Origin: Methanomicrobiales archaeon
Lineage (GTDB): Archaea; Halobacteriota; Methanomicrobia; Methanomicrobiales; JACTUA01
Reading direction: 5' to 3'
Assembly: GCA_029907705.1 (NCBI GenBank)
Contig: JARYLJ010000012.1
Coordinates: 1 to 47,017 of the forward strand
Length of the DNA: 47,017 bases
Shown: positions 1 through 47,017 of the stretch, piece after piece
Position numbering within the stretch: the stretch's first letter is position 1
How the letters are laid out: each line of letters opens with the position of its first letter
Program-made: the position numbers and the translations under genes
The notes under the pieces: model-generated
Seen by the model: the letters and a program-made list of their open reading frames with translations, nothing else
The model's database searches: none
Told to the model about the DNA's origin: nothing

Positions 1-448
1 AAATCACTGTAGGATACGGGGGATTTTATTTTACATCACTTCGTGTACGCTCCCTAAAATTTCCTGGCTCGATAGTCAAATCATCCTCTTTCAATTATAT
101 TCTATTCTCAATGAAACCATACCAGATACCATTCACTTCACTTTTCAATTTGCCACACCTTCAACAACCTCACCACCCCCCCTTCGCAGCTTCTCCCGAT
201 CTCCGTCCACCGCATATACAGATATATCATTGTTTATAAAGTTGAAAAAGAGGCCATAAAATCGAGAAATCCGCAAAACAGAAAAATTACAAACGCGAAA
301 GGAAATTGTCAGAGTTCACGCTCTCCAAAGAAGCACGAATTTTTCTTCGTGAATATGTCACGAATGCATCTAAATTCGTCGATTATTTAATCAGAGATGC
401 TAACATCAGGATCAGCCCATTATTTTCACGATTTCACGAAAAGAAGAT
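1..448. other. Left-end intergenic stretch without a supported gene
   Basis: This stretch is AT-rich with stops in all frames. I see no coding region, RNA gene or clear repeat in it. A run of C/T and A-rich sequence around 170-260 suggests non-coding DNA. The short open frames that run into the tRNA are shadows of the tRNA gene. Confidence 0.5.
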
Positions 449-520
449 GGGCTTGGGCGGATTCGAACCGCCGATCCCCGCCTTGTAAAGGCGGTATCAT
501 AACCGCTAGACCACAAGCCC
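449..520 (-). tRNA. tRNA-Val (anticodon UAC)
   Basis: Read on the minus strand, the 72-nt segment folds as a complete cloverleaf. It has a 7-bp acceptor stem (GGGCTTG/CAAGCCC), a D arm with the TCTAGCGGTTA core, an anticodon stem CCGCC/GGCGG around loop TTTACAA, and a T arm with GGTTCGAATCC. The central loop triplet is TAC, which reads valine GUA codons. The 3' CCA is not encoded. No intron is needed to form the fold. Confidence 0.95.
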
Positions 521-969
521 TCCGCACTCCGATACCCGAAGGATCGCAGAGGCTGCCGATCACATTTGCGTGCGTTCGTTATTAAAATTGTTGATGCTCG
601 GACAATTCCTGCCGGTTTTTTATTCTGCAGCATTCACATTTAAACCTGTGCGAGTCATTTCGAGCCATTTTCTCTGCATACGTCCACCAACAGTATTTAC
701 CACTCTGCCAGGAAAAATCGACAGGATTTGATTTTTTTTCAAATGGCGAGATGAAGGGTTGAATGACCGGAGAAGGGGCAATGGGACATAAAACCTGAAA
801 AAAATTACGATGAAACAATGGTGCGACACCGCCGTTCTCCATATATTGATCTCCAGAAGGTCTTTGATGGTCAGGGGCGGCAGGGTTTAAAAAAGATTGG
901 ATATATCCGGCTGCGGCGAGGATAAACTCGGTTTCGTGCCATCAAACGATTTTAATAAGAATTATGGGT
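521..969. other. Intergenic region between tRNA-Val and mch
   Basis: About 450 bases without a convincing gene. Open frames on the minus strand (up to 86 codons) have atypical composition and no recognisable motif, so I treat them as chance. An AT-rich patch near 580-592 could contribute to tRNA transcription, but it lies too far upstream to call a promoter. The part next to mch is the 3' side of that gene. Confidence 0.45.
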
Positions 970-1917
970 TCATAAGAACCCGAAGGATTTCAGGGTCACC
1001 TCTGGATTGACACGCCCCACATGATAAACGGCGCCTTCAGAGAGCTCGTTGATCACGACCTCTGCCGGAGAGAAGAGGGAGGTGTCGATCTTGTAGAAGT
1101 CGAAGTTCGCCTCCTTGAAGATGTCGTAGAATGGTTTTCCATATCCCTTCGATTTGTTGCTCGGTATTCTCTCCAGGTATTCCTTTATCTCGGGCGCCTT
1201 CATCGTGAGCATGATGCTCCCATGGTAGATGGTCGCATCGTTCGTGGAACCCATCGCCCGCGTACCATCCTTCTTCACCGGTGCGATGGGTGCGCAGCCG
1301 ATGCCGGCGATCACCTTCCGGGTATCGAAACCCAGCTCGTTCAGTCTGTAAATGGCGGTCTCCACACATCTGCCGGCGACCTGGATGGATCCCACGATGG
1401 ATGCGGTGGGGGCGACGACCGCGCAGCTATTCGCCACCTCCACCCCGCATTCCTCGGCGATCTTCTCCATCACACTGCTGTTCGGTAGCTTCTCGCTCTC
1501 GAGGGCGATCACCGCATAGTCGAAGTCATCCTCGTAATCGATCACCTCGTATGTATGTTTCGGCTTGAGCGAGAGAGCCCGTGCAGGACCGCTCCCCATT
1601 GCGAAGAAATTTCCCATCTTGACGGTCCATCCGGCCTTCTGCGCCCCCAGACAGGCGATCGCCGGATAATCGGTGCTGATCTGGATGAAGGGCAACGGCG
1701 TCTGCCCGACCCGGCCCATGAAGAACGCGGCCTCGCCGAGTCCACCCATGCATATCTCGGTAAAGCGTTTGCCTGCGAGATATCCACCCGATGTGCTCAC
1801 TCCGCAGTCGACGATCCTCGAGCCATTATCGAGCTGGTGGAATACCGCATTGAAGTCCTCGGGATAGTCCACCATATCATCGAAGAGATCCAGTGCTAGT
1901 TCGTTCACACTGATCAC
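970..1917 (-). CDS. mch: Methenyltetrahydromethanopterin cyclohydrolase
   Basis: A 315-residue soluble enzyme that interconverts 5-formyl-H4MPT and 5,10-methenyl-H4MPT in the C1 branch of methanogenesis or its reversal. The N-terminus (SVNELALDLFDDM) and inner blocks such as QISTDYPAIACLGAQKAGW, FFAMGSGPARAL and the GIGCAPIAPVKKDGTRAMGSTND segment are characteristic of Mch, and the length matches the family. The start codon is GTG at 1917, chosen because it gives the family-typical N-terminus. It lies downstream of orc1/cdc6 in the same direction but is separated by 273 bases, so it probably has its own promoter. All expected regions are present and I see no truncation. Confidence 0.96.
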   Translation of the reverse strand: MISVNELALDLFDDMVDYPEDFNAVFHQLDNGSRIVDCGVSTSGGYLAGKRFTEICMGGLGEAAFFMGRVGQTPLPFIQISTDYPAIACLGAQKAGWTVKMGNFFAMGSGPARALSLKPKHTYEVIDYEDDFDYAVIALESEKLPNSSVMEKIAEECGVEVANSCAVVAPTASIVGSIQVAGRCVETAIYRLNELGFDTRKVIAGIGCAPIAPVKKDGTRAMGSTNDATIYHGSIMLTMKAPEIKEYLERIPSNKSKGYGKPFYDIFKEANFDFYKIDTSLFSPAEVVINELSEGAVYHVGRVNPEVTLKSFGFL

Positions 1918-2103
1918 AACAAATCCCCATCATACAACATAACTCCGGTATTCATAATTCTTCTTTTTTTATTGCAGAACGGCAGTCCTGACATCCTTTT
2001 TTTGGATTCGCAGGGATCCTTCTGACATGATAAGCCCATTTTTCATTTAAGAGACACTTTACGAAGGATTCTCTCCTTTTTGGTGGATTGAACCGCCACA
2101 CTC

Positions 2104-2141
2104 ATAACTCATCCGGAGCGCCATTGCATGGCGTGAGTTAT
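2104..2141. repeat. Hairpin with 8-bp outer and 6-bp inner arms between mch and orc1/cdc6
   Basis: ATAACTCA at 2104-2111 pairs perfectly with TGAGTTAT at 2134-2141, and inside it CGCCAT pairs with ATGGCG around a TGC loop. A 7-nt bulge lies on one side only. It sits about 50 bases past the orc1/cdc6 stop and about 190 upstream of mch. It could be a 3'-end structure of cdc6 mRNA or an upstream element of mch. Confidence 0.5.
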
Positions 2142-2190
2142 TCTTTTCTCAAAAAGGCATGCAATTTGGCATTCCGACATTCAACCGGAT

Positions 2191-3315
2191 TTATTTCAGC
2201 CTTGAAAGGACCTGCTCCGGCTCGTATCGGAGGCTGATGAGACGCGTTCTTCCCCGCCCGTCACGATAATGCAGGTTCACCAGCCGCATCGCATCGAATT
2301 TCTTGAGCATCTCGTAAAATTTTGTGTATCCGATCGAGAGGTCGTCCTTCACCGCCGTAAAAACATCCCCTGCATTCATCTCCTCGTCCCTTAGACTCCT
2401 CTCCGCAATTTTCGCGAGGAGGGCACGCTCCTCCGATCTGAGCGCCCTGACGGTGAAATCCAGATGCAGGTTCTTCGATATCTCGTATGCACGGCATATA
2501 TCCTCCCGCTCGATCCTTCGCCTCCCCTGCATCTCCGCCTGGAGTGCCGCGCGTTTCAGGAGATCGATGCCCACCCTCAGATCACCGCTCTTCATCGTCT
2601 GCTCCACTGCGAGTTCGAACATCTTCTCGGAGAGCACCCCCGGGTAAAAACCCTGCATCACCCGCTGCTTCAGTATGTACTCCACCTCCTCCTCGCTGTA
2701 GGGCGGGAAATATATCTCCGTCGGTCTGAAGACAGATGCGACCCTCGGATCCACCGCCCGGTTCAGATCCACCGCCATATCCGACAGGATGATGATGATC
2801 CCGATTCTTGTGCCGGGGTACGATTCGTGCGATCGCAGGAGCGTGTAGAGAACCTTGTTCAATTCGTTCTCGTACATCAGGTAATTTGCATCGTCGAGTG
2901 CGACGACAAGCACCGCACCCTCCTTGAGCATGAGACGGGCGATTGCATCGAAGAGCTGCTTGAAGGAGGTGCCGGTGGCAGGTGGCAGATGCCCGGCCAG
3001 CTTCCTGTAGATCTGGGAGAAGACCGCATACTTCGTGTTGTCGATCTGGCAGTTGATGTGAACGGGGACGAGCTTCCTGGTCGATTCCTCCACCTGTGCG
3101 AAGAGCTTCCGCACACTGGTCGTCTTCCCTGTGCCGGGGAGCCCCCGGCAGATGGTGTTCAGGGGGCGCACGCCTCTGAGGCCGGGTTTGATCTGGAGCG
3201 TGAGCTCGCGCATCTGCGAATCCCGCTGGTGGAACTGTTCCGGCACGTAATCGAACTCGAAGACTTCGGGATCCCTGAAGAGCGTCTCGTCCCATCTCAG
3301 CTGCTGCCTCTCCAT
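2191..3315 (-). CDS. cdc6: Orc1/Cdc6 replication initiator (AAA+ ATPase)
   Basis: A 374-residue origin-recognition/helicase-loader protein. The AAA+ part shows Walker A (GLPGTGKTT, about residues 59-67), Walker B (VVALDDANYL, about 138-147) and a sensor-2-like arginine region near DLRVGIDLLKRA. The C-terminal third (from about residue 280) is the winged-helix DNA-binding domain that contacts origin repeats. Length and order match archaeal Cdc6 proteins. Archaeal cdc6 genes often sit beside a replication origin, but I could not recognise origin-recognition boxes in the flanking 273-base gap or upstream. The gene directly upstream (zinc-ribbon protein) is 61 bases away on the same strand and may share a transcript. 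Confidence 0.95.
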   Translation of the reverse strand: MERQQLRWDETLFRDPEVFEFDYVPEQFHQRDSQMRELTLQIKPGLRGVRPLNTICRGLPGTGKTTSVRKLFAQVEESTRKLVPVHINCQIDNTKYAVFSQIYRKLAGHLPPATGTSFKQLFDAIARLMLKEGAVLVVALDDANYLMYENELNKVLYTLLRSHESYPGTRIGIIIILSDMAVDLNRAVDPRVASVFRPTEIYFPPYSEEEVEYILKQRVMQGFYPGVLSEKMFELAVEQTMKSGDLRVGIDLLKRAALQAEMQGRRRIEREDICRAYEISKNLHLDFTVRALRSEERALLAKIAERSLRDEEMNAGDVFTAVKDDLSIGYTKFYEMLKKFDAMRLVNLHYRDGRGRTRLISLRYEPEQVLSRLK

Positions 3316-3376
3316 GTTCAGATCCTCATTCCCCGGATAGTGCTTCGGTCGTTCTGCACATACGATTTCGCGAACA

Positions 3377-3955
3377 TCATGGCCTGTTCAGGCAGCTCCT
3401 GCAGAGGTCCTTGTCCTGGAAGAGCCGGCTCAGTTTCCGCTGCACCGGAGTGATCGGTACACCGCACCTCTCGCATCTGAATTCTGATGGCACCGCTGCA
3501 CTCTCATCGACGCTTTTTTTCACGGCTGCCTGCGAAGTCTCCGGATCAGGTAGCGTTCTGGGTCTGGTGGGAAAAACGGGTTCCTTGGCCACCATAATGG
3601 GTTCCTTCTCGATCACAGGGGGCGGCATTGAAGGGGCTTCCCCGGATACCACTGGCTTCGCCTCTGCCTCCGGGGTGGGCGAGACTCCCATCTCCGGGGT
3701 CTTTGGGATAACGACGGGTGGCCCGGGAGATCGGATGACCCTCTTTCGGTAACTCTCGATCTTCGCTGCCGTCTCTTCTGACCCCCTCCCAAACCTGCCG
3801 AGGATCCCGTCCAGGAATTGTATCAGCTCCTCTGCCTCCTCCTCACCTGACACCTCGCCGCTCACCTCGAGCCTTAGGTTCTCGTAATTATCGAGATTCA
3901 CTGTGATACCGACCGAGAGGTTCCTTTTGCTGCCCATATACATACATCTCTGCAT
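3377..3955 (-). CDS. Uncharacterised protein with C-terminal zinc ribbon
   Basis: About 190 residues. The first 70 form a small alpha/beta domain (NLSVGITVNLDNYENLRLEV followed by an acidic helix). Then comes a long Pro/Glu/Ala-rich linker (about residues 75-155), then a zinc ribbon with two CxxC pairs (CERC and CRSC) separated by about two dozen residues. The layout suggests a tethered nucleic-acid- or protein-binding module, but I do not recognise the family. Three ATGs lie at the start (3955, 3943, 3937). The one at 3937 gives the N-terminus MGSKRNLS and is as likely as the first. The gene is in the same orientation as cdc6, 61 bases upstream of it. Function is unknown. Confidence 0.75.
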   Translation of the reverse strand: MQRCMYMGSKRNLSVGITVNLDNYENLRLEVSGEVSGEEEAEELIQFLDGILGRFGRGSEETAAKIESYRKRVIRSPGPPVVIPKTPEMGVSPTPEAEAKPVVSGEAPSMPPPVIEKEPIMVAKEPVFPTRPRTLPDPETSQAAVKKSVDESAAVPSEFRCERCGVPITPVQRKLSRLFQDKDLCRSCLNRP

Positions 3956-3982
3956 GCGATAATCAAAAATTATCCCACATGG

Positions 3983-5518
3983 TCATACCTGCGTGAAATG
4001 TGCACCCGAATTCCTCACGGAAGTGAGGATCGCGTCCCCTCCGGCTTCACCCATCACCTCGCGGGCCTCCTGGAGAAGATGAGCGTACCCCTCCTCCGCA
4101 ATCGCGTATACGGAAGGGCCGAAGGAGCTCATCCCTGCGCAGACGGCCCCCTCGCTTCTGAGCGTTTTCATCAGTTCTCTCACCACCGGTGCCTGCTCCG
4201 CAATCTCCTTCTTTTTGAAGCCCAGCTCCTGCAGTCTGTTCACAGCGGCTCCAAAGAGCTTGAGATCACGCTCCACCACACCTGGAATCATCCGCACGAG
4301 GACTTCGTGACAGATCTCCCGGACTTCCTCGACTGGAACCGGACATGCACTCCTGAATATATCCACCTCCTTTCTCCCGCTCGCACCCGGCGGCACATCC
4401 GGGGTCACGAGGATAACCCCCCACTCCTCGGGGAATGGGTGGCGTACCATCGTCATTGCCGGGTAAACTCCGGTGCTCGCTGCACTCGGTCTGAAGTCCT
4501 CCTTTGCCTTACCCGGTCCGAAGCTGTGCCCGCCATCGATCACGAATCCCCCCTGTTCGAATACAGCGGTCCCGATCCCCGAGGTGCCACCCCTTCCGGT
4601 CAGCTCTGCGAGAGACCTGACCATGCAGGATCTCCCTGCCAACCTGAATAAAGCAGAGGCCGTGGAGAGTGCAAGTGAGGTCCCGCTCCCCAGCCCCGTG
4701 TGGGATGGGATGACCCGGTGGAGGGTGATATCGGCCTTCCATGTTACCCCGAGGTGGCCGACGATCCTCTCCGCGATTGTGCGAACCTTCTCTCTCGTCG
4801 CTGCATCCCCACCTCTTACGATGGTCTCAGTGCCCATCCTCGCCTCGAGCAGGGTGGATGGCCGTTCCAGGGCCATACCGATTCCTCCATCGACTCTGGA
4901 AAGGGCCCCGCTCATCTCGATGAGACCGAGATGCAGCCGCGATGGTGCCTCCACGATCACACTCGCCCGCTCTGGAAAGAGGCGGGCAGGGAACACCTCT
5001 TGGATCGAGATGAGCGGTTTATCATGCCTGATGATGCAGTACCTTCGGGAAAGCAGGGGTTCGTCCTGATATATTCCCAAAACCTTTGAGAGCTCCTCGT
5101 CGGCATGGAGGACCTCCATGGCCGATATCTCTCTGCGGGCCTCGATTCTGTGCCTCTTCATGATGCGTCCGATCGGAATGTCTGCCCTCAGGAGGTCAGA
5201 ACGGAATACCGGTTCCAGCCTCGAAAGCGGGGTGTAGGACCTGGCGTACATGAGCGCCCTGCCGGTGGCCGCCTCCTTCATTATGACGACGCGGAGGTTC
5301 ACCTCCTCCCCATCGGCGACTTCCAGAAGTTGCGCGACCACTGCACTGGCTGGTACGATCCTCTGGACGAGTGTCTCGATCGAGATCCGGCCTTTGATGA
5401 GCGTCTCGAGCAGGGATGTGACCGAACCATCCGTGGCGAGGAGTATCCGCTGAATGGTGGACAGCCCCCCCAGTTCCTCTTCTACTCTCCCGATGAGTTC
5501 CGCGGGATCCACTTCCAT
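3983..5518 (-). CDS. Fused chorismate lyase-like domain and beta-RFAP synthase (methanopterin biosynthesis)
   Basis: A 511-residue protein with two parts. Residues about 1-183 resemble the archaeal chorismate pyruvate-lyase-type domain (DUF98/UbiC-like, as in MJ0807), which makes 4-hydroxybenzoate. Residues about 186-511 are a full-length GHMP-fold beta-ribofuranosylaminobenzene 5'-phosphate synthase (EAPSRLHLGLIEMSG at 190-204, GLGSGTSLA at 275-283, GRGGTSGIGT after 305). That enzyme condenses 4-hydroxybenzoate with PRPP at the first committed step of methanopterin synthesis. The frame is continuous with no stop or frameshift at the junction, so this is a true fusion in this sequence. The two domains act in consecutive steps. 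apgM lies 90 bases upstream in the same direction. Assignment of the second domain is firm; the first rests on pattern and length. Confidence 0.88.
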   Translation of the reverse strand: MEVDPAELIGRVEEELGGLSTIQRILLATDGSVTSLLETLIKGRISIETLVQRIVPASAVVAQLLEVADGEEVNLRVVIMKEAATGRALMYARSYTPLSRLEPVFRSDLLRADIPIGRIMKRHRIEARREISAMEVLHADEELSKVLGIYQDEPLLSRRYCIIRHDKPLISIQEVFPARLFPERASVIVEAPSRLHLGLIEMSGALSRVDGGIGMALERPSTLLEARMGTETIVRGGDAATREKVRTIAERIVGHLGVTWKADITLHRVIPSHTGLGSGTSLALSTASALFRLAGRSCMVRSLAELTGRGGTSGIGTAVFEQGGFVIDGGHSFGPGKAKEDFRPSAASTGVYPAMTMVRHPFPEEWGVILVTPDVPPGASGRKEVDIFRSACPVPVEEVREICHEVLVRMIPGVVERDLKLFGAAVNRLQELGFKKKEIAEQAPVVRELMKTLRSEGAVCAGMSSFGPSVYAIAEEGYAHLLQEAREVMGEAGGDAILTSVRNSGAHFTQV

Positions 5519-5608
5519 CTCCCTTCACCCCATGGGTTCCTTCGATCGACAATAAATCATGCGGAACACAGGAGCCCTGGATGCAGCGGGGACTCCTGCG
5601 GAAAAATG

Positions 5609-6772
5609 TCAGCCGCTTTCCCTGAACATCATGGGGAGAAAGTCAAGCGCGCTGATGAGGCCCAGTGCACCCCTGTTCGCGGCCCGTTCGCTGAACCCTC
5701 TGCAGCCATCCCGCCATACACCCCTGACCGCAAAAGGCACAGGGTCGGATGAATGCGTCTTCAGCCGTATGGGTGTGCAGTGATCGGTGAGCACCGCAAT
5801 GACGCCCCCGAAACCGGATGCGATCGTCCCGAGCATCTCGTCGATCCTCTCGATCGCTCTTACCTTCTCTCTGATGCTACCCATATGCGAGGCCTCGTCT
5901 GGCGCCTCCACATGCACATACACGAAGTCATGACGATCGATGGCGCGCAGGGCGTACTCTGCCTTCGCCTGATAATCGGTATCGAGGAATCCCGTTGCTC
6001 CCGGCACATCGATCACCTCCATCCCGGCGAGACGTCCAATGCCCCTGAGCAGATCCACCGCCGATATCATGCCGCCGCTGATCCCGTATCTCTCCATGAA
6101 GGAAGGTAATGCCGGCCTTCTTCCCCCACCCCATGGCCAGATCATTGTGGCCGGCCTCCTGCCGGCACCTCTCCGTGCCTGATTCACGGGATGGTTCGAA
6201 AATACACCTGCGCTCCTCTCCATCAGCGCCCTCAGCAACGGTGAATCACCACCGCGTGGAAGATGGGGGGCCACTGGCTCGCCAACGATATCGTGGGGAG
6301 GAGTGGTCTCTGCTCCTTCGCCGTGATGGACCACGAGCAGATTTCTGTAGGAGACGCCGGGGTAAAGGGAGACCGTATCCCCTGCTGCCTTCGAGAGTGC
6401 CGAAATGAGGCGTGCCCCTTCATCACCCGATATATGTCCGCTGGTGAAATCGATCATGAGGCCGTCCTCCACCGTCACCAGGTTGCAACGGTATGCGATG
6501 TCACCCTCGGCGAGTTCAATGCCCATGCTCGCTGCCTCCAGCGGTCCCCTTCCCGTGTGGTAGCGCCCCGGATTATAGCCCAGAATGCAGAGGTTGGCGA
6601 TATCGCTGCCCGGTTCGAAGCCCTCCGGGACCGTCTTCATCAAGCCGCACGCACCTTCTCTGGCGATCGTGTCCATGTTCGGCGTCTCTGCATACTCGAG
6701 GGGCGTCCTGCCTCCGAGCTCCTCCAGCGGTTCATCGCCCATCCCATCCCCGACGACGACGATGTACTTCAT
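5609..6772 (-). CDS. apgM: 2,3-bisphosphoglycerate-independent phosphoglycerate mutase, archaeal type
   Basis: About 387 residues of the alkaline-phosphatase superfamily, interconverting 3- and 2-phosphoglycerate in glycolysis/gluconeogenesis. The start at 6772 gives the typical N-terminus MKYIVVVGDGMGDEPLEELG, with the metal-binding Asp and the DxPNMDxIAREG-type motif. Further motifs are GSDIANLCILGYNP (catalytic Ser region), the IWPWGGGRRP block, YVHVEAPDEASHMG and VLTDHCTPI (metal ligands Asp/His). Longer in-frame N-terminal extension up to 6970 is Cys/Arg-rich and overlaps the neighbour, so it is rejected. Its start overlaps the end of the membrane-protein gene by 4 bases, which implies a shared transcript. 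Confidence 0.95.
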   Translation of the reverse strand: MKYIVVVGDGMGDEPLEELGGRTPLEYAETPNMDTIAREGACGLMKTVPEGFEPGSDIANLCILGYNPGRYHTGRGPLEAASMGIELAEGDIAYRCNLVTVEDGLMIDFTSGHISGDEGARLISALSKAAGDTVSLYPGVSYRNLLVVHHGEGAETTPPHDIVGEPVAPHLPRGGDSPLLRALMERSAGVFSNHPVNQARRGAGRRPATMIWPWGGGRRPALPSFMERYGISGGMISAVDLLRGIGRLAGMEVIDVPGATGFLDTDYQAKAEYALRAIDRHDFVYVHVEAPDEASHMGSIREKVRAIERIDEMLGTIASGFGGVIAVLTDHCTPIRLKTHSSDPVPFAVRGVWRDGCRGFSERAANRGALGLISALDFLPMMFRESG

Positions 6773-7239
6773 GTCCGGTACCCCAGATACCCGAGAACTC
6801 CCAACGCTGCGAGTGTGGTGATGAGGGCCGCCACGATCGTGCCCAGCGCAATTGCCGGGAATGCATACCTGAACCTGATCCCAAAGACGAAAGCAGCAGC
6901 ACATCCGCTCCATGCACCGGTCATCGGCAGAGGTACGGCGACAAAGGAGAAGAGCGCGATCGCTCCCCACCTCTCGATCCGGTCATTCTGCTTTCTCGTC
7001 CTTGCAAACAGCCATTCGAAGAACCTCCTGAAGAGGGTCATGCGCCCGCTCAACCATGTCGAGACCGGATCGAGGAGCAGCAGGAGTGGAACAACAGGAA
7101 GCATGTTTCCAGTGATACCGAGAAGAAACGCCTCCTGTGGTGAGTATCCACTGATGATCGCCGCCGGTATGGTGTACCTCGCCTCGAAGAAAGGGACCGC
7201 TGCGAGAAGGAGCACGTACAGCGCTGCCACCGCATCCAC
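6769..7239 (-). CDS. Small multidrug-export-family membrane protein (COG2426-like)
   Basis: A 156-residue integral membrane protein. It has about four hydrophobic segments, with the motif PFFEARYTIPAAIISGYSP near residue 16 and a central basic loop (RKQNDRIERWG). The second half has VAVPLPMTGAWSGCAAAFVFG. These features match the Sm_multidrug_ex/COG2426 family, whose transport role is poorly established. It sits between the epimerase (4 bases upstream) and apgM (overlapping by 4) in one leftward operon. Substrate cannot be inferred from the sequence. Confidence 0.85.
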   Translation of the reverse strand: MDAVAALYVLLLAAVPFFEARYTIPAAIISGYSPQEAFLLGITGNMLPVVPLLLLLDPVSTWLSGRMTLFRRFFEWLFARTRKQNDRIERWGAIALFSFVAVPLPMTGAWSGCAAAFVFGIRFRYAFPAIALGTIVAALITTLAALGVLGYLGYRT

Positions 7240-7243
7240 GCGA

Positions 7244-8176
7244 TCACTTCCCGAGCAGCGCCTTTACTGCCATCCTCACGCTCTCCCCTGACCCGACCGA
7301 AGGCCTCCATCCAAGCGATCTTATCTTCTCGATAGAGAGGAGCATCCGGGGGACATCCCCGACCCAGCCCCTCTCACCTCCGGTGAACCTGTACTCCACC
7401 CCGTCCAGACCCATCTCCTCCACCACGATATCCGCAATGCTCCTGACATCGATCCAGTCCTCAGAGCCGATATTGAAGACGTTATAACCCTTCCCGGACT
7501 TCTCCGCGGCAAAGAGAATCGCCTCCACGCAGGCATGTACCTCGAGATACGACTTTATCTGCCTCCCATCCCCGAGAATCTCGAGCGCATGCGGATTCTT
7601 TCTCAGCTTCTCGATGAAGTCCCAGCAGACGCCGTGAGTGGCCCTTTCACCGATGATGTTGGCGAACCTGAAGACGCATGCGGTGAGCCCGAACGAATGG
7701 CAGTATGCCGAGATCAGTGCCTCTGCCGCGAGCTTCGTCGCCCCGTACACCGAAATGGGCTCCATCGGCGAATAATCCTCCGGAGTTGGTATCACCCGTG
7801 CCTCCCCGTATACGGTGGAGGTCGATGTGAATACAATGGAAGGTATATCGAACCTCCTCATCGTATCGAGTACGCGTGCGGTGGCGAGTACATTGTTCGA
7901 GATTTGGGCTTCGGGGAGGATCGCACTCTCCCTGACATCCGGATCGGCGGCGACATGGTAGATGCGCGAGGCACCTTCGCATGCGTCCTGCCACCCATCC
8001 ATGGTCAGATCTGCCTGGATGAGCCTCGCTCTGCCCTCCCGCAGGTGCTGCTGTATGTTCCCGACACTGCCTGTCTTCATGTTGTCGATGACGAGCACGT
8101 CCTCGCCCTTCTGGACCAGTGCATCCACGATATGCGAACCGATGAATCCTGCGCCACCGGTCACGACACTGAACAT
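7244..8176 (-). CDS. NAD-dependent sugar-nucleotide epimerase (extended SDR, GalE-like)
   Basis: A 310-residue extended short-chain dehydrogenase/reductase. It has an N-terminal NAD-binding motif GGAGFIGS (residues 7-14), a TSTSTVYG stretch and the catalytic Y144-x3-K148 pair in SVYGATKLA. A C-terminal substrate-binding part contains NIGSEDWIDVRSIADIVVEEMG. This is the usual layout of UDP-glucose 4-epimerases and nucleotide-sugar dehydratases. The exact sugar cannot be fixed. A role in surface glycan precursor supply is plausible given envelope-glycan genes elsewhere in the window. It is the first gene of the leftward operon and is divergent from marker 12 across a 39-base gap. Confidence 0.9.
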   Translation of the reverse strand: MFSVVTGGAGFIGSHIVDALVQKGEDVLVIDNMKTGSVGNIQQHLREGRARLIQADLTMDGWQDACEGASRIYHVAADPDVRESAILPEAQISNNVLATARVLDTMRRFDIPSIVFTSTSTVYGEARVIPTPEDYSPMEPISVYGATKLAAEALISAYCHSFGLTACVFRFANIIGERATHGVCWDFIEKLRKNPHALEILGDGRQIKSYLEVHACVEAILFAAEKSGKGYNVFNIGSEDWIDVRSIADIVVEEMGLDGVEYRFTGGERGWVGDVPRMLLSIEKIRSLGWRPSVGSGESVRMAVKALLGK

Positions 8177-8215
8177 ATTTTACTAATATATCTCCTGTGG
8201 TATAGGAATACTGCT
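8177..8215. promoter_or_regulatory. Compact divergent promoter for epimerase and marker 12
   Basis: Only 39 bases separate the two starts. A TATA-like TAATATAT at 8184-8191 lies about 25 bases before the marker-12 ATG, so that mRNA would be nearly leaderless. On the other strand, AGGAG lies about 15 bases before the epimerase start. Confidence 0.45.
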
Positions 8216-9088
8216 ATGTTCATCGGAATAGACCACGGGACGACGGCCATTCGATTTGCGTCCGAGACCGGTGAATTCAAGATTTCAAGGATGAAAGCGA
8301 GGGATTTCTCCTGTTCGCAGCTCGAACGCCTCGCCCCGCTGGAGGAGATCGAGGGTATAGCGGTCTGTTACTCGATGGGAGATGGCCTCACGGAGATCAG
8401 GCCCATCGGGAGAGTCAAAAACCGTGGAGTGATCAGCCAGAAGGGTGCGGGTGAACATGTGGGTGGAGGTACCAGAGTATACGACGAGATCGCGGCGAGC
8501 GGTCTACCGGCAGTGGTGATTCCCGGTCTGCACCGGGACTCTCCGACAGACAGGCGTTTCAGGGTATACTCCCATCAGGCGAGCCCCGAGAAGATCGGCA
8601 TCGCGTACGAGGTGGTTCACGATCTCGGCCCGGATGTGGTGATCTCCGATGTCAGTTCCAACACAGTCTCCCTTCTTGTCAGCCAGAACCGCATCGTCGG
8701 TGCGATCGATGCCTGTATATTCGCGCCGGGCACCACACAGGGGGCCATCGACGTGGATGCGATTCGAAGGATAGACGAGGGAAGGATTACCGCGAACAGC
8801 GCATTCCAGCGGGCGGGTGTGAACTACCACCTCCCACCTGAAGATCGCATTCCTGCACTCTCCCTCTTCTCTGCGATGGAATGCGCTGCCCTGCAGATGC
8901 TCAACCCCTCCTCAAAGGTCGCGCTCACAGGTTCGATGGCCCCGTTCATCGCCCCGGAGGTGAAGGGGCTGCTCCGCCAGAACATCGCGGTCTATGACGA
9001 ATGGTGTGCCGCCCGAGGACTGGTCAGGATCGCGCATGATGTCTTTAATGGAGGGAGAGACATTCTCGGGATCGGAGTCGATCTGTGA
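8216..9088 (+). CDS. Methanogenesis marker protein 12 (ASKHA-like)
   Basis: A 290-residue protein. The start at 8216 gives MFIGIDHGTTAIRFA, an actin/hexokinase-type phosphate-1 motif typical of the methanogenesis-marker-12 family. Later blocks GDGLTEIRPIGRVKNRG, PGTTQGAIDVDAIRRID and VALTGSMAPF fit the same family. The family is nearly restricted to methanogens and relatives and has no settled biochemical role; the fold suggests an ATPase or kinase. A much longer upstream frame overlaps the epimerase gene on the opposite strand and is not real. Its presence supports a methyl-coenzyme-M-reductase-type metabolism in this organism. Confidence 0.92.
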   Translation: MFIGIDHGTTAIRFASETGEFKISRMKARDFSCSQLERLAPLEEIEGIAVCYSMGDGLTEIRPIGRVKNRGVISQKGAGEHVGGGTRVYDEIAASGLPAVVIPGLHRDSPTDRRFRVYSHQASPEKIGIAYEVVHDLGPDVVISDVSSNTVSLLVSQNRIVGAIDACIFAPGTTQGAIDVDAIRRIDEGRITANSAFQRAGVNYHLPPEDRIPALSLFSAMECAALQMLNPSSKVALTGSMAPFIAPEVKGLLRQNIAVYDEWCAARGLVRIAHDVFNGGRDILGIGVDL

Positions 9089-9382
9089 GTGCCGCTCCTC
9101 CATGGGTTCGCCCTTCCCTGCTCTCGAACGGCATGAAATTTATATGGATGAATGCAGGATTCCTGCCTCTGAAGATCTTATTCGAAGAAAATGGGCGTCT
9201 TTCGCGATCTCGCAACACTCCCGCCATATGCGGTGGCCATATGGTTTGCCACCGATCTCTGCGGAGTCGGTAAGAACCGGTGGTATGAATGGCTCCAGAT
9301 GAAGAAAAGTCTCAAATTTTCGCATGGATTCGTTTTTACAAAGTATTTTATCGGCTTTTCTGGCGTAAGGGTCCTGAAATCG
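9089..9382. other. Gap between marker 12 and por promoter
   Basis: About 290 bases with no convincing gene on either strand. Short frames of up to 88 codons are present but have no family features. The right end leads into the porCDAB promoter. Confidence 0.4.
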
Positions 9383-9407
9383 ATATATTAATCCATGATT
9401 AATCATG
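9383..9407 (+). promoter_or_regulatory. porCDAB promoter with overlapping 14-bp palindrome
   Basis: A TATA-box-like ATATATTAA lies at 9383-9391. It is followed directly by the perfect palindrome CATGATTAATCATG at 9394-9407. Transcription would start near 9410-9416, just before the GTG start of porC at 9427. A palindrome between the TATA box and the start site is where archaeal repressors usually bind. Which regulator uses it is unknown. Confidence 0.6.
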
Positions 9408-9426
9408 TAGGATTATAGGGATTTTT

Positions 9427-9972
9427 GTGAAGGAGTTGCGGATCCATGGAAGGGGTGGTCAGGGTTCTGTCACTGCGGCAGAACTGATCGCCACCGCCGC
9501 ATTCGAGAGCGGCATGTATGCCCAGGCCTTTCCCGCCTTCGGGGTGGAACGGCGAGGAGCCCCTGTCCAGGCGTTTGTCAGGTTTTCAAAGGATAAAATA
9601 CGGCTGCGCAGTCAGGTATACGAGCCCGATTACATCATCGTGCAGGACAGCACCCTCATCGGAGATGTGAATGTGTTCTCCGGCATGAAGGAATGGGGTA
9701 TCGCCATCATCAATACGGAGAGGAGGATTGAATCTGAGGTTCCAGAGGGTGTCAGGCTGATGACGCTGGATGCGACCCGAATCGCTCTCGATGTTCTGGG
9801 TGTCCCCATCACCAACACGGCGCTGCTGGGGGCATTCGCAGCTGCCACAGATGTCATACACCTCGAGGCGCTCGAGAGAGCATTGCGTCACAGGTTCTCG
9901 GGCGAGATGGCGGAAAAGAACGTGAAAGCGGCCAACCTCGCCTACAATGAAGTGAGAGGTGGCACCGTATGA
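9427..9972 (+). CDS. porC: Pyruvate:ferredoxin oxidoreductase gamma subunit
   Basis: A 181-residue gamma subunit of a 2-oxoacid:ferredoxin oxidoreductase. It begins KELRIHGRGGQGSVTAAELIA, the classical gamma-domain motif, and contains AFPAFGVERRGAPVQAFVR. Together with porD, porA and porB it forms the four-subunit enzyme that interconverts pyruvate + CoA with acetyl-CoA + CO2 using ferredoxin, for carbon assimilation in methanogens. The start is GTG at 9427. Gene order gamma-delta-alpha-beta is that of archaeal POR, which favours pyruvate over other 2-oxoacids. It overlaps porD by 4 bases. Confidence 0.95.
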   Translation: MKELRIHGRGGQGSVTAAELIATAAFESGMYAQAFPAFGVERRGAPVQAFVRFSKDKIRLRSQVYEPDYIIVQDSTLIGDVNVFSGMKEWGIAIINTERRIESEVPEGVRLMTLDATRIALDVLGVPITNTALLGAFAAATDVIHLEALERALRHRFSGEMAEKNVKAANLAYNEVRGGTV

Positions 9973-10229
9973 CCCTGTCCGTGGGGTGCACTGCGAGGCC
10001 AGGAAAAAGCCGGGAAAACAGGACCGGTGCCTGGAGGACGTTCAAACCCAACTTCAAGCATGATAAGTGCACGAAGTGCGGGATCTGTGCACTCATCTGC
10101 CCGGAGAGTGCGGTCCATGAAAATCAGGATGGTTTCTACGACGCAGATTACAATTACTGCAAGGGCTGCGGCCTGTGTGCGGAGGAATGCCCGGCAGAGG
10201 ATATAGAAATGACGAGGGAGGAGAAATGA
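9969..10229 (+). CDS. porD: Pyruvate:ferredoxin oxidoreductase delta subunit (2x[4Fe-4S])
   Basis: An 86-residue ferredoxin-like subunit. It carries two CxxCxxCxxxC cluster motifs (CTKCGICALIC and CKGCGLCAEEC), each followed by Pro. The N-terminal GAWRTFKPNF segment is typical of PorD. The two [4Fe-4S] clusters pass electrons from the TPP centre to ferredoxin. It overlaps porC by 4 bases and porA by 4 bases, indicating translational coupling. Confidence 0.95.
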   Translation: MTLSVGCTARPGKSRENRTGAWRTFKPNFKHDKCTKCGICALICPESAVHENQDGFYDADYNYCKGCGLCAEECPAEDIEMTREEK

Positions 10230-11380
10230 CACAGATCATGGAGGGTTCCCATGCGGTGGCGGAGGCGGTCAGGCTCTCGAAACCCGGGGTGATCTCTGCA
10301 TACCCGATTACGCCGCAGACGCACATCGTCGAGAGGCTGGCCGAGATGGTGGCGGACGGGCTCCTGGAAGCAGATTACATCACGGTCGAGAGCGAATTCT
10401 CGGCTCTCTCTGCGTGCCTGGGGGCCAGCGCGACAGGTGTGAGGGTGTATTCTGCCACCACGTCACAGGGTCTGGCGCTGATGTTCGAGGTCTGCTTCAA
10501 TGCGGCGGGCATGCGGCTCCCGCTGGTGATGACGATCGCAAACAGGGCGCTCAGTGCACCCCTGTCGATATGGAACGATCATCAGGACTCGATCTCTCTT
10601 CGTGACTCGGGCTGGCTGCAGCTCTATGCGCAGGACTGCCAGGAGGCGCATGATCTCCACTACATTGCATACCGCGTGGCAGAGGATCACAGCGTGCTCC
10701 TGCCTGCGATGGTCTGCTTCGATGGTTTCGTCCTGACCCATACCTACGAACCCGTCGATATTCCAGGCCAGGAAGAGGTGGACGCATTTCTGCCTGCATT
10801 CTCTCCATACCAGCGCCTCGATGCGCGGGATCCGATATCCTTCGGCATGTATGCGACTCCCGACTATTACATGGAGTTCAGATACGAGATGGAACGTGCG
10901 ATGCAGCGTGCGAAGGGCGTGCTGAAGGAGTGCGGAAAGGAGTTCGGCGAACGTTTCGGCCGCGATTACAGCGATCTTGTCGAATCGTACCGCCTGGAGG
11001 ACGCGGACACCGCCCTGGTGGCGATGGGTTCGCTCTGCGGAACCGTCAAGGATGCGATCGACGAGATGAGAGGAGAGGGTAAGAAGGTCGGGCTACTCAA
11101 CCTCCGTGTCTTCAGGCCGTTCCCCTTCGAGGATGTGAAGAAGGCACTCTCCGGGGTGAGCAGGGTGGCGATTCTGGACAAGAACGTCTCGATCGGTTCG
11201 AAGGGTGCGGTCGGTCTGGAGATGCGGGACACGCTGTACGGGACAGGCATCGAGATCCTCGACTGTATCGCCGGACTGGGTGGAAGGGATATCAGAAAGA
11301 GGGATGTGCGCCGTATCGTCGGCCTGGCGGAGGCGGGCGGAGGAGATATCTTCTATGGTCTACGGGAGGAGGTGCTCTGA
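10226..11380 (+). CDS. porA: Pyruvate:ferredoxin oxidoreductase alpha subunit
   Basis: A 384-residue alpha subunit. The start at 10226 (MTQIMEGSHAVAEAVRLSKP) overlaps the porD stop and avoids a 17-residue extension that would lie inside porD. The motifs are AYPITPQTHIVE (substrate-binding Thr), ESEFSALSACLGAS and ATTSQGLALMFE in the pyrimidine-binding-type domain, and the C-terminal GLLNLRVFRPFP transketolase-C-like part. The length agrees with archaeal PorA. The stop is immediately followed by the porB start. Confidence 0.95.
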   Translation: MTQIMEGSHAVAEAVRLSKPGVISAYPITPQTHIVERLAEMVADGLLEADYITVESEFSALSACLGASATGVRVYSATTSQGLALMFEVCFNAAGMRLPLVMTIANRALSAPLSIWNDHQDSISLRDSGWLQLYAQDCQEAHDLHYIAYRVAEDHSVLLPAMVCFDGFVLTHTYEPVDIPGQEEVDAFLPAFSPYQRLDARDPISFGMYATPDYYMEFRYEMERAMQRAKGVLKECGKEFGERFGRDYSDLVESYRLEDADTALVAMGSLCGTVKDAIDEMRGEGKKVGLLNLRVFRPFPFEDVKKALSGVSRVAILDKNVSIGSKGAVGLEMRDTLYGTGIEILDCIAGLGGRDIRKRDVRRIVGLAEAGGGDIFYGLREEVL

Positions 11381-12277
11381 ATGGCGATCGATAAAACCCT
11401 GGAGCTCTTCGATTGCGGCCACCGTGCGTGCGCGGGGTGCGGGCATGCGCTGGGCACGAGGCTCGTGCTCAAGGCGACGGGCAGGGATGTGATCGTGGTC
11501 TCACCCACCGGCTGTCTGGAGGTCTTCTCGACACCATATCCGGAGACCGCCTGGAGGGTTCCATGGATCCACTCCCTCTTCGAGAACGCGGCCGCGGTCG
11601 CATCGGGTGTTGAAGTGGCGCTGAAGAGGCAGAAGAGATCGGAGAAGGTGGTGGTGGTCGGAGGGGATGGTGCCACTTTCGACATCGGTGTCCTCTGCCT
11701 GAGCGGGGCGTTCGAAAGGGGCCATGACTTCACCTACATCTGCATGGACAACGAGGCGTACATGAATACGGGTATCCAGAGATCGGGGGCGACACCCTAC
11801 GATGCCAGCACCACCACCAGTCCGGCCGGAGCACGATCCTTCGGCAACAGGCGCCCCAAAAAGGATATGCCGCAGATCATGGCGGCACATGGTGCCCCTT
11901 ATGTCGCCACCACCTCCGTTGCATACCCGATGGATCTGATGCAGAAGGTGGAGAGGGCGATCAACACCGAGGGTCCCTGCTATGTCCAGGTGCACTCGCC
12001 CTGCTGCACAGGCTGGGGATTCGAGGGCAGCCAGACGATCGCGATCGGAAAGCTCGCCGTGGAGACGGGTCTCTGGCCTGTCTTCGAGATGAACAATGGA
12101 CAGGTGACGAAGGTCAAAAAGATCATGAGGAAACCCGTGGAAGAGTACCTCAAGCAGCAGAAGAGGTTCAGGCACCTCTTCAAACCGATCAGGCAGGAGG
12201 CCGAGATCGCCAAGATACAGGCGATAGCGGATGCGAATGCCTCCAGATACGGGCTGGATCTGAAACCGAGGAAGTGA
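11381..12277 (+). CDS. porB: Pyruvate:ferredoxin oxidoreductase beta subunit (TPP-binding)
   Basis: A 298-residue beta subunit that binds thiamine diphosphate and a [4Fe-4S] cluster. It begins near [14 protein letters not shown] (cluster cysteines). It has the TPP motif [10 protein letters not shown] ending with DNEAYMNTG, and a further conserved Cys region [16 protein letters not shown]. The start abuts the porA stop. It is the last gene of the operon and is followed by a hairpin that includes its stop codon. Confidence 0.95.
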
Positions 12278-12298
12278 AGGTTCGATCCGGACCTTCGC
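12274..12298 (+). terminator. Hairpin at the end of porCDAB
   Basis: GTGAAGGT at 12274-12281 pairs with ACCTTCGC at 12291-12298 (8 bp with one G-T wobble, 9-nt loop). It is followed by a pyrimidine-rich tail. The porB stop codon lies in the left arm. It is a likely 3'-end or mRNA-stability structure; the T run is short. Confidence 0.45.
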
Positions 12299-12713
12299 TT
12301 CTTCCGCTTCCATACTCATTTTTCCATCGCCTCTACGATGCCCGGATCGTGTCATGGGAATACGGATGGCAGTGCGCTTTTATTCACTCAGAGATAACCA
12401 TAAAAAAATACGCGGCAATCTTCGATTTTTCCCGCGATGCCCCGGTTCGATTTCAGCAGGATACGCGCTGAAATCCGCATGTCAGTCATCGACGCACCTC
12501 TGATTCACGGATGCGATCCGTATCGGCAATGTATCATGCGCACTGGCGCTCCACATGATTCTGCTCCCCCTGTCTTCATGCCATGTGCCGGCACCGGCCC
12601 AACCCCCTGCCCCGAAGATGGATCACCGCATGGCGACAGGGATCCTGATGGCGGTCTTTGCAAGTAAAAAGTCGTCATCAGGGGATTTTATCAGCCTGCG
12701 CGCAGAACTTCCC
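12299..12713. other. Non-coding gap after porB with a perfect 9-bp hairpin
   Basis: No credible gene. The clearest structure is GATTTCAGC at 12449-12457 against GCTGAAATC at 12467-12475, a perfect 9-bp inverted repeat with a 9-nt loop. An A-rich patch (about 12399-12406) lies just before it. The two transcription units around it converge, so the hairpin could be a bidirectional 3' element or a small RNA. Confidence 0.45.
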
Positions 12714-13331
12714 TCAGTCCCTCCGTCTTCCCGTGAGCAGGAACGGCACGAACAGCACCACTGCGACCACACCGAGAAACGTGAAAAAGGTCATCAGGAG
12801 GACTTCCCTGAATGGTTCGTAAAACCTGCATTCGGCCATCCTCGTATTGTTCCAGCGAATGGAGAGGTGACCTTCCTCCTCGGTCACCACGCCCCCCTGG
12901 CTGATGCTGCCGATGAGGCGATTCCGAACGTCGAGGCCCGAAGGCAGTATGACCTCCACATCGTACGGCCTTTCGAAAACGGCGATAAAATGGTTGTCCC
13001 TCACCTCCCTGGCATACGTTAACGTGTAATTTCCCTTCTGGAACTCGAGAACCGACCCCTCCCTGCTGAAGTTGCAGGGGTTGCAGAGAGCGTCCCTGCT
13101 GATCAGGGTGATATTCTGCACGTTTGCCGGAATGCGTTCACCGAGGAGGCCCACCTCGAAGAAGAAGTAATCTTCTGCATCCTCCAGTTCGACCGCACCG
13201 ATGGCGCTTCTTCCGTCCTCTGATATCTCATATACCGCGGTGAGTGCGACCGCTGCATGAACGCAGATCACAAGCGCAAGGCAGATACCAGTGAGGAGAT
13301 GTCTGCATCTATCTCTGTTGGAGGTTTGCAC
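12714..13331 (-). CDS. Membrane-anchored protein, DUF5803-like
   Basis: About 205 residues if translation starts at the GTG at 13331. It has an N-terminal hydrophobic segment (LLTGICLALVICVHAAVAL), an extracytoplasmic beta-rich part with a CNPC pair, and a C-terminal membrane segment (LLMTFFTFLGVVAVVLFVPFLL) ending in RRRD. This double-anchor topology with an outside domain matches the DUF5803 family as I remember it from methanogens and haloarchaea. The start overlaps the end of threonine synthase by about 64 bases. An upstream ATG at 13391 would overlap it by more. A GGTGAT lies close upstream of the GTG. Function is unknown. Confidence 0.65.
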   Translation of the reverse strand: MQTSNRDRCRHLLTGICLALVICVHAAVALTAVYEISEDGRSAIGAVELEDAEDYFFFEVGLLGERIPANVQNITLISRDALCNPCNFSREGSVLEFQKGNYTLTYAREVRDNHFIAVFERPYDVEVILPSGLDVRNRLIGSISQGGVVTEEEGHLSIRWNNTRMAECRFYEPFREVLLMTFFTFLGVVAVVLFVPFLLTGRRRD

Positions 13332-14473
13332 TGTCCGATCACCGTCTCCGGATCCTTGAGCAGATGTCCGGTCACGACGCACACGATGCATTCGTCGCGA
13401 TCGATCACCCCGTTTTCCACCAGCTTCTTCACACCAGCCACCGAGGCGGCAGAGGCCGGTTCGACACCAATTCCTTCCTTCCTCGCCAGTTCCCGCTGCA
13501 TCGCCAGTATCTCCGCATCGGTTACTGCTTCGGCGGTTCCGCCCGTGCTCCTTATGGCGACCAGCGCCTTCTCCGCATTCACGGGCGCACCGATGCGAAT
13601 GGCGGTTGCCACGGTCTCAGGCTTCTGCTCCGGCACCACCGTATCCATGCCCCCTTTAATCGCCCTCACCACGGGCTGGGAACCCTTTGCCTGTATCCCT
13701 GTCATCATGGGAATTCTGTCCACCAGATCGAGGGCCTTCAGCTCCATCAGACCCTTGAATATGGCAGAAATATTGCCTGCATTTCCCACCGGAAGCACGA
13801 ACCTGTCCGGTGCCCCCTTCAACTGGTCGATCACCTCGAAACCGATCGTCTTCTGCCCCTCGAGACGGTAGGGATTGATGGAGTTGAGGAGATAAAGGCC
13901 GTGAGAACGGCATAGCTCCTGCACCATCTCCAGCGCCTCATCGAAGTTCCCTCTGATTGCAATCGCCTCCGCGCCATGGATCAGCGCCTGCGCCACCTTG
14001 CCGAGGGCGACCTTTCCTGCTGGCAGAAGCACCACCGCATGGAGCCCCGCTTTTGCCGCATATACCGCCAGACTCGCAGATGTATTTCCAGTGCTCGCAC
14101 ATGCGACCGTTCTCTTCCCAAGCTCCAGGGCCATCGATACCCCGACCGTCATCCCCCGGTCCTTGAACGATCCCGATGGATTCATCCCCTCGTGCTTTGC
14201 ATAGAGCGAACGGATCCCCATCTCCTTTCCGAGGCGGGAGAGGTGATAGAGCGGCGTACCACCCTCCCGCAGGGTGACCGGCTCCCCCTTCACGGGAAGC
14301 AGCTCTCGGTATCGCCACACCGAAAGCGGTCTCGAATTCCAGAGATCGGTTTCGATCTGGATCTCGTCCAGGGAATACTCCACCGCGAGCAGATGCTGGC
14401 ATCTCCTGCACTGATAGACGATCTCCTGAGATGGATAACTCTGACCGCAATTGACGCAGACAAGGCGATGCAT
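13268..14473 (-). CDS. thrC: Threonine synthase
   Basis: A 401-residue PLP enzyme converting O-phosphohomoserine to threonine. The start at 14473 gives MHRLVCVNCGQ, leading into an N-terminal zinc-ribbon (CVNC...CRRC) found in many archaeal and bacterial ThrC. The PLP lysine lies in NPSGSFKDRGM, the phosphate-binding loop is seen in ASTGNTSASLAVYA and PVGNAGN, and the C-terminal part includes EPASAASVAG. Extending upstream to 14623 adds a low-complexity stretch overlapping the membrane hydrolase gene and is rejected. The next gene upstream ends 28 bases before it. Confidence 0.95.
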   Translation of the reverse strand: MHRLVCVNCGQSYPSQEIVYQCRRCQHLLAVEYSLDEIQIETDLWNSRPLSVWRYRELLPVKGEPVTLREGGTPLYHLSRLGKEMGIRSLYAKHEGMNPSGSFKDRGMTVGVSMALELGKRTVACASTGNTSASLAVYAAKAGLHAVVLLPAGKVALGKVAQALIHGAEAIAIRGNFDEALEMVQELCRSHGLYLLNSINPYRLEGQKTIGFEVIDQLKGAPDRFVLPVGNAGNISAIFKGLMELKALDLVDRIPMMTGIQAKGSQPVVRAIKGGMDTVVPEQKPETVATAIRIGAPVNAEKALVAIRSTGGTAEAVTDAEILAMQRELARKEGIGVEPASAASVAGVKKLVENGVIDRDECIVCVVTGHLLKDPETVIGQCKPPTEIDADISSLVSALRL

Positions 14474-14501
14474 GATATCTCTTTGTCGCTGGAGGGCATA
14501 A

Positions 14502-15254
14502 TCATCGTCCTGCCACCACACCTGCATCACAGGAGATGAGAAAGAGTCCCCATAGCATGGAGAGCAAACCGATGGAGACGGACGTGAGCAACCAGGGAGA
14601 GACGAAGGCGTACATTCGGGCACTCCCGATCAGAGCAACGGCCGTGCACAGAGAGATGGATAGAAGGCCGGTCTGCAGCGTCCCATCTCCGGTTCTGAGT
14701 GCGCCCCTGAAATTCATGACATTGAGCGGATACATCCACCGGACACCCCTGATCGTGCAGCTGTCCTGGAGAAGGTGCATCAGGTGACCGGAGAGAAGGG
14801 ATGCAAAGATGATGAATACCGGTATCTCGACAGGCCTCTGTAACCAAGAGACTGCGAGAAGAGCGCATAAGAAAAGATAAAGCGTCAGGATTGTGCTGGT
14901 AAAGATCGCTCCCGGCAGGGAGTGCAGGATGCCCCGATGCTGGTGCCTGTACTTTTTTCCATAGAGGAGCCAGGAGAGAAAGGAGAGTGGATAGTAGATG
15001 GTGTACCTGATCGCATGACCTAATAATGGGAGCATGAACTCCACCGGTGAGATGCAGACCCGGCGATACAGAAACGCCCTCGAAGGTCTCGTCAGGATTG
15101 CGGCCCTGTCCGCATCTGCATCCGGGGCGAGAGATCCTGTTGCGACCCCGCAGAGAATAACGATGAGGAGACCGGCGCTCGTCATCCCCGTCCATGGGAT
15201 CAGTATGGCGAGAGAGGAGAGGGTGCTCAGCAGGAGATGCTCGCCACCCTTCAA
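14502..15254 (-). CDS. YdjM-like membrane-bound metal-dependent hydrolase (DUF457-like)
   Basis: A 250-residue polytopic membrane protein with five to seven hydrophobic segments. Polar motifs are placed as in the YdjM/DUF457 family: PDADADR near residue 44, HQHRGILHS near 103 and HLMHLLQDSCT near 157. The His/Asp residues are putative metal ligands. Substrate is unknown; family members have been linked to lipid or DNA-damage-responsive roles in bacteria, without certainty here. Its start overlaps the nitrilase stop by 4 bases and it precedes thrC, so it is in the same operon. Confidence 0.82.
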   Translation of the reverse strand: MKGGEHLLLSTLSSLAILIPWTGMTSAGLLIVILCGVATGSLAPDADADRAAILTRPSRAFLYRRVCISPVEFMLPLLGHAIRYTIYYPLSFLSWLLYGKKYRHQHRGILHSLPGAIFTSTILTLYLFLCALLAVSWLQRPVEIPVFIIFASLLSGHLMHLLQDSCTIRGVRWMYPLNVMNFRGALRTGDGTLQTGLLSISLCTAVALIGSARMYAFVSPWLLTSVSIGLLSMLWGLFLISCDAGVVAGR

Positions 15255-16021
15255 CGGTCCTCACCCCCTCGTTCTCCGAATGCCGGAAATGCCTCTCTCG
15301 CCCTTCTGACGACGTCTGGATCGATCTCTCCGATGAGCAGCTCCTCGCTCTCCCCCGCCTCTGCCGCCACCTTACCGCAGGGGTCCACGATCATCGATCC
15401 GCCACAGTAATCGTCGATCGGCGTCCTCCCGGTGCAGTTGATCCCTGCCACATACATCTGGTTCTCGATGGCACGCGCCTGTACGAAGATCTGCCAGTGC
15501 CTCCGCCTCCTGCATGGCCAGGCAGCGGGTACGAGGGCTGCATTTGCGCCTTCTTCCGCATAACCCTGGAAGAGCGAGGGGAATCTCAGGTCGTAGCATA
15601 TGGCGACACCGAGACTGACACCGTGGATATCGATGAGCAGCCGCCTCCCCCCGGGATGGATGAAGCGATCCTCTCCACCCGGAGCGAACGGGTGCATCTT
15701 CGCGTACAGGCCCAGAATCTCGCCTCTTTCGTTCGCCAGAAAAGCGGTATTCCTTGGTTTCGGTGAAAAATCTTCGATAAAACTGCCAAGCACTGCAATT
15801 TTATGCTCTTTTGCGAATGAGCGTAGGGTGCTCACGATCTTGCCCTGCAGATCTTCCGGTGCGAATACTGGTGCTGGCGACCAGCCGGTGGCAAACTGCT
15901 CCGGAAAACAGATAAGATCGGCACCTCTCTCTGCCGCACGGCGCATCATATCCCCCGCCCTCCTCAGGTTGGATGCCACATCGCCCCAGCGGGGCGAGAA
16001 CTGCGCACAGCAGAGCTTCAT
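15251..16021 (-). CDS. Carbon-nitrogen hydrolase (nitrilase/omega-amidase family)
   Basis: About 256 residues from the start at 16021 (MKLCCAQFSPRWGDV). The catalytic triad of the nitrilase superfamily is visible: Glu41 in FPEQ, Lys108 in YAKMHPF and Cys142 in VAICYDLRFP. This pattern, with small size and no fused domain, resembles omega-amidase/YafV-type amidases that deaminate short dicarboxylic amides. The precise substrate cannot be read from sequence. It is first in an operon with the membrane hydrolase, thrC and the DUF5803-like gene. An upstream in-frame ATG at 16045 adds eight non-conserved residues. Confidence 0.9.
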   Translation of the reverse strand: MKLCCAQFSPRWGDVASNLRRAGDMMRRAAERGADLICFPEQFATGWSPAPVFAPEDLQGKIVSTLRSFAKEHKIAVLGSFIEDFSPKPRNTAFLANERGEILGLYAKMHPFAPGGEDRFIHPGGRRLLIDIHGVSLGVAICYDLRFPSLFQGYAEEGANAALVPAAWPCRRRRHWQIFVQARAIENQMYVAGINCTGRTPIDDYCGGSMIVDPCGKVAAEAGESEELLIGEIDPDVVRRAREAFPAFGERGGEDR

Positions 16022-16171
16022 CCGGATTCGACCGCCGGATCGCAATTCGGATCGATCGCAATCGGAGAACGGCGTGCCGCCACACCCTCAACGTCTTCCT
16101 GCACGACAGGGGCGCCGGGAGCTGCTGAATTCAGAAAAATTTCGATCTGATGGGGTGAGTCCTCTCCGACT

Positions 16172-16414
16172 TCAGCTGTAGTTGGGTGTGACAAGCCAGG
16201 TTGTGCTGCTCGAATAACTCCACCGGACAATCCTGAGGTCGCCGCATATCTCTGCGAGTATGCCCATGTTCGTCCCCACTTCCTTCGGCGAAAGTCCCAG
16301 ATCCTCTGCGATGTACTTCGACTTGAAGTAGTGCCTGCCGCTCTCCAGATGCGAATTGAGATACGAGAGAATGCTACGCTGGGTTTCGTTGTAACCCTCC
16401 CAGATACAGTTCAT
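16172..16414 (-). CDS. Small winged-helix-like protein
   Basis: About 80 residues from the ATG at 16414 (a longer version from 16453 is possible). It reads as a compact helix-turn-helix: ETQRSILSYLNSHLE, then SKYIAEDLGLSPKEVGTNMGILAE (recognition helix), then a beta-wing (RIVRWSYSSSTTWLVT). It resembles small DUF7123-like winged-helix proteins of methanogens and haloarchaea, though I name that family only tentatively. It is transcribed away from the 41-aa zinc-ribbon gene across a repeated AT-rich control region, so it may regulate that region itself. Targets are unknown. Confidence 0.75.
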   Translation of the reverse strand: MNCIWEGYNETQRSILSYLNSHLESGRHYFKSKYIAEDLGLSPKEVGTNMGILAEICGDLRIVRWSYSSSTTWLVTPNYS

Positions 16415-16441
16415 GCCGTTCAATATGATCACCCGAATATC

Positions 16442-16518
16442 TGGTAAATACATACATACATATATACATTTATAATACTATCGGTATACATATCTACAGG
16501 GCAGTAAATACATACATA
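16442..16518. promoter_or_regulatory. Divergent control region with two copies of GTAAATACATACATA
   Basis: The 15-base sequence GTAAATACATACATA starts at about 16444 and again at about 16505, in the same orientation. Between them lie TATATACATTTATAATA (a TATA-box candidate usable on either strand) and GTATACATATC. The first copy lies at the start of the winged-helix gene and the second about 6 bases before the zinc-ribbon ATG. Paired identical elements around one promoter suggest an operator. Confidence 0.55.
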
Positions 16519-16524
16519 GGTATT

Positions 16525-16650
16525 ATGATACTCCAGTGTCAGAGGTGCGGATACCAGTGGGATTACAAAGGAAAGGCGGAGTGGTACACATCGTGCCCCC
16601 GCTGCCGCACTTCTGTGAAAGTATCCCGAAAAAAGACCGTTCTTAAATGA
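16525..16650 (+). CDS. 41-residue zinc-ribbon protein
   Basis: A 42-codon frame (ATG at 16525, TGA at 16648-16650) encodes a protein with two CxxC knuckles: CQRC at residues 5-8 and CPRC at residues 24-27. The spacing suits one structural zinc. Between them are YQWDYKGKAEWYTS, and a basic tail (KVSRKKTVLK) follows. Tiny one-ribbon proteins of this kind are common in archaea and often escape annotation. It is divergent from the winged-helix gene with a shared control region, so the two may work together. The CxxC spacing and basic tail support a real gene that binds nucleic acid or a protein partner. No function can be named. Confidence 0.75.
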   Translation: MILQCQRCGYQWDYKGKAEWYTSCPRCRTSVKVSRKKTVLK

Positions 16651-16701
16651 GGTTCTTTCTGAGTTATCAACAGGAAACGATATGGGCGAGGTCCGATGCG
16701 A

Positions 16702-17160
16702 TCAGTCGGACCACTCGTACATGAATGGGGTGTCTGCCCCCCTGTATTCGGCCAGTTCCTCGTCAGAGAAATGAATCCGGATTTCACGGGTGGCGCTCTC
16801 CTGCGAATCGGAGGCGTGAATCACATTTCGGCCCGTTTCCATCGCAAGATCTCCCCGGATCGTGCCGGGTGCCGCCTCTCTCGGATTGGTCGGGCCGATC
16901 ATCCGCCTCGCAGTCTCGATTGCATTGCGCCCCTCCCAGACCATGAGGAAACATGGTCCGCTCGTGATGAACCCCTCAAGCGATGGATAGAAGGGTTTGG
17001 AGAGATGCTCGCGGTACTGCTCTCTCACCTTCTCCCTCGACAGCATCTCGAGCCTCGCTCCGACGAGGATGAATCCTCTCCTCTCGAACCGGCTCATCAC
17101 CTCTCCCACGAGACCCCGCATCACGCCATCGGGTTTCACCATGACGAATGTCCGTTCCAA
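16702..17160 (-). CDS. ndk: Nucleoside-diphosphate kinase
   Basis: A 152-residue enzyme that moves the gamma-phosphate between NTPs and NDPs. It shows the start MERTFVMVKPDGVMRGLVG, the Arg/Thr-rich core GPTNPREAAPGTIRGDLA, and the active-site histidine in GRNVIHASDS, all standard for Ndk. The length is normal. It is the last gene after rpl7ae, rps28e and rpl24e in a leftward cluster, an order widely conserved in euryarchaea. Confidence 0.97.
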   Translation of the reverse strand: MERTFVMVKPDGVMRGLVGEVMSRFERRGFILVGARLEMLSREKVREQYREHLSKPFYPSLEGFITSGPCFLMVWEGRNAIETARRMIGPTNPREAAPGTIRGDLAMETGRNVIHASDSQESATREIRIHFSDEELAEYRGADTPFMYEWSD

Positions 17161-17166
17161 ACGTTT

Positions 17167-17358
17167 TCACTCCTTGCCTCTCGCCTTCCTGCCTGCAGCG
17201 GTCCACCTCACCCTTCGGGGAACGCGGCCCAGCTCGTGATTTCGACGGCATTTTGTATCGCAGAAGTAATATATGGTGCCATCCTTCCGAACGAACATCA
17301 TACCTGTGCCGGGTTCCACGCCGCGACCGCAGAAACTGCAAATGCGCGATTCGACCAT
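17167..17358 (-). CDS. rpl24e: Ribosomal protein eL24
   Basis: A 63-residue large-subunit protein with the zinc-binding pattern CSFC near the N-terminus and CDTKC later (FCDTKCRRN), then a basic tail. This is typical of archaeal L24e. It lies 6 bases upstream of ndk and 6 bases downstream of rps28e, in one transcript. Confidence 0.96.
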
Positions 17359-17364
17359 GCAACC

Positions 17365-17574
17365 TCACCTCTTCGAGAGTTTCTTTGCTTCACGCTCCGT
17401 TTCGAGGAGCATGAGTATGTCCCCCTCTCTGATGGGGCCCACGGTGTTCCGTGTGATGATTCGCCCTTTGTTCGGCCCGTCGAGGATACGGCATTTCACC
17501 TGCATCGCCTCTCCATGCATGCCTGTGCTTCCGATCACTTCGATCACCTCGGCGGGGGTACCGGTATCAGCCAT
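17365..17574 (-). CDS. rps28e: Ribosomal protein eS28
   Basis: A 69-residue small-subunit protein with an OB-fold. It contains [22 protein letters not shown] and the near-invariant C-terminal [19 protein letters not shown] block. It lies between rpl7ae and rpl24e in the conserved archaeal cluster. Confidence 0.97.
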
Positions 17575-17585
17575 GGTTCAATCCC

Positions 17586-17954
17586 TCAGGCCTTGAGATT
17601 TCCAACCTTCTTGCAGATATCGTCCACCAGCTCCTTTGCCTTTCCCGGTTTCAGGATGGCTGCAGCGGCGGACCCGACCTCCAGGCCACTCGCCGCGCCG
17701 ATGTCGTTCTGCTTCTTGATAAAGAGATAAGGTATCCGTTTCTCGTCGCAGAGCGGCGGGAGATGCATCACGATCTCCTCTGGTTCGACATCGGCGCCGA
17801 TAAGGACGAGTGCGGCGAGACCGCGCTCCACAGCCTTTGTGGCTTCGTTGGAGCCTTTCTTTATCTTACCCGTATCTCGCGCGATTTCCAGCGCTTCCAG
17901 CGCTTTGTTCTGTATCTCATCTGGAACTTCGAACTTGACATATCCTCTGGGCAT
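17586..17954 (-). CDS. rpl7ae: Ribosomal protein L7Ae (kink-turn-binding protein)
   Basis: A 122-residue protein that binds kink-turn RNA in the large ribosomal subunit, in box C/D and H/ACA guide RNPs and in RNase P of archaea. The core [40 protein letters not shown] is the RNA-contact signature of the L7Ae family. GGTGAG lies four bases before the ATG (17956-17961). It heads the ribosomal cluster. Its own leader contains two UGAUGA boxes and a structure that would cover this ribosome-binding site (see the next entry), which fits feedback by L7Ae. Confidence 0.97.
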
Positions 17955-18005
17955 AACTCACCTCATTCAGGAGTCGTTTCTCCTTCATCACTCATCAGTG
18001 AGTGA
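17955..18005 (-). promoter_or_regulatory. Candidate kink-turn leader controlling rpl7ae translation
   Basis: On the mRNA strand, ACUCAC (18003-17998) pairs with GUGAGU (17961-17956), which includes the Shine-Dalgarno GGUGA. Between the arms are two UGAUGA sequences (17997-17992 and 17990-17985). They face AUGA (17966-17963) and CUGA (17970-17967). A 3-nt bulge (GAU, 17996-17994) can be followed by G-A and A-G pairs, and a second UGAUGA/CUGA box C/D core stacks above with a small terminal stem. This is the architecture L7Ae binds. L7Ae binding to its own leader has been reported in archaea. The fold was drawn by hand. Confidence 0.6.
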
Positions 18006-18035
18006 CAATGCAACCTATTCATTACATCGAGAAGA

Positions 18036-18052
18036 GAGATAAAACTTATCGA
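18036..18052 (-). promoter_or_regulatory. TATA-like element upstream of rpl7ae
   Basis: On the minus strand, AAGTTTTATC is a TATA-box-like sequence about 85-95 bases before the rpl7ae start. It lies in a small inverted repeat (GATAA-GTT-TTATC at 18038-18050). Transcription from it would include the entire candidate kink-turn leader. Confidence 0.4.
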
Positions 18053-18114
18053 GGTCATAATCGGCTCCTGTAAAAGTGAAGATTCGGTCTGATTCTCCGC
18101 CATCATTGTAAATA

Positions 18115-20124
18115 TTATCCCCGCACCACACGGTAGATGGTCACATCACCCTCTTCGTATATCGCCTCGAGCAGATCAGACGGTAGGGAGAGGCGATAGC
18201 TCTGCCGTTCCAGCTCGCCCACATACACGAGATCCACGTGGTAGCGGTCGAACAATTCGGGCGCCTCCGAAGGGTCTTCGTACATCGTGCGGACGTCCCG
18301 CACCCTCTCTGTTATTGCCGCCTCTGCTCCGCGCCACATGTACTCGTGGCCGGGCTGCCCTATCACTGCGGGTATTCCGGTGAAAGAGGACACTCTTGAA
18401 TAATAAGTGTAATCGCCTCCTGCCGCCTCCAGGAGGGTGATATTGCCCGGCCATCCCCTGAGAAATGCAATCGCGTCTGCATCCCCGGGATGCATGCCCT
18501 TCAGGTACTGCGCACCGTCGAGCGTGCCTCCACCATAACCGTAATCGAGATCGAAGAAGAGGGGTGCAGCAAAGGCGATAATGAGGATTGCGACACCCAT
18601 GGTCTTCAGGATCAGACGGGCAGTGGCAGGCAGCATCAGCCTGTGGAACCATCGTCCTGCAAAGCAACCCGTGGATACGGCAGAAAGCACCCAGCCCGCA
18701 GAATAGAACTTGAAGACGGTATTCATCCTGAAGTAATCGATACCGAAGCCGTCCTTCAGATAGATCATCTCAGGGATAAGCATGGTGGCGAGCCCGAAAG
18801 CGCCCAGGAGCTCGGGCATCGAGAGCGGTCTGCGGGTGATGAGGCAGACGAATGGCACCACGGCGATCGCCGCTGCATGATAGCCGGCGAGAATGAATGG
18901 AACTGCCACGATAAGGCAGAATGGCCTTTTCCTGAGATCCTCGAAGATGACCATGTAGAAGATCGAGAGGAATATGCCATGAACGAGCAGGAACCGGGAG
19001 ATATCTGAAGGTAATTCCACCAGAAACACCCCGCTGATGCCCGATGGCTGTATCTGAAGGTAGTACGGGAGATAGATCAGGATGGCAAGAATTGGAACAC
19101 CGAATAGAGGGAAATACTTCTGAATACCGTATTTGAACGTAACATGCCCTCCATCCCTGAACAGGATGAGTGTGAATGCGAAGAGCACGAGTGGGCCGTA
19201 AATGAAGATGTCCCATGTATTGAGGAGGGACATGGAGCCCAGACTGAGTGCACAGAGTGCAACGATGAGGCATCGCGATCGGTCATGCAGGGATGGCCAT
19301 TTTCTGTACCCATAAACGAGGAGAACCATCAGAAGGAGCTGATTGAAGATCCCCATCACATGCGGATGGACATCCCCCCACAGGAACGAGAAGAAAGGGA
19401 ATTCGTTTATCGTGCCTTCGATCACCCTCGTACTGTTCCACATCGCAGAGCTCAATCCGGCGCCCGTGAGCAATTCCTTCATAAAAGCAGGATTCACGAT
19501 GAAGATCATGGCCATGGGGAGCCACCGATATCTCTCGAGGAGTACACATCCGAGCGCATATGCATTCAGCACAGCGAGGGCGAAGAACGTGGGCAGTGCG
19601 AGGTTGAAGACGACAGTGGAGGGTATTCCGGTGAGAATGCCAAGTGCGCCCAGCGTCCAGTATCCCAGATAGTAATAGATGTTCAGAAAACCTCCCGCAT
19701 ACCAGGGATCGAGCGGAGGTACGAGCGGCATCCGCATGATGGAGGCGAGGAATGCATGATCCATGAACTTCTCTGCAAAGGAGATGGACGGGTTCAGGAA
19801 TCTCACGAGGAGAAGGAGGAGGAAGGCGGCGACGAAGATCAGATCCCAGCGCAGCTGCCTCCTCATGCGTTCAACGGTAAAAAAACCCCGCATGAACCCG
19901 AAGACAGACAGGGGAACGAACGGCAGTATGGCCATCTGCAGTGGTAACCGGAGGAGACCGGCGTACCAGGATGAGAGTGAAAAAAGAAGCAGCGCGATTG
20001 AATACGAAATCGCACCGGAGACCTCCCCGAAGGCTCGATCTAGAGAGGGGAACACACAGAGCTGTATCAGTTTGAGCAGACCGATCCAGCAGAGCACCCA
20101 TATGAACTGATCCTCAACTGCCAA
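18115..20124 (-). CDS. DUF2298 polytopic membrane protein (GT-C-like, 'YYY' family)
   Basis: A 669-residue protein with about a dozen or more membrane spans. The motif FLNIYYYLGYWTLGALG (near residues 146-162) is the YYY signature of the DUF2298/TIGR03662 family found in Chloroflexi and archaea. The fold is like GT-C glycosyltransferases, with a non-membrane C-terminal part from about residue 540. The most likely role is transfer of a sugar from a lipid carrier outside the membrane, by family resemblance and by neighbours. Its start overlaps the flippase-like gene by 11 bases, so it is the last gene of a four-gene operon. The Agl23-like relative lies 6 kb away. Confidence 0.85.
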   Translation of the reverse strand: MAVEDQFIWVLCWIGLLKLIQLCVFPSLDRAFGEVSGAISYSIALLLFSLSSWYAGLLRLPLQMAILPFVPLSVFGFMRGFFTVERMRRQLRWDLIFVAAFLLLLLVRFLNPSISFAEKFMDHAFLASIMRMPLVPPLDPWYAGGFLNIYYYLGYWTLGALGILTGIPSTVVFNLALPTFFALAVLNAYALGCVLLERYRWLPMAMIFIVNPAFMKELLTGAGLSSAMWNSTRVIEGTINEFPFFSFLWGDVHPHVMGIFNQLLLMVLLVYGYRKWPSLHDRSRCLIVALCALSLGSMSLLNTWDIFIYGPLVLFAFTLILFRDGGHVTFKYGIQKYFPLFGVPILAILIYLPYYLQIQPSGISGVFLVELPSDISRFLLVHGIFLSIFYMVIFEDLRKRPFCLIVAVPFILAGYHAAAIAVVPFVCLITRRPLSMPELLGAFGLATMLIPEMIYLKDGFGIDYFRMNTVFKFYSAGWVLSAVSTGCFAGRWFHRLMLPATARLILKTMGVAILIIAFAAPLFFDLDYGYGGGTLDGAQYLKGMHPGDADAIAFLRGWPGNITLLEAAGGDYTYYSRVSSFTGIPAVIGQPGHEYMWRGAEAAITERVRDVRTMYEDPSEAPELFDRYHVDLVYVGELERQSYRLSLPSDLLEAIYEEGDVTIYRVVRG

Positions 20125-21082
20125 AATCCTCCTCCCCGATCCTCGCCTTCAGGGCTTTTTTAATGGCGGAACCCACCCACCCGCCGAATACATATACCGA
20201 CAGGATACCCCCTCCAAGCGTGACCAGATTTTTTATCAGGTGGTCGATGAAAGCGATGAGCGTTGCCGCCGCGAACGGTATACCGGCGAGTGCGAGAATG
20301 CTGGCAAGGGTTAGCTCGTATGTGCCGAGACCGCCTGGAGTGATGGGCACCGCCTTGACCAGATTCCCCATCGCGATGGCGAGTATGATGACGGCGGGTG
20401 AACCGCTCTCGCCGAACATGGCAACCACCACCCCGCAGACAGCGATATCGCCAAGCCACACAAGGATCGAAGAGAGAGAAAGGATTGCAACGGCGCGGGG
20501 TTTCAGGGATGCCTCCTTCACCTGTCTCACGATAACGAAGAGCATCTCGATGTAGCGGTTATCGGATTTCACCATCCCGAGCGCATACATCAGCAATAGA
20601 AAAATTCCTCCACCTACGAAAGGGACGATCACGAATGTATATGCCCAGCTCGGAACGTTGAAGACAAAATTGATGGCGATGAACCCCAGCAATGCGATGG
20701 TGAAGATATCGAATATCCGCTCCACAACGAGTGATGAGAAACCCTGAGAATAGCCTGAAAGACCCTCGTGCTTCAGGATGTAGACACGGACCAGATCCCC
20801 CAGTCTCGCAGGTGCGATGAGGTTTGCAGTCTGACTGGCAAAGATACTCGCGATGGAGAAACTCGAAGATGTCCGTATGGCAAGCCCGTCGAGTATGAAC
20901 CTGTACCTCTCCCCTCTGACGATCCAGCCGCCGGCGCAGATGATAATGGCCGCGATGGACAGTACCGGATCGAAATGCTCGAGTGCAAGCGGGATGCGGT
21001 CCCATATGAACATGATCAGATAAACGATGATCCCTGCGGCGACGATCGCCGGGATGAGGAGTGTCCTGACCTTAGTATCCAT
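20114..21082 (-). CDS. Flippase-like integral membrane protein (LPG-synthase TM / UPF0104 family)
   Basis: A 322-residue protein with about eight hydrophobic segments. The pattern resembles the TIGR00374/LPG_synthase_TM family: GERYRFILDGLAIRTSS, then ASQTANLIAPARLGDLVRVYIL, then a late ITPGGLGTYELTL block. These proteins are suggested to move lipids or lipid-linked sugars across membranes, but experimental proof is sparse. It lies between a GT2 glycosyltransferase and the DUF2298 protein, overlapping both by 11 bases. That supports a role in making and exporting a lipid-linked glycan. Confidence 0.85.
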   Translation of the reverse strand: MDTKVRTLLIPAIVAAGIIVYLIMFIWDRIPLALEHFDPVLSIAAIIICAGGWIVRGERYRFILDGLAIRTSSSFSIASIFASQTANLIAPARLGDLVRVYILKHEGLSGYSQGFSSLVVERIFDIFTIALLGFIAINFVFNVPSWAYTFVIVPFVGGGIFLLLMYALGMVKSDNRYIEMLFVIVRQVKEASLKPRAVAILSLSSILVWLGDIAVCGVVVAMFGESGSPAVIILAIAMGNLVKAVPITPGGLGTYELTLASILALAGIPFAAATLIAFIDHLIKNLVTLGGGILSVYVFGGWVGSAIKKALKARIGEEDFGS

Positions 21083-21788
21083 GCAAACGCCACCAGAGGC
21101 CGAATACCGCTGATCCCATCTCCCAGATATCCCTCAACTTCACAGTGGTCCCCCGGCTCTCCCTCCACTCCACCGGCAGCTCTGCAATCCTGTAACCGAG
21201 CCTCTGTGCCCTGATCAGGATTTCCGTATCCCAGAACCAGTGCGCCGCCTCCACCTGTGGCAGAAGTTTGAGAATCCTCTCCCTATTGAATGCCTTGAAC
21301 CCGCACTGGTGGTCATGGATCGTGCTGCCCAGCACTGCCCTCACGAGCATATTGTACCCCCTGCTTGAAAACTCCCTCACGCCCGATCGTGCCGTTCTGC
21401 TTTCGCTCAAGAGCCTCGATCCGGTGGCGATATCGTAACCATTCCTGATGCATGCCACGAGCTCCCCGAGGTGGCGCATATCGGTCGCGAGATCCACGTC
21501 GAAATAGCATACGATATCCCCTCTGGCCCCCGATATGGCCCTGTTCAATGCCCTGCCCCTCCCCAGACGCTCGTCACTGTGAAGAAGGCGGATTCGCCGG
21601 TCCTGCTCGACCATCCTCTCTGCATATGCGGCTGTCCCATCCCTGCTACCATCCTCCGCGATGATCACCTCGAATCCCACTGCAATCCGTGATAGGCTTT
21701 CGACAGAGGCGGGTATCGCATGCTCCAGTGCATTGCGGTCATTGTAGACCGGAATGATCGCAGATACCTCAATCACTTCCATGCCCAC
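21072..21788 (-). CDS. Family 2 glycosyltransferase (dolichyl-phosphate-sugar synthase type)
   Basis: A 238-residue GT-A-fold enzyme. Visible motifs are SAIIPVYNDRNALE, VIIAEDGSRDGT, FDVDLATDM (DxD-type metal site) and QCGFKAFNRERIL, with a late ...DTEILIRAQRLGYRIAELPVEWRE region. This is the pattern of dolichyl-phosphate mannose/glucose synthases. The start may be 21788 or the ATG two codons later. It overlaps the FAD oxidoreductase by 20 bases. There is no C-terminal membrane segment, so it acts on the cytoplasmic face. Confidence 0.9.
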   Translation of the reverse strand: MGMEVIEVSAIIPVYNDRNALEHAIPASVESLSRIAVGFEVIIAEDGSRDGTAAYAERMVEQDRRIRLLHSDERLGRGRALNRAISGARGDIVCYFDVDLATDMRHLGELVACIRNGYDIATGSRLLSESRTARSGVREFSSRGYNMLVRAVLGSTIHDHQCGFKAFNRERILKLLPQVEAAHWFWDTEILIRAQRLGYRIAELPVEWRESRGTTVKLRDIWEMGSAVFGLWWRLHGY

Positions 21789-23007
21789 ACTCCTCTGTAA
21801 GGATACGGGCCACCTCGAGTGCCGCCTTTACGGAACCCTCCATGCTCCTCTCTGGATAGTTCGTCCGGCTGAACATACCGGCAAGATAAAGCCCCCTCTC
21901 GGCGAACGCGGGTATCTTCTCTCTGTAACCGGATATAAATACCGGACCGGCATTCGGTTCTACGGCCATCCTTTTCCAGTGTACCTCCTCGTCCTTCAGA
22001 GAGAAACGTCTCATGAAATCCGCGAGCATTGAACGTTCCCTGTCTTTTCCCATATTACCTTCAAAATACGAGGCAAGGTATACGATGTGCTCACCATACC
22101 GCTCGTATGGCACGAAATTCGTATGTGCGATGACCGCACCGTACGGCGACGGGTCCTTCATGTTGAGCCAGTATACACTTTCTGTCACATCCCTGGATAA
22201 ACCGAGCATGAGCGAAGCGGCGCCCTGATAGGGGATCGAAGGCAGATCGAGCCCCGAGATGCGCCGTAGCTCGGATGGAGCGATTGTGGAGATCACCCGA
22301 TCGAAGTGAATACCGTTGACGGTCCAGCCACTTCCCCTCCTTTCGAGGGAACTGACCGGTGAAGATACATGAATTCTGCCGCCTTTCGCCTCAATATCCC
22401 TGCGCAGTGCATCGATGAGCCGCACGAAACCCCCTTTGATGTAACCGAGCCTCTCGCCCGAGATGCCCCGGTTCGACCTGATGGCAATCCGGCTGACGAG
22501 CCAGGCTGCGGATACCTCGTTCGCCCGTGCACCGAACTTGCTTGCCAGCAATGGCCTGAAGAAGGAGTGGTATACCCCATCCCCGCACTCCCGGAGGATG
22601 AAGTCTTTTGCGGTGATATCGTCCAGGAGTTCCGTCTCCATGCGCTTCGCTTTGAGCGTGAGAAGGAAAAGCCGGGCCTTGTCGGAGAGCGAGAGATAGG
22701 GGTACCGGAGGATCTCGAGCGGGGTATTCAGCGGATAGTTTCTCCCGTCTGCATGATAGCCGGTGGTGCCTTTCAGCCACTCGAGGGAGTCCTTCAGACC
22801 CAGGTATGTGGCCAGTCCGATGAACGATTCGTCGCCGGCAAAAAAATGATGATAGAACCGTTCGATGGAATACGTCTCGGCCCGGAAGGAGGAGAGGCAC
22901 CCGCCCAGACAATCTTCCTTCTCGAAGATCTCGACCTCGCAGATGTTTGATAGAGCAGAGGCAGCCGTCAGCCCGCAGAGACCGCCTCCGAGGATACATA
23001 CTCTCAT
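21769..23007 (-). CDS. FAD-dependent oxidoreductase (protoporphyrinogen-oxidase/amine-oxidase-like)
   Basis: A 412-residue flavoprotein. It begins with the dinucleotide-binding motif MRVCILGGGLCGLTAASAL. It has FEKEDCLGGCLSSF, ERFYHHFF, and a C-terminal second FAD contact GLYLAGMFSRTNYPERSMEGSV. It belongs to the NAD(P)-binding amine-oxidase superfamily that includes UDP-galactopyranose mutase-like and phytoene-desaturase-like enzymes. The exact reaction is unknown. Heading an operon with GT2, flippase-like and DUF2298 genes suggests it modifies a sugar or lipid carrier, but this is inference. The gene is divergent from cetZ over 113 bases. Confidence 0.85.
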   Translation of the reverse strand: MRVCILGGGLCGLTAASALSNICEVEIFEKEDCLGGCLSSFRAETYSIERFYHHFFAGDESFIGLATYLGLKDSLEWLKGTTGYHADGRNYPLNTPLEILRYPYLSLSDKARLFLLTLKAKRMETELLDDITAKDFILRECGDGVYHSFFRPLLASKFGARANEVSAAWLVSRIAIRSNRGISGERLGYIKGGFVRLIDALRRDIEAKGGRIHVSSPVSSLERRGSGWTVNGIHFDRVISTIAPSELRRISGLDLPSIPYQGAASLMLGLSRDVTESVYWLNMKDPSPYGAVIAHTNFVPYERYGEHIVYLASYFEGNMGKDRERSMLADFMRRFSLKDEEVHWKRMAVEPNAGPVFISGYREKIPAFAERGLYLAGMFSRTNYPERSMEGSVKAALEVARILTEECGHGSD

Positions 23008-23120
23008 TGCTGTACAGTACCAATGGGGAAAACCGCATAAGAAAGTTTTTGAACCTTCCTGAATAACTTCTATTTCGCAAAATCATCGCAGAATACGAGA
23101 ATTCCAGACGGAGTAAACCT

Positions 23121-24299
23121 ATGCGGGTGTTTTTCATCGGATTCGGCCAGGCCGGCGGCAAGATTGTAGATATGTTCATAGAACAGGACAAAAAATTGCC
23201 GAAACGCAGCTTCAGAGGAATAGCGGTCAACACAGCCCGAACTGATCTGATGGGGCTGAAGCACATCGAGATGAAGGACAGGATCCTGATAGGTCAGACC
23301 GTTGTAAAGGGTCATGGGGTCGGCACGGACAATGTGACGGGCGCGAAGATAACGGCAGACGAGATAGACGTGATCATCAGTGCCATCGATCAGCGCGGAA
23401 CGCACGATGTGGATGCATTCGTCATCATCGCCGGCCTAGGTGGCGGGACCGGATCCGGTGGGGCACCGGTTCTGGCCAGACATCTGAAGAGGATATACCG
23501 GGAACCCGTCTATGCACTGGGCATTCTTCCAGCGCCCGAGGAAGGGAGGCTCTATACGTACAATGCCGCCAGAAGCCTCTCCACGCTCGTAAAGGAGACA
23601 GACAACACCTTCCTGTTCGACAACAGTGCCTGGAAGAACGAAGGAGAGAGCATCAAGTCCGCGTTCATGCGCCTGAACGACGAGATCGTGAGGCGTTTCG
23701 GCGTTCTCTTCCGTGCAGGGGAGATCACGAAGGCCGGAGTCGGCGAGATGGTGGTGGACTCGAGCGAGATCATCAACACGCTCAGAGGGCAGGGCATCAG
23801 CACGGTCGGTTATGCGATCACAGAGGTCGTGAGCAACACCCACAGACAAAGGCGTGGCTTTCTCGGGCTGCTGAAGGACAGAGTGGTAAAAAAGGAGAAG
23901 AGCGAGGAGGTTCTACTGGGGGAGGACAAGTCCGCCAAGATCATTGCCCTCGTGAGAAGGGCGATGCTTGGACGTCTCACCCTCCCCTGCGACTACACCT
24001 CCGCCCAGCGTGCGCTGGTGCTGGTGGCGGGACCCCCGGACGAACTGGACAGGAAAGGCGTGGAGAAGGCGAAGAGCTGGGTGGAGGAGAACATCGCCGG
24101 TGTGGAGGTCCGCGGGGGTGATTACCCGGTGGAGAGCAATTACATCGCTGCGGTCGTGGTACTCGCCACCATCCAGAACGCACCCAGAATCAAGGAATTG
24201 ATGGAGATTGCAAAGGAGACGAAGGAGGATGTGATGAAGGTGAAGGACAGGAAACCCACGATGCTCCTGGATGACGACATCGAGCCGTTATTCGAATGA
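23121..24299 (+). CDS. CetZ tubulin-superfamily GTPase
   Basis: A 392-residue cytoskeletal GTPase. The tubulin signature GGGTGSG is at residues 107-113. The N-terminus MRVFFIGFGQAGGKIVD replaces FtsZ-type openings, and the T7-loop-like VVDSSEIINTLRGQG is CetZ-like. The product lacks an FtsZ-type C-terminal tail motif, as expected for CetZ. CetZ proteins control cell shape and motility in haloarchaea and occur in methanogens with unclear roles. A GGAG seven bases before the ATG at 23121 sets the start. The next gene, 9 bases later, encodes a membrane-anchored coiled-coil protein. Confidence 0.92.
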   Translation: MRVFFIGFGQAGGKIVDMFIEQDKKLPKRSFRGIAVNTARTDLMGLKHIEMKDRILIGQTVVKGHGVGTDNVTGAKITADEIDVIISAIDQRGTHDVDAFVIIAGLGGGTGSGGAPVLARHLKRIYREPVYALGILPAPEEGRLYTYNAARSLSTLVKETDNTFLFDNSAWKNEGESIKSAFMRLNDEIVRRFGVLFRAGEITKAGVGEMVVDSSEIINTLRGQGISTVGYAITEVVSNTHRQRRGFLGLLKDRVVKKEKSEEVLLGEDKSAKIIALVRRAMLGRLTLPCDYTSAQRALVLVAGPPDELDRKGVEKAKSWVEENIAGVEVRGGDYPVESNYIAAVVVLATIQNAPRIKELMEIAKETKEDVMKVKDRKPTMLLDDDIEPLFE

Positions 24300-24308
24300 G
24301 GTGATCGC

Positions 24309-25409
24309 ATGAAAAGACTGGCTTTTATCATATTGTGTCTTCTCGCTATGGCGATACTCCCGCAGTCCGCTGTTGCGTTCACAGTGACACCAAAAAACGT
24401 TCCTAGCATCGATCTCAGATCGAATGAGAAGGTCACGCTGGCGTTCGAGGTGAAATTCGCAAGTTTCTCCTCGAAACACGATCTGATGATAACGAGCGAG
24501 CTGAAGAACCAGGAATGTACGGCACAAACATACAATACTGAACTTCAGAGATACGTCGACGTGCAGTTGGATAAGGATAGATCCGGTAACTGGATCGCCT
24601 ATGGGTGGGTGCTCCCATCTGATTCCAGTTTTACCCTTCAGATTTCATTGAAGGGCACAGTCCCCGATATTACAGTGACGCGCAACATCACATTATTCAT
24701 GCTATCCGAGACGAGCGGTGGTGTGACTGTGTCAGGAGGTGAATACAAACTGGAGAAACGGGTGGTCAATCCGGCGGAGATCTCCACCCAGATCACAGGT
24801 GTCAGATCACAGCTGCAGCAGCTGAAGAACAACATCAGCGTGACTGCGGCGAAAGGGGCGAATGTGACAGAGGCACAGAAGAAATATTCAGAGGCGGAGA
24901 GCGCCCTGACCAGAGCGGATTCACTGAAGACGACGAATTTCGGAGAGGCGCAGACTCAGCTGGAGAATGCGAGAACCGCCATCACGTCCGGGCAGTCATT
25001 GCTTGAAAAAGCCACCGTACTGAATGAAATGGAGAAGGTGGAGATGACGATGGCGCAGGTGAACGAAATGATCACCTATTTCAAGGAGAACAGAAGTATC
25101 AGCGTGACCGACTCCAGGCTCGTCGCGATAACAAATAAATACGACCTCGCCTCACGGAGCCTTTCATCGGCGAACAATCTGATCAGTACCGGCGCGTATG
25201 CAGCGGCAGGATCGGATGTGCAGCAGGCATCTCGTTTCGCCGATGAAGCGATGAACCTGTCTCAGTCTCTCCGCGAGGAGATCGGGGAGGGTGGGTTACC
25301 GATCAGTATCAACCCGCTCTACATCATTGCCGGTGTCATCATTGTTGTCATCGCAATCGGGGGATATTTCGCCTATCAAAAATTCTTCCGCTGGGACGAG
25401 CTGGGCTGA
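24309..25409 (+). CDS. Secreted coiled-coil protein with C-terminal membrane anchor, downstream of cetZ
   Basis: 366 residues. A Sec signal (MKRLAFIILCLLAMAILPQSAVA) is followed by a beta-rich extracytoplasmic domain (about 24-150). A Gln/Ala/Ser-rich helical part (about 155-330) has heptad-like spacing (RSQLQQLKNNISV; EAQTQLENARTAITSG). Near the C-terminus is one transmembrane helix (PLYIIAGVIIVVIAIGGYFAYQ) and a short cytoplasmic tail KFFRWDELG. I do not recognise the family. Only 9 bases from cetZ and in the same orientation, it is a good candidate for a surface protein tied to the CetZ filament through its short tail. That link is inference from position and topology. Confidence 0.8.
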   Translation: MKRLAFIILCLLAMAILPQSAVAFTVTPKNVPSIDLRSNEKVTLAFEVKFASFSSKHDLMITSELKNQECTAQTYNTELQRYVDVQLDKDRSGNWIAYGWVLPSDSSFTLQISLKGTVPDITVTRNITLFMLSETSGGVTVSGGEYKLEKRVVNPAEISTQITGVRSQLQQLKNNISVTAAKGANVTEAQKKYSEAESALTRADSLKTTNFGEAQTQLENARTAITSGQSLLEKATVLNEMEKVEMTMAQVNEMITYFKENRSISVTDSRLVAITNKYDLASRSLSSANNLISTGAYAAAGSDVQQASRFADEAMNLSQSLREEIGEGGLPISINPLYIIAGVIIVVIAIGGYFAYQKFFRWDELG

Positions 25410-25411
25410 AA

Positions 25412-25440
25412 GCGCGATCGCATAACCCGATTTTTTTTTC
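25412..25440 (+). terminator. Terminator-like GC palindrome and T run after the cetZ operon
   Basis: A GCGATCGC palindrome at about 25413-25420 is followed by CATAACCCGA and nine consecutive T residues (25431-25439). It lies directly after the stop at 25409. A strong T run is the main archaeal termination signal. Confidence 0.65.
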
Positions 25441-26171
25441 TTCACAGAAGATGCATGACGGCACGCGATCCCCCATTCTTCCTGCTCGTAACTCCTGTCG
25501 CGAGAGGTGATATCTTCAGAGGCAGAGGTGCTCTAGAGGCCCTCTTCAGCAGCGGATCGCCATGAGATCGCTGAAAAATGGGATATCCGGATCGGGTGCG
25601 AGGATGGCGAGAGGGCCGGAGCCCACTGAGGTGTTCAGCGATCGCGAAAATCGCGAGTTCTCTCCCCTCGATGCTGGTGAATCTCAGCAGTTCGTTATCG
25701 TCCTCCCTCTTCCAGGAATTCTAAAATTCGCGATATTGCGTTCGGTGATACGATCGGCTCGAAATTTCCGATCGGAATCCTGGGTCGCGAGCTGTTTTAG
25801 GAGAGAACGGAGGATCGATCTCGGAAGTAAAGGGGTGTTGCCACGAAACACCAGTGCAATCCCCGAAAAACCAGGATCGCGTCGATATAGCCATGATTCA
25901 GCCACTGCTCGTGACGGGGAGATGAAACTATGGCAGGGCGAGTCCCATATGCTCGATCACGACAGACGGGATGCGCTCGATGGAGATACGACTTCGCGGA
26001 TCACCCCTCGTCCTGACGGAGGACGAGCGAAAGAATATCTTCGCCAGGCTTCGTGTCGATCAGAGGAGTCAGAGTATCTTCGCCAGAGCAGGAATAAAAG
26101 GTTGCCACTGGGTCGTGCGATATCCTGTAGCATAATCGCATGAAGCGTGGCGAGGGGATGGGATCACATCT
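25441..26171. pseudogene. Region with possible broken gene remnants (no intact gene)
   Basis: About 730 bases with no long intact gene. Two plus-strand pieces read like real protein: 25455-25565 (36 residues, MTARDPPFFLLVTPVARGDI..., ending at a stop) and 25971-26135 (54 residues, containing LTEDERKNIFARLRVDQRSQ). Between them different frames look locally plausible, interrupted by stops. A direct repeat ATCTTCGCCAG occurs at 26037-26047 and 26076-26086 (39 bases, 13 codons apart), and TCGCGA-AAA-TCGCGA forms an inverted repeat near 25641-25655. This suggests a decayed gene, but I cannot name its parent, and chance is possible. Confidence 0.35.
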
Positions 26172-27842
26172 TCATGCCGTCGAGTTCCTGACGAAGATAT
26201 CCCAGTTCATACTCCCCATCTTCCCGTCCCTGAAGAGATAATACTCGATTAATCTGTCCTTCTGGTCATGGTATGAGAACCAGTAATTGTTCTTATAGAT
26301 CTGCTTCTCGTAACCGTAAAGAGCCTCATAGCTCTCCGCATCGTAGGTGATGATCAGATCAGCATCCATCGAGAGCACCTGCTCTTCATCGAGCTTCCTG
26401 CCAAAATAAAGTAACTTTTTGGCTTTTTCTCCCCGATAATACCATGGAAGTGGCCAGTAGTTCTTCGATGCGATCGCCACCTTCTCCGAGGCATCGATCA
26501 TCCTCATCACGACCCTCAAATCCTCCGAGTTCTGAACCTGTACGATGGGTTCGTTCACATCTGCAGGAACGAAGGCCACATGCCAGGTGAGGAGAATAAG
26601 GAATGCAGTGGAGGCGAGAGCGAGAAGCGCCCTCCGTGGCGTCATACCATACACGGCGACGATTGTCATGGGAAGCAGCTGGTGCAGTATGAGCCAGGGT
26701 ACCTTCTCGCCTATCCATGCATAGATGGCGAGTGTCAGAATCATCCAGAATATGCAGAAACGGAAGAAATCCATCCTCTTCCCCGACAGTCCCGATTTCC
26801 GTTTCAGGTCATCCACGCTTCTCTTCACCACATCCTCGAAGGACCTGTCGGAGGTGGATGTGATACCCTTCTGACGGAAACGGTTGAGTAGATGGGGTAT
26901 ATGAATATCTTTCAGCAGGAACTGCGCCGTGCCGAAGCTGGCAAGTGCAAGGATGGGGAGTTCGTAAAGTATGAACAGAATCACGTAGAAGAACCACGGG
27001 CCGCAGATACGACAGATGCCATGCATGGCGAGCCAGTGTTCTGCCGCTTTGTACCACCCCGTCTCGCTGACTGCAGCAATAAAACCCTGCTCATTGATAT
27101 AAGAGATGTCATACAGCCTTCCGACCAGCACCTCTGGGTGGAGACCAAAGGACGAGTATAACAGGGCACAGATGCCCGTGAATAGCACGATGGATGCCAT
27201 TGCAGTGCTTTTCCAGTTTACGGGCAGCTTGAGTCTTCCTTTCCATGCGAGATATATGCCAAAGAGCAGGAAGATGAGGAGGATGAGCGGCATATCCTCC
27301 TTGCAGCACACGCCGAACGCCGCCGATGCCGCCGCAAGGAGACCGTAACGCTTTTTTCCCGTTTCCAGGTATGCAATAAGACCGACCAGGAGGAGCAATG
27401 TAAAGAAGAGCTGGAATATGTCATGCCGGAGAAATCTCGAAAAATAAACCATATCCGGGCTCACTGCAAGGAAAAGGGCGGCGACGAGCGTCTGACTCCG
27501 ATCGAGGTACCCCATCCGATAGAGGGGATAGATCAGGGCGACGAGCGCCGCACCGGTAATGGCAGGCAGCAACCGCGCCGTCAGATCGGAGTCTCCCATC
27601 AGGGCGAATGCACCGGCGGTGACATAGTAGAGGAAAGGACCATGATAGGATGGATCGTATACGTAGGCGCCTTCACTCAGAAGCCGGTAGGAGAACCAGG
27701 CGTGGACCGCCTCGTCGTGGTGCAGTAGTTTCAGGTCGGGGGAGATCAGTCGTAATGCGAGGCCAGCGAAAAAGATGGCCGAAAAAAGCAGTTTAAAAGA
27801 GACTTCGCTGCGAATCCTTGCAGTGATCTCTGCAGCTCGCAC
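26172..27842 (-). CDS. Agl23-like GT-C membrane protein (TIGR03663 family)
   Basis: A 556-residue polytopic protein with about ten membrane spans. The first loop has the acidic motif LLHHDEAVHAWFSYRL, the metal/substrate-binding signature of GT-C enzymes (oligosaccharyltransferase and mannosyltransferase superfamily). This layout matches the flippase-associated Agl23 family named for archaeal N-glycosylation. A soluble C-terminal part starts near residue 430. It ends the leftward string tuf-rps10-agl23 (20 bases after rps10), though it likely has a different role from those. The DUF2298 protein at 18.1-20.1 kb is a related family. Confidence 0.88.
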   Translation of the reverse strand: MRAAEITARIRSEVSFKLLFSAIFFAGLALRLISPDLKLLHHDEAVHAWFSYRLLSEGAYVYDPSYHGPFLYYVTAGAFALMGDSDLTARLLPAITGAALVALIYPLYRMGYLDRSQTLVAALFLAVSPDMVYFSRFLRHDIFQLFFTLLLLVGLIAYLETGKKRYGLLAAASAAFGVCCKEDMPLILLIFLLFGIYLAWKGRLKLPVNWKSTAMASIVLFTGICALLYSSFGLHPEVLVGRLYDISYINEQGFIAAVSETGWYKAAEHWLAMHGICRICGPWFFYVILFILYELPILALASFGTAQFLLKDIHIPHLLNRFRQKGITSTSDRSFEDVVKRSVDDLKRKSGLSGKRMDFFRFCIFWMILTLAIYAWIGEKVPWLILHQLLPMTIVAVYGMTPRRALLALASTAFLILLTWHVAFVPADVNEPIVQVQNSEDLRVVMRMIDASEKVAIASKNYWPLPWYYRGEKAKKLLYFGRKLDEEQVLSMDADLIITYDAESYEALYGYEKQIYKNNYWFSYHDQKDRLIEYYLFRDGKMGSMNWDIFVRNSTA

Positions 27843-27861
27843 GCATCGTCCCCTGTCGCAT

Positions 27862-28170
27862 TCAGCTCTCGAGGACTATCTCTATTCCGATATCCTTCGG
27901 CACCTGTATCCGCATCAGCTGTCTCAACGCCCGTTCGTCCGCATCGATATCGATCAAACGCTTGTGCACCCGCATCTGCCACCTGTCCCATGTGGCGCTG
28001 CCCTCTCCGTCCGGGCTCTTCCTCACCGGCACCACGAGCCTCCTCGTGGGCAGCGGTATCGGCCCTGCGAGGTTCACACCGGTCCTCTCCGCAATCTCTC
28101 GAATGCGGTTGCATACCTGCTCGAGTTTCTTATAATCGGTGCCGGTAAGGCGTATTCTTGCCTTTTGCAT
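27862..28170 (-). CDS. rps10: Ribosomal protein uS10
   Basis: A 102-residue small-subunit protein, also NusE in transcription. It starts [17 protein letters not shown] and carries the conserved [22 protein letters not shown] loop and a C-terminal ...[26 protein letters not shown]. It lies 25 bases downstream of tuf, the usual archaeal pair. Confidence 0.97.
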
Positions 28171-28195
28171 GTATTATCACCGAAAAAATGAAAAT

Positions 28196-29473
28196 CTATC
28201 TCATCTGTTTCGGAACGATATCGATGCACATACCGGCGGCGATCGTGGAGCCCATATCCCGGATTGCGAACCTTCCGAGCTGCGGGATCTCCTTCACCTT
28301 CTCGATCACCATCGGCCTCGTCGGCTTGATCGTGACAATGGCCGCGTCCCCGGTCTTCAGGAAGGTGGGGTTCTCCTCCTTGGTCTGACCGGTCCTCGGA
28401 TCGAGCTTCTTCTTCAGCTCCGTGAAGGTGCAGGCGATCTGGGCAGTGTGGCAGTGAAACACGGGGGTGTAGCCGACGGTGATTGCACTGGGGTGCTGCA
28501 GGATCACGATCTGGGCGGTGAACTCGTCCGCTACAGTTGGCGGTTTGTCGACCGGTCCGGCGACGTCACCTCGCCTGAGGTCGTTCTTTGCAATACCACG
28601 CACGTTGAAACCCACGTTGTCCCCTGGCAATGCCTCCGGGATCTCCTCGTGGTGCATCTCGATCGATTTAACTTCTCCGACCTTGTTCGCCGGCATGAAG
28701 GATACCGTCATGCCCTTCTTCAGGATGCCTGTCTCGATTCGCCCTACAGGGACCGTCCCGATGCCGCTGATCGTATACACATCCTGGATAGGCAGACGGA
28801 GAGGGAGTGTGACGGGCTTTTCCGGCTCCTTCAGTGTATCCAGTGCCTCGAGGAGGGTGGGTCCGCTGTACCATCCCATGTTCTTGCTCCGGTCCTTGAT
28901 GTTGTCACCCACGAAGGCGCTTGCCGGAATGAAGAACATCTGTTCAGGCTTGTATGCGACGAGCTTGAGAAGGTCAGATACCTCCTTCTTCACCTCTTCG
29001 TATCTCTTCTGATCGTACTTCGCCATGTCCATCTTATTTATGAGTACGATCATCTGGTTGATGCCGAGCGTTCTTGCCAGGAATACGTGCTCCTTCGTCT
29101 GCTCCTGAACGCCGTCATGTGCTGACACAACGAGTACAGCGGCATCCGCCTGCGATGCACCCGTGATCATGTTCTTAACGAAATCCCTGTGGCCCGGGCA
29201 GTCCACGATGGTAAAGTAATACTTCGGTGTATCGAACCTCTTGTGTGCGATATCGATCGTGATACCACGCTCGCGCTCTTCTTTCAGGTTATCCATCACC
29301 CATGCGAACTCGAAGGATCCCTTGCCCTTCGCTTCCGCCTCTTTCTTGTAGGCCTCGAGCACGTGCTTGGGCACTACACCGGTGTCGTACAGCAGTCTGC
29401 CCACACAGGTGGACTTTCCATGGTCGATATGTCCAATGATTGCCAGATTCAAATGGGGCTTTGCAGTTGCCAT
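28196..29473 (-). CDS. tuf: Translation elongation factor EF-1alpha
   Basis: A 425-residue GTPase that brings aminoacyl-tRNA to the ribosome. The start at 29473 gives [22 protein letters not shown], with the P-loop at residues 14-22. [12 protein letters not shown] and [11 protein letters not shown] (G3 and G4) follow, then the two beta-barrel domains through to the C-terminus ...[10 protein letters not shown]. Extended in-frame upstream codons (to 29551) lie in the promoter region and are not used. Length is normal for archaea. Confidence 0.97.
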
Positions 29474-29503
29474 AGATATCCTCCGATCAAATTCACGACT
29501 GTT

Positions 29504-29513
29504 GTTTATAAAC
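29504..29513 (-). promoter_or_regulatory. Proximal TATA palindrome upstream of tuf
   Basis: The 10-bp palindrome GTTTATAAAC lies 31-40 bases before the tuf ATG on the minus strand. It is a strong archaeal TATA-box match and would give a very short leader. It is embedded in a longer imperfect repeat ACTGTT-GTTTATAAAC-AGT. Confidence 0.6.
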
Positions 29514-29546
29514 AGTCTGACTGATGCGAGTGTATCATATTGGAGA

Positions 29547-29560
29547 CGCATCTATATAAA
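29547..29560. promoter_or_regulatory. Second TATA-like box between tuf and the small Cys-protein gene
   Basis: CTATATAAAT (about 29551-29560) reads as TATA on the plus strand and as TTTATATAG on the minus strand. On the plus strand it lies about 60 bases before the strong ribosome-binding site at 29604; on the minus strand it is a distal tuf promoter candidate. Confidence 0.45.
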
Positions 29561-29615
29561 TCCTGTCGATTATCCAGATTTGGCGAAGAATACCCCACTT
29601 AGCGGTGAGATCGAC

Positions 29616-29964
29616 ATGCTGATTACCTCTGCGATGAAAAATGGCGTTCATGAAGACACTGCCCTTTCAAAGGGATGAGAAGAAAGACAGGGTCATCGTG
29701 GAATGCGCAGACGGCCCTGTATCTGTTCATTCGCGATGTGCGTATTGCCGGCATTGCGTTGGCGTCATGGTGAGGAACCGACTGATGCCGTCCCCACAGA
29801 AGGAGGCACTCGCGGGCATCAGAAAGGGAATCGCCATGGATGATACCCTCCTGAACGCCGCCATGATGTTCAACACTCTCGTCAGGGACGGATCCGCCAT
29901 CGAGTGTGACGATGATGAAAATGAGGGTTTCAGGTCTCTTTACGATCGCCGAACTTTTCGCTGA
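29616..29964 (+). CDS. Small Cys-containing protein, apparent +1 frameshift near its start
   Basis: The best translation start is the ATG at 29616, seven bases after a strong GGTGA (29604-29608). That frame reads MLITSAMKNGVHEDTALSKG and stops at 29676-29678. The frame one base over continues without break to 29964 and encodes DEKKDRVIVECADGPVSVHS, then a CAYCRHC cluster. It also encodes RNRLMPSPQKEAL and an acidic tail DDDENEG. Skipping one G in AAAGGG (29670-29674) would join them naturally. Otherwise, the intact frame would start at 29641 or 29650 without a good ribosome-binding site. The joined product would be about 115 residues with three Cys. Function is unknown. The last 35 bases overlap the convergent sulfite-reductase-like gene. 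Confidence 0.5.
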
Positions 29965-30802
29965 TCTCTTTCTTGAAGGCATCGAAGTGAATATCGTCCA
30001 GCTGTTCACTCAACAGCCTTCCACTCCAGGCACGCCTGTAGACCCAGCGAACGATCTCACCGATGATCTCGACCACGGCCGTTTCGTCATCTGCGTCCTG
30101 CAGATCCCGTCCAATCTGTGGGTGACGCCCCCTTCTCCCGCCCACTGATATTTGATAATGTCTGTGCTTCGATTTGAGAAGGCCGAATGGGCATGATTGA
30201 ATACACATACCACATTTTACGCACCTGGATTCGTCCAGTACAGAAACGCCGTTCTTTATACTGATGGCTCCCTCCTTGCAGTATTCCGCGCAGGTGCCGC
30301 ATCCTGTGCACATTCCAGGGATGCGGAGGGGTTCGATCCTTCCCACCACACCGATCTCGTTCAATAACGGACTGGTGCATCCGTTCGGGCAGCCCGAGAT
30401 AGAGATGCGAATTTTGACCGGCATCTCCTTTCCAAAGAGTTTCTCATCGATCCGTTTTGCCAGGGAGATCGTGTCGATGTTCGCATACTTGCAGCGCTCG
30501 ATGCCAGGGCATGCAACGATGTTCACGATCTCGTCCCTCTCCGATCCTATCGGAGTGCCGTTCATGCTCAGCTCTTTCCCTATCCTGGGGAGGAGTTTCG
30601 GGTTCAGGTGCGGAATCTCCACTGTCTGCCGGGTCGTAATGTGAAGATATGGAGCGCCGAATTTCTTTGCGATCGTGGCCATTCCTTTCAGCTGCTCGAT
30701 CGAGAGGTTGCCCGCCGGCACCCGCACCCTGACTGTACAGTAATCCGCATCACGCTCTGTGATGACGCCTCCCCGCATGTGAATGCCTTGCACTGGGGCC
30801 AT
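29930..30802 (-). CDS. Siroheme/[4Fe-4S] sulfite-reductase-like protein with two ferredoxin clusters (Dsr-LP)
   Basis: 290 residues. The siroheme-cluster ligands of sulfite/nitrite reductases are visible: C98 and C104 (CPGIERC), then C138 and C142 (CPNGC). They are followed by two ferredoxin-type sets, C165-C168-C171-C175 and C194-C197-C200-C204. The N-terminus has TTRQTVEIPHL, the parallel-domain signature. This is the compact dissimilatory-sulfite-reductase-like type of methanogens, related to the Fsr C-terminal half but without the F420H2 dehydrogenase half. Its substrate is not established; sulfite reduction or detoxification is a family-based guess. It lies 23 bases after cobS in the same operon. 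Confidence 0.85.
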   Translation of the reverse strand: MAPVQGIHMRGGVITERDADYCTVRVRVPAGNLSIEQLKGMATIAKKFGAPYLHITTRQTVEIPHLNPKLLPRIGKELSMNGTPIGSERDEIVNIVACPGIERCKYANIDTISLAKRIDEKLFGKEMPVKIRISISGCPNGCTSPLLNEIGVVGRIEPLRIPGMCTGCGTCAEYCKEGAISIKNGVSVLDESRCVKCGMCIQSCPFGLLKSKHRHYQISVGGRRGRHPQIGRDLQDADDETAVVEIIGEIVRWVYRRAWSGRLLSEQLDDIHFDAFKKEISEKFGDRKET

Positions 30803-30825
30803 CCAGTACAGATTGCAGAGGCATG

Positions 30826-31551
30826 CTAAAAATATTGGTGAGCTGCCAGCGCGACGAGCACGACAGCACGGGTAATTTCGTTCGTTGCCCCGACCACATC
30901 ACCGTTCACTCCGCCGAGGATCCTGTTCGAGAGGGAGAGCATGAGCAACGGTACCAGGATCGAGGCAAGAAGGGTGATCGCATAACCGATTGCTGAGATC
31001 GGAAGCAGCAGCAGGGGCAGTGTCAGGAAGTAGGCAGGCAGGAGGAACCATTTTTTCGTGTACTTATGCAGGAAGTGATGCATCCCCTCCCTGAACGGTC
31101 TGCCGAGAACACTGATGCATGCCATCGCTGCTTTTGCCATCACCTCGGCGGTGATAATTGCCACGATAATCGAAGGAATGGATAGCAGGGCCCCAAATGA
31201 GATGAGGATAATCGTCATTCCCCATCCGAACCCTCCTGCACCGACGTGAGGATCCGCGAGGATGGCCATCCGTCTCTCCCTTCCCCCATGGACCATCATC
31301 ATGTCCCCGAAGTCGAGTAGGCCATCCAGATGATGAAAGCCAGAGAGTACGAGCACAGTGCTCAGCGCAATTGCAGCGGCATGAGGCGAGGATGGAAGCG
31401 GAAAAACCAGCATGGCTGCAATCCCCCCGATCACATAGCCCGCCACCGGATATATGTAGAGCCTCCTTGCGAAGTGCGCCAGGTCGACACTCCTGCCCAG
31501 TGGCAGGATCGTCGTGAACTGGAGCAATGAGACGATCGCCGTCAAACACAT
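30826..31551 (-). CDS. cobS: Adenosylcobinamide-GDP ribazoletransferase (cobalamin synthase)
   Basis: About 241 residues, integral membrane. It joins adenosylcobinamide-GDP and alpha-ribazole(-phosphate) at the end of cobamide assembly. Motifs are the early LQFTTILPLG, GFHHLDGLLDFGDMMM with the conserved Asp cluster, and late GGVNGDVVGATNEI. The start at 31551 (MCLTAIVSLLQF) overlaps cobZ by about 10 bases. A longer in-frame start at 31767 lies inside cobZ and is rejected. Confidence 0.92.
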   Translation of the reverse strand: MCLTAIVSLLQFTTILPLGRSVDLAHFARRLYIYPVAGYVIGGIAAMLVFPLPSSPHAAAIALSTVLVLSGFHHLDGLLDFGDMMMVHGGRERRMAILADPHVGAGGFGWGMTIILISFGALLSIPSIIVAIITAEVMAKAAMACISVLGRPFREGMHHFLHKYTKKWFLLPAYFLTLPLLLLPISAIGYAITLLASILVPLLMLSLSNRILGGVNGDVVGATNEITRAVVLVALAAHQYF

Positions 31552-31973
31552 TCGCTGTACAGGCGGGAGGTGCAACCTGCGATGAGGCCGGCGACTGCAT
31601 CGTCGAGGAACGGACCGAGCTCCCGTATGATCCCGGGTTTCTTCTGGTCGTATCTCGTGAACTCGAATCTGGCGCGGGTCCCTCCGAGGTATTCGGCAAT
31701 GGCCATACCGATGATCTCGTCTGCGAGGAGGAAGACCGGATCGCTTCGGGCGCAGGCATTTTCGCACCTCCGCATTTCCTCCTCCATCAGAATGGCACAG
31801 ACGATCAGGGTGGAGATGTTCGGATCCTCAAGTGCACGGAGTATTCGGTTTCGCAGGAGCGGCGCCGCTGCTTCCGCATCGATTCCATGGGGCACATACA
31901 GCGCCATTCCCGCGTCGACGATCCTGTCCACCTCGATAGCGCAGGCCTGCAGCCTGTCGAGCACGTCGAACAT
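31542..31973 (-). CDS. cobZ: alpha-Ribazole-5'-phosphate phosphatase, CobZ type
   Basis: A 143-residue PgpA-like phosphatase that in methanogens replaces bacterial CobC to dephosphorylate alpha-ribazole phosphate in cobamide synthesis. The sequence has DAGMALYVPHGI, a helical core with LLADEIIGMAIAEYLGGTRARFEFTRYDQKKPGI, and a late LGPFLDDAVAGLI. This fits the PgpA/CobZ superfamily. Assignment to CobZ rather than lipid PgpA rests on the direct overlap with cobS and on cobT being divergent next door. Confidence 0.82.
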   Translation of the reverse strand: MFDVLDRLQACAIEVDRIVDAGMALYVPHGIDAEAAAPLLRNRILRALEDPNISTLIVCAILMEEEMRRCENACARSDPVFLLADEIIGMAIAEYLGGTRARFEFTRYDQKKPGIIRELGPFLDDAVAGLIAGCTSRLYSECV

Positions 31974-32014
31974 GATCTAATAACTGTTGATATCGCATTC
32001 ATATAGGGATCGAT

Positions 32015-33025
32015 ATGCCCTTCCGATACGACGCGCCTGACATTCGCCCTTCGAAACCTCTATTCTCGATCGTCCTCGCAAATACCCTGCTCTCCACAGT
32101 GCCCGGTATCTCGGGGGCAGGGCCGTCACCGGAGAAGACACTGGATACTCCGATACTCGATTCAGAACTCGTCTTCACCGGTGAGATCAGGAGCAGTACA
32201 GCTCGTCCGAATACCCCTACCGGCTGCCCGACGCCGGCGACGATCACCCGCGCGATGATGGAGCTGACATCGCTCGACCCGCTGTTCATAAATGCCGGAA
32301 TGGTGCATGCACCTGTCGTCCCGTGTCTGGATATGTATGGAGAGGCCGGGCGAGACCCGAGGGATGGGGATGCAGTGCCGCGCGCAGAGGAGCTATTCGA
32401 AAAAGGGCGGAATGTCGGCCGCCTCCTATCCCGTTACTGCGATCTTCTCATGCTCGGTGAATGCGTCCCTGGAGGAACCACCACCGCCCTCTGTGTTCTG
32501 AGAGGTCTGGGTTACCACGCAAATGTGAGCAGCAGCTTTGTGAAGAACCCGGTCGAGAGGAAGGAAGAGATATGGAATGCAGTTCGAAAAAGGATCGCTG
32601 ATCGCGGGACACTCGAGCCACTGGATGTGGTCAGAATCGCCGGTGATCCGATGATCCCGGTGGCGGCAGGTATCGCGTTATCATGCACCTCCGATCTCCT
32701 GCTTGCCGGCGGAACCCAGATGCTCGCTGTATCTGCCGTGGCCGCTGCGATGGGGTGCGAACCACCGTCCATCGCGACGACGGCATATGTGCGGGACGAT
32801 CCCACTGCCAGTTTCGAAAGGACCGCACGGGAGGTGGGTGCTCGGGTGTACTATGTGGATCCCGATTTCGGCGAATATGCGCACTCGGGTCTCGCGAGAT
32901 ATTGCATCGGCGAGGTCAAGGAGGGCATGGGCGCCGGCGGTGCCATGATCCTCGCGTGCATGCTGGGGTTTACCACCGGTGAGATAAAAGAACGCATCGT
33001 GAAAGTTGTGGATGGATTTCACTGA
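32015..33025 (+). CDS. cobT: CobT-family nicotinate-nucleotide:dimethylbenzimidazole phosphoribosyltransferase (archaeal)
   Basis: A 336-residue protein of the archaeal TIGR00303 CobT family. It has LANTLLSTVPGISGAGPSPEKT, GECVPGGTTTALCVL, and a late GEVKEGMGAGGAM. In cobamide assembly CobT attaches ribose phosphate to the lower-ligand base; archaeal members may accept other bases. It is divergent from cobZ-cobS across 41 bases, and with them gives a nucleotide-loop assembly set. Length is normal. Confidence 0.88.
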   Translation: MPFRYDAPDIRPSKPLFSIVLANTLLSTVPGISGAGPSPEKTLDTPILDSELVFTGEIRSSTARPNTPTGCPTPATITRAMMELTSLDPLFINAGMVHAPVVPCLDMYGEAGRDPRDGDAVPRAEELFEKGRNVGRLLSRYCDLLMLGECVPGGTTTALCVLRGLGYHANVSSSFVKNPVERKEEIWNAVRKRIADRGTLEPLDVVRIAGDPMIPVAAGIALSCTSDLLLAGGTQMLAVSAVAAAMGCEPPSIATTAYVRDDPTASFERTAREVGARVYYVDPDFGEYAHSGLARYCIGEVKEGMGAGGAMILACMLGFTTGEIKERIVKVVDGFH

Positions 33026-33060
33026 AAGTTTGTATAAGAAGCGAAGGTAAATATTTAAGA

Positions 33061-33615
33061 ATGCAGCCCCTGTTCGTGGTGAACAATTATGGCCAGTTCA
33101 ATCATCTCATCCTGCGAACATTGAGGGATATGGACCTTGGCGCGGTGATGGTGAAAAATGACACCGAGCCGGTGAAGATAGAGGGCGGTGGCAGGGGGTT
33201 GATCATCGGTGGCGGACCCTCCATGGAGGTGGCGGGTAGATCAGCGGAATACCTTGAACTTGGACTTCCTGTGCTCGGTATCTGCCTTGGCCTGCAGATC
33301 ATCGCGGTCGCGAATGGAGGGTCGGTCAGGAGAGGGAGGGCAGGCGGTTATGGCATGGTCGATATTGATATCTCGGAACATGACGAGATACTGCAGGGCT
33401 ACCCTGAACGCATCCGTGTATGGGCCTCGCATGCAGACGAGGTGACCGATCTACCGTCTGATTTCACAATCCTTGCACATTCCGATATATGCGAGATCGA
33501 AGCGGTTGCGCTGAAAAACAGTAACATCTACGGTGTGCAGTGGCATCCGGAGGTCAGCCATACGGAGAACGGGCGCCTCTTATTCGAGAACTTTGATCGA
33601 ATATGCAGAAATTGA
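33061..33615 (+). CDS. guaAA: GMP synthase glutamine-amidotransferase subunit
   Basis: A 184-residue class I glutaminase that supplies ammonia to GuaAB, which makes GMP from XMP; the two are separate proteins in archaea. The triad is visible: C75 in GICLGLQ, H162 and E164 in GVQWHPEVSHTE. An AT-rich stretch precedes the start. It overlaps the following gene by 13 bases. The ATPase subunit is not in this window. Confidence 0.95.
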   Translation: MQPLFVVNNYGQFNHLILRTLRDMDLGAVMVKNDTEPVKIEGGGRGLIIGGGPSMEVAGRSAEYLELGLPVLGICLGLQIIAVANGGSVRRGRAGGYGMVDIDISEHDEILQGYPERIRVWASHADEVTDLPSDFTILAHSDICEIEAVALKNSNIYGVQWHPEVSHTENGRLLFENFDRICRN

Positions 33616-34145
33616 AGGGCCTTTCAGATGCGATAGCCCGCGTCGGTTTCTCCTGCAGGAATTGCGGGAAATGCTGCCGCTCCGAACCGGGAGAGCCTCT
33701 CATGGTGATGATCTCGCCGCACGAGGTGAGATGCATCATGGAATGGACGGGCCTGGAGTGGGATGAGATCGCCCGGCCGTTCCCTGCCTTCATGGAGGTG
33801 GGCGATGGATCCCTCGTTACATTCGAATGGTGCCTGCGTGAGGAGCGTGGAGAATGCATCTTTCATTCGGAGAGTGGGTGTATCATATATCCTGTCCGCC
33901 CACTGATCTGCAGAACCTACCCCTTCGTCCTCGATGGAAGTCTGGTCGGCGTATCGGATTGCGAGGGCGTGGGATACACGATATCCCCTTTGGAGGCATT
34001 GCATCTCGCAAAATGGCTTTTTATAAGGGAAGGCGAGGAGAGGGAGGAGTCAGAGCGCGTGCGTCAGATATTTGATAAGGGATCCATCCCGCGCTCGGGC
34101 AGATTCGTGATCGATGGCGAGGGAGTGAAGAGGCTGCATGGGTGA
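33603..34145 (+). CDS. YkgJ-family cysteine-cluster protein (putative Zn/Fe chelator)
   Basis: 180 residues. The N-terminal CRNCGKCCR and later CIFHSESGCIIYPVRPLICRTYPF blocks are the signature of the YkgJ/CxxCxxCC family, thought to bind zinc or iron. There is no membrane segment. It overlaps guaAA and the TraB-family gene by 8 bases, so the three are translated together. The role is unknown; the coupling with a purine glutaminase may be coincidental. Confidence 0.88.
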   Translation: MQKLKGLSDAIARVGFSCRNCGKCCRSEPGEPLMVMISPHEVRCIMEWTGLEWDEIARPFPAFMEVGDGSLVTFEWCLREERGECIFHSESGCIIYPVRPLICRTYPFVLDGSLVGVSDCEGVGYTISPLEALHLAKWLFIREGEEREESERVRQIFDKGSIPRSGRFVIDGEGVKRLHG

Positions 34146-35340
34146 GCTTCGCATTATCGGGACCGCCCACGTCTCGAAGAAGAGCGTGGATGAGGTCGAG
34201 GCGGCGTTGGAGGAGTTCAAACCCACGATCGTGGCCGTGGAGCTGGATCCAGCCAGATATCACGCGCTGAAGCAGCAGGAGCAGCAGGGATCGGCACCAT
34301 CCGTTTCGGAGATTCTCAGCGATGGCAACTTCAATCAGCTGCTCGTTCAGTGGCTGCTCGCATACGTTCAGAAGCAGATAGGGATGGACTTCGGGGTCGA
34401 GCCGGGTGCCGAAATGAAGGCGGCAATGGAGGGTGCGGAAAGGCATGGCATTCCTGTCGCACTGATCGATCGGGATATCCGTATCACGTTAGGCAGATTC
34501 TGGAGCTCGATGAGCATCCTGGAGAAGCTGAAGCTCGTATATGCACTTCTTGCCGCATTCTCTGAGAGGGAGCAGATCGATCCGGACCAGCTGGCGAGCG
34601 AAGACATGGTCACCCTTGCGCTCGAGGAGTTCAGGAATTTTTCGCCTGGAGGAGCACGGGCACTCATCGAAGAGAGGGATGCGTACATTGCAAAGGGACT
34701 CATCGATCTTAAAGGCCGATACGATCGTGTTCTTGCGGTGGTGGGGGCCGGGCACGTACCTGGTATCAGGCGCTATCTGGATGATCCTGACAGGATACCA
34801 CCCTTGACAACACTTTCAGAGGTGAAGAGAGGTCTTCCCTGGGCCAGGATACTCGCCGCTCTCTTTCTTCTGCTCTTCGTCATCCTTATTGCCGGAATCG
34901 CCTTTTCCGGCCTCGGTACTGGAGCCCTGTTTCAGGCGATCCTATACTGGGTGGTGATTCACGGATTCTTCGCCGGTATCTTTGCCTTTGCCGCAGGAGC
35001 GCACCCGCTTTCGATCCTTACCGCATGTGCGGTCTCCTGGATGACTGCATTGAATCCCCTGGTTGCTGCCGGCTGGTTCGCGGCGATTGCAGAGGCGAAG
35101 TTGAGAAGGCCAAAAACAGAGGATTTGAAGAGAATAATGGAGGCGGAGGATTTTTCCACGATGAAATGCATACCGCTTTTCCGCGTGGTGCTGGTCGCTG
35201 CCCTCACAAACGTAGGCAGTACCCTTGCGACATTTGTTTATTATTTCACCATATTGCCCCTGCTCGGGATCGATCCGGCAGCCATCCTTATACAGGGGTT
35301 GGGAAACCTCTGGGTGTGGTTGAGCACTTTTCTACCGTGA
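34138..35340 (+). CDS. TraB/PrgY/GumN-family membrane protein
   Basis: 400 residues. The N-terminus GELRIIGTAHVSKKSVDEVEAAL carries the GTAH motif, and VAVELDPARYHAL the second conserved block of TraB/PrgY proteins, with a metalloprotease-like (Tiki) fold suspected. After a helical middle part, a C-terminal module with four to five membrane spans (from about residue 238 on) contains TACAVSWMTALNPLVAAGW. Family proteins act on signalling peptides in bacteria; in archaea the role is unknown. It is the last gene of a three-gene rightward unit. Confidence 0.88.
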   Translation: MGELRIIGTAHVSKKSVDEVEAALEEFKPTIVAVELDPARYHALKQQEQQGSAPSVSEILSDGNFNQLLVQWLLAYVQKQIGMDFGVEPGAEMKAAMEGAERHGIPVALIDRDIRITLGRFWSSMSILEKLKLVYALLAAFSEREQIDPDQLASEDMVTLALEEFRNFSPGGARALIEERDAYIAKGLIDLKGRYDRVLAVVGAGHVPGIRRYLDDPDRIPPLTTLSEVKRGLPWARILAALFLLLFVILIAGIAFSGLGTGALFQAILYWVVIHGFFAGIFAFAAGAHPLSILTACAVSWMTALNPLVAAGWFAAIAEAKLRRPKTEDLKRIMEAEDFSTMKCIPLFRVVLVAALTNVGSTLATFVYYFTILPLLGIDPAAILIQGLGNLWVWLSTFLP

Positions 35341-35617
35341 CGGCAACGATGACCTCCCGATGGCCTATGAAAAAGAGGCAGAATATCCAACCTTCCGCCT
35401 GATTTCTGGATGTTGCCAGGGTGAACGCTTCCATCACCCTTGACCGATCCGTTGATGATGCCGCTGATAAATCCTGCGAAGGATTGAAATTGTGACCACA
35501 ATACTGCCATGGACAGCGACCATGGAAAGGTCGTTCTCAGCTCCGGTTCGTCGTTCATCAGTATCAAAACACGTCCCGGCAGACATGGCGAAGAGATGGT
35601 GGGGGTTTGAAATTGGA
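35341..35617. other. Gap after the TraB-family gene
   Basis: No convincing gene. Short frames on both strands lack family features and disagree in composition. The region ends in the AT-rich TATA-like element at 35618. Confidence 0.4.
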
Positions 35618-35627
35618 ATATTTAAAT
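35618..35627 (+). promoter_or_regulatory. TATA-like palindrome ATATTTAAAT upstream of a structured element
   Basis: The 10-base ATATTTAAAT at 35618-35627 is a good archaeal TATA match. Predicted transcription would begin near 35645, just before two hairpins and with no gene for the next 290 bases. Confidence 0.5.
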
Positions 35628-35654
35628 CACTGCATACCGATTGGGGGATCGAAA

Positions 35655-35722
35655 GGAGCATATCATCGCTCCGAATACCCATATACCGGTCATCGCGATT
35701 CGGGAGAGCCGATAGTTACCGG
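35655..35722 (+). ncRNA. Candidate structured small RNA or leader (two adjacent hairpins)
   Basis: GGAGC (35655-35659) pairs with GCTCC (35668-35672). CCGGT (35686-35690) pairs with ACCGG (35718-35722), with inner TCGG (35700-35703) against CCGA (35709-35712). They lie immediately after the predicted start of transcription from the TATA element. It might be a small RNA or a long 5' leader of the nitroreductase gene at 35935. Compensatory changes were not available to test. Confidence 0.35.
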
Positions 35723-35934
35723 AGTTTCAAGCTTCGGAGATTCTCATACCTGAATGATGTTCTATCTGATATCCGGCTTGAAGTCAGCATGTCAATCTCC
35801 AACGATTATTGCGAACCACCCGGGTGCTTGATCCGATGCCAGAAATTTATCTTGCAGAGTGGCCCTTATATTCGCACATTCGCTCCCCTGCCGGTTCCGC
35901 AAGCCATATCACTCCATCTGGTACATCTTCAATC

Positions 35935-36438
35935 ATGAACATTGCAATCACAGTGATAAAATCGAGAAGAAGTGTGAGAAAATTCAAGGATACTCCCATT
36001 CCGGAGGAGGTGGTCAGAAACGCAATCGAATGCGCACTTCTTGCACCGACGGCAAGGAACGAGCAGCCATGGCTGATTGGAAAGATCACTGATCCAGCGC
36101 TGTTGAAAAAGATCGCAGCGCTGACAGACAACGGCCGGTTCATTGCCGATTGCCGGATCTGTTTCACCGTCTTTGGAAAAAAGGATGCAAAGTATTGCCT
36201 TGAAGACTGCTCCGCAGCCACGACGCAGCTGATACTGGGCCTGTGGGCATATGGTGTGGGCTCCTGCTGGGTTGCGGGGGACAAAAAACCGTATGCGGAG
36301 GACGTGAGAAGGCTGCTGAACGTACCGGAAGATTACAAACTGATCTCGATGGTGGCAGCAGGTTATCCGGCGGATGTCCCGGTCGTAAAGAAGAAGGATG
36401 CAAAAGAGACGACATTTTCTGAGAGGTACTCATCCTGA
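35935..36438 (+). CDS. Nitroreductase-family flavoprotein
   Basis: About 167 residues from the ATG at 35935 (MNIAITVIKSRRSVRKFKD). The RRSVRKFKD opening and the NEQPW region bind FMN in this family. DCSAATTQLILGLWAYGVGSCWV is the second core block. It is short but complete for the small FMN nitroreductase/putative oxidoreductase class. Substrates cannot be read from the sequence; in methanogens such proteins may act on quinones, nitro compounds or F420-related redox partners. It is convergent with the DUF2115 gene, whose end overlaps by 9 bases. Confidence 0.85.
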   Translation: MNIAITVIKSRRSVRKFKDTPIPEEVVRNAIECALLAPTARNEQPWLIGKITDPALLKKIAALTDNGRFIADCRICFTVFGKKDAKYCLEDCSAATTQLILGLWAYGVGSCWVAGDKKPYAEDVRRLLNVPEDYKLISMVAAGYPADVPVVKKKDAKETTFSERYSS

Positions 36439-36996
36439 ATTCTCCTGCTTTGCCGGACAGAATCTGCAAATGGCATACTCTACATCGCCCTCCTTTTCCT
36501 TTACCGGGCAGTAATAGGTCCCATTCTTCTCCCTCACCTTGAGTCCGCCGGGAAATGGCGTTCCCACCGGGTGGGCAGGCATATGAAGCACGAAAATGAG
36601 AAAGGCGGTGAGAATAAAATGTAATAACTGAAATCTCGGGTGAATGGGCGAGGGACCATTCAGGCAGGCCTGTTCGATCATGTCGCAGTATGACCTGAAA
36701 GAGGGATCGAGCGGTCCTTGAAACTCGATCCCACTTTGGCACATCGTCAGGATCATATGATGAGTACCGAAGATCTGTTCAATCAATTTTGGATAAAGAC
36801 GATCGCGATATGATCTGGGCAGGTACATCAGCTCTCTTTCCACCGCACCCCGGAGCAGCTGGAGATCCTGAAGGGTATAGCGACGGACTATACGGTGGAT
36901 TCTCTCGATGAGCTCCTGCCTCGTGCCTGCACTTCTGAGCAGTTCGCAGAGGTCGGGTATCTCGCTCACACCTATCCTTCCATCAGCACTGCTCAC
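36430..36996 (-). CDS. DUF2115/UPF0305-family methanogen protein
   Basis: 188 residues, mostly helical. The late part reads HPVGTPFPGGLKVREKNGTYYCPVKE, then YAICRFCPAKQ, with three Cys positioned as in the DUF2115 family, which is almost limited to methanogens. One hydrophobic stretch (LLHFILTAFLIFVLHMPA) could be buried or membrane-facing. A metal- or Fe-S-binding site is plausible but not proven. It is divergent from the HPS/RraA fusion across 264 bases. Confidence 0.85.
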   Translation of the reverse strand: MSSADGRIGVSEIPDLCELLRSAGTRQELIERIHRIVRRYTLQDLQLLRGAVERELMYLPRSYRDRLYPKLIEQIFGTHHMILTMCQSGIEFQGPLDPSFRSYCDMIEQACLNGPSPIHPRFQLLHFILTAFLIFVLHMPAHPVGTPFPGGLKVREKNGTYYCPVKEKEGDVEYAICRFCPAKQENSG

Positions 36997-37107
36997 CGCC
37001 GAACATCCCCCTGTTAATTTTCCTATCTGTCGAGTCTAAATCGTTGGCCTTGGAAACTCACTGCACCGGCTTATCCATTTAGACACAGAATCCCTTCTAA
37101 CCTGCAC

Positions 37108-37214
37108 CATCGATCGTCATTGGAGTTATGGCCGGATCTGAGAGTGTCGTGCGGTATTTATCCTTTCATCGATTTGGATTGTCATCATCGATACTCTCTA
37201 TGAAACCCATCGAT
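37108..37214 (+). repeat. Four CATCGAT repeats in the HPS/RraA upstream region
   Basis: CATCGAT occurs at 37108-37114, 37167-37173, 37186-37192 and 37208-37214. The last three are spaced 19-22 bases apart. They lie between DUF2115 and the HPS/RraA gene and could be sites for one regulator. TACATACATAC is found just before the gene start (37239-37249). Confidence 0.4.
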
Positions 37215-37260
37215 GAACCGGTAGGGCAGTTAGAAGAGTACATACATACAATCATGAAAT

Positions 37261-38547
37261 ATGGACCGTCCTGTACTGCAGGTGGCGCTCGATCTCCTGG
37301 AGCTTCCGCGCGCCCTCCAGATCGCAGAGGAGGCATTGACGGGTGGAGTGGACTGGCTCGAGGCAGGAACTCCATTGATCAAGAGCGAGGGGATGGCGGC
37401 GATCACTGCATTGAGAAAACGATTTCCAGACCGTGTGATTGTGGCGGATATGAAAGTGGCGGATACGGGTGCCCTCGAGATAGAGATGGCAGCGAAGGCG
37501 GGTGCCTCGGTGGTGACGGTCCTGAGCAATGCAGATGATGCGGTGATTCTCGAGTCTGTGAGAGCGGCAAGGTTGTATGGGGTCAAAATCATGGTCGATC
37601 TCATCAATGAGAAGAACCCGGTGAAGAGGGGCCTGGAACTCGAGGGGATGGGCATCGATTACCTGATTGCACATACAGGCATCGATCAGCAGATGATGGG
37701 CGCAGATACCCTTTCACCGCTGGGTGAACTCAGGAAAGCGATCTCCATTCCCATGGCGGTCGCCGGCGGCCTGAACGCGGAGATGGCAGCCAACGCGGTG
37801 AGAATGGGGGCGAATATCGTCATAGTCGGAAGTTCGATCACCAGATCATCGGATGTCACAGGCTCTGCGGCTAGGATCCGTCGGGCGATGGAGGCGATCG
37901 AGCCTCCGGAAGTACCGCGTTTAACTCTGAACGAAGAGATCAGGAGCCGGCTGGAACAGGTCTCCACCCCGAACATCTCCGATGCGATGCACAGAAAGGG
38001 AGCGATGACCGGGTTATTCCCCATATGCAGGGGCATGAAGATGATAGGCCCTGCGGTCACCGTGCAGACGTTCGCAGGCGACTGGGCGAAGCCGGTGGAG
38101 GCCATCGACCTCGCAGGCAGAGGGGAGGTGATCGTGATCAATAACGATGCCGGTGTCCATGTCGCCCCGTGGGGAGGACTTGCCACACTCAGCTGCACGA
38201 ACAGGGGTCTGGCAGGGGTGGTGATCGATGGCGCTGTGCGGGACGCCGAGGAGATCAGGAGAATCGGGTTCCCGGTCTATGCGAGGGCGATTGTCCCGAA
38301 CGCCGGGGAGCCGAAGGGTTTCGGAGAGATCAACACGGAGATCACCTGCTGCGGTCAGATCGTGAAACCAGGCGACTGGATCGTCGGTGATGACAATGGT
38401 GTGGTGGTCATTCCGGCTGAACGCGCCTATGAGGTTGCCCGTCGTGCGATGGAGGTGAAGAGAAACGAGGATAGAATAAAGGAAGAGATCAGGAGGGGAG
38501 GCACACTCGCGAAGATCATGGATCTCCTGAAATGGGAGAAGAAATAA
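37261..38547 (+). CDS. Fused 3-hexulose-6-phosphate synthase and RraA-like domain
   Basis: 428 residues. Residues about 1-210 are a (beta/alpha)8 barrel of the hexulose-phosphate synthase class ([31 protein letters not shown], late [10 protein letters not shown]). That enzyme links ribulose 5-phosphate and formaldehyde. In archaea it runs backward to make pentose phosphates and release formaldehyde for C1 carriers. From about 218 the domain is RraA-like ([48 protein letters not shown]), a family that includes RNase E regulators and also 4-hydroxy-4-methyl-2-oxoglutarate aldolases. The fusion is a known archaeal arrangement. The second domain's job is open. It converges with the ACT gene, 2 bases apart. 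Confidence 0.9.
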
Positions 38548-38549
38548 AT

Positions 38550-38987
38550 TTATTTGAAGAACGAACTCTCCATCAAAGTAACGTTTCTTTTAAGAAGCGT
38601 GGCGATTGCATCCCTTGCATTGTTCACTCTGAGGATCAGTACAGCCGCATCCTTTCCGGTGTAGGCATATGCATACTCGATATTGATGTTGGCATCGCCC
38701 AGGATCCTGGCGATCTCGTACAGACCTCCCGGCTCGTCCCTCATCCGGACCGCAATCACGTCGGTGAACGACACCATGAATCCCATATCCGTCAGCTTGT
38801 GATATGCCCGCTCGGAATGATCCACCAGTGCCCTCACCACGCCAAAACCATCGGCTTCCGCAATGCTGAATGCCAGAATATTGATCCGCTCCTCCTGCAT
38901 CGCCTGCGCAATGGCTGCAAGCCTGCCCGGCCGGTTCTCCGAAAAGATGGAGATCTGCTTGATCAGGTAATGTTCTATCTGATTCAT
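38550..38987 (-). CDS. Tandem-ACT-domain protein linked to PaaK ligases
   Basis: A 145-residue protein made of two ACT domains: QISIFSENRPGRLAAIAQAM (about residues 10-29) and VIAVRMRDEPGGLYEIARIL (about 77-96), each with the ligand-loop Gly. ACT domains bind amino acids to control partner enzymes. It overlaps the end of the first PaaK gene by 4 bases, so it likely regulates those ligases. This arrangement is common in archaea and bacteria near aryl-acid ligases or indolepyruvate oxidoreductase genes. Confidence 0.85.
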   Translation of the reverse strand: MNQIEHYLIKQISIFSENRPGRLAAIAQAMQEERINILAFSIAEADGFGVVRALVDHSERAYHKLTDMGFMVSFTDVIAVRMRDEPGGLYEIARILGDANINIEYAYAYTGKDAAVLILRVNNARDAIATLLKRNVTLMESSFFK

Positions 38988-40285
38988 AATTTTCTCCTGT
39001 CCACCACGCGTTTTGCTTTACCCTCGAACCTCGGCAGAGTACCTGGTTCGACAAGTTCCACCTCTGCATTGACGAGAAGTGCACTCTGGAGCCTCTCGGC
39101 TACCTTCTTCCTGATATTCATCAGATCCTTGATGCGATCACTGAATGCCTCGTGAGTCAGCTCGACCCTGACGAGGAGCGAATCCAGCTCCGCTTTTCTG
39201 TCCACCACGATCTGAAACTCACGCCCGACCTCCGGTATTCCCATCAGGGTATGTTCTATCTGCGAGGGGAAGACATTGATACCCCTGATAATCAGCATAT
39301 CGTCGACCCTTCCCTCGATCCTGGTGATGCGGGGATGAGTCCTTCCACAGGCACAGACATCATCCCTCATGGTGGTGATATCCCCGATGCGGAATCTCAC
39401 GATGGGAAGGGCCTCCTTCTGAAGAACGGTCATGGTGAGCTCCCCCCTCTCGCCAGCGGGTAGAGGGGCATTCGTTTCTGGGTCGATGATCTCCACGAGG
39501 GCGAGATCGCCCCATATATGGATCCCCTGCTGCTCGTGGCATTCGGTGAACAGGGGACCATAGAGTTCGCTCGTACCATAAATGTCATATGCCTTCACAC
39601 CGAGCCACTCCTGGATCCTGTTCCTCATCCTCTCGGACCATGGTTCAGCACCCAGTATCGCCGCCCTCAGCCTGGTATCATTCTTGATGCTCACCCCCAT
39701 CTTCTCCGCCACCTCGCCGATATGCAGAAGGTACGACGGGGTGCAGGCGATCGCGGTGGCTTTCAGATCCATCATCAGCTCGATCTGCCTCTCCGTATTT
39801 CCTGTACTCGTCGGAATGACCGTCGCACCGATCCTCTCCGCGCCGTAATGCAGTCCCAGTCCGCCGGTGAATAACCCGTATCCATAACTCACCTGTATCA
39901 CATCGCCTCTTCCGAGGCCGCAGGAGACGAGTGCACGGGCAAGAGAGTTCGTCCAGTTCTCGATATCCCTCTGTGTATATCCAACCACGGTGGGTTTGCC
40001 CGTCGTCCCGCTGGAGACGTGATAGCGGACGAGTTCCTCCTGCGGGACGGTGAATAGCCGATCTGGATAGTGGTCCCTGAGATCTGATTTGTACATGAAG
40101 GGCAGTTTCTGCACATCCTCCAGGGTCCTGATGTCGTCAGGATGCACCCCTGCTTCCTTCATCCGCCTGTGGTAAAAATCGGAGAGACTGTACAATTTAT
40201 AGACGAGTGTCTTGAGCAGCCGGTACTGCAGCCTGTGAAGCTCCTCCTTCGGTATCTCCTCTATACGGGGATCCCAGCATTTCAT
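38984..40285 (-). CDS. Phenylacetate-CoA ligase family enzyme 1 (PaaK-like)
   Basis: A 433-residue AMP-forming acyl-CoA ligase of the PaaK class, smaller than the ANL average. The P-loop-like SSGTTGKP is at residues 91-98, followed by YGYGLFTGGLGLHYGAERIG and a DIYGTSELYGPLF acyl-adenylate block. The C-terminal RITRIEGRVDDMLIIRGINVFPSQIEHTL is typical. PaaK-type ligases of methanogens activate aryl acetates for re-synthesis of aromatic amino acids by indolepyruvate/phenylpyruvate oxidoreductase. It is a paralogue of the next gene, with which it overlaps by 4 bases. Confidence 0.9.
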   Translation of the reverse strand: MKCWDPRIEEIPKEELHRLQYRLLKTLVYKLYSLSDFYHRRMKEAGVHPDDIRTLEDVQKLPFMYKSDLRDHYPDRLFTVPQEELVRYHVSSGTTGKPTVVGYTQRDIENWTNSLARALVSCGLGRGDVIQVSYGYGLFTGGLGLHYGAERIGATVIPTSTGNTERQIELMMDLKATAIACTPSYLLHIGEVAEKMGVSIKNDTRLRAAILGAEPWSERMRNRIQEWLGVKAYDIYGTSELYGPLFTECHEQQGIHIWGDLALVEIIDPETNAPLPAGERGELTMTVLQKEALPIVRFRIGDITTMRDDVCACGRTHPRITRIEGRVDDMLIIRGINVFPSQIEHTLMGIPEVGREFQIVVDRKAELDSLLVRVELTHEAFSDRIKDLMNIRKKVAERLQSALLVNAEVELVEPGTLPRFEGKAKRVVDRRKL

Positions 40286-41574
40286 AACTTCGATTCCCTC
40301 CTGTCGATCACACGCCTCGCCTTCCCCTCGAATCTCGGCAGCGAACCGGGTTCCACAAGCCTCACGTTGGTTCTCAGGCCCAGCACATCCTTCAGTGCAT
40401 CGGTGATTCTATGTTGAATCTTCGAGAGATCCTCGAGTTCGCCATGGAAATATTCCTTTTTCATCTCAACCTCGATTGTCATTTCATCCAGATATTTGAT
40501 TCGATCTATGTAGACCATGAACTGCTCCCCCACCTCGGGGAGCGATCTCAGCACATGCTCGATCTGAGAGGGAAAGACGTTGATGCCCCTGATGACCAGC
40601 ATATCATCACTCCTTCCGGTGATTCTGCCAATCTTCTGCCCCCTCCCGCAGGCACAACCATCGGCCATCAACTTCGTGATGTCGCCCGTCCTGTACCTGA
40701 TCAGGGGCATCGCCTCCTTGACGAGTGGTGTGATCACCATCTCACCACTCTCCCCTTCGCCGAGCCTCTCTCCTGTCGCAGGGTCGATGATCTCCACGAG
40801 ATACATATCATGCCAGATATGGAGGCCATCCCCCTCCGGACACTCGAACGCCACACCCGGCCCATACATCTCCGACAGGCCGTATGAATCGAATGCGGTC
40901 AGCTTCAGCCGTCGCTCGAGTTCACGCCTCATCGCCTCACTCCAGGCCTCCGCTCCGAATATTCCAAACTTGAGTGTCGGGAGCTCCACTCCTATTTCTT
41001 CCGCGACTTCAGCAATGTGCAGCGCATAACTGGGGGTGCAATGGATGGAAGTGACCCCGAAGTCATTGATCATCTCTATCTGCCTCTTTGTATTGCCTGT
41101 TGCGCTGGGAATGACCGTCAGACCGATCTTCTCCGCCCCGTAATGAAAACCAAGACCGCCCGTAAAGAGTCCGTAATTCACCATATTCTGGAATACGTCC
41201 CCCTCCTTCAGACCGATCATCGTCATGTTTCTGGCGATCAGCTCCGACCAGTTCTCCAGATCCCTTCTCGTGTAACCGACCACGGTCGGCTTTCCCGTGG
41301 TACCCGAGGTGGTATGTATTCTGATTACACGATTCAGCGGCACGGAGAAGAATCCAAATGGATAACCCTCCCTGAGATCCCCTTTCACTGTAAAGGGAAG
41401 CTTCCCGATATCATCGATGCTCCTTACGTCCGAGGGAGTGATCCCTGCATTATTCAACCTTTTTCTGTAGAAAGGGACCTTCGACGCCTGGGCGATGGTC
41501 CAACTCAGGCGCTTCAGCTGCAACCGGGTGAGTTCATCGCCCTTCAGTGTCTCCATTTTTCTGTTCCAGAACAT
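40282..41574 (-). CDS. Phenylacetate-CoA ligase family enzyme 2 (PaaK-like)
   Basis: A 430-residue paralogue of the downstream ligase, with TSGTTGKP at residues 89-96, NYGLFTGGLGFHYGAEKIGL, and the same SDDMLVIRGINVFPSQIEHVL block near the C-terminus. The two copies agree closely across the core but differ in the acid-binding region, so they may activate different aryl acids. It heads the leftward operon PaaK2-PaaK1-ACT. The 480 bases upstream have no gene and lead to the Cas1 homolog, which reads away. Confidence 0.9.
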   Translation of the reverse strand: MFWNRKMETLKGDELTRLQLKRLSWTIAQASKVPFYRKRLNNAGITPSDVRSIDDIGKLPFTVKGDLREGYPFGFFSVPLNRVIRIHTTSGTTGKPTVVGYTRRDLENWSELIARNMTMIGLKEGDVFQNMVNYGLFTGGLGFHYGAEKIGLTVIPSATGNTKRQIEMINDFGVTSIHCTPSYALHIAEVAEEIGVELPTLKFGIFGAEAWSEAMRRELERRLKLTAFDSYGLSEMYGPGVAFECPEGDGLHIWHDMYLVEIIDPATGERLGEGESGEMVITPLVKEAMPLIRYRTGDITKLMADGCACGRGQKIGRITGRSDDMLVIRGINVFPSQIEHVLRSLPEVGEQFMVYIDRIKYLDEMTIEVEMKKEYFHGELEDLSKIQHRITDALKDVLGLRTNVRLVEPGSLPRFEGKARRVIDRRESKL

Positions 41575-42054
41575 ATCAGCACTCCGTTCAAATCGAGATG
41601 GGGGACTTCATGTGCCTTCTCCTGCGAGTATGGCTCCAATACATCCACTGTGATTCGTGATCCCACCTACTTCTGCACCATCGGGAAAAAAGTTTGTCAG
41701 TTGGCCCGGAAAAAATTGCTGATAGAAAGAAAGCGTAAAGAGAATTCAATTTCTCACGTAATAAGCGCCACCAGGCAATATTAATGCAGTGTTCCGCCAC
41801 CTGCCCCGGATAATGCACCATAATGAAGTGAGCCGAAGAAAGAGGGGCTGAGCGAGACGAAGCCATATGGGGCGTTCAGGGATGTGTCCATGCCATGCAC
41901 ATTCGGAGGGTCTTATATTGTGACATCACATGAATGTTTACCTTTAAAATCGTTGAGCGCGTCATCGGTCATCCCGTGCCACGGTTAGCGGTGATAAATC
42001 TGCAGATTATTTATCGAATGGCTTCGAAAGTATCAGTCAGGATCTTTTCATAAA
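41575..42054. other. 480-base gap between PaaK2 and solo cas1
   Basis: There is no gene of good quality; the short open frames have neither family features nor a ribosome-binding site. AT-rich elements appear near 41910-41918 (CTTATATTG) and 41939-41950. An inverted-repeat element at 41993-42015 is described separately. No CRISPR-like repeats are present here. Confidence 0.5.
41993..42015. promoter_or_regulatory. Inverted-repeat element 40 bases before the solo cas1 start
   Basis: GATAAATC-TGCA-GATTATTTATC contains the perfect 12-base palindrome AATCTGCAGATT, flanked by GATAAAT on one side and ATTTATC on the other with a 3-base offset. The position (about 62-40 bases before the ATG at 42055) overlaps where the promoter is expected. 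It is a candidate operator or RNA hairpin for this gene. Confidence 0.45.
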
Positions 42055-42990
42055 ATGAGCTCGAATGACAATTCTTGGGAGGCGGTAATCGGCCATGGTT
42101 ATCACCTTAAAGCAACCTCCAGAGAGATCCATATATCAAGAGACAGGGATGTAAAAAGGATACCAATCGAAAAGATCGACCATCTTCTGATTGTGGGTAT
42201 GCATAACATACATACATCTGTTGTGCTGCAGCTTCAGCGGCAGCATAAGTTCATATCCTTTTTCGATACCGATGCAAAACCAATCGGTTTTCTCCGCCCC
42301 TTTGGTTATTCGGATGACCAGGAGATACAATCGATCCAGCGAAAAACACCCTCGCACAGGTTCGGACTGGCCATCTGCAGAGCGGCGATGCGGGCAAGAA
42401 TCCAGTTTCTGGAGGAGCACCTTCAGCGTAGAGAGGGTTTTCAGTTCTATATGGGGGAACTCGAACTCTTTCACAGATCCCTCGAAGAGGTCAAATACCT
42501 TGTAAAGATCGAGGAGCTCAGGAGGTTGCAGAGGCTCACATCCGATATGTATTACGAAGTACTTGCAAGAACCGTGAATCCTGTGCTGCGTTTCAGAAGG
42601 CGAACGGAGAGGCCTCATCAGGACCCTGTCAATGCCCTGTTTTCAGTCGGATACGCAATTCTTTACGGGGCATGTTGTATAGAGGTCTTCGGTGCGCATC
42701 TTGATCCTGATGTCGGGTTCCTCTCAGAAGGGGAGGGCAGCCTGATAGCTGATCTCATAGAGCCGTTCAAACCCCGAATGGTCGACAGTGTGGTTATGGA
42801 TTTGGTTTGGCGGGGGATCCCCAATTCCGATTATGATTGCGGGGACGTGCGTTGCCACCTTTCCGACACACTGGTGAATCTGGTCGGGGAAGAATTGCGG
42901 AAGAGCATCGATCGGAGAATGCTCCATCAGTACGTCCAGGGTTTGAGGAAGGCCATATGCGAGAATACCGAGTTCATCACCCCTTATTGA
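42055..42990 (+). CDS. Stand-alone Cas1 homolog, altered active site
   Basis: A 311-residue Cas1-fold protein: N-terminal beta domain (1-85; RIPIEKIDHLLIVGMHNIHTSVVLQL, FFDTDAKPIGFL), then a helical domain with RRTERPHQDPVNALFSVGYAILYG (182-205) and HLDPDVGFLSEGEGSLIADLIEPFKP (215-240), ending in a basic helix. In active Cas1 the metal is held by a Glu seven residues before a conserved Tyr, by a His in GF(L/V)H, and by Asp/Glu. Here the Glu position aligns to Gln159 (Tyr at 166) and the His position is Ser224, while D233 and E236 are kept. No cas2, effector gene, CRISPR array, casposon polB or terminal repeats lie nearby. CRISPR-free Cas1 families are known in archaea; this resembles them. 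It ends 4 bases from acyP, convergent. Confidence 0.85.
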   Translation: MSSNDNSWEAVIGHGYHLKATSREIHISRDRDVKRIPIEKIDHLLIVGMHNIHTSVVLQLQRQHKFISFFDTDAKPIGFLRPFGYSDDQEIQSIQRKTPSHRFGLAICRAAMRARIQFLEEHLQRREGFQFYMGELELFHRSLEEVKYLVKIEELRRLQRLTSDMYYEVLARTVNPVLRFRRRTERPHQDPVNALFSVGYAILYGACCIEVFGAHLDPDVGFLSEGEGSLIADLIEPFKPRMVDSVVMDLVWRGIPNSDYDCGDVRCHLSDTLVNLVGEELRKSIDRRMLHQYVQGLRKAICENTEFITPY

Positions 42991-42994
42991 AATC

Positions 42995-43273
42995 CTATTG
43001 ATAAATTCCACGAACGATGGAGAAGCCTTTGAAATCAACCCTCTCTTTCTCGGACACCTGTATCTCCCTGATGATCACCCTGTTACAGCCGTAAAGCATC
43101 GATACAAACTTCTCTAGCATCACCTGGTCTGCAGTGGCCGTTACCTTCACCCTCCCATCCTGCAGATTCATGACCTCTCCTGAAATCCCAAGATTCACGG
43201 CAATGCGTCTTATGCAGGCCCTGAAGCCCACCCCCTGCACCCTGCCCGATATCAGGATCTCTATTGTCTTCAC
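42995..43273 (-). CDS. acyP: Acylphosphatase
   Basis: A 92-residue small enzyme that splits acyl-phosphate bonds. The catalytic Arg is in GRVQGVGFRACIRR, and the conserved Asn is in EVMNLQDGRVKV. The start is GTG at 43273 and overlaps the stop of the large helical protein by 4 bases (GTGA). Physiological substrate is unclear, as for most acylphosphatases. It ends 4 bases from the Cas1 homolog reading the other way. Confidence 0.93.
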   Translation of the reverse strand: MKTIEILISGRVQGVGFRACIRRIAVNLGISGEVMNLQDGRVKVTATADQVMLEKFVSMLYGCNRVIIREIQVSEKERVDFKGFSIVRGIYQ

Positions 43274-46200
43274 AGGAGATGCTCCTCGATGATCCGCAGC
43301 GCGACAGAGAGCTCGTCAAACACCTCCTCCCTCTGTTCCTCCTCCCTGATATTGATGGCGGCATCCACAGCGAAGCCGAGTATATCTTTCGCTTTATCCT
43401 CCTCTTTATGGGTATACAGCATCAATGCGAGATCACCGAGCACATATGCCCGTCTCGCGAGTGGCCTTATGATGGCAGCCTCTTCCAAACCAAGCTGAAG
43501 CACCCTGTTTATGATTTTTGTCTGTCCTGCCTCTTTGCAGGCAATCGCCAGCATCGTATAATACTTGGCCCTGACTGCTCGGTCCTGCAGGGATTTTACC
43601 GCCCTCTGCAGAAGATCTACATCCTGCACGGTGAACCGGCCTGCTTTAATCTTGTTTCTCAGACCGATCAGCTCCGAGTACAGAGGACTCACCTGTATCT
43701 CCTTCTCGGTCACTCCCAGGTTGAGGAGTGTCTTTCTTTTCAACTCCTCGTCTTCGATGCTGGATGCCACATCCTTCGCTTTCTGGAGGAGAGTGGTATC
43801 GCTTGTTTTTGTGAACAGCATATAGAACATCTGGACGATCGCCTGTCTCATGATGGAGGCGATATATGGTATTTTTATCGATTCTGCAGTTATTACAGTT
43901 TTATTCAGGAGTTCCACAGGATCGGCTGGCCCTCCATATCGATCTGCGAGAGGAACGACGTCGAGGAGGAGCGTGGCCTTGTCATATGAGACGGGCACTT
44001 TATCGATGGCCTTATAAATCGAATTGAGAATCAACCTTCTCTTCTCATCGTTCGTGGCCATACCGAAGATCGAGATCAGTGCGTTCACATACTCGACCGG
44101 CTCGACGATCTGATCAACGAGACTGAGCGCAAGATTCAGATATTCCTCCTTCGGTTTCAGGATATTCAGACTGACGATTGAAAAAATGATCTGTTTGAGT
44201 ACAGAGGACCTCTTCTCCTCCTGTACCAAATCGAGAAGCGATAGGGCCTGATTGAGACAGGAGAGCGCCTCATCTTCGTCGACCCTTGCGAGCAGACCGA
44301 CAAGGTTCGTGAGGATGATGACTTTCTCGCTTGTATCCGTCAGATTTTCGAGGGATTCATGCACTTCGTGAAGGATCTCGTGGGCACGGGAGTTCTGGTC
44401 GATGCGCATGTATGAGTCTGCAAGGTTGCACATCGAAGAGTATTTCATGAAGGACGGAGGCGTTTGTTCGATCAGTCTGAATATCAGATCCATGACCACT
44501 GGCGAACTCTCTGAGTGCTCCAGTTCATGAAATATTGAGAGAAGGACCTCGTGAGGGGTGGCGGTCTCTTCCCTGTCAAACGCACCACGGAAGAAAGTGG
44601 CAATACGATAGAATATGGCATTCCTTTCCAGCGGGTTCCCAATCTCGAGAGCGAACAGTGTGAATGGTATAATGAAGTCCAGTTTGTGTGATTTCTCTGC
44701 ATGTTCCATTATGATGTCGATGTAGCGCGAGAGCTTCAGGCCGACCTGAGATCTGGGCACATTCTGCTTCAGGAGTTCGATCGCCTTGATAAATGGAGAG
44801 AGATCGTAACTTATCGGTACAGTCTTGTCTGCAGGAGCTTCCTGAATAAAGGTGTTGCACCCAATCTTTACGAGCCCTTCTATGATGTTTTCACGTTTCT
44901 GCTGCTGAATTATCGGATCTTCCACAGTGGAGGTGAGTTGATATGCCTCGTTGAGCGCATGTGGCGCACCCTGCGAGATGCCATACTTTATCATACCCTC
45001 GATTATGCTCTGTTTCGCATACACTTCGTAATCCTTCTCCAGAAGGGATTTTATCCATTCCCCCATGCGGTGAAGAAAGTCGAGATCCCCCTGTTCGACT
45101 GCGAGATATGAGGCCTGATCGATGATTCTGGAGAGTGCTTCTGAGCGGGGGCGCTCCCCCTCTATCTGGCAGGTAAGGCCCACAGCCCTCTGAAGAATAT
45201 CTCTGTTTTTCAGAAATACTCCAATTTTTGCCAGCTCGATCACAATATACGATACTGCAGTCTCCTTTGCCTCATTATCCCCCATCTGCTCTGCAAGGTG
45301 CAGAAGTGCAGAAGGTTCATGATATTCCATAAAACCTCGCGATATGAGGATTTTAAGGCATTCGAAGAATATACTGTCGCTATTTTTATGGAGCAGCACA
45401 ATCGCCTCGAGAGACGGGGCGAACGATATAAAGTCGGTAAAGTCGCAGGTCCGACAGATTTCGAGTGCTGATCTCTGGACGAGCGAATCCACGACGGACT
45501 GATCTATCTTGGAGAGGATTTTCACTCTAAGTGTCTCGTGCTCCCGTCTGACGATACCTTCCCTGATCAGTTGCACGCATGTATCGATGGTATGTTTGCT
45601 TGTTCGATCGAATGGGGTAACGATCCGCGAGAAGAGATCGATGGCGGGCTGGAATTCGCCTTCAAGAAGCAATGTATCGACAATCGCCAGATACTGCGAG
45701 ATAGGGGTTTCTCCGGTCTCTCTTCCCGACATTTCTATGAGCGGGATGATCTTCATGAGGATATCTGTATCCTTCGTCCTCCGTACCACCGCGATCGTTG
45801 AACTCACAATCTCCCTGACAGGGTACTTCACAGCTGAAAGTCTTTTCGAGACCAATTCGAGACCTCTGTCCAGATACCATTTTTCCCCGCTCTTTTCTGC
45901 TTTTTCCAGCAGCTTGATGATCACCTGAAGATCGGAGCCGGGGGTGACATCCGAGAGGGCCTCCACATACGAGAGGAGCTGACGCTTATCACGTGTACGC
46001 TCCAGTAAAAACTCCGCAATTACCCCGATTATCTCCATCCGCTGCTCCAGGGGCAGATCTTCCAGCTGCCTGAGAATTACGTCGATATCGGCTATGGTCT
46101 TTGACAATCCGGATTTCCAGAGGCGCTCCGTGATTGCCATCATGCAGGAGAGTCGTCTGTTTTTCTGTTTTATCGTTGCACCATACCTGATTGCATGGAC

Positions 46201-46857
46201 GATGACAGAGACATCTCCCTGCAGGCTGCCAACAGTGGCCAGTGCCTTCACGAGCTCGGACTGAAGAAGCGAATGCTTCGAAATATCGCCGACAACATTG
46301 ATCATCTCAAGGCACTGGTGGACAAGTCGGGTGTCTCTCGTCTCGATGCTCCAGACGATGATCAGGGGGATGATATCGATCATAATGTCGGCCTGATATT
46401 TTCTGAATCCTATTGATCTGGCCAGTTCTATACCCTTCAGGATGAAATCTGAATCTTTTGCCTCGACACCTTTCTCTATCAGTTCCCGTGATATCTTTGC
46501 AAAAATCCTGGATTGATAGCTCTTCCTCTCCAGTTTTTCTGACAGTTCCGAGAGGGCGGCAAACCATCTGGCATCTCTTGTGGAGATATATCTTTCAACC
46601 GCCCGGTTCATCGTCTCGAATACCACATTGTGGGGGAGACCCTCCAGCCATGTGAACAGTTCGGGATTGTTATTTTCAAAAACTTTTGATATTACCGCAT
46701 TATTGATCAATTCGAGATATAGGGCTTTTTCTTTGCGCCTCCCGAATTTATAAATATCTTTCAATAATGATTTAAATTCCTCATAATTAAACTTCTCCAG
46801 TGCCTGATGCGCCCTTAGCACATATTCCTTATCATAAGATTCAGCGGCTATTTCCAT
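43270..46857 (-). CDS. Large alpha-helical repeat protein (1195 residues), function unknown
   Basis: A 1195-residue soluble protein made almost entirely of short amphipathic helices in units of about 33-45 residues. Examples are ...RSIGFRKYQADIMIDIIPLI..., ...QKRENIIEGLVKIG... and ...VSYDKATLLLDVVPLADRYG.... This pattern is TPR/HEAT-like superhelical and suggests a scaffold that binds other proteins. No enzyme motif, signal peptide or membrane segment is seen. The start is at 46857; TTTCCATTATAA is repeated 13 bases upstream around it. It is translationally coupled to acyP. I cannot place it in a named family. Its neighbourhood with the Cas1 homolog is the main hint of a linked role, and that is weak. 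Confidence 0.8.
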   Translation of the reverse strand: MEIAAESYDKEYVLRAHQALEKFNYEEFKSLLKDIYKFGRRKEKALYLELINNAVISKVFENNNPELFTWLEGLPHNVVFETMNRAVERYISTRDARWFAALSELSEKLERKSYQSRIFAKISRELIEKGVEAKDSDFILKGIELARSIGFRKYQADIMIDIIPLIIVWSIETRDTRLVHQCLEMINVVGDISKHSLLQSELVKALATVGSLQGDVSVIVHAIRYGATIKQKNRRLSCMMAITERLWKSGLSKTIADIDVILRQLEDLPLEQRMEIIGVIAEFLLERTRDKRQLLSYVEALSDVTPGSDLQVIIKLLEKAEKSGEKWYLDRGLELVSKRLSAVKYPVREIVSSTIAVVRRTKDTDILMKIIPLIEMSGRETGETPISQYLAIVDTLLLEGEFQPAIDLFSRIVTPFDRTSKHTIDTCVQLIREGIVRREHETLRVKILSKIDQSVVDSLVQRSALEICRTCDFTDFISFAPSLEAIVLLHKNSDSIFFECLKILISRGFMEYHEPSALLHLAEQMGDNEAKETAVSYIVIELAKIGVFLKNRDILQRAVGLTCQIEGERPRSEALSRIIDQASYLAVEQGDLDFLHRMGEWIKSLLEKDYEVYAKQSIIEGMIKYGISQGAPHALNEAYQLTSTVEDPIIQQQKRENIIEGLVKIGCNTFIQEAPADKTVPISYDLSPFIKAIELLKQNVPRSQVGLKLSRYIDIIMEHAEKSHKLDFIIPFTLFALEIGNPLERNAIFYRIATFFRGAFDREETATPHEVLLSIFHELEHSESSPVVMDLIFRLIEQTPPSFMKYSSMCNLADSYMRIDQNSRAHEILHEVHESLENLTDTSEKVIILTNLVGLLARVDEDEALSCLNQALSLLDLVQEEKRSSVLKQIIFSIVSLNILKPKEEYLNLALSLVDQIVEPVEYVNALISIFGMATNDEKRRLILNSIYKAIDKVPVSYDKATLLLDVVPLADRYGGPADPVELLNKTVITAESIKIPYIASIMRQAIVQMFYMLFTKTSDTTLLQKAKDVASSIEDEELKRKTLLNLGVTEKEIQVSPLYSELIGLRNKIKAGRFTVQDVDLLQRAVKSLQDRAVRAKYYTMLAIACKEAGQTKIINRVLQLGLEEAAIIRPLARRAYVLGDLALMLYTHKEEDKAKDILGFAVDAAINIREEEQREEVFDELSVALRIIEEHLL

Positions 46858-47017
46858 TATAAATTTCCATTATAATAATGAATTATCATACTTATATTAA
46901 TATTTTATTTATAAATTTTTTATTATATTTCGAAATGAAATAATAAATCGAAAAAAATAATATTTTAGGTGATTACTCAGTATAAGCCACGCGACTATAT
47001 CCAACTAATACTTGGAC
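46858..47017. promoter_or_regulatory. AT-rich right-end region with 13-base-period repeat
   Basis: Very AT-rich, with long A/T stretches (46895-46970). TTTCCATTATAA occurs at 46851-46862 and 46864-46875, so on the minus strand two ATGGAAAT-like starts lie 13 bases apart in different frames. It serves as promoter region of the large helical-repeat gene and may be part of a foreign or origin-like segment beyond the window. No gene is seen. Confidence 0.45.

Follow-up and report, generated by a model that had tools for sequence, protein, structure and literature searches.

The origin of the aromatic ring of methanopterin has long been uncertain, both for the ring itself (4-hydroxybenzoate or p-aminobenzoate, pABA) and for its source (chorismate or an earlier intermediate). 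A 4-hydroxybenzoate result for methanopterin is said to have been obtained by White in 2011, and the precursor in Methanococcus maripaludis reportedly branches off before chorismate, according to Porat in 2006. An earlier, sequence-only reading of the locus described here had treated 4-hydroxybenzoate from chorismate as the archaeal route. This is not established for methanogens in general. A detailed study of RFAP synthase used pABA as the substrate, whose KM near neutral pH was in the millimolar range (PMC6787355). In the same study, R26 of MTH0830 was shown to affect binding of the aryl substrate, D19 is also an aryl-substrate residue, and the enzyme was proposed as a target to reduce ruminant methane (PMC6787355).

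Here we analysed a 47,017-nucleotide stretch of a Methanomicrobiales genome (contig JARYLJ010000012.1), referred to as the window, in which a chorismate lyase-like domain and a beta-RFAP synthase are encoded by one gene (Table 1). Very likely, the product of this gene is a bifunctional enzyme in tetrahydromethanopterin synthesis, acting from chorismate through 4-hydroxybenzoate to the C-riboside, and the gene has been lost whole and replaced in part of the order. The analysis shows the gene with its homology, predicted fold and distribution, and that relatives lack it; we infer the replacement, as well as both activities and their order, the latter two from family membership.

Table 1. Fused gene, neighbouring genes and the paralogue of the window genome
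Feature	Position	Strand	Basis or remark
mch, methenyl-H4MPT cyclohydrolase, cassette end	970..1917	-	TIGR03120, 446.5 bits (cut-off 228.8); synteny
orc1/cdc6	2191..3315	-	NF001624, 547.9 bits; synteny
Gene F, uncharacterised, C-terminal CxxC pairs (zinc-ribbon-like), next downstream of the fusion	3377..3955	-	Synteny
Fused chorismate lyase and beta-RFAP synthase gene	3983..5518	-	511 aa; ORF, Pfam, NCBIfam
C-terminal domain, residues 184-511, GHMP-type beta-RFAP synthase	3986..4969	-	NF040726; ForT-PRPP fold
N-terminal domain, residues 1-183, PF01947, Rv2949c-like chorismate pyruvate-lyase	4968..5518	-	Pfam; 2nwi match
apgM-type phosphoglycerate mutase, next upstream of the fusion	5609..6970	-	NF003242, 524.5 bits from residue 67
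Divergent RFAP-synthase-like paralogue (G000:C67), 358 aa as read	L002:763-1836		Second superfamily member in the window genome

The frame runs from an ATG start to a TGA stop with no N, confirming the single intact 511-codon frame of the earlier reading, and a purine-rich AAGGGAG lies just 5' of the start codon. In the Pfam scan, PF01947 matched residues 27-180 (E 2.1e-27; 96.4 bits against a gathering cut-off of 22; model positions 1-145 of 149), followed by GHMP_kinases_N at 248-316 and GHMP_kinases_C at 410-484. Among the NCBIfam models, NF040726 matched residues 188-507 with 351.9 bits (equivalog cut-off 328), and TIGR00144 scored 326 bits (cut-off 113.5). The lyase domain is related to the cyanobacterial chorismate lyases of NF037993 without being a member (41.5 bits against a cut-off of 175). 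When searched by phmmer against the PDB, the N-terminal part found AF1396 (2nwi, E 2.8e-40) and the C-terminal part found ForT-PRPP (6yqq, E 3.2e-37). The phmmer domain matches meet at residues 185/186. Both domain identities given in the sequence-only reading, including the placement of the N-terminal part in the chorismate lyase family, were thus borne out, and its boundary at about 183/186 was correct within a few residues.

Matches to the entire fused frame, at 48-60% identity, were obtained in more than 40 related genomes, and 19 fused proteins, scanned individually, all contained PF01947, GHMP_N and GHMP_C. Therefore, chance is excluded as the source of the fused frame. The two halves are equally conserved, with a mean identity of 52% in each. 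It is hardly conceivable that the fused gene is an artefact of assembly or annotation. Nothing was found in favour of an artefact; the assembly of the window genome comprises 70 contigs. The same open frame and junction recur in single-contig genomes, including Methanoculleus marisnigri JR1 (G038), and the fusion occurs in several families. An assembly error was thus ruled out by the presence of one frame in many independent assemblies.

A full-chain AlphaFold2 model built from the 19 fused sequences was confident throughout (pLDDT 88.8, pTM 0.88). The modelled lyase half superimposed on 2nwi with a TM-score of 0.92-0.95 (rmsd 1.5), and the synthase half on ForT-PRPP with a TM-score of 0.88-0.90. 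R76 and E174 of the lyase half do not vary among the 19 fused proteins, nor among 13 mixed fused and standalone domains. The active-site residues of Escherichia coli UbiC are Arg76 and Glu155 (numbered without the first Met). From these and a weak hhalign alignment of the lyase domain with UbiC (E 0.0026, probability 11.6%), we infer that the catalytic Arg and Glu probably correspond to R76 and E174.

The N-terminal domain could alternatively be a non-catalytic ligand sensor of the same fold, as in the UTRA domains of GntR regulators, which gates the RFAP synthase. UTRA (PF07702) indeed matched residues 45-159 with 34.6 bits and was found in 16 of the 19 fused proteins, and profile searches gave weak matches to effector domains of GntR regulators. 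However, the PF01947 score is far above that of UTRA, the Arg and Glu proposed as catalytic do not vary across fused and standalone forms, the fused protein carries no DNA-binding domain, and the lyase homologue also occurs standalone as a single-domain protein. We therefore regard a sensor as very unlikely and favour a catalytic lyase domain.

The synthase half carries R208/D210, the phosphate loop HTGLGSG (273-279), GRGGTSGIG (308-316) and DGGHSFG (328-334). Both PRPP motifs, HTGLGSG and GRGGTSGIG, are thus present, and the majority of the motif residues are invariant in the 19 fused proteins. R208, likewise invariant, aligns with R26 of MTH0830, and the position of D19 is occupied by Glu201 in the window protein and in one relative (G019), and by Asp in most relatives.

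In the window, the fused gene is part of a cassette with the order mch, orc1, gene F, fused gene, apgM, epimerase, marker 12 and porCA, which families f3 and f5 retain entirely or for the most part. The inclusion of mch, the gene of an H4MPT enzyme, supports a role in methanopterin synthesis. Gene F had no match in NCBIfam, and its homologues hold the same position in other Methanomicrobiales families. The listed apgM frame carries an extra N-terminus, the matching part starting near 6772. The marker 12 protein (TIGR03281, window 7535-9088) adjoins the cassette and the por genes, and its frame as listed is extended far at the N-terminus, overlapping the opposite-strand epimerase gene.

In the proposed pathway, the N-terminal domain would remove pyruvate from chorismate to give 4-hydroxybenzoate, and the C-terminal GHMP domain would join 4-hydroxybenzoate to PRPP, yielding the aryl C-riboside 5'-phosphate, CO2 and pyrophosphate. 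An MptH-like enzyme would then couple the aryl C-riboside 5'-phosphate to the pterin. The fusion would have derived from separate genes such as those still apart in Archaeoglobus and Methanosarcinaceae, and its benefit may lie in supplying the two activities in equal dosage and in keeping the intermediate locally concentrated. True channelling of 4-hydroxybenzoate is no more than a possibility. The literature search found no measured activity reported for any fused protein.

The distribution of the fusion was surveyed in 135 Methanomicrobiales genomes, each at least 90% complete, in which the canonical synthase was counted only above its cut-off. PF01947 was found in 102 genomes and the canonical synthase in 106. 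Both domains were present in 100 genomes, in a single reading frame as far as contig ends permit, and neither in 27, while lyase and synthase as two separate genes were seen in none of the 135. This co-occurrence of the halves (100 fused, 27 neither, 0 separate) supports a joint function. Six genomes, all of the genus Methanocorpusculum (g18), had a standalone synthase and no PF01947 gene, and two had PF01947 without the synthase, in one case at a contig end and in the other through a real truncation. In the latter, Methanoregula sp. SKADARSKE-2 (G323, CP121470; L302:5537-6064), the lyase half is truncated to 175 aa and the synthase half is gone, which perhaps represents a loss in progress. 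The Methanocorpusculum synthase (loci L151, L036 and L038) is of a different lineage and branches outside the fused clade in the synthase tree; it may have been regained through transfer. Given these standalone synthases and the SKADARSKE-2 remnant, the two activities are not strictly inseparable.

Outside Methanomicrobiales, the fusion was found in family f12 and in family f21, which we take to be Methanotrichaceae, with G119 as Methanothrix thermoacetophila and G228 as M. harundinacea. In family f7, the two genes are adjacent and co-oriented, synthase first, and overlap or are separated by less than 50 bp according to the lyase start codon chosen. In other families, such as Methanosarcinaceae, and in Archaeoglobus fulgidus (G148, recognised by the identity of its AF1396 with 2nwi), they lie apart; that A. 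fulgidus and other model archaea manage with unlinked genes is a point against the bifunctional reading. In the synthase tree, the Methanomicrobiales and Methanotrichaceae fusions were grouped with a support of 99-100. The placement of the f12 fusion in that tree had a support of 34-64, and the lyase tree was poorly resolved, so the fusion in f12 may or may not be a separate gain. The PF01947 matches of family f10 (L086, L088, L089 and L091) each contain one in-frame stop, TGA or TAA. The sequence-only reading had proposed searching for the two domains as one protein and as neighbours, and both arrangements were recovered, the former in the 100 Methanomicrobiales genomes, Methanotrichaceae and f12, the latter in f7. 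Since the domains are fused in several families and adjacent in f7, the lyase assignment is strengthened, as that reading had expected from the fusion.

An open-access literature search found no paper combining ribofuranosylaminobenzene with chorismate lyase. The fusion thus appears undescribed in the literature searched, although domain databases would display it. Each of the two domains is already known, and the recurrent loss is more surprising than the fusion.

The 27 genomes with neither domain span 12 genera, 8 of which also contain genomes that keep the fusion. Methanocorpusculum labreanum Z, a type strain with a complete genome (G055), is one of them, and it has been described as requiring only peptone, yeast extract or cysteine (PMC3035222). 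A failure of the search was rejected as the cause, as the protein, TIGR00144 and PF01947 searches were concordant and the flanking cassette persists without N and without a remnant in genomes lacking the fusion (L282-L294). In these, apgM lies near F/orc1, the gap between apgM and F being approximately 7 bp in G044 (by coordinates) and 55 bp in G041. When three fused proteins were used as tblastn queries against 14 such regions, no remnant of the fused gene was detected in any. One genome of the genus of M. marisnigri (G028), in which the fusion, the paralogue and the neighbour gene of the paralogue are all missing, possibly owing to an assembly gap, was excluded from the loss argument.

With so many relatives lacking it, which the sequence-only reading had no means of seeing, the fused gene is not indispensable in Methanomicrobiales. 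An MptH-like TIGR00284 protein was kept in all 15 fusion-less genomes tested (13 with neither domain and 2 with the standalone synthase), suggesting that methanopterin is presumably still made. The 27 genomes, with the MptH-like enzyme kept in those tested, argue against the fusion as the sole route, and another route must exist. In the proposed scheme, the whole fused gene would have disappeared from some members of the order and its work been taken over, most likely by the divergent paralogue.

The paralogue scored far below the cut-offs of the RFAP synthase models (NF040726, 75 bits against 328; TIGR00144, 68 bits against 113.5). It keeps a phosphate loop, HVGLGS, and has lost RVDGG and GRGGTSGIG; the best PDB fold matches of its model were to ForT, a PRPP C-glycosyltransferase. 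Its close relatives (>400 bits) occur throughout Methanomicrobiales and in a few Methanotrichaceae, and nowhere else in the phylum sample; those in named records belong to Methanoregula, Methanolinea, Methanoculleus and other Methanomicrobiales. By match counts, it is present in all but three draft genomes (G028, G272 and G321) of the 135, and among the 27 genomes lacking both domains it is present in 26, G028 being the exception. Outside the order, all but a handful of 247 surveyed genomes reached the canonical synthase cut-off; those below it included three of family f13 and one contaminated f9 genome. Directly upstream of the paralogue, several genomes encode a DUF2148-like protein with a ferredoxin-like CGxCGxxxC motif (L135:3317-3919, L122:3290-3841 and L129:3377-3925). 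It was rejected as a functional partner of the paralogue, the linkage being inconsistent.

The paralogue is the obvious candidate replacement for the lost fused enzyme, the alternative being some other enzyme. The pattern of presence and absence, confined to a single order, is correlative and does not prove replacement. Tentatively, and with slightly more doubt than belief, we suggest that Methanomicrobiales possess in the paralogue a second enzyme, previously unrecognised, that catalyses the committed step in methanopterin synthesis, and that its presence has allowed the repeated loss of the fusion within genera; its aryl acid would perhaps be pABA, or come from a source other than a PF01947 lyase. 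A further step would be to regard the paralogue as the main methanopterin RFAP synthase of the order and the fused enzyme as a maker of a related C-riboside for another purpose, or as a redundant second route. The near-universal presence of the paralogue, the 27 genomes with neither fusion domain, the MptH-like enzyme retained in the fusion-less genomes tested, the simple reported needs of M. labreanum Z (PMC3035222) and the ForT-like fold are in line with this. It is nevertheless unlikely, as the paralogue lies so far under the RFAP synthase cut-offs and lacks RVDGG and GRGGTSGIG, and the canonical enzyme alone serves the methanogens and Archaeoglobi outside the order, which are without the paralogue. 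A methanopterin role for the fused enzyme is preferred.

The fusion of the presumed source and user enzymes across much of the order provides strong genomic evidence for a route from chorismate to 4-hydroxybenzoate in these methanogens, and offers a single protein on which to assay both steps. The repeated clean absence of the gene, including from a complete type-strain genome, reveals a hole in the known pathway for which the paralogue is named as a candidate filler. A bypass enzyme, if present, would matter for the targeting of RFAP synthase in ruminants.

Compared with the described systems, the whole C-terminal domain, with its phosphate loop and aryl-binding Arg, resembles beta-RFAP synthases of the MptG type (MTH0830, MJ1427 and AF2089). 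However, the characterised enzymes are standalone proteins of about 315-330 aa, whereas the window protein is fused behind a lyase domain and has Glu at the position of D19. ForT, the PRPP C-glycosyltransferase of the formycin pathway (6yqq), shares fold and PRPP chemistry with the C-terminal domain at 30% identity, but differs in its acceptor, a pyrazole dicarboxylate. E. coli UbiC presumably catalyses the same reaction as the N-terminal domain, with a likely matching Arg and Glu, but its sequence similarity is very weak and it serves ubiquinone. The N-terminal domain is approximately 50% identical to AF1396 (DUF98/PF01947, 2nwi; fold rmsd 1.5). AF1396 and the Mycobacterium tuberculosis chorismate lyase Rv2949c are single-domain proteins, and the genes for AF1396 and the RFAP synthase are at separate places in their genome, whereas in the window the lyase domain is fused to the synthase.
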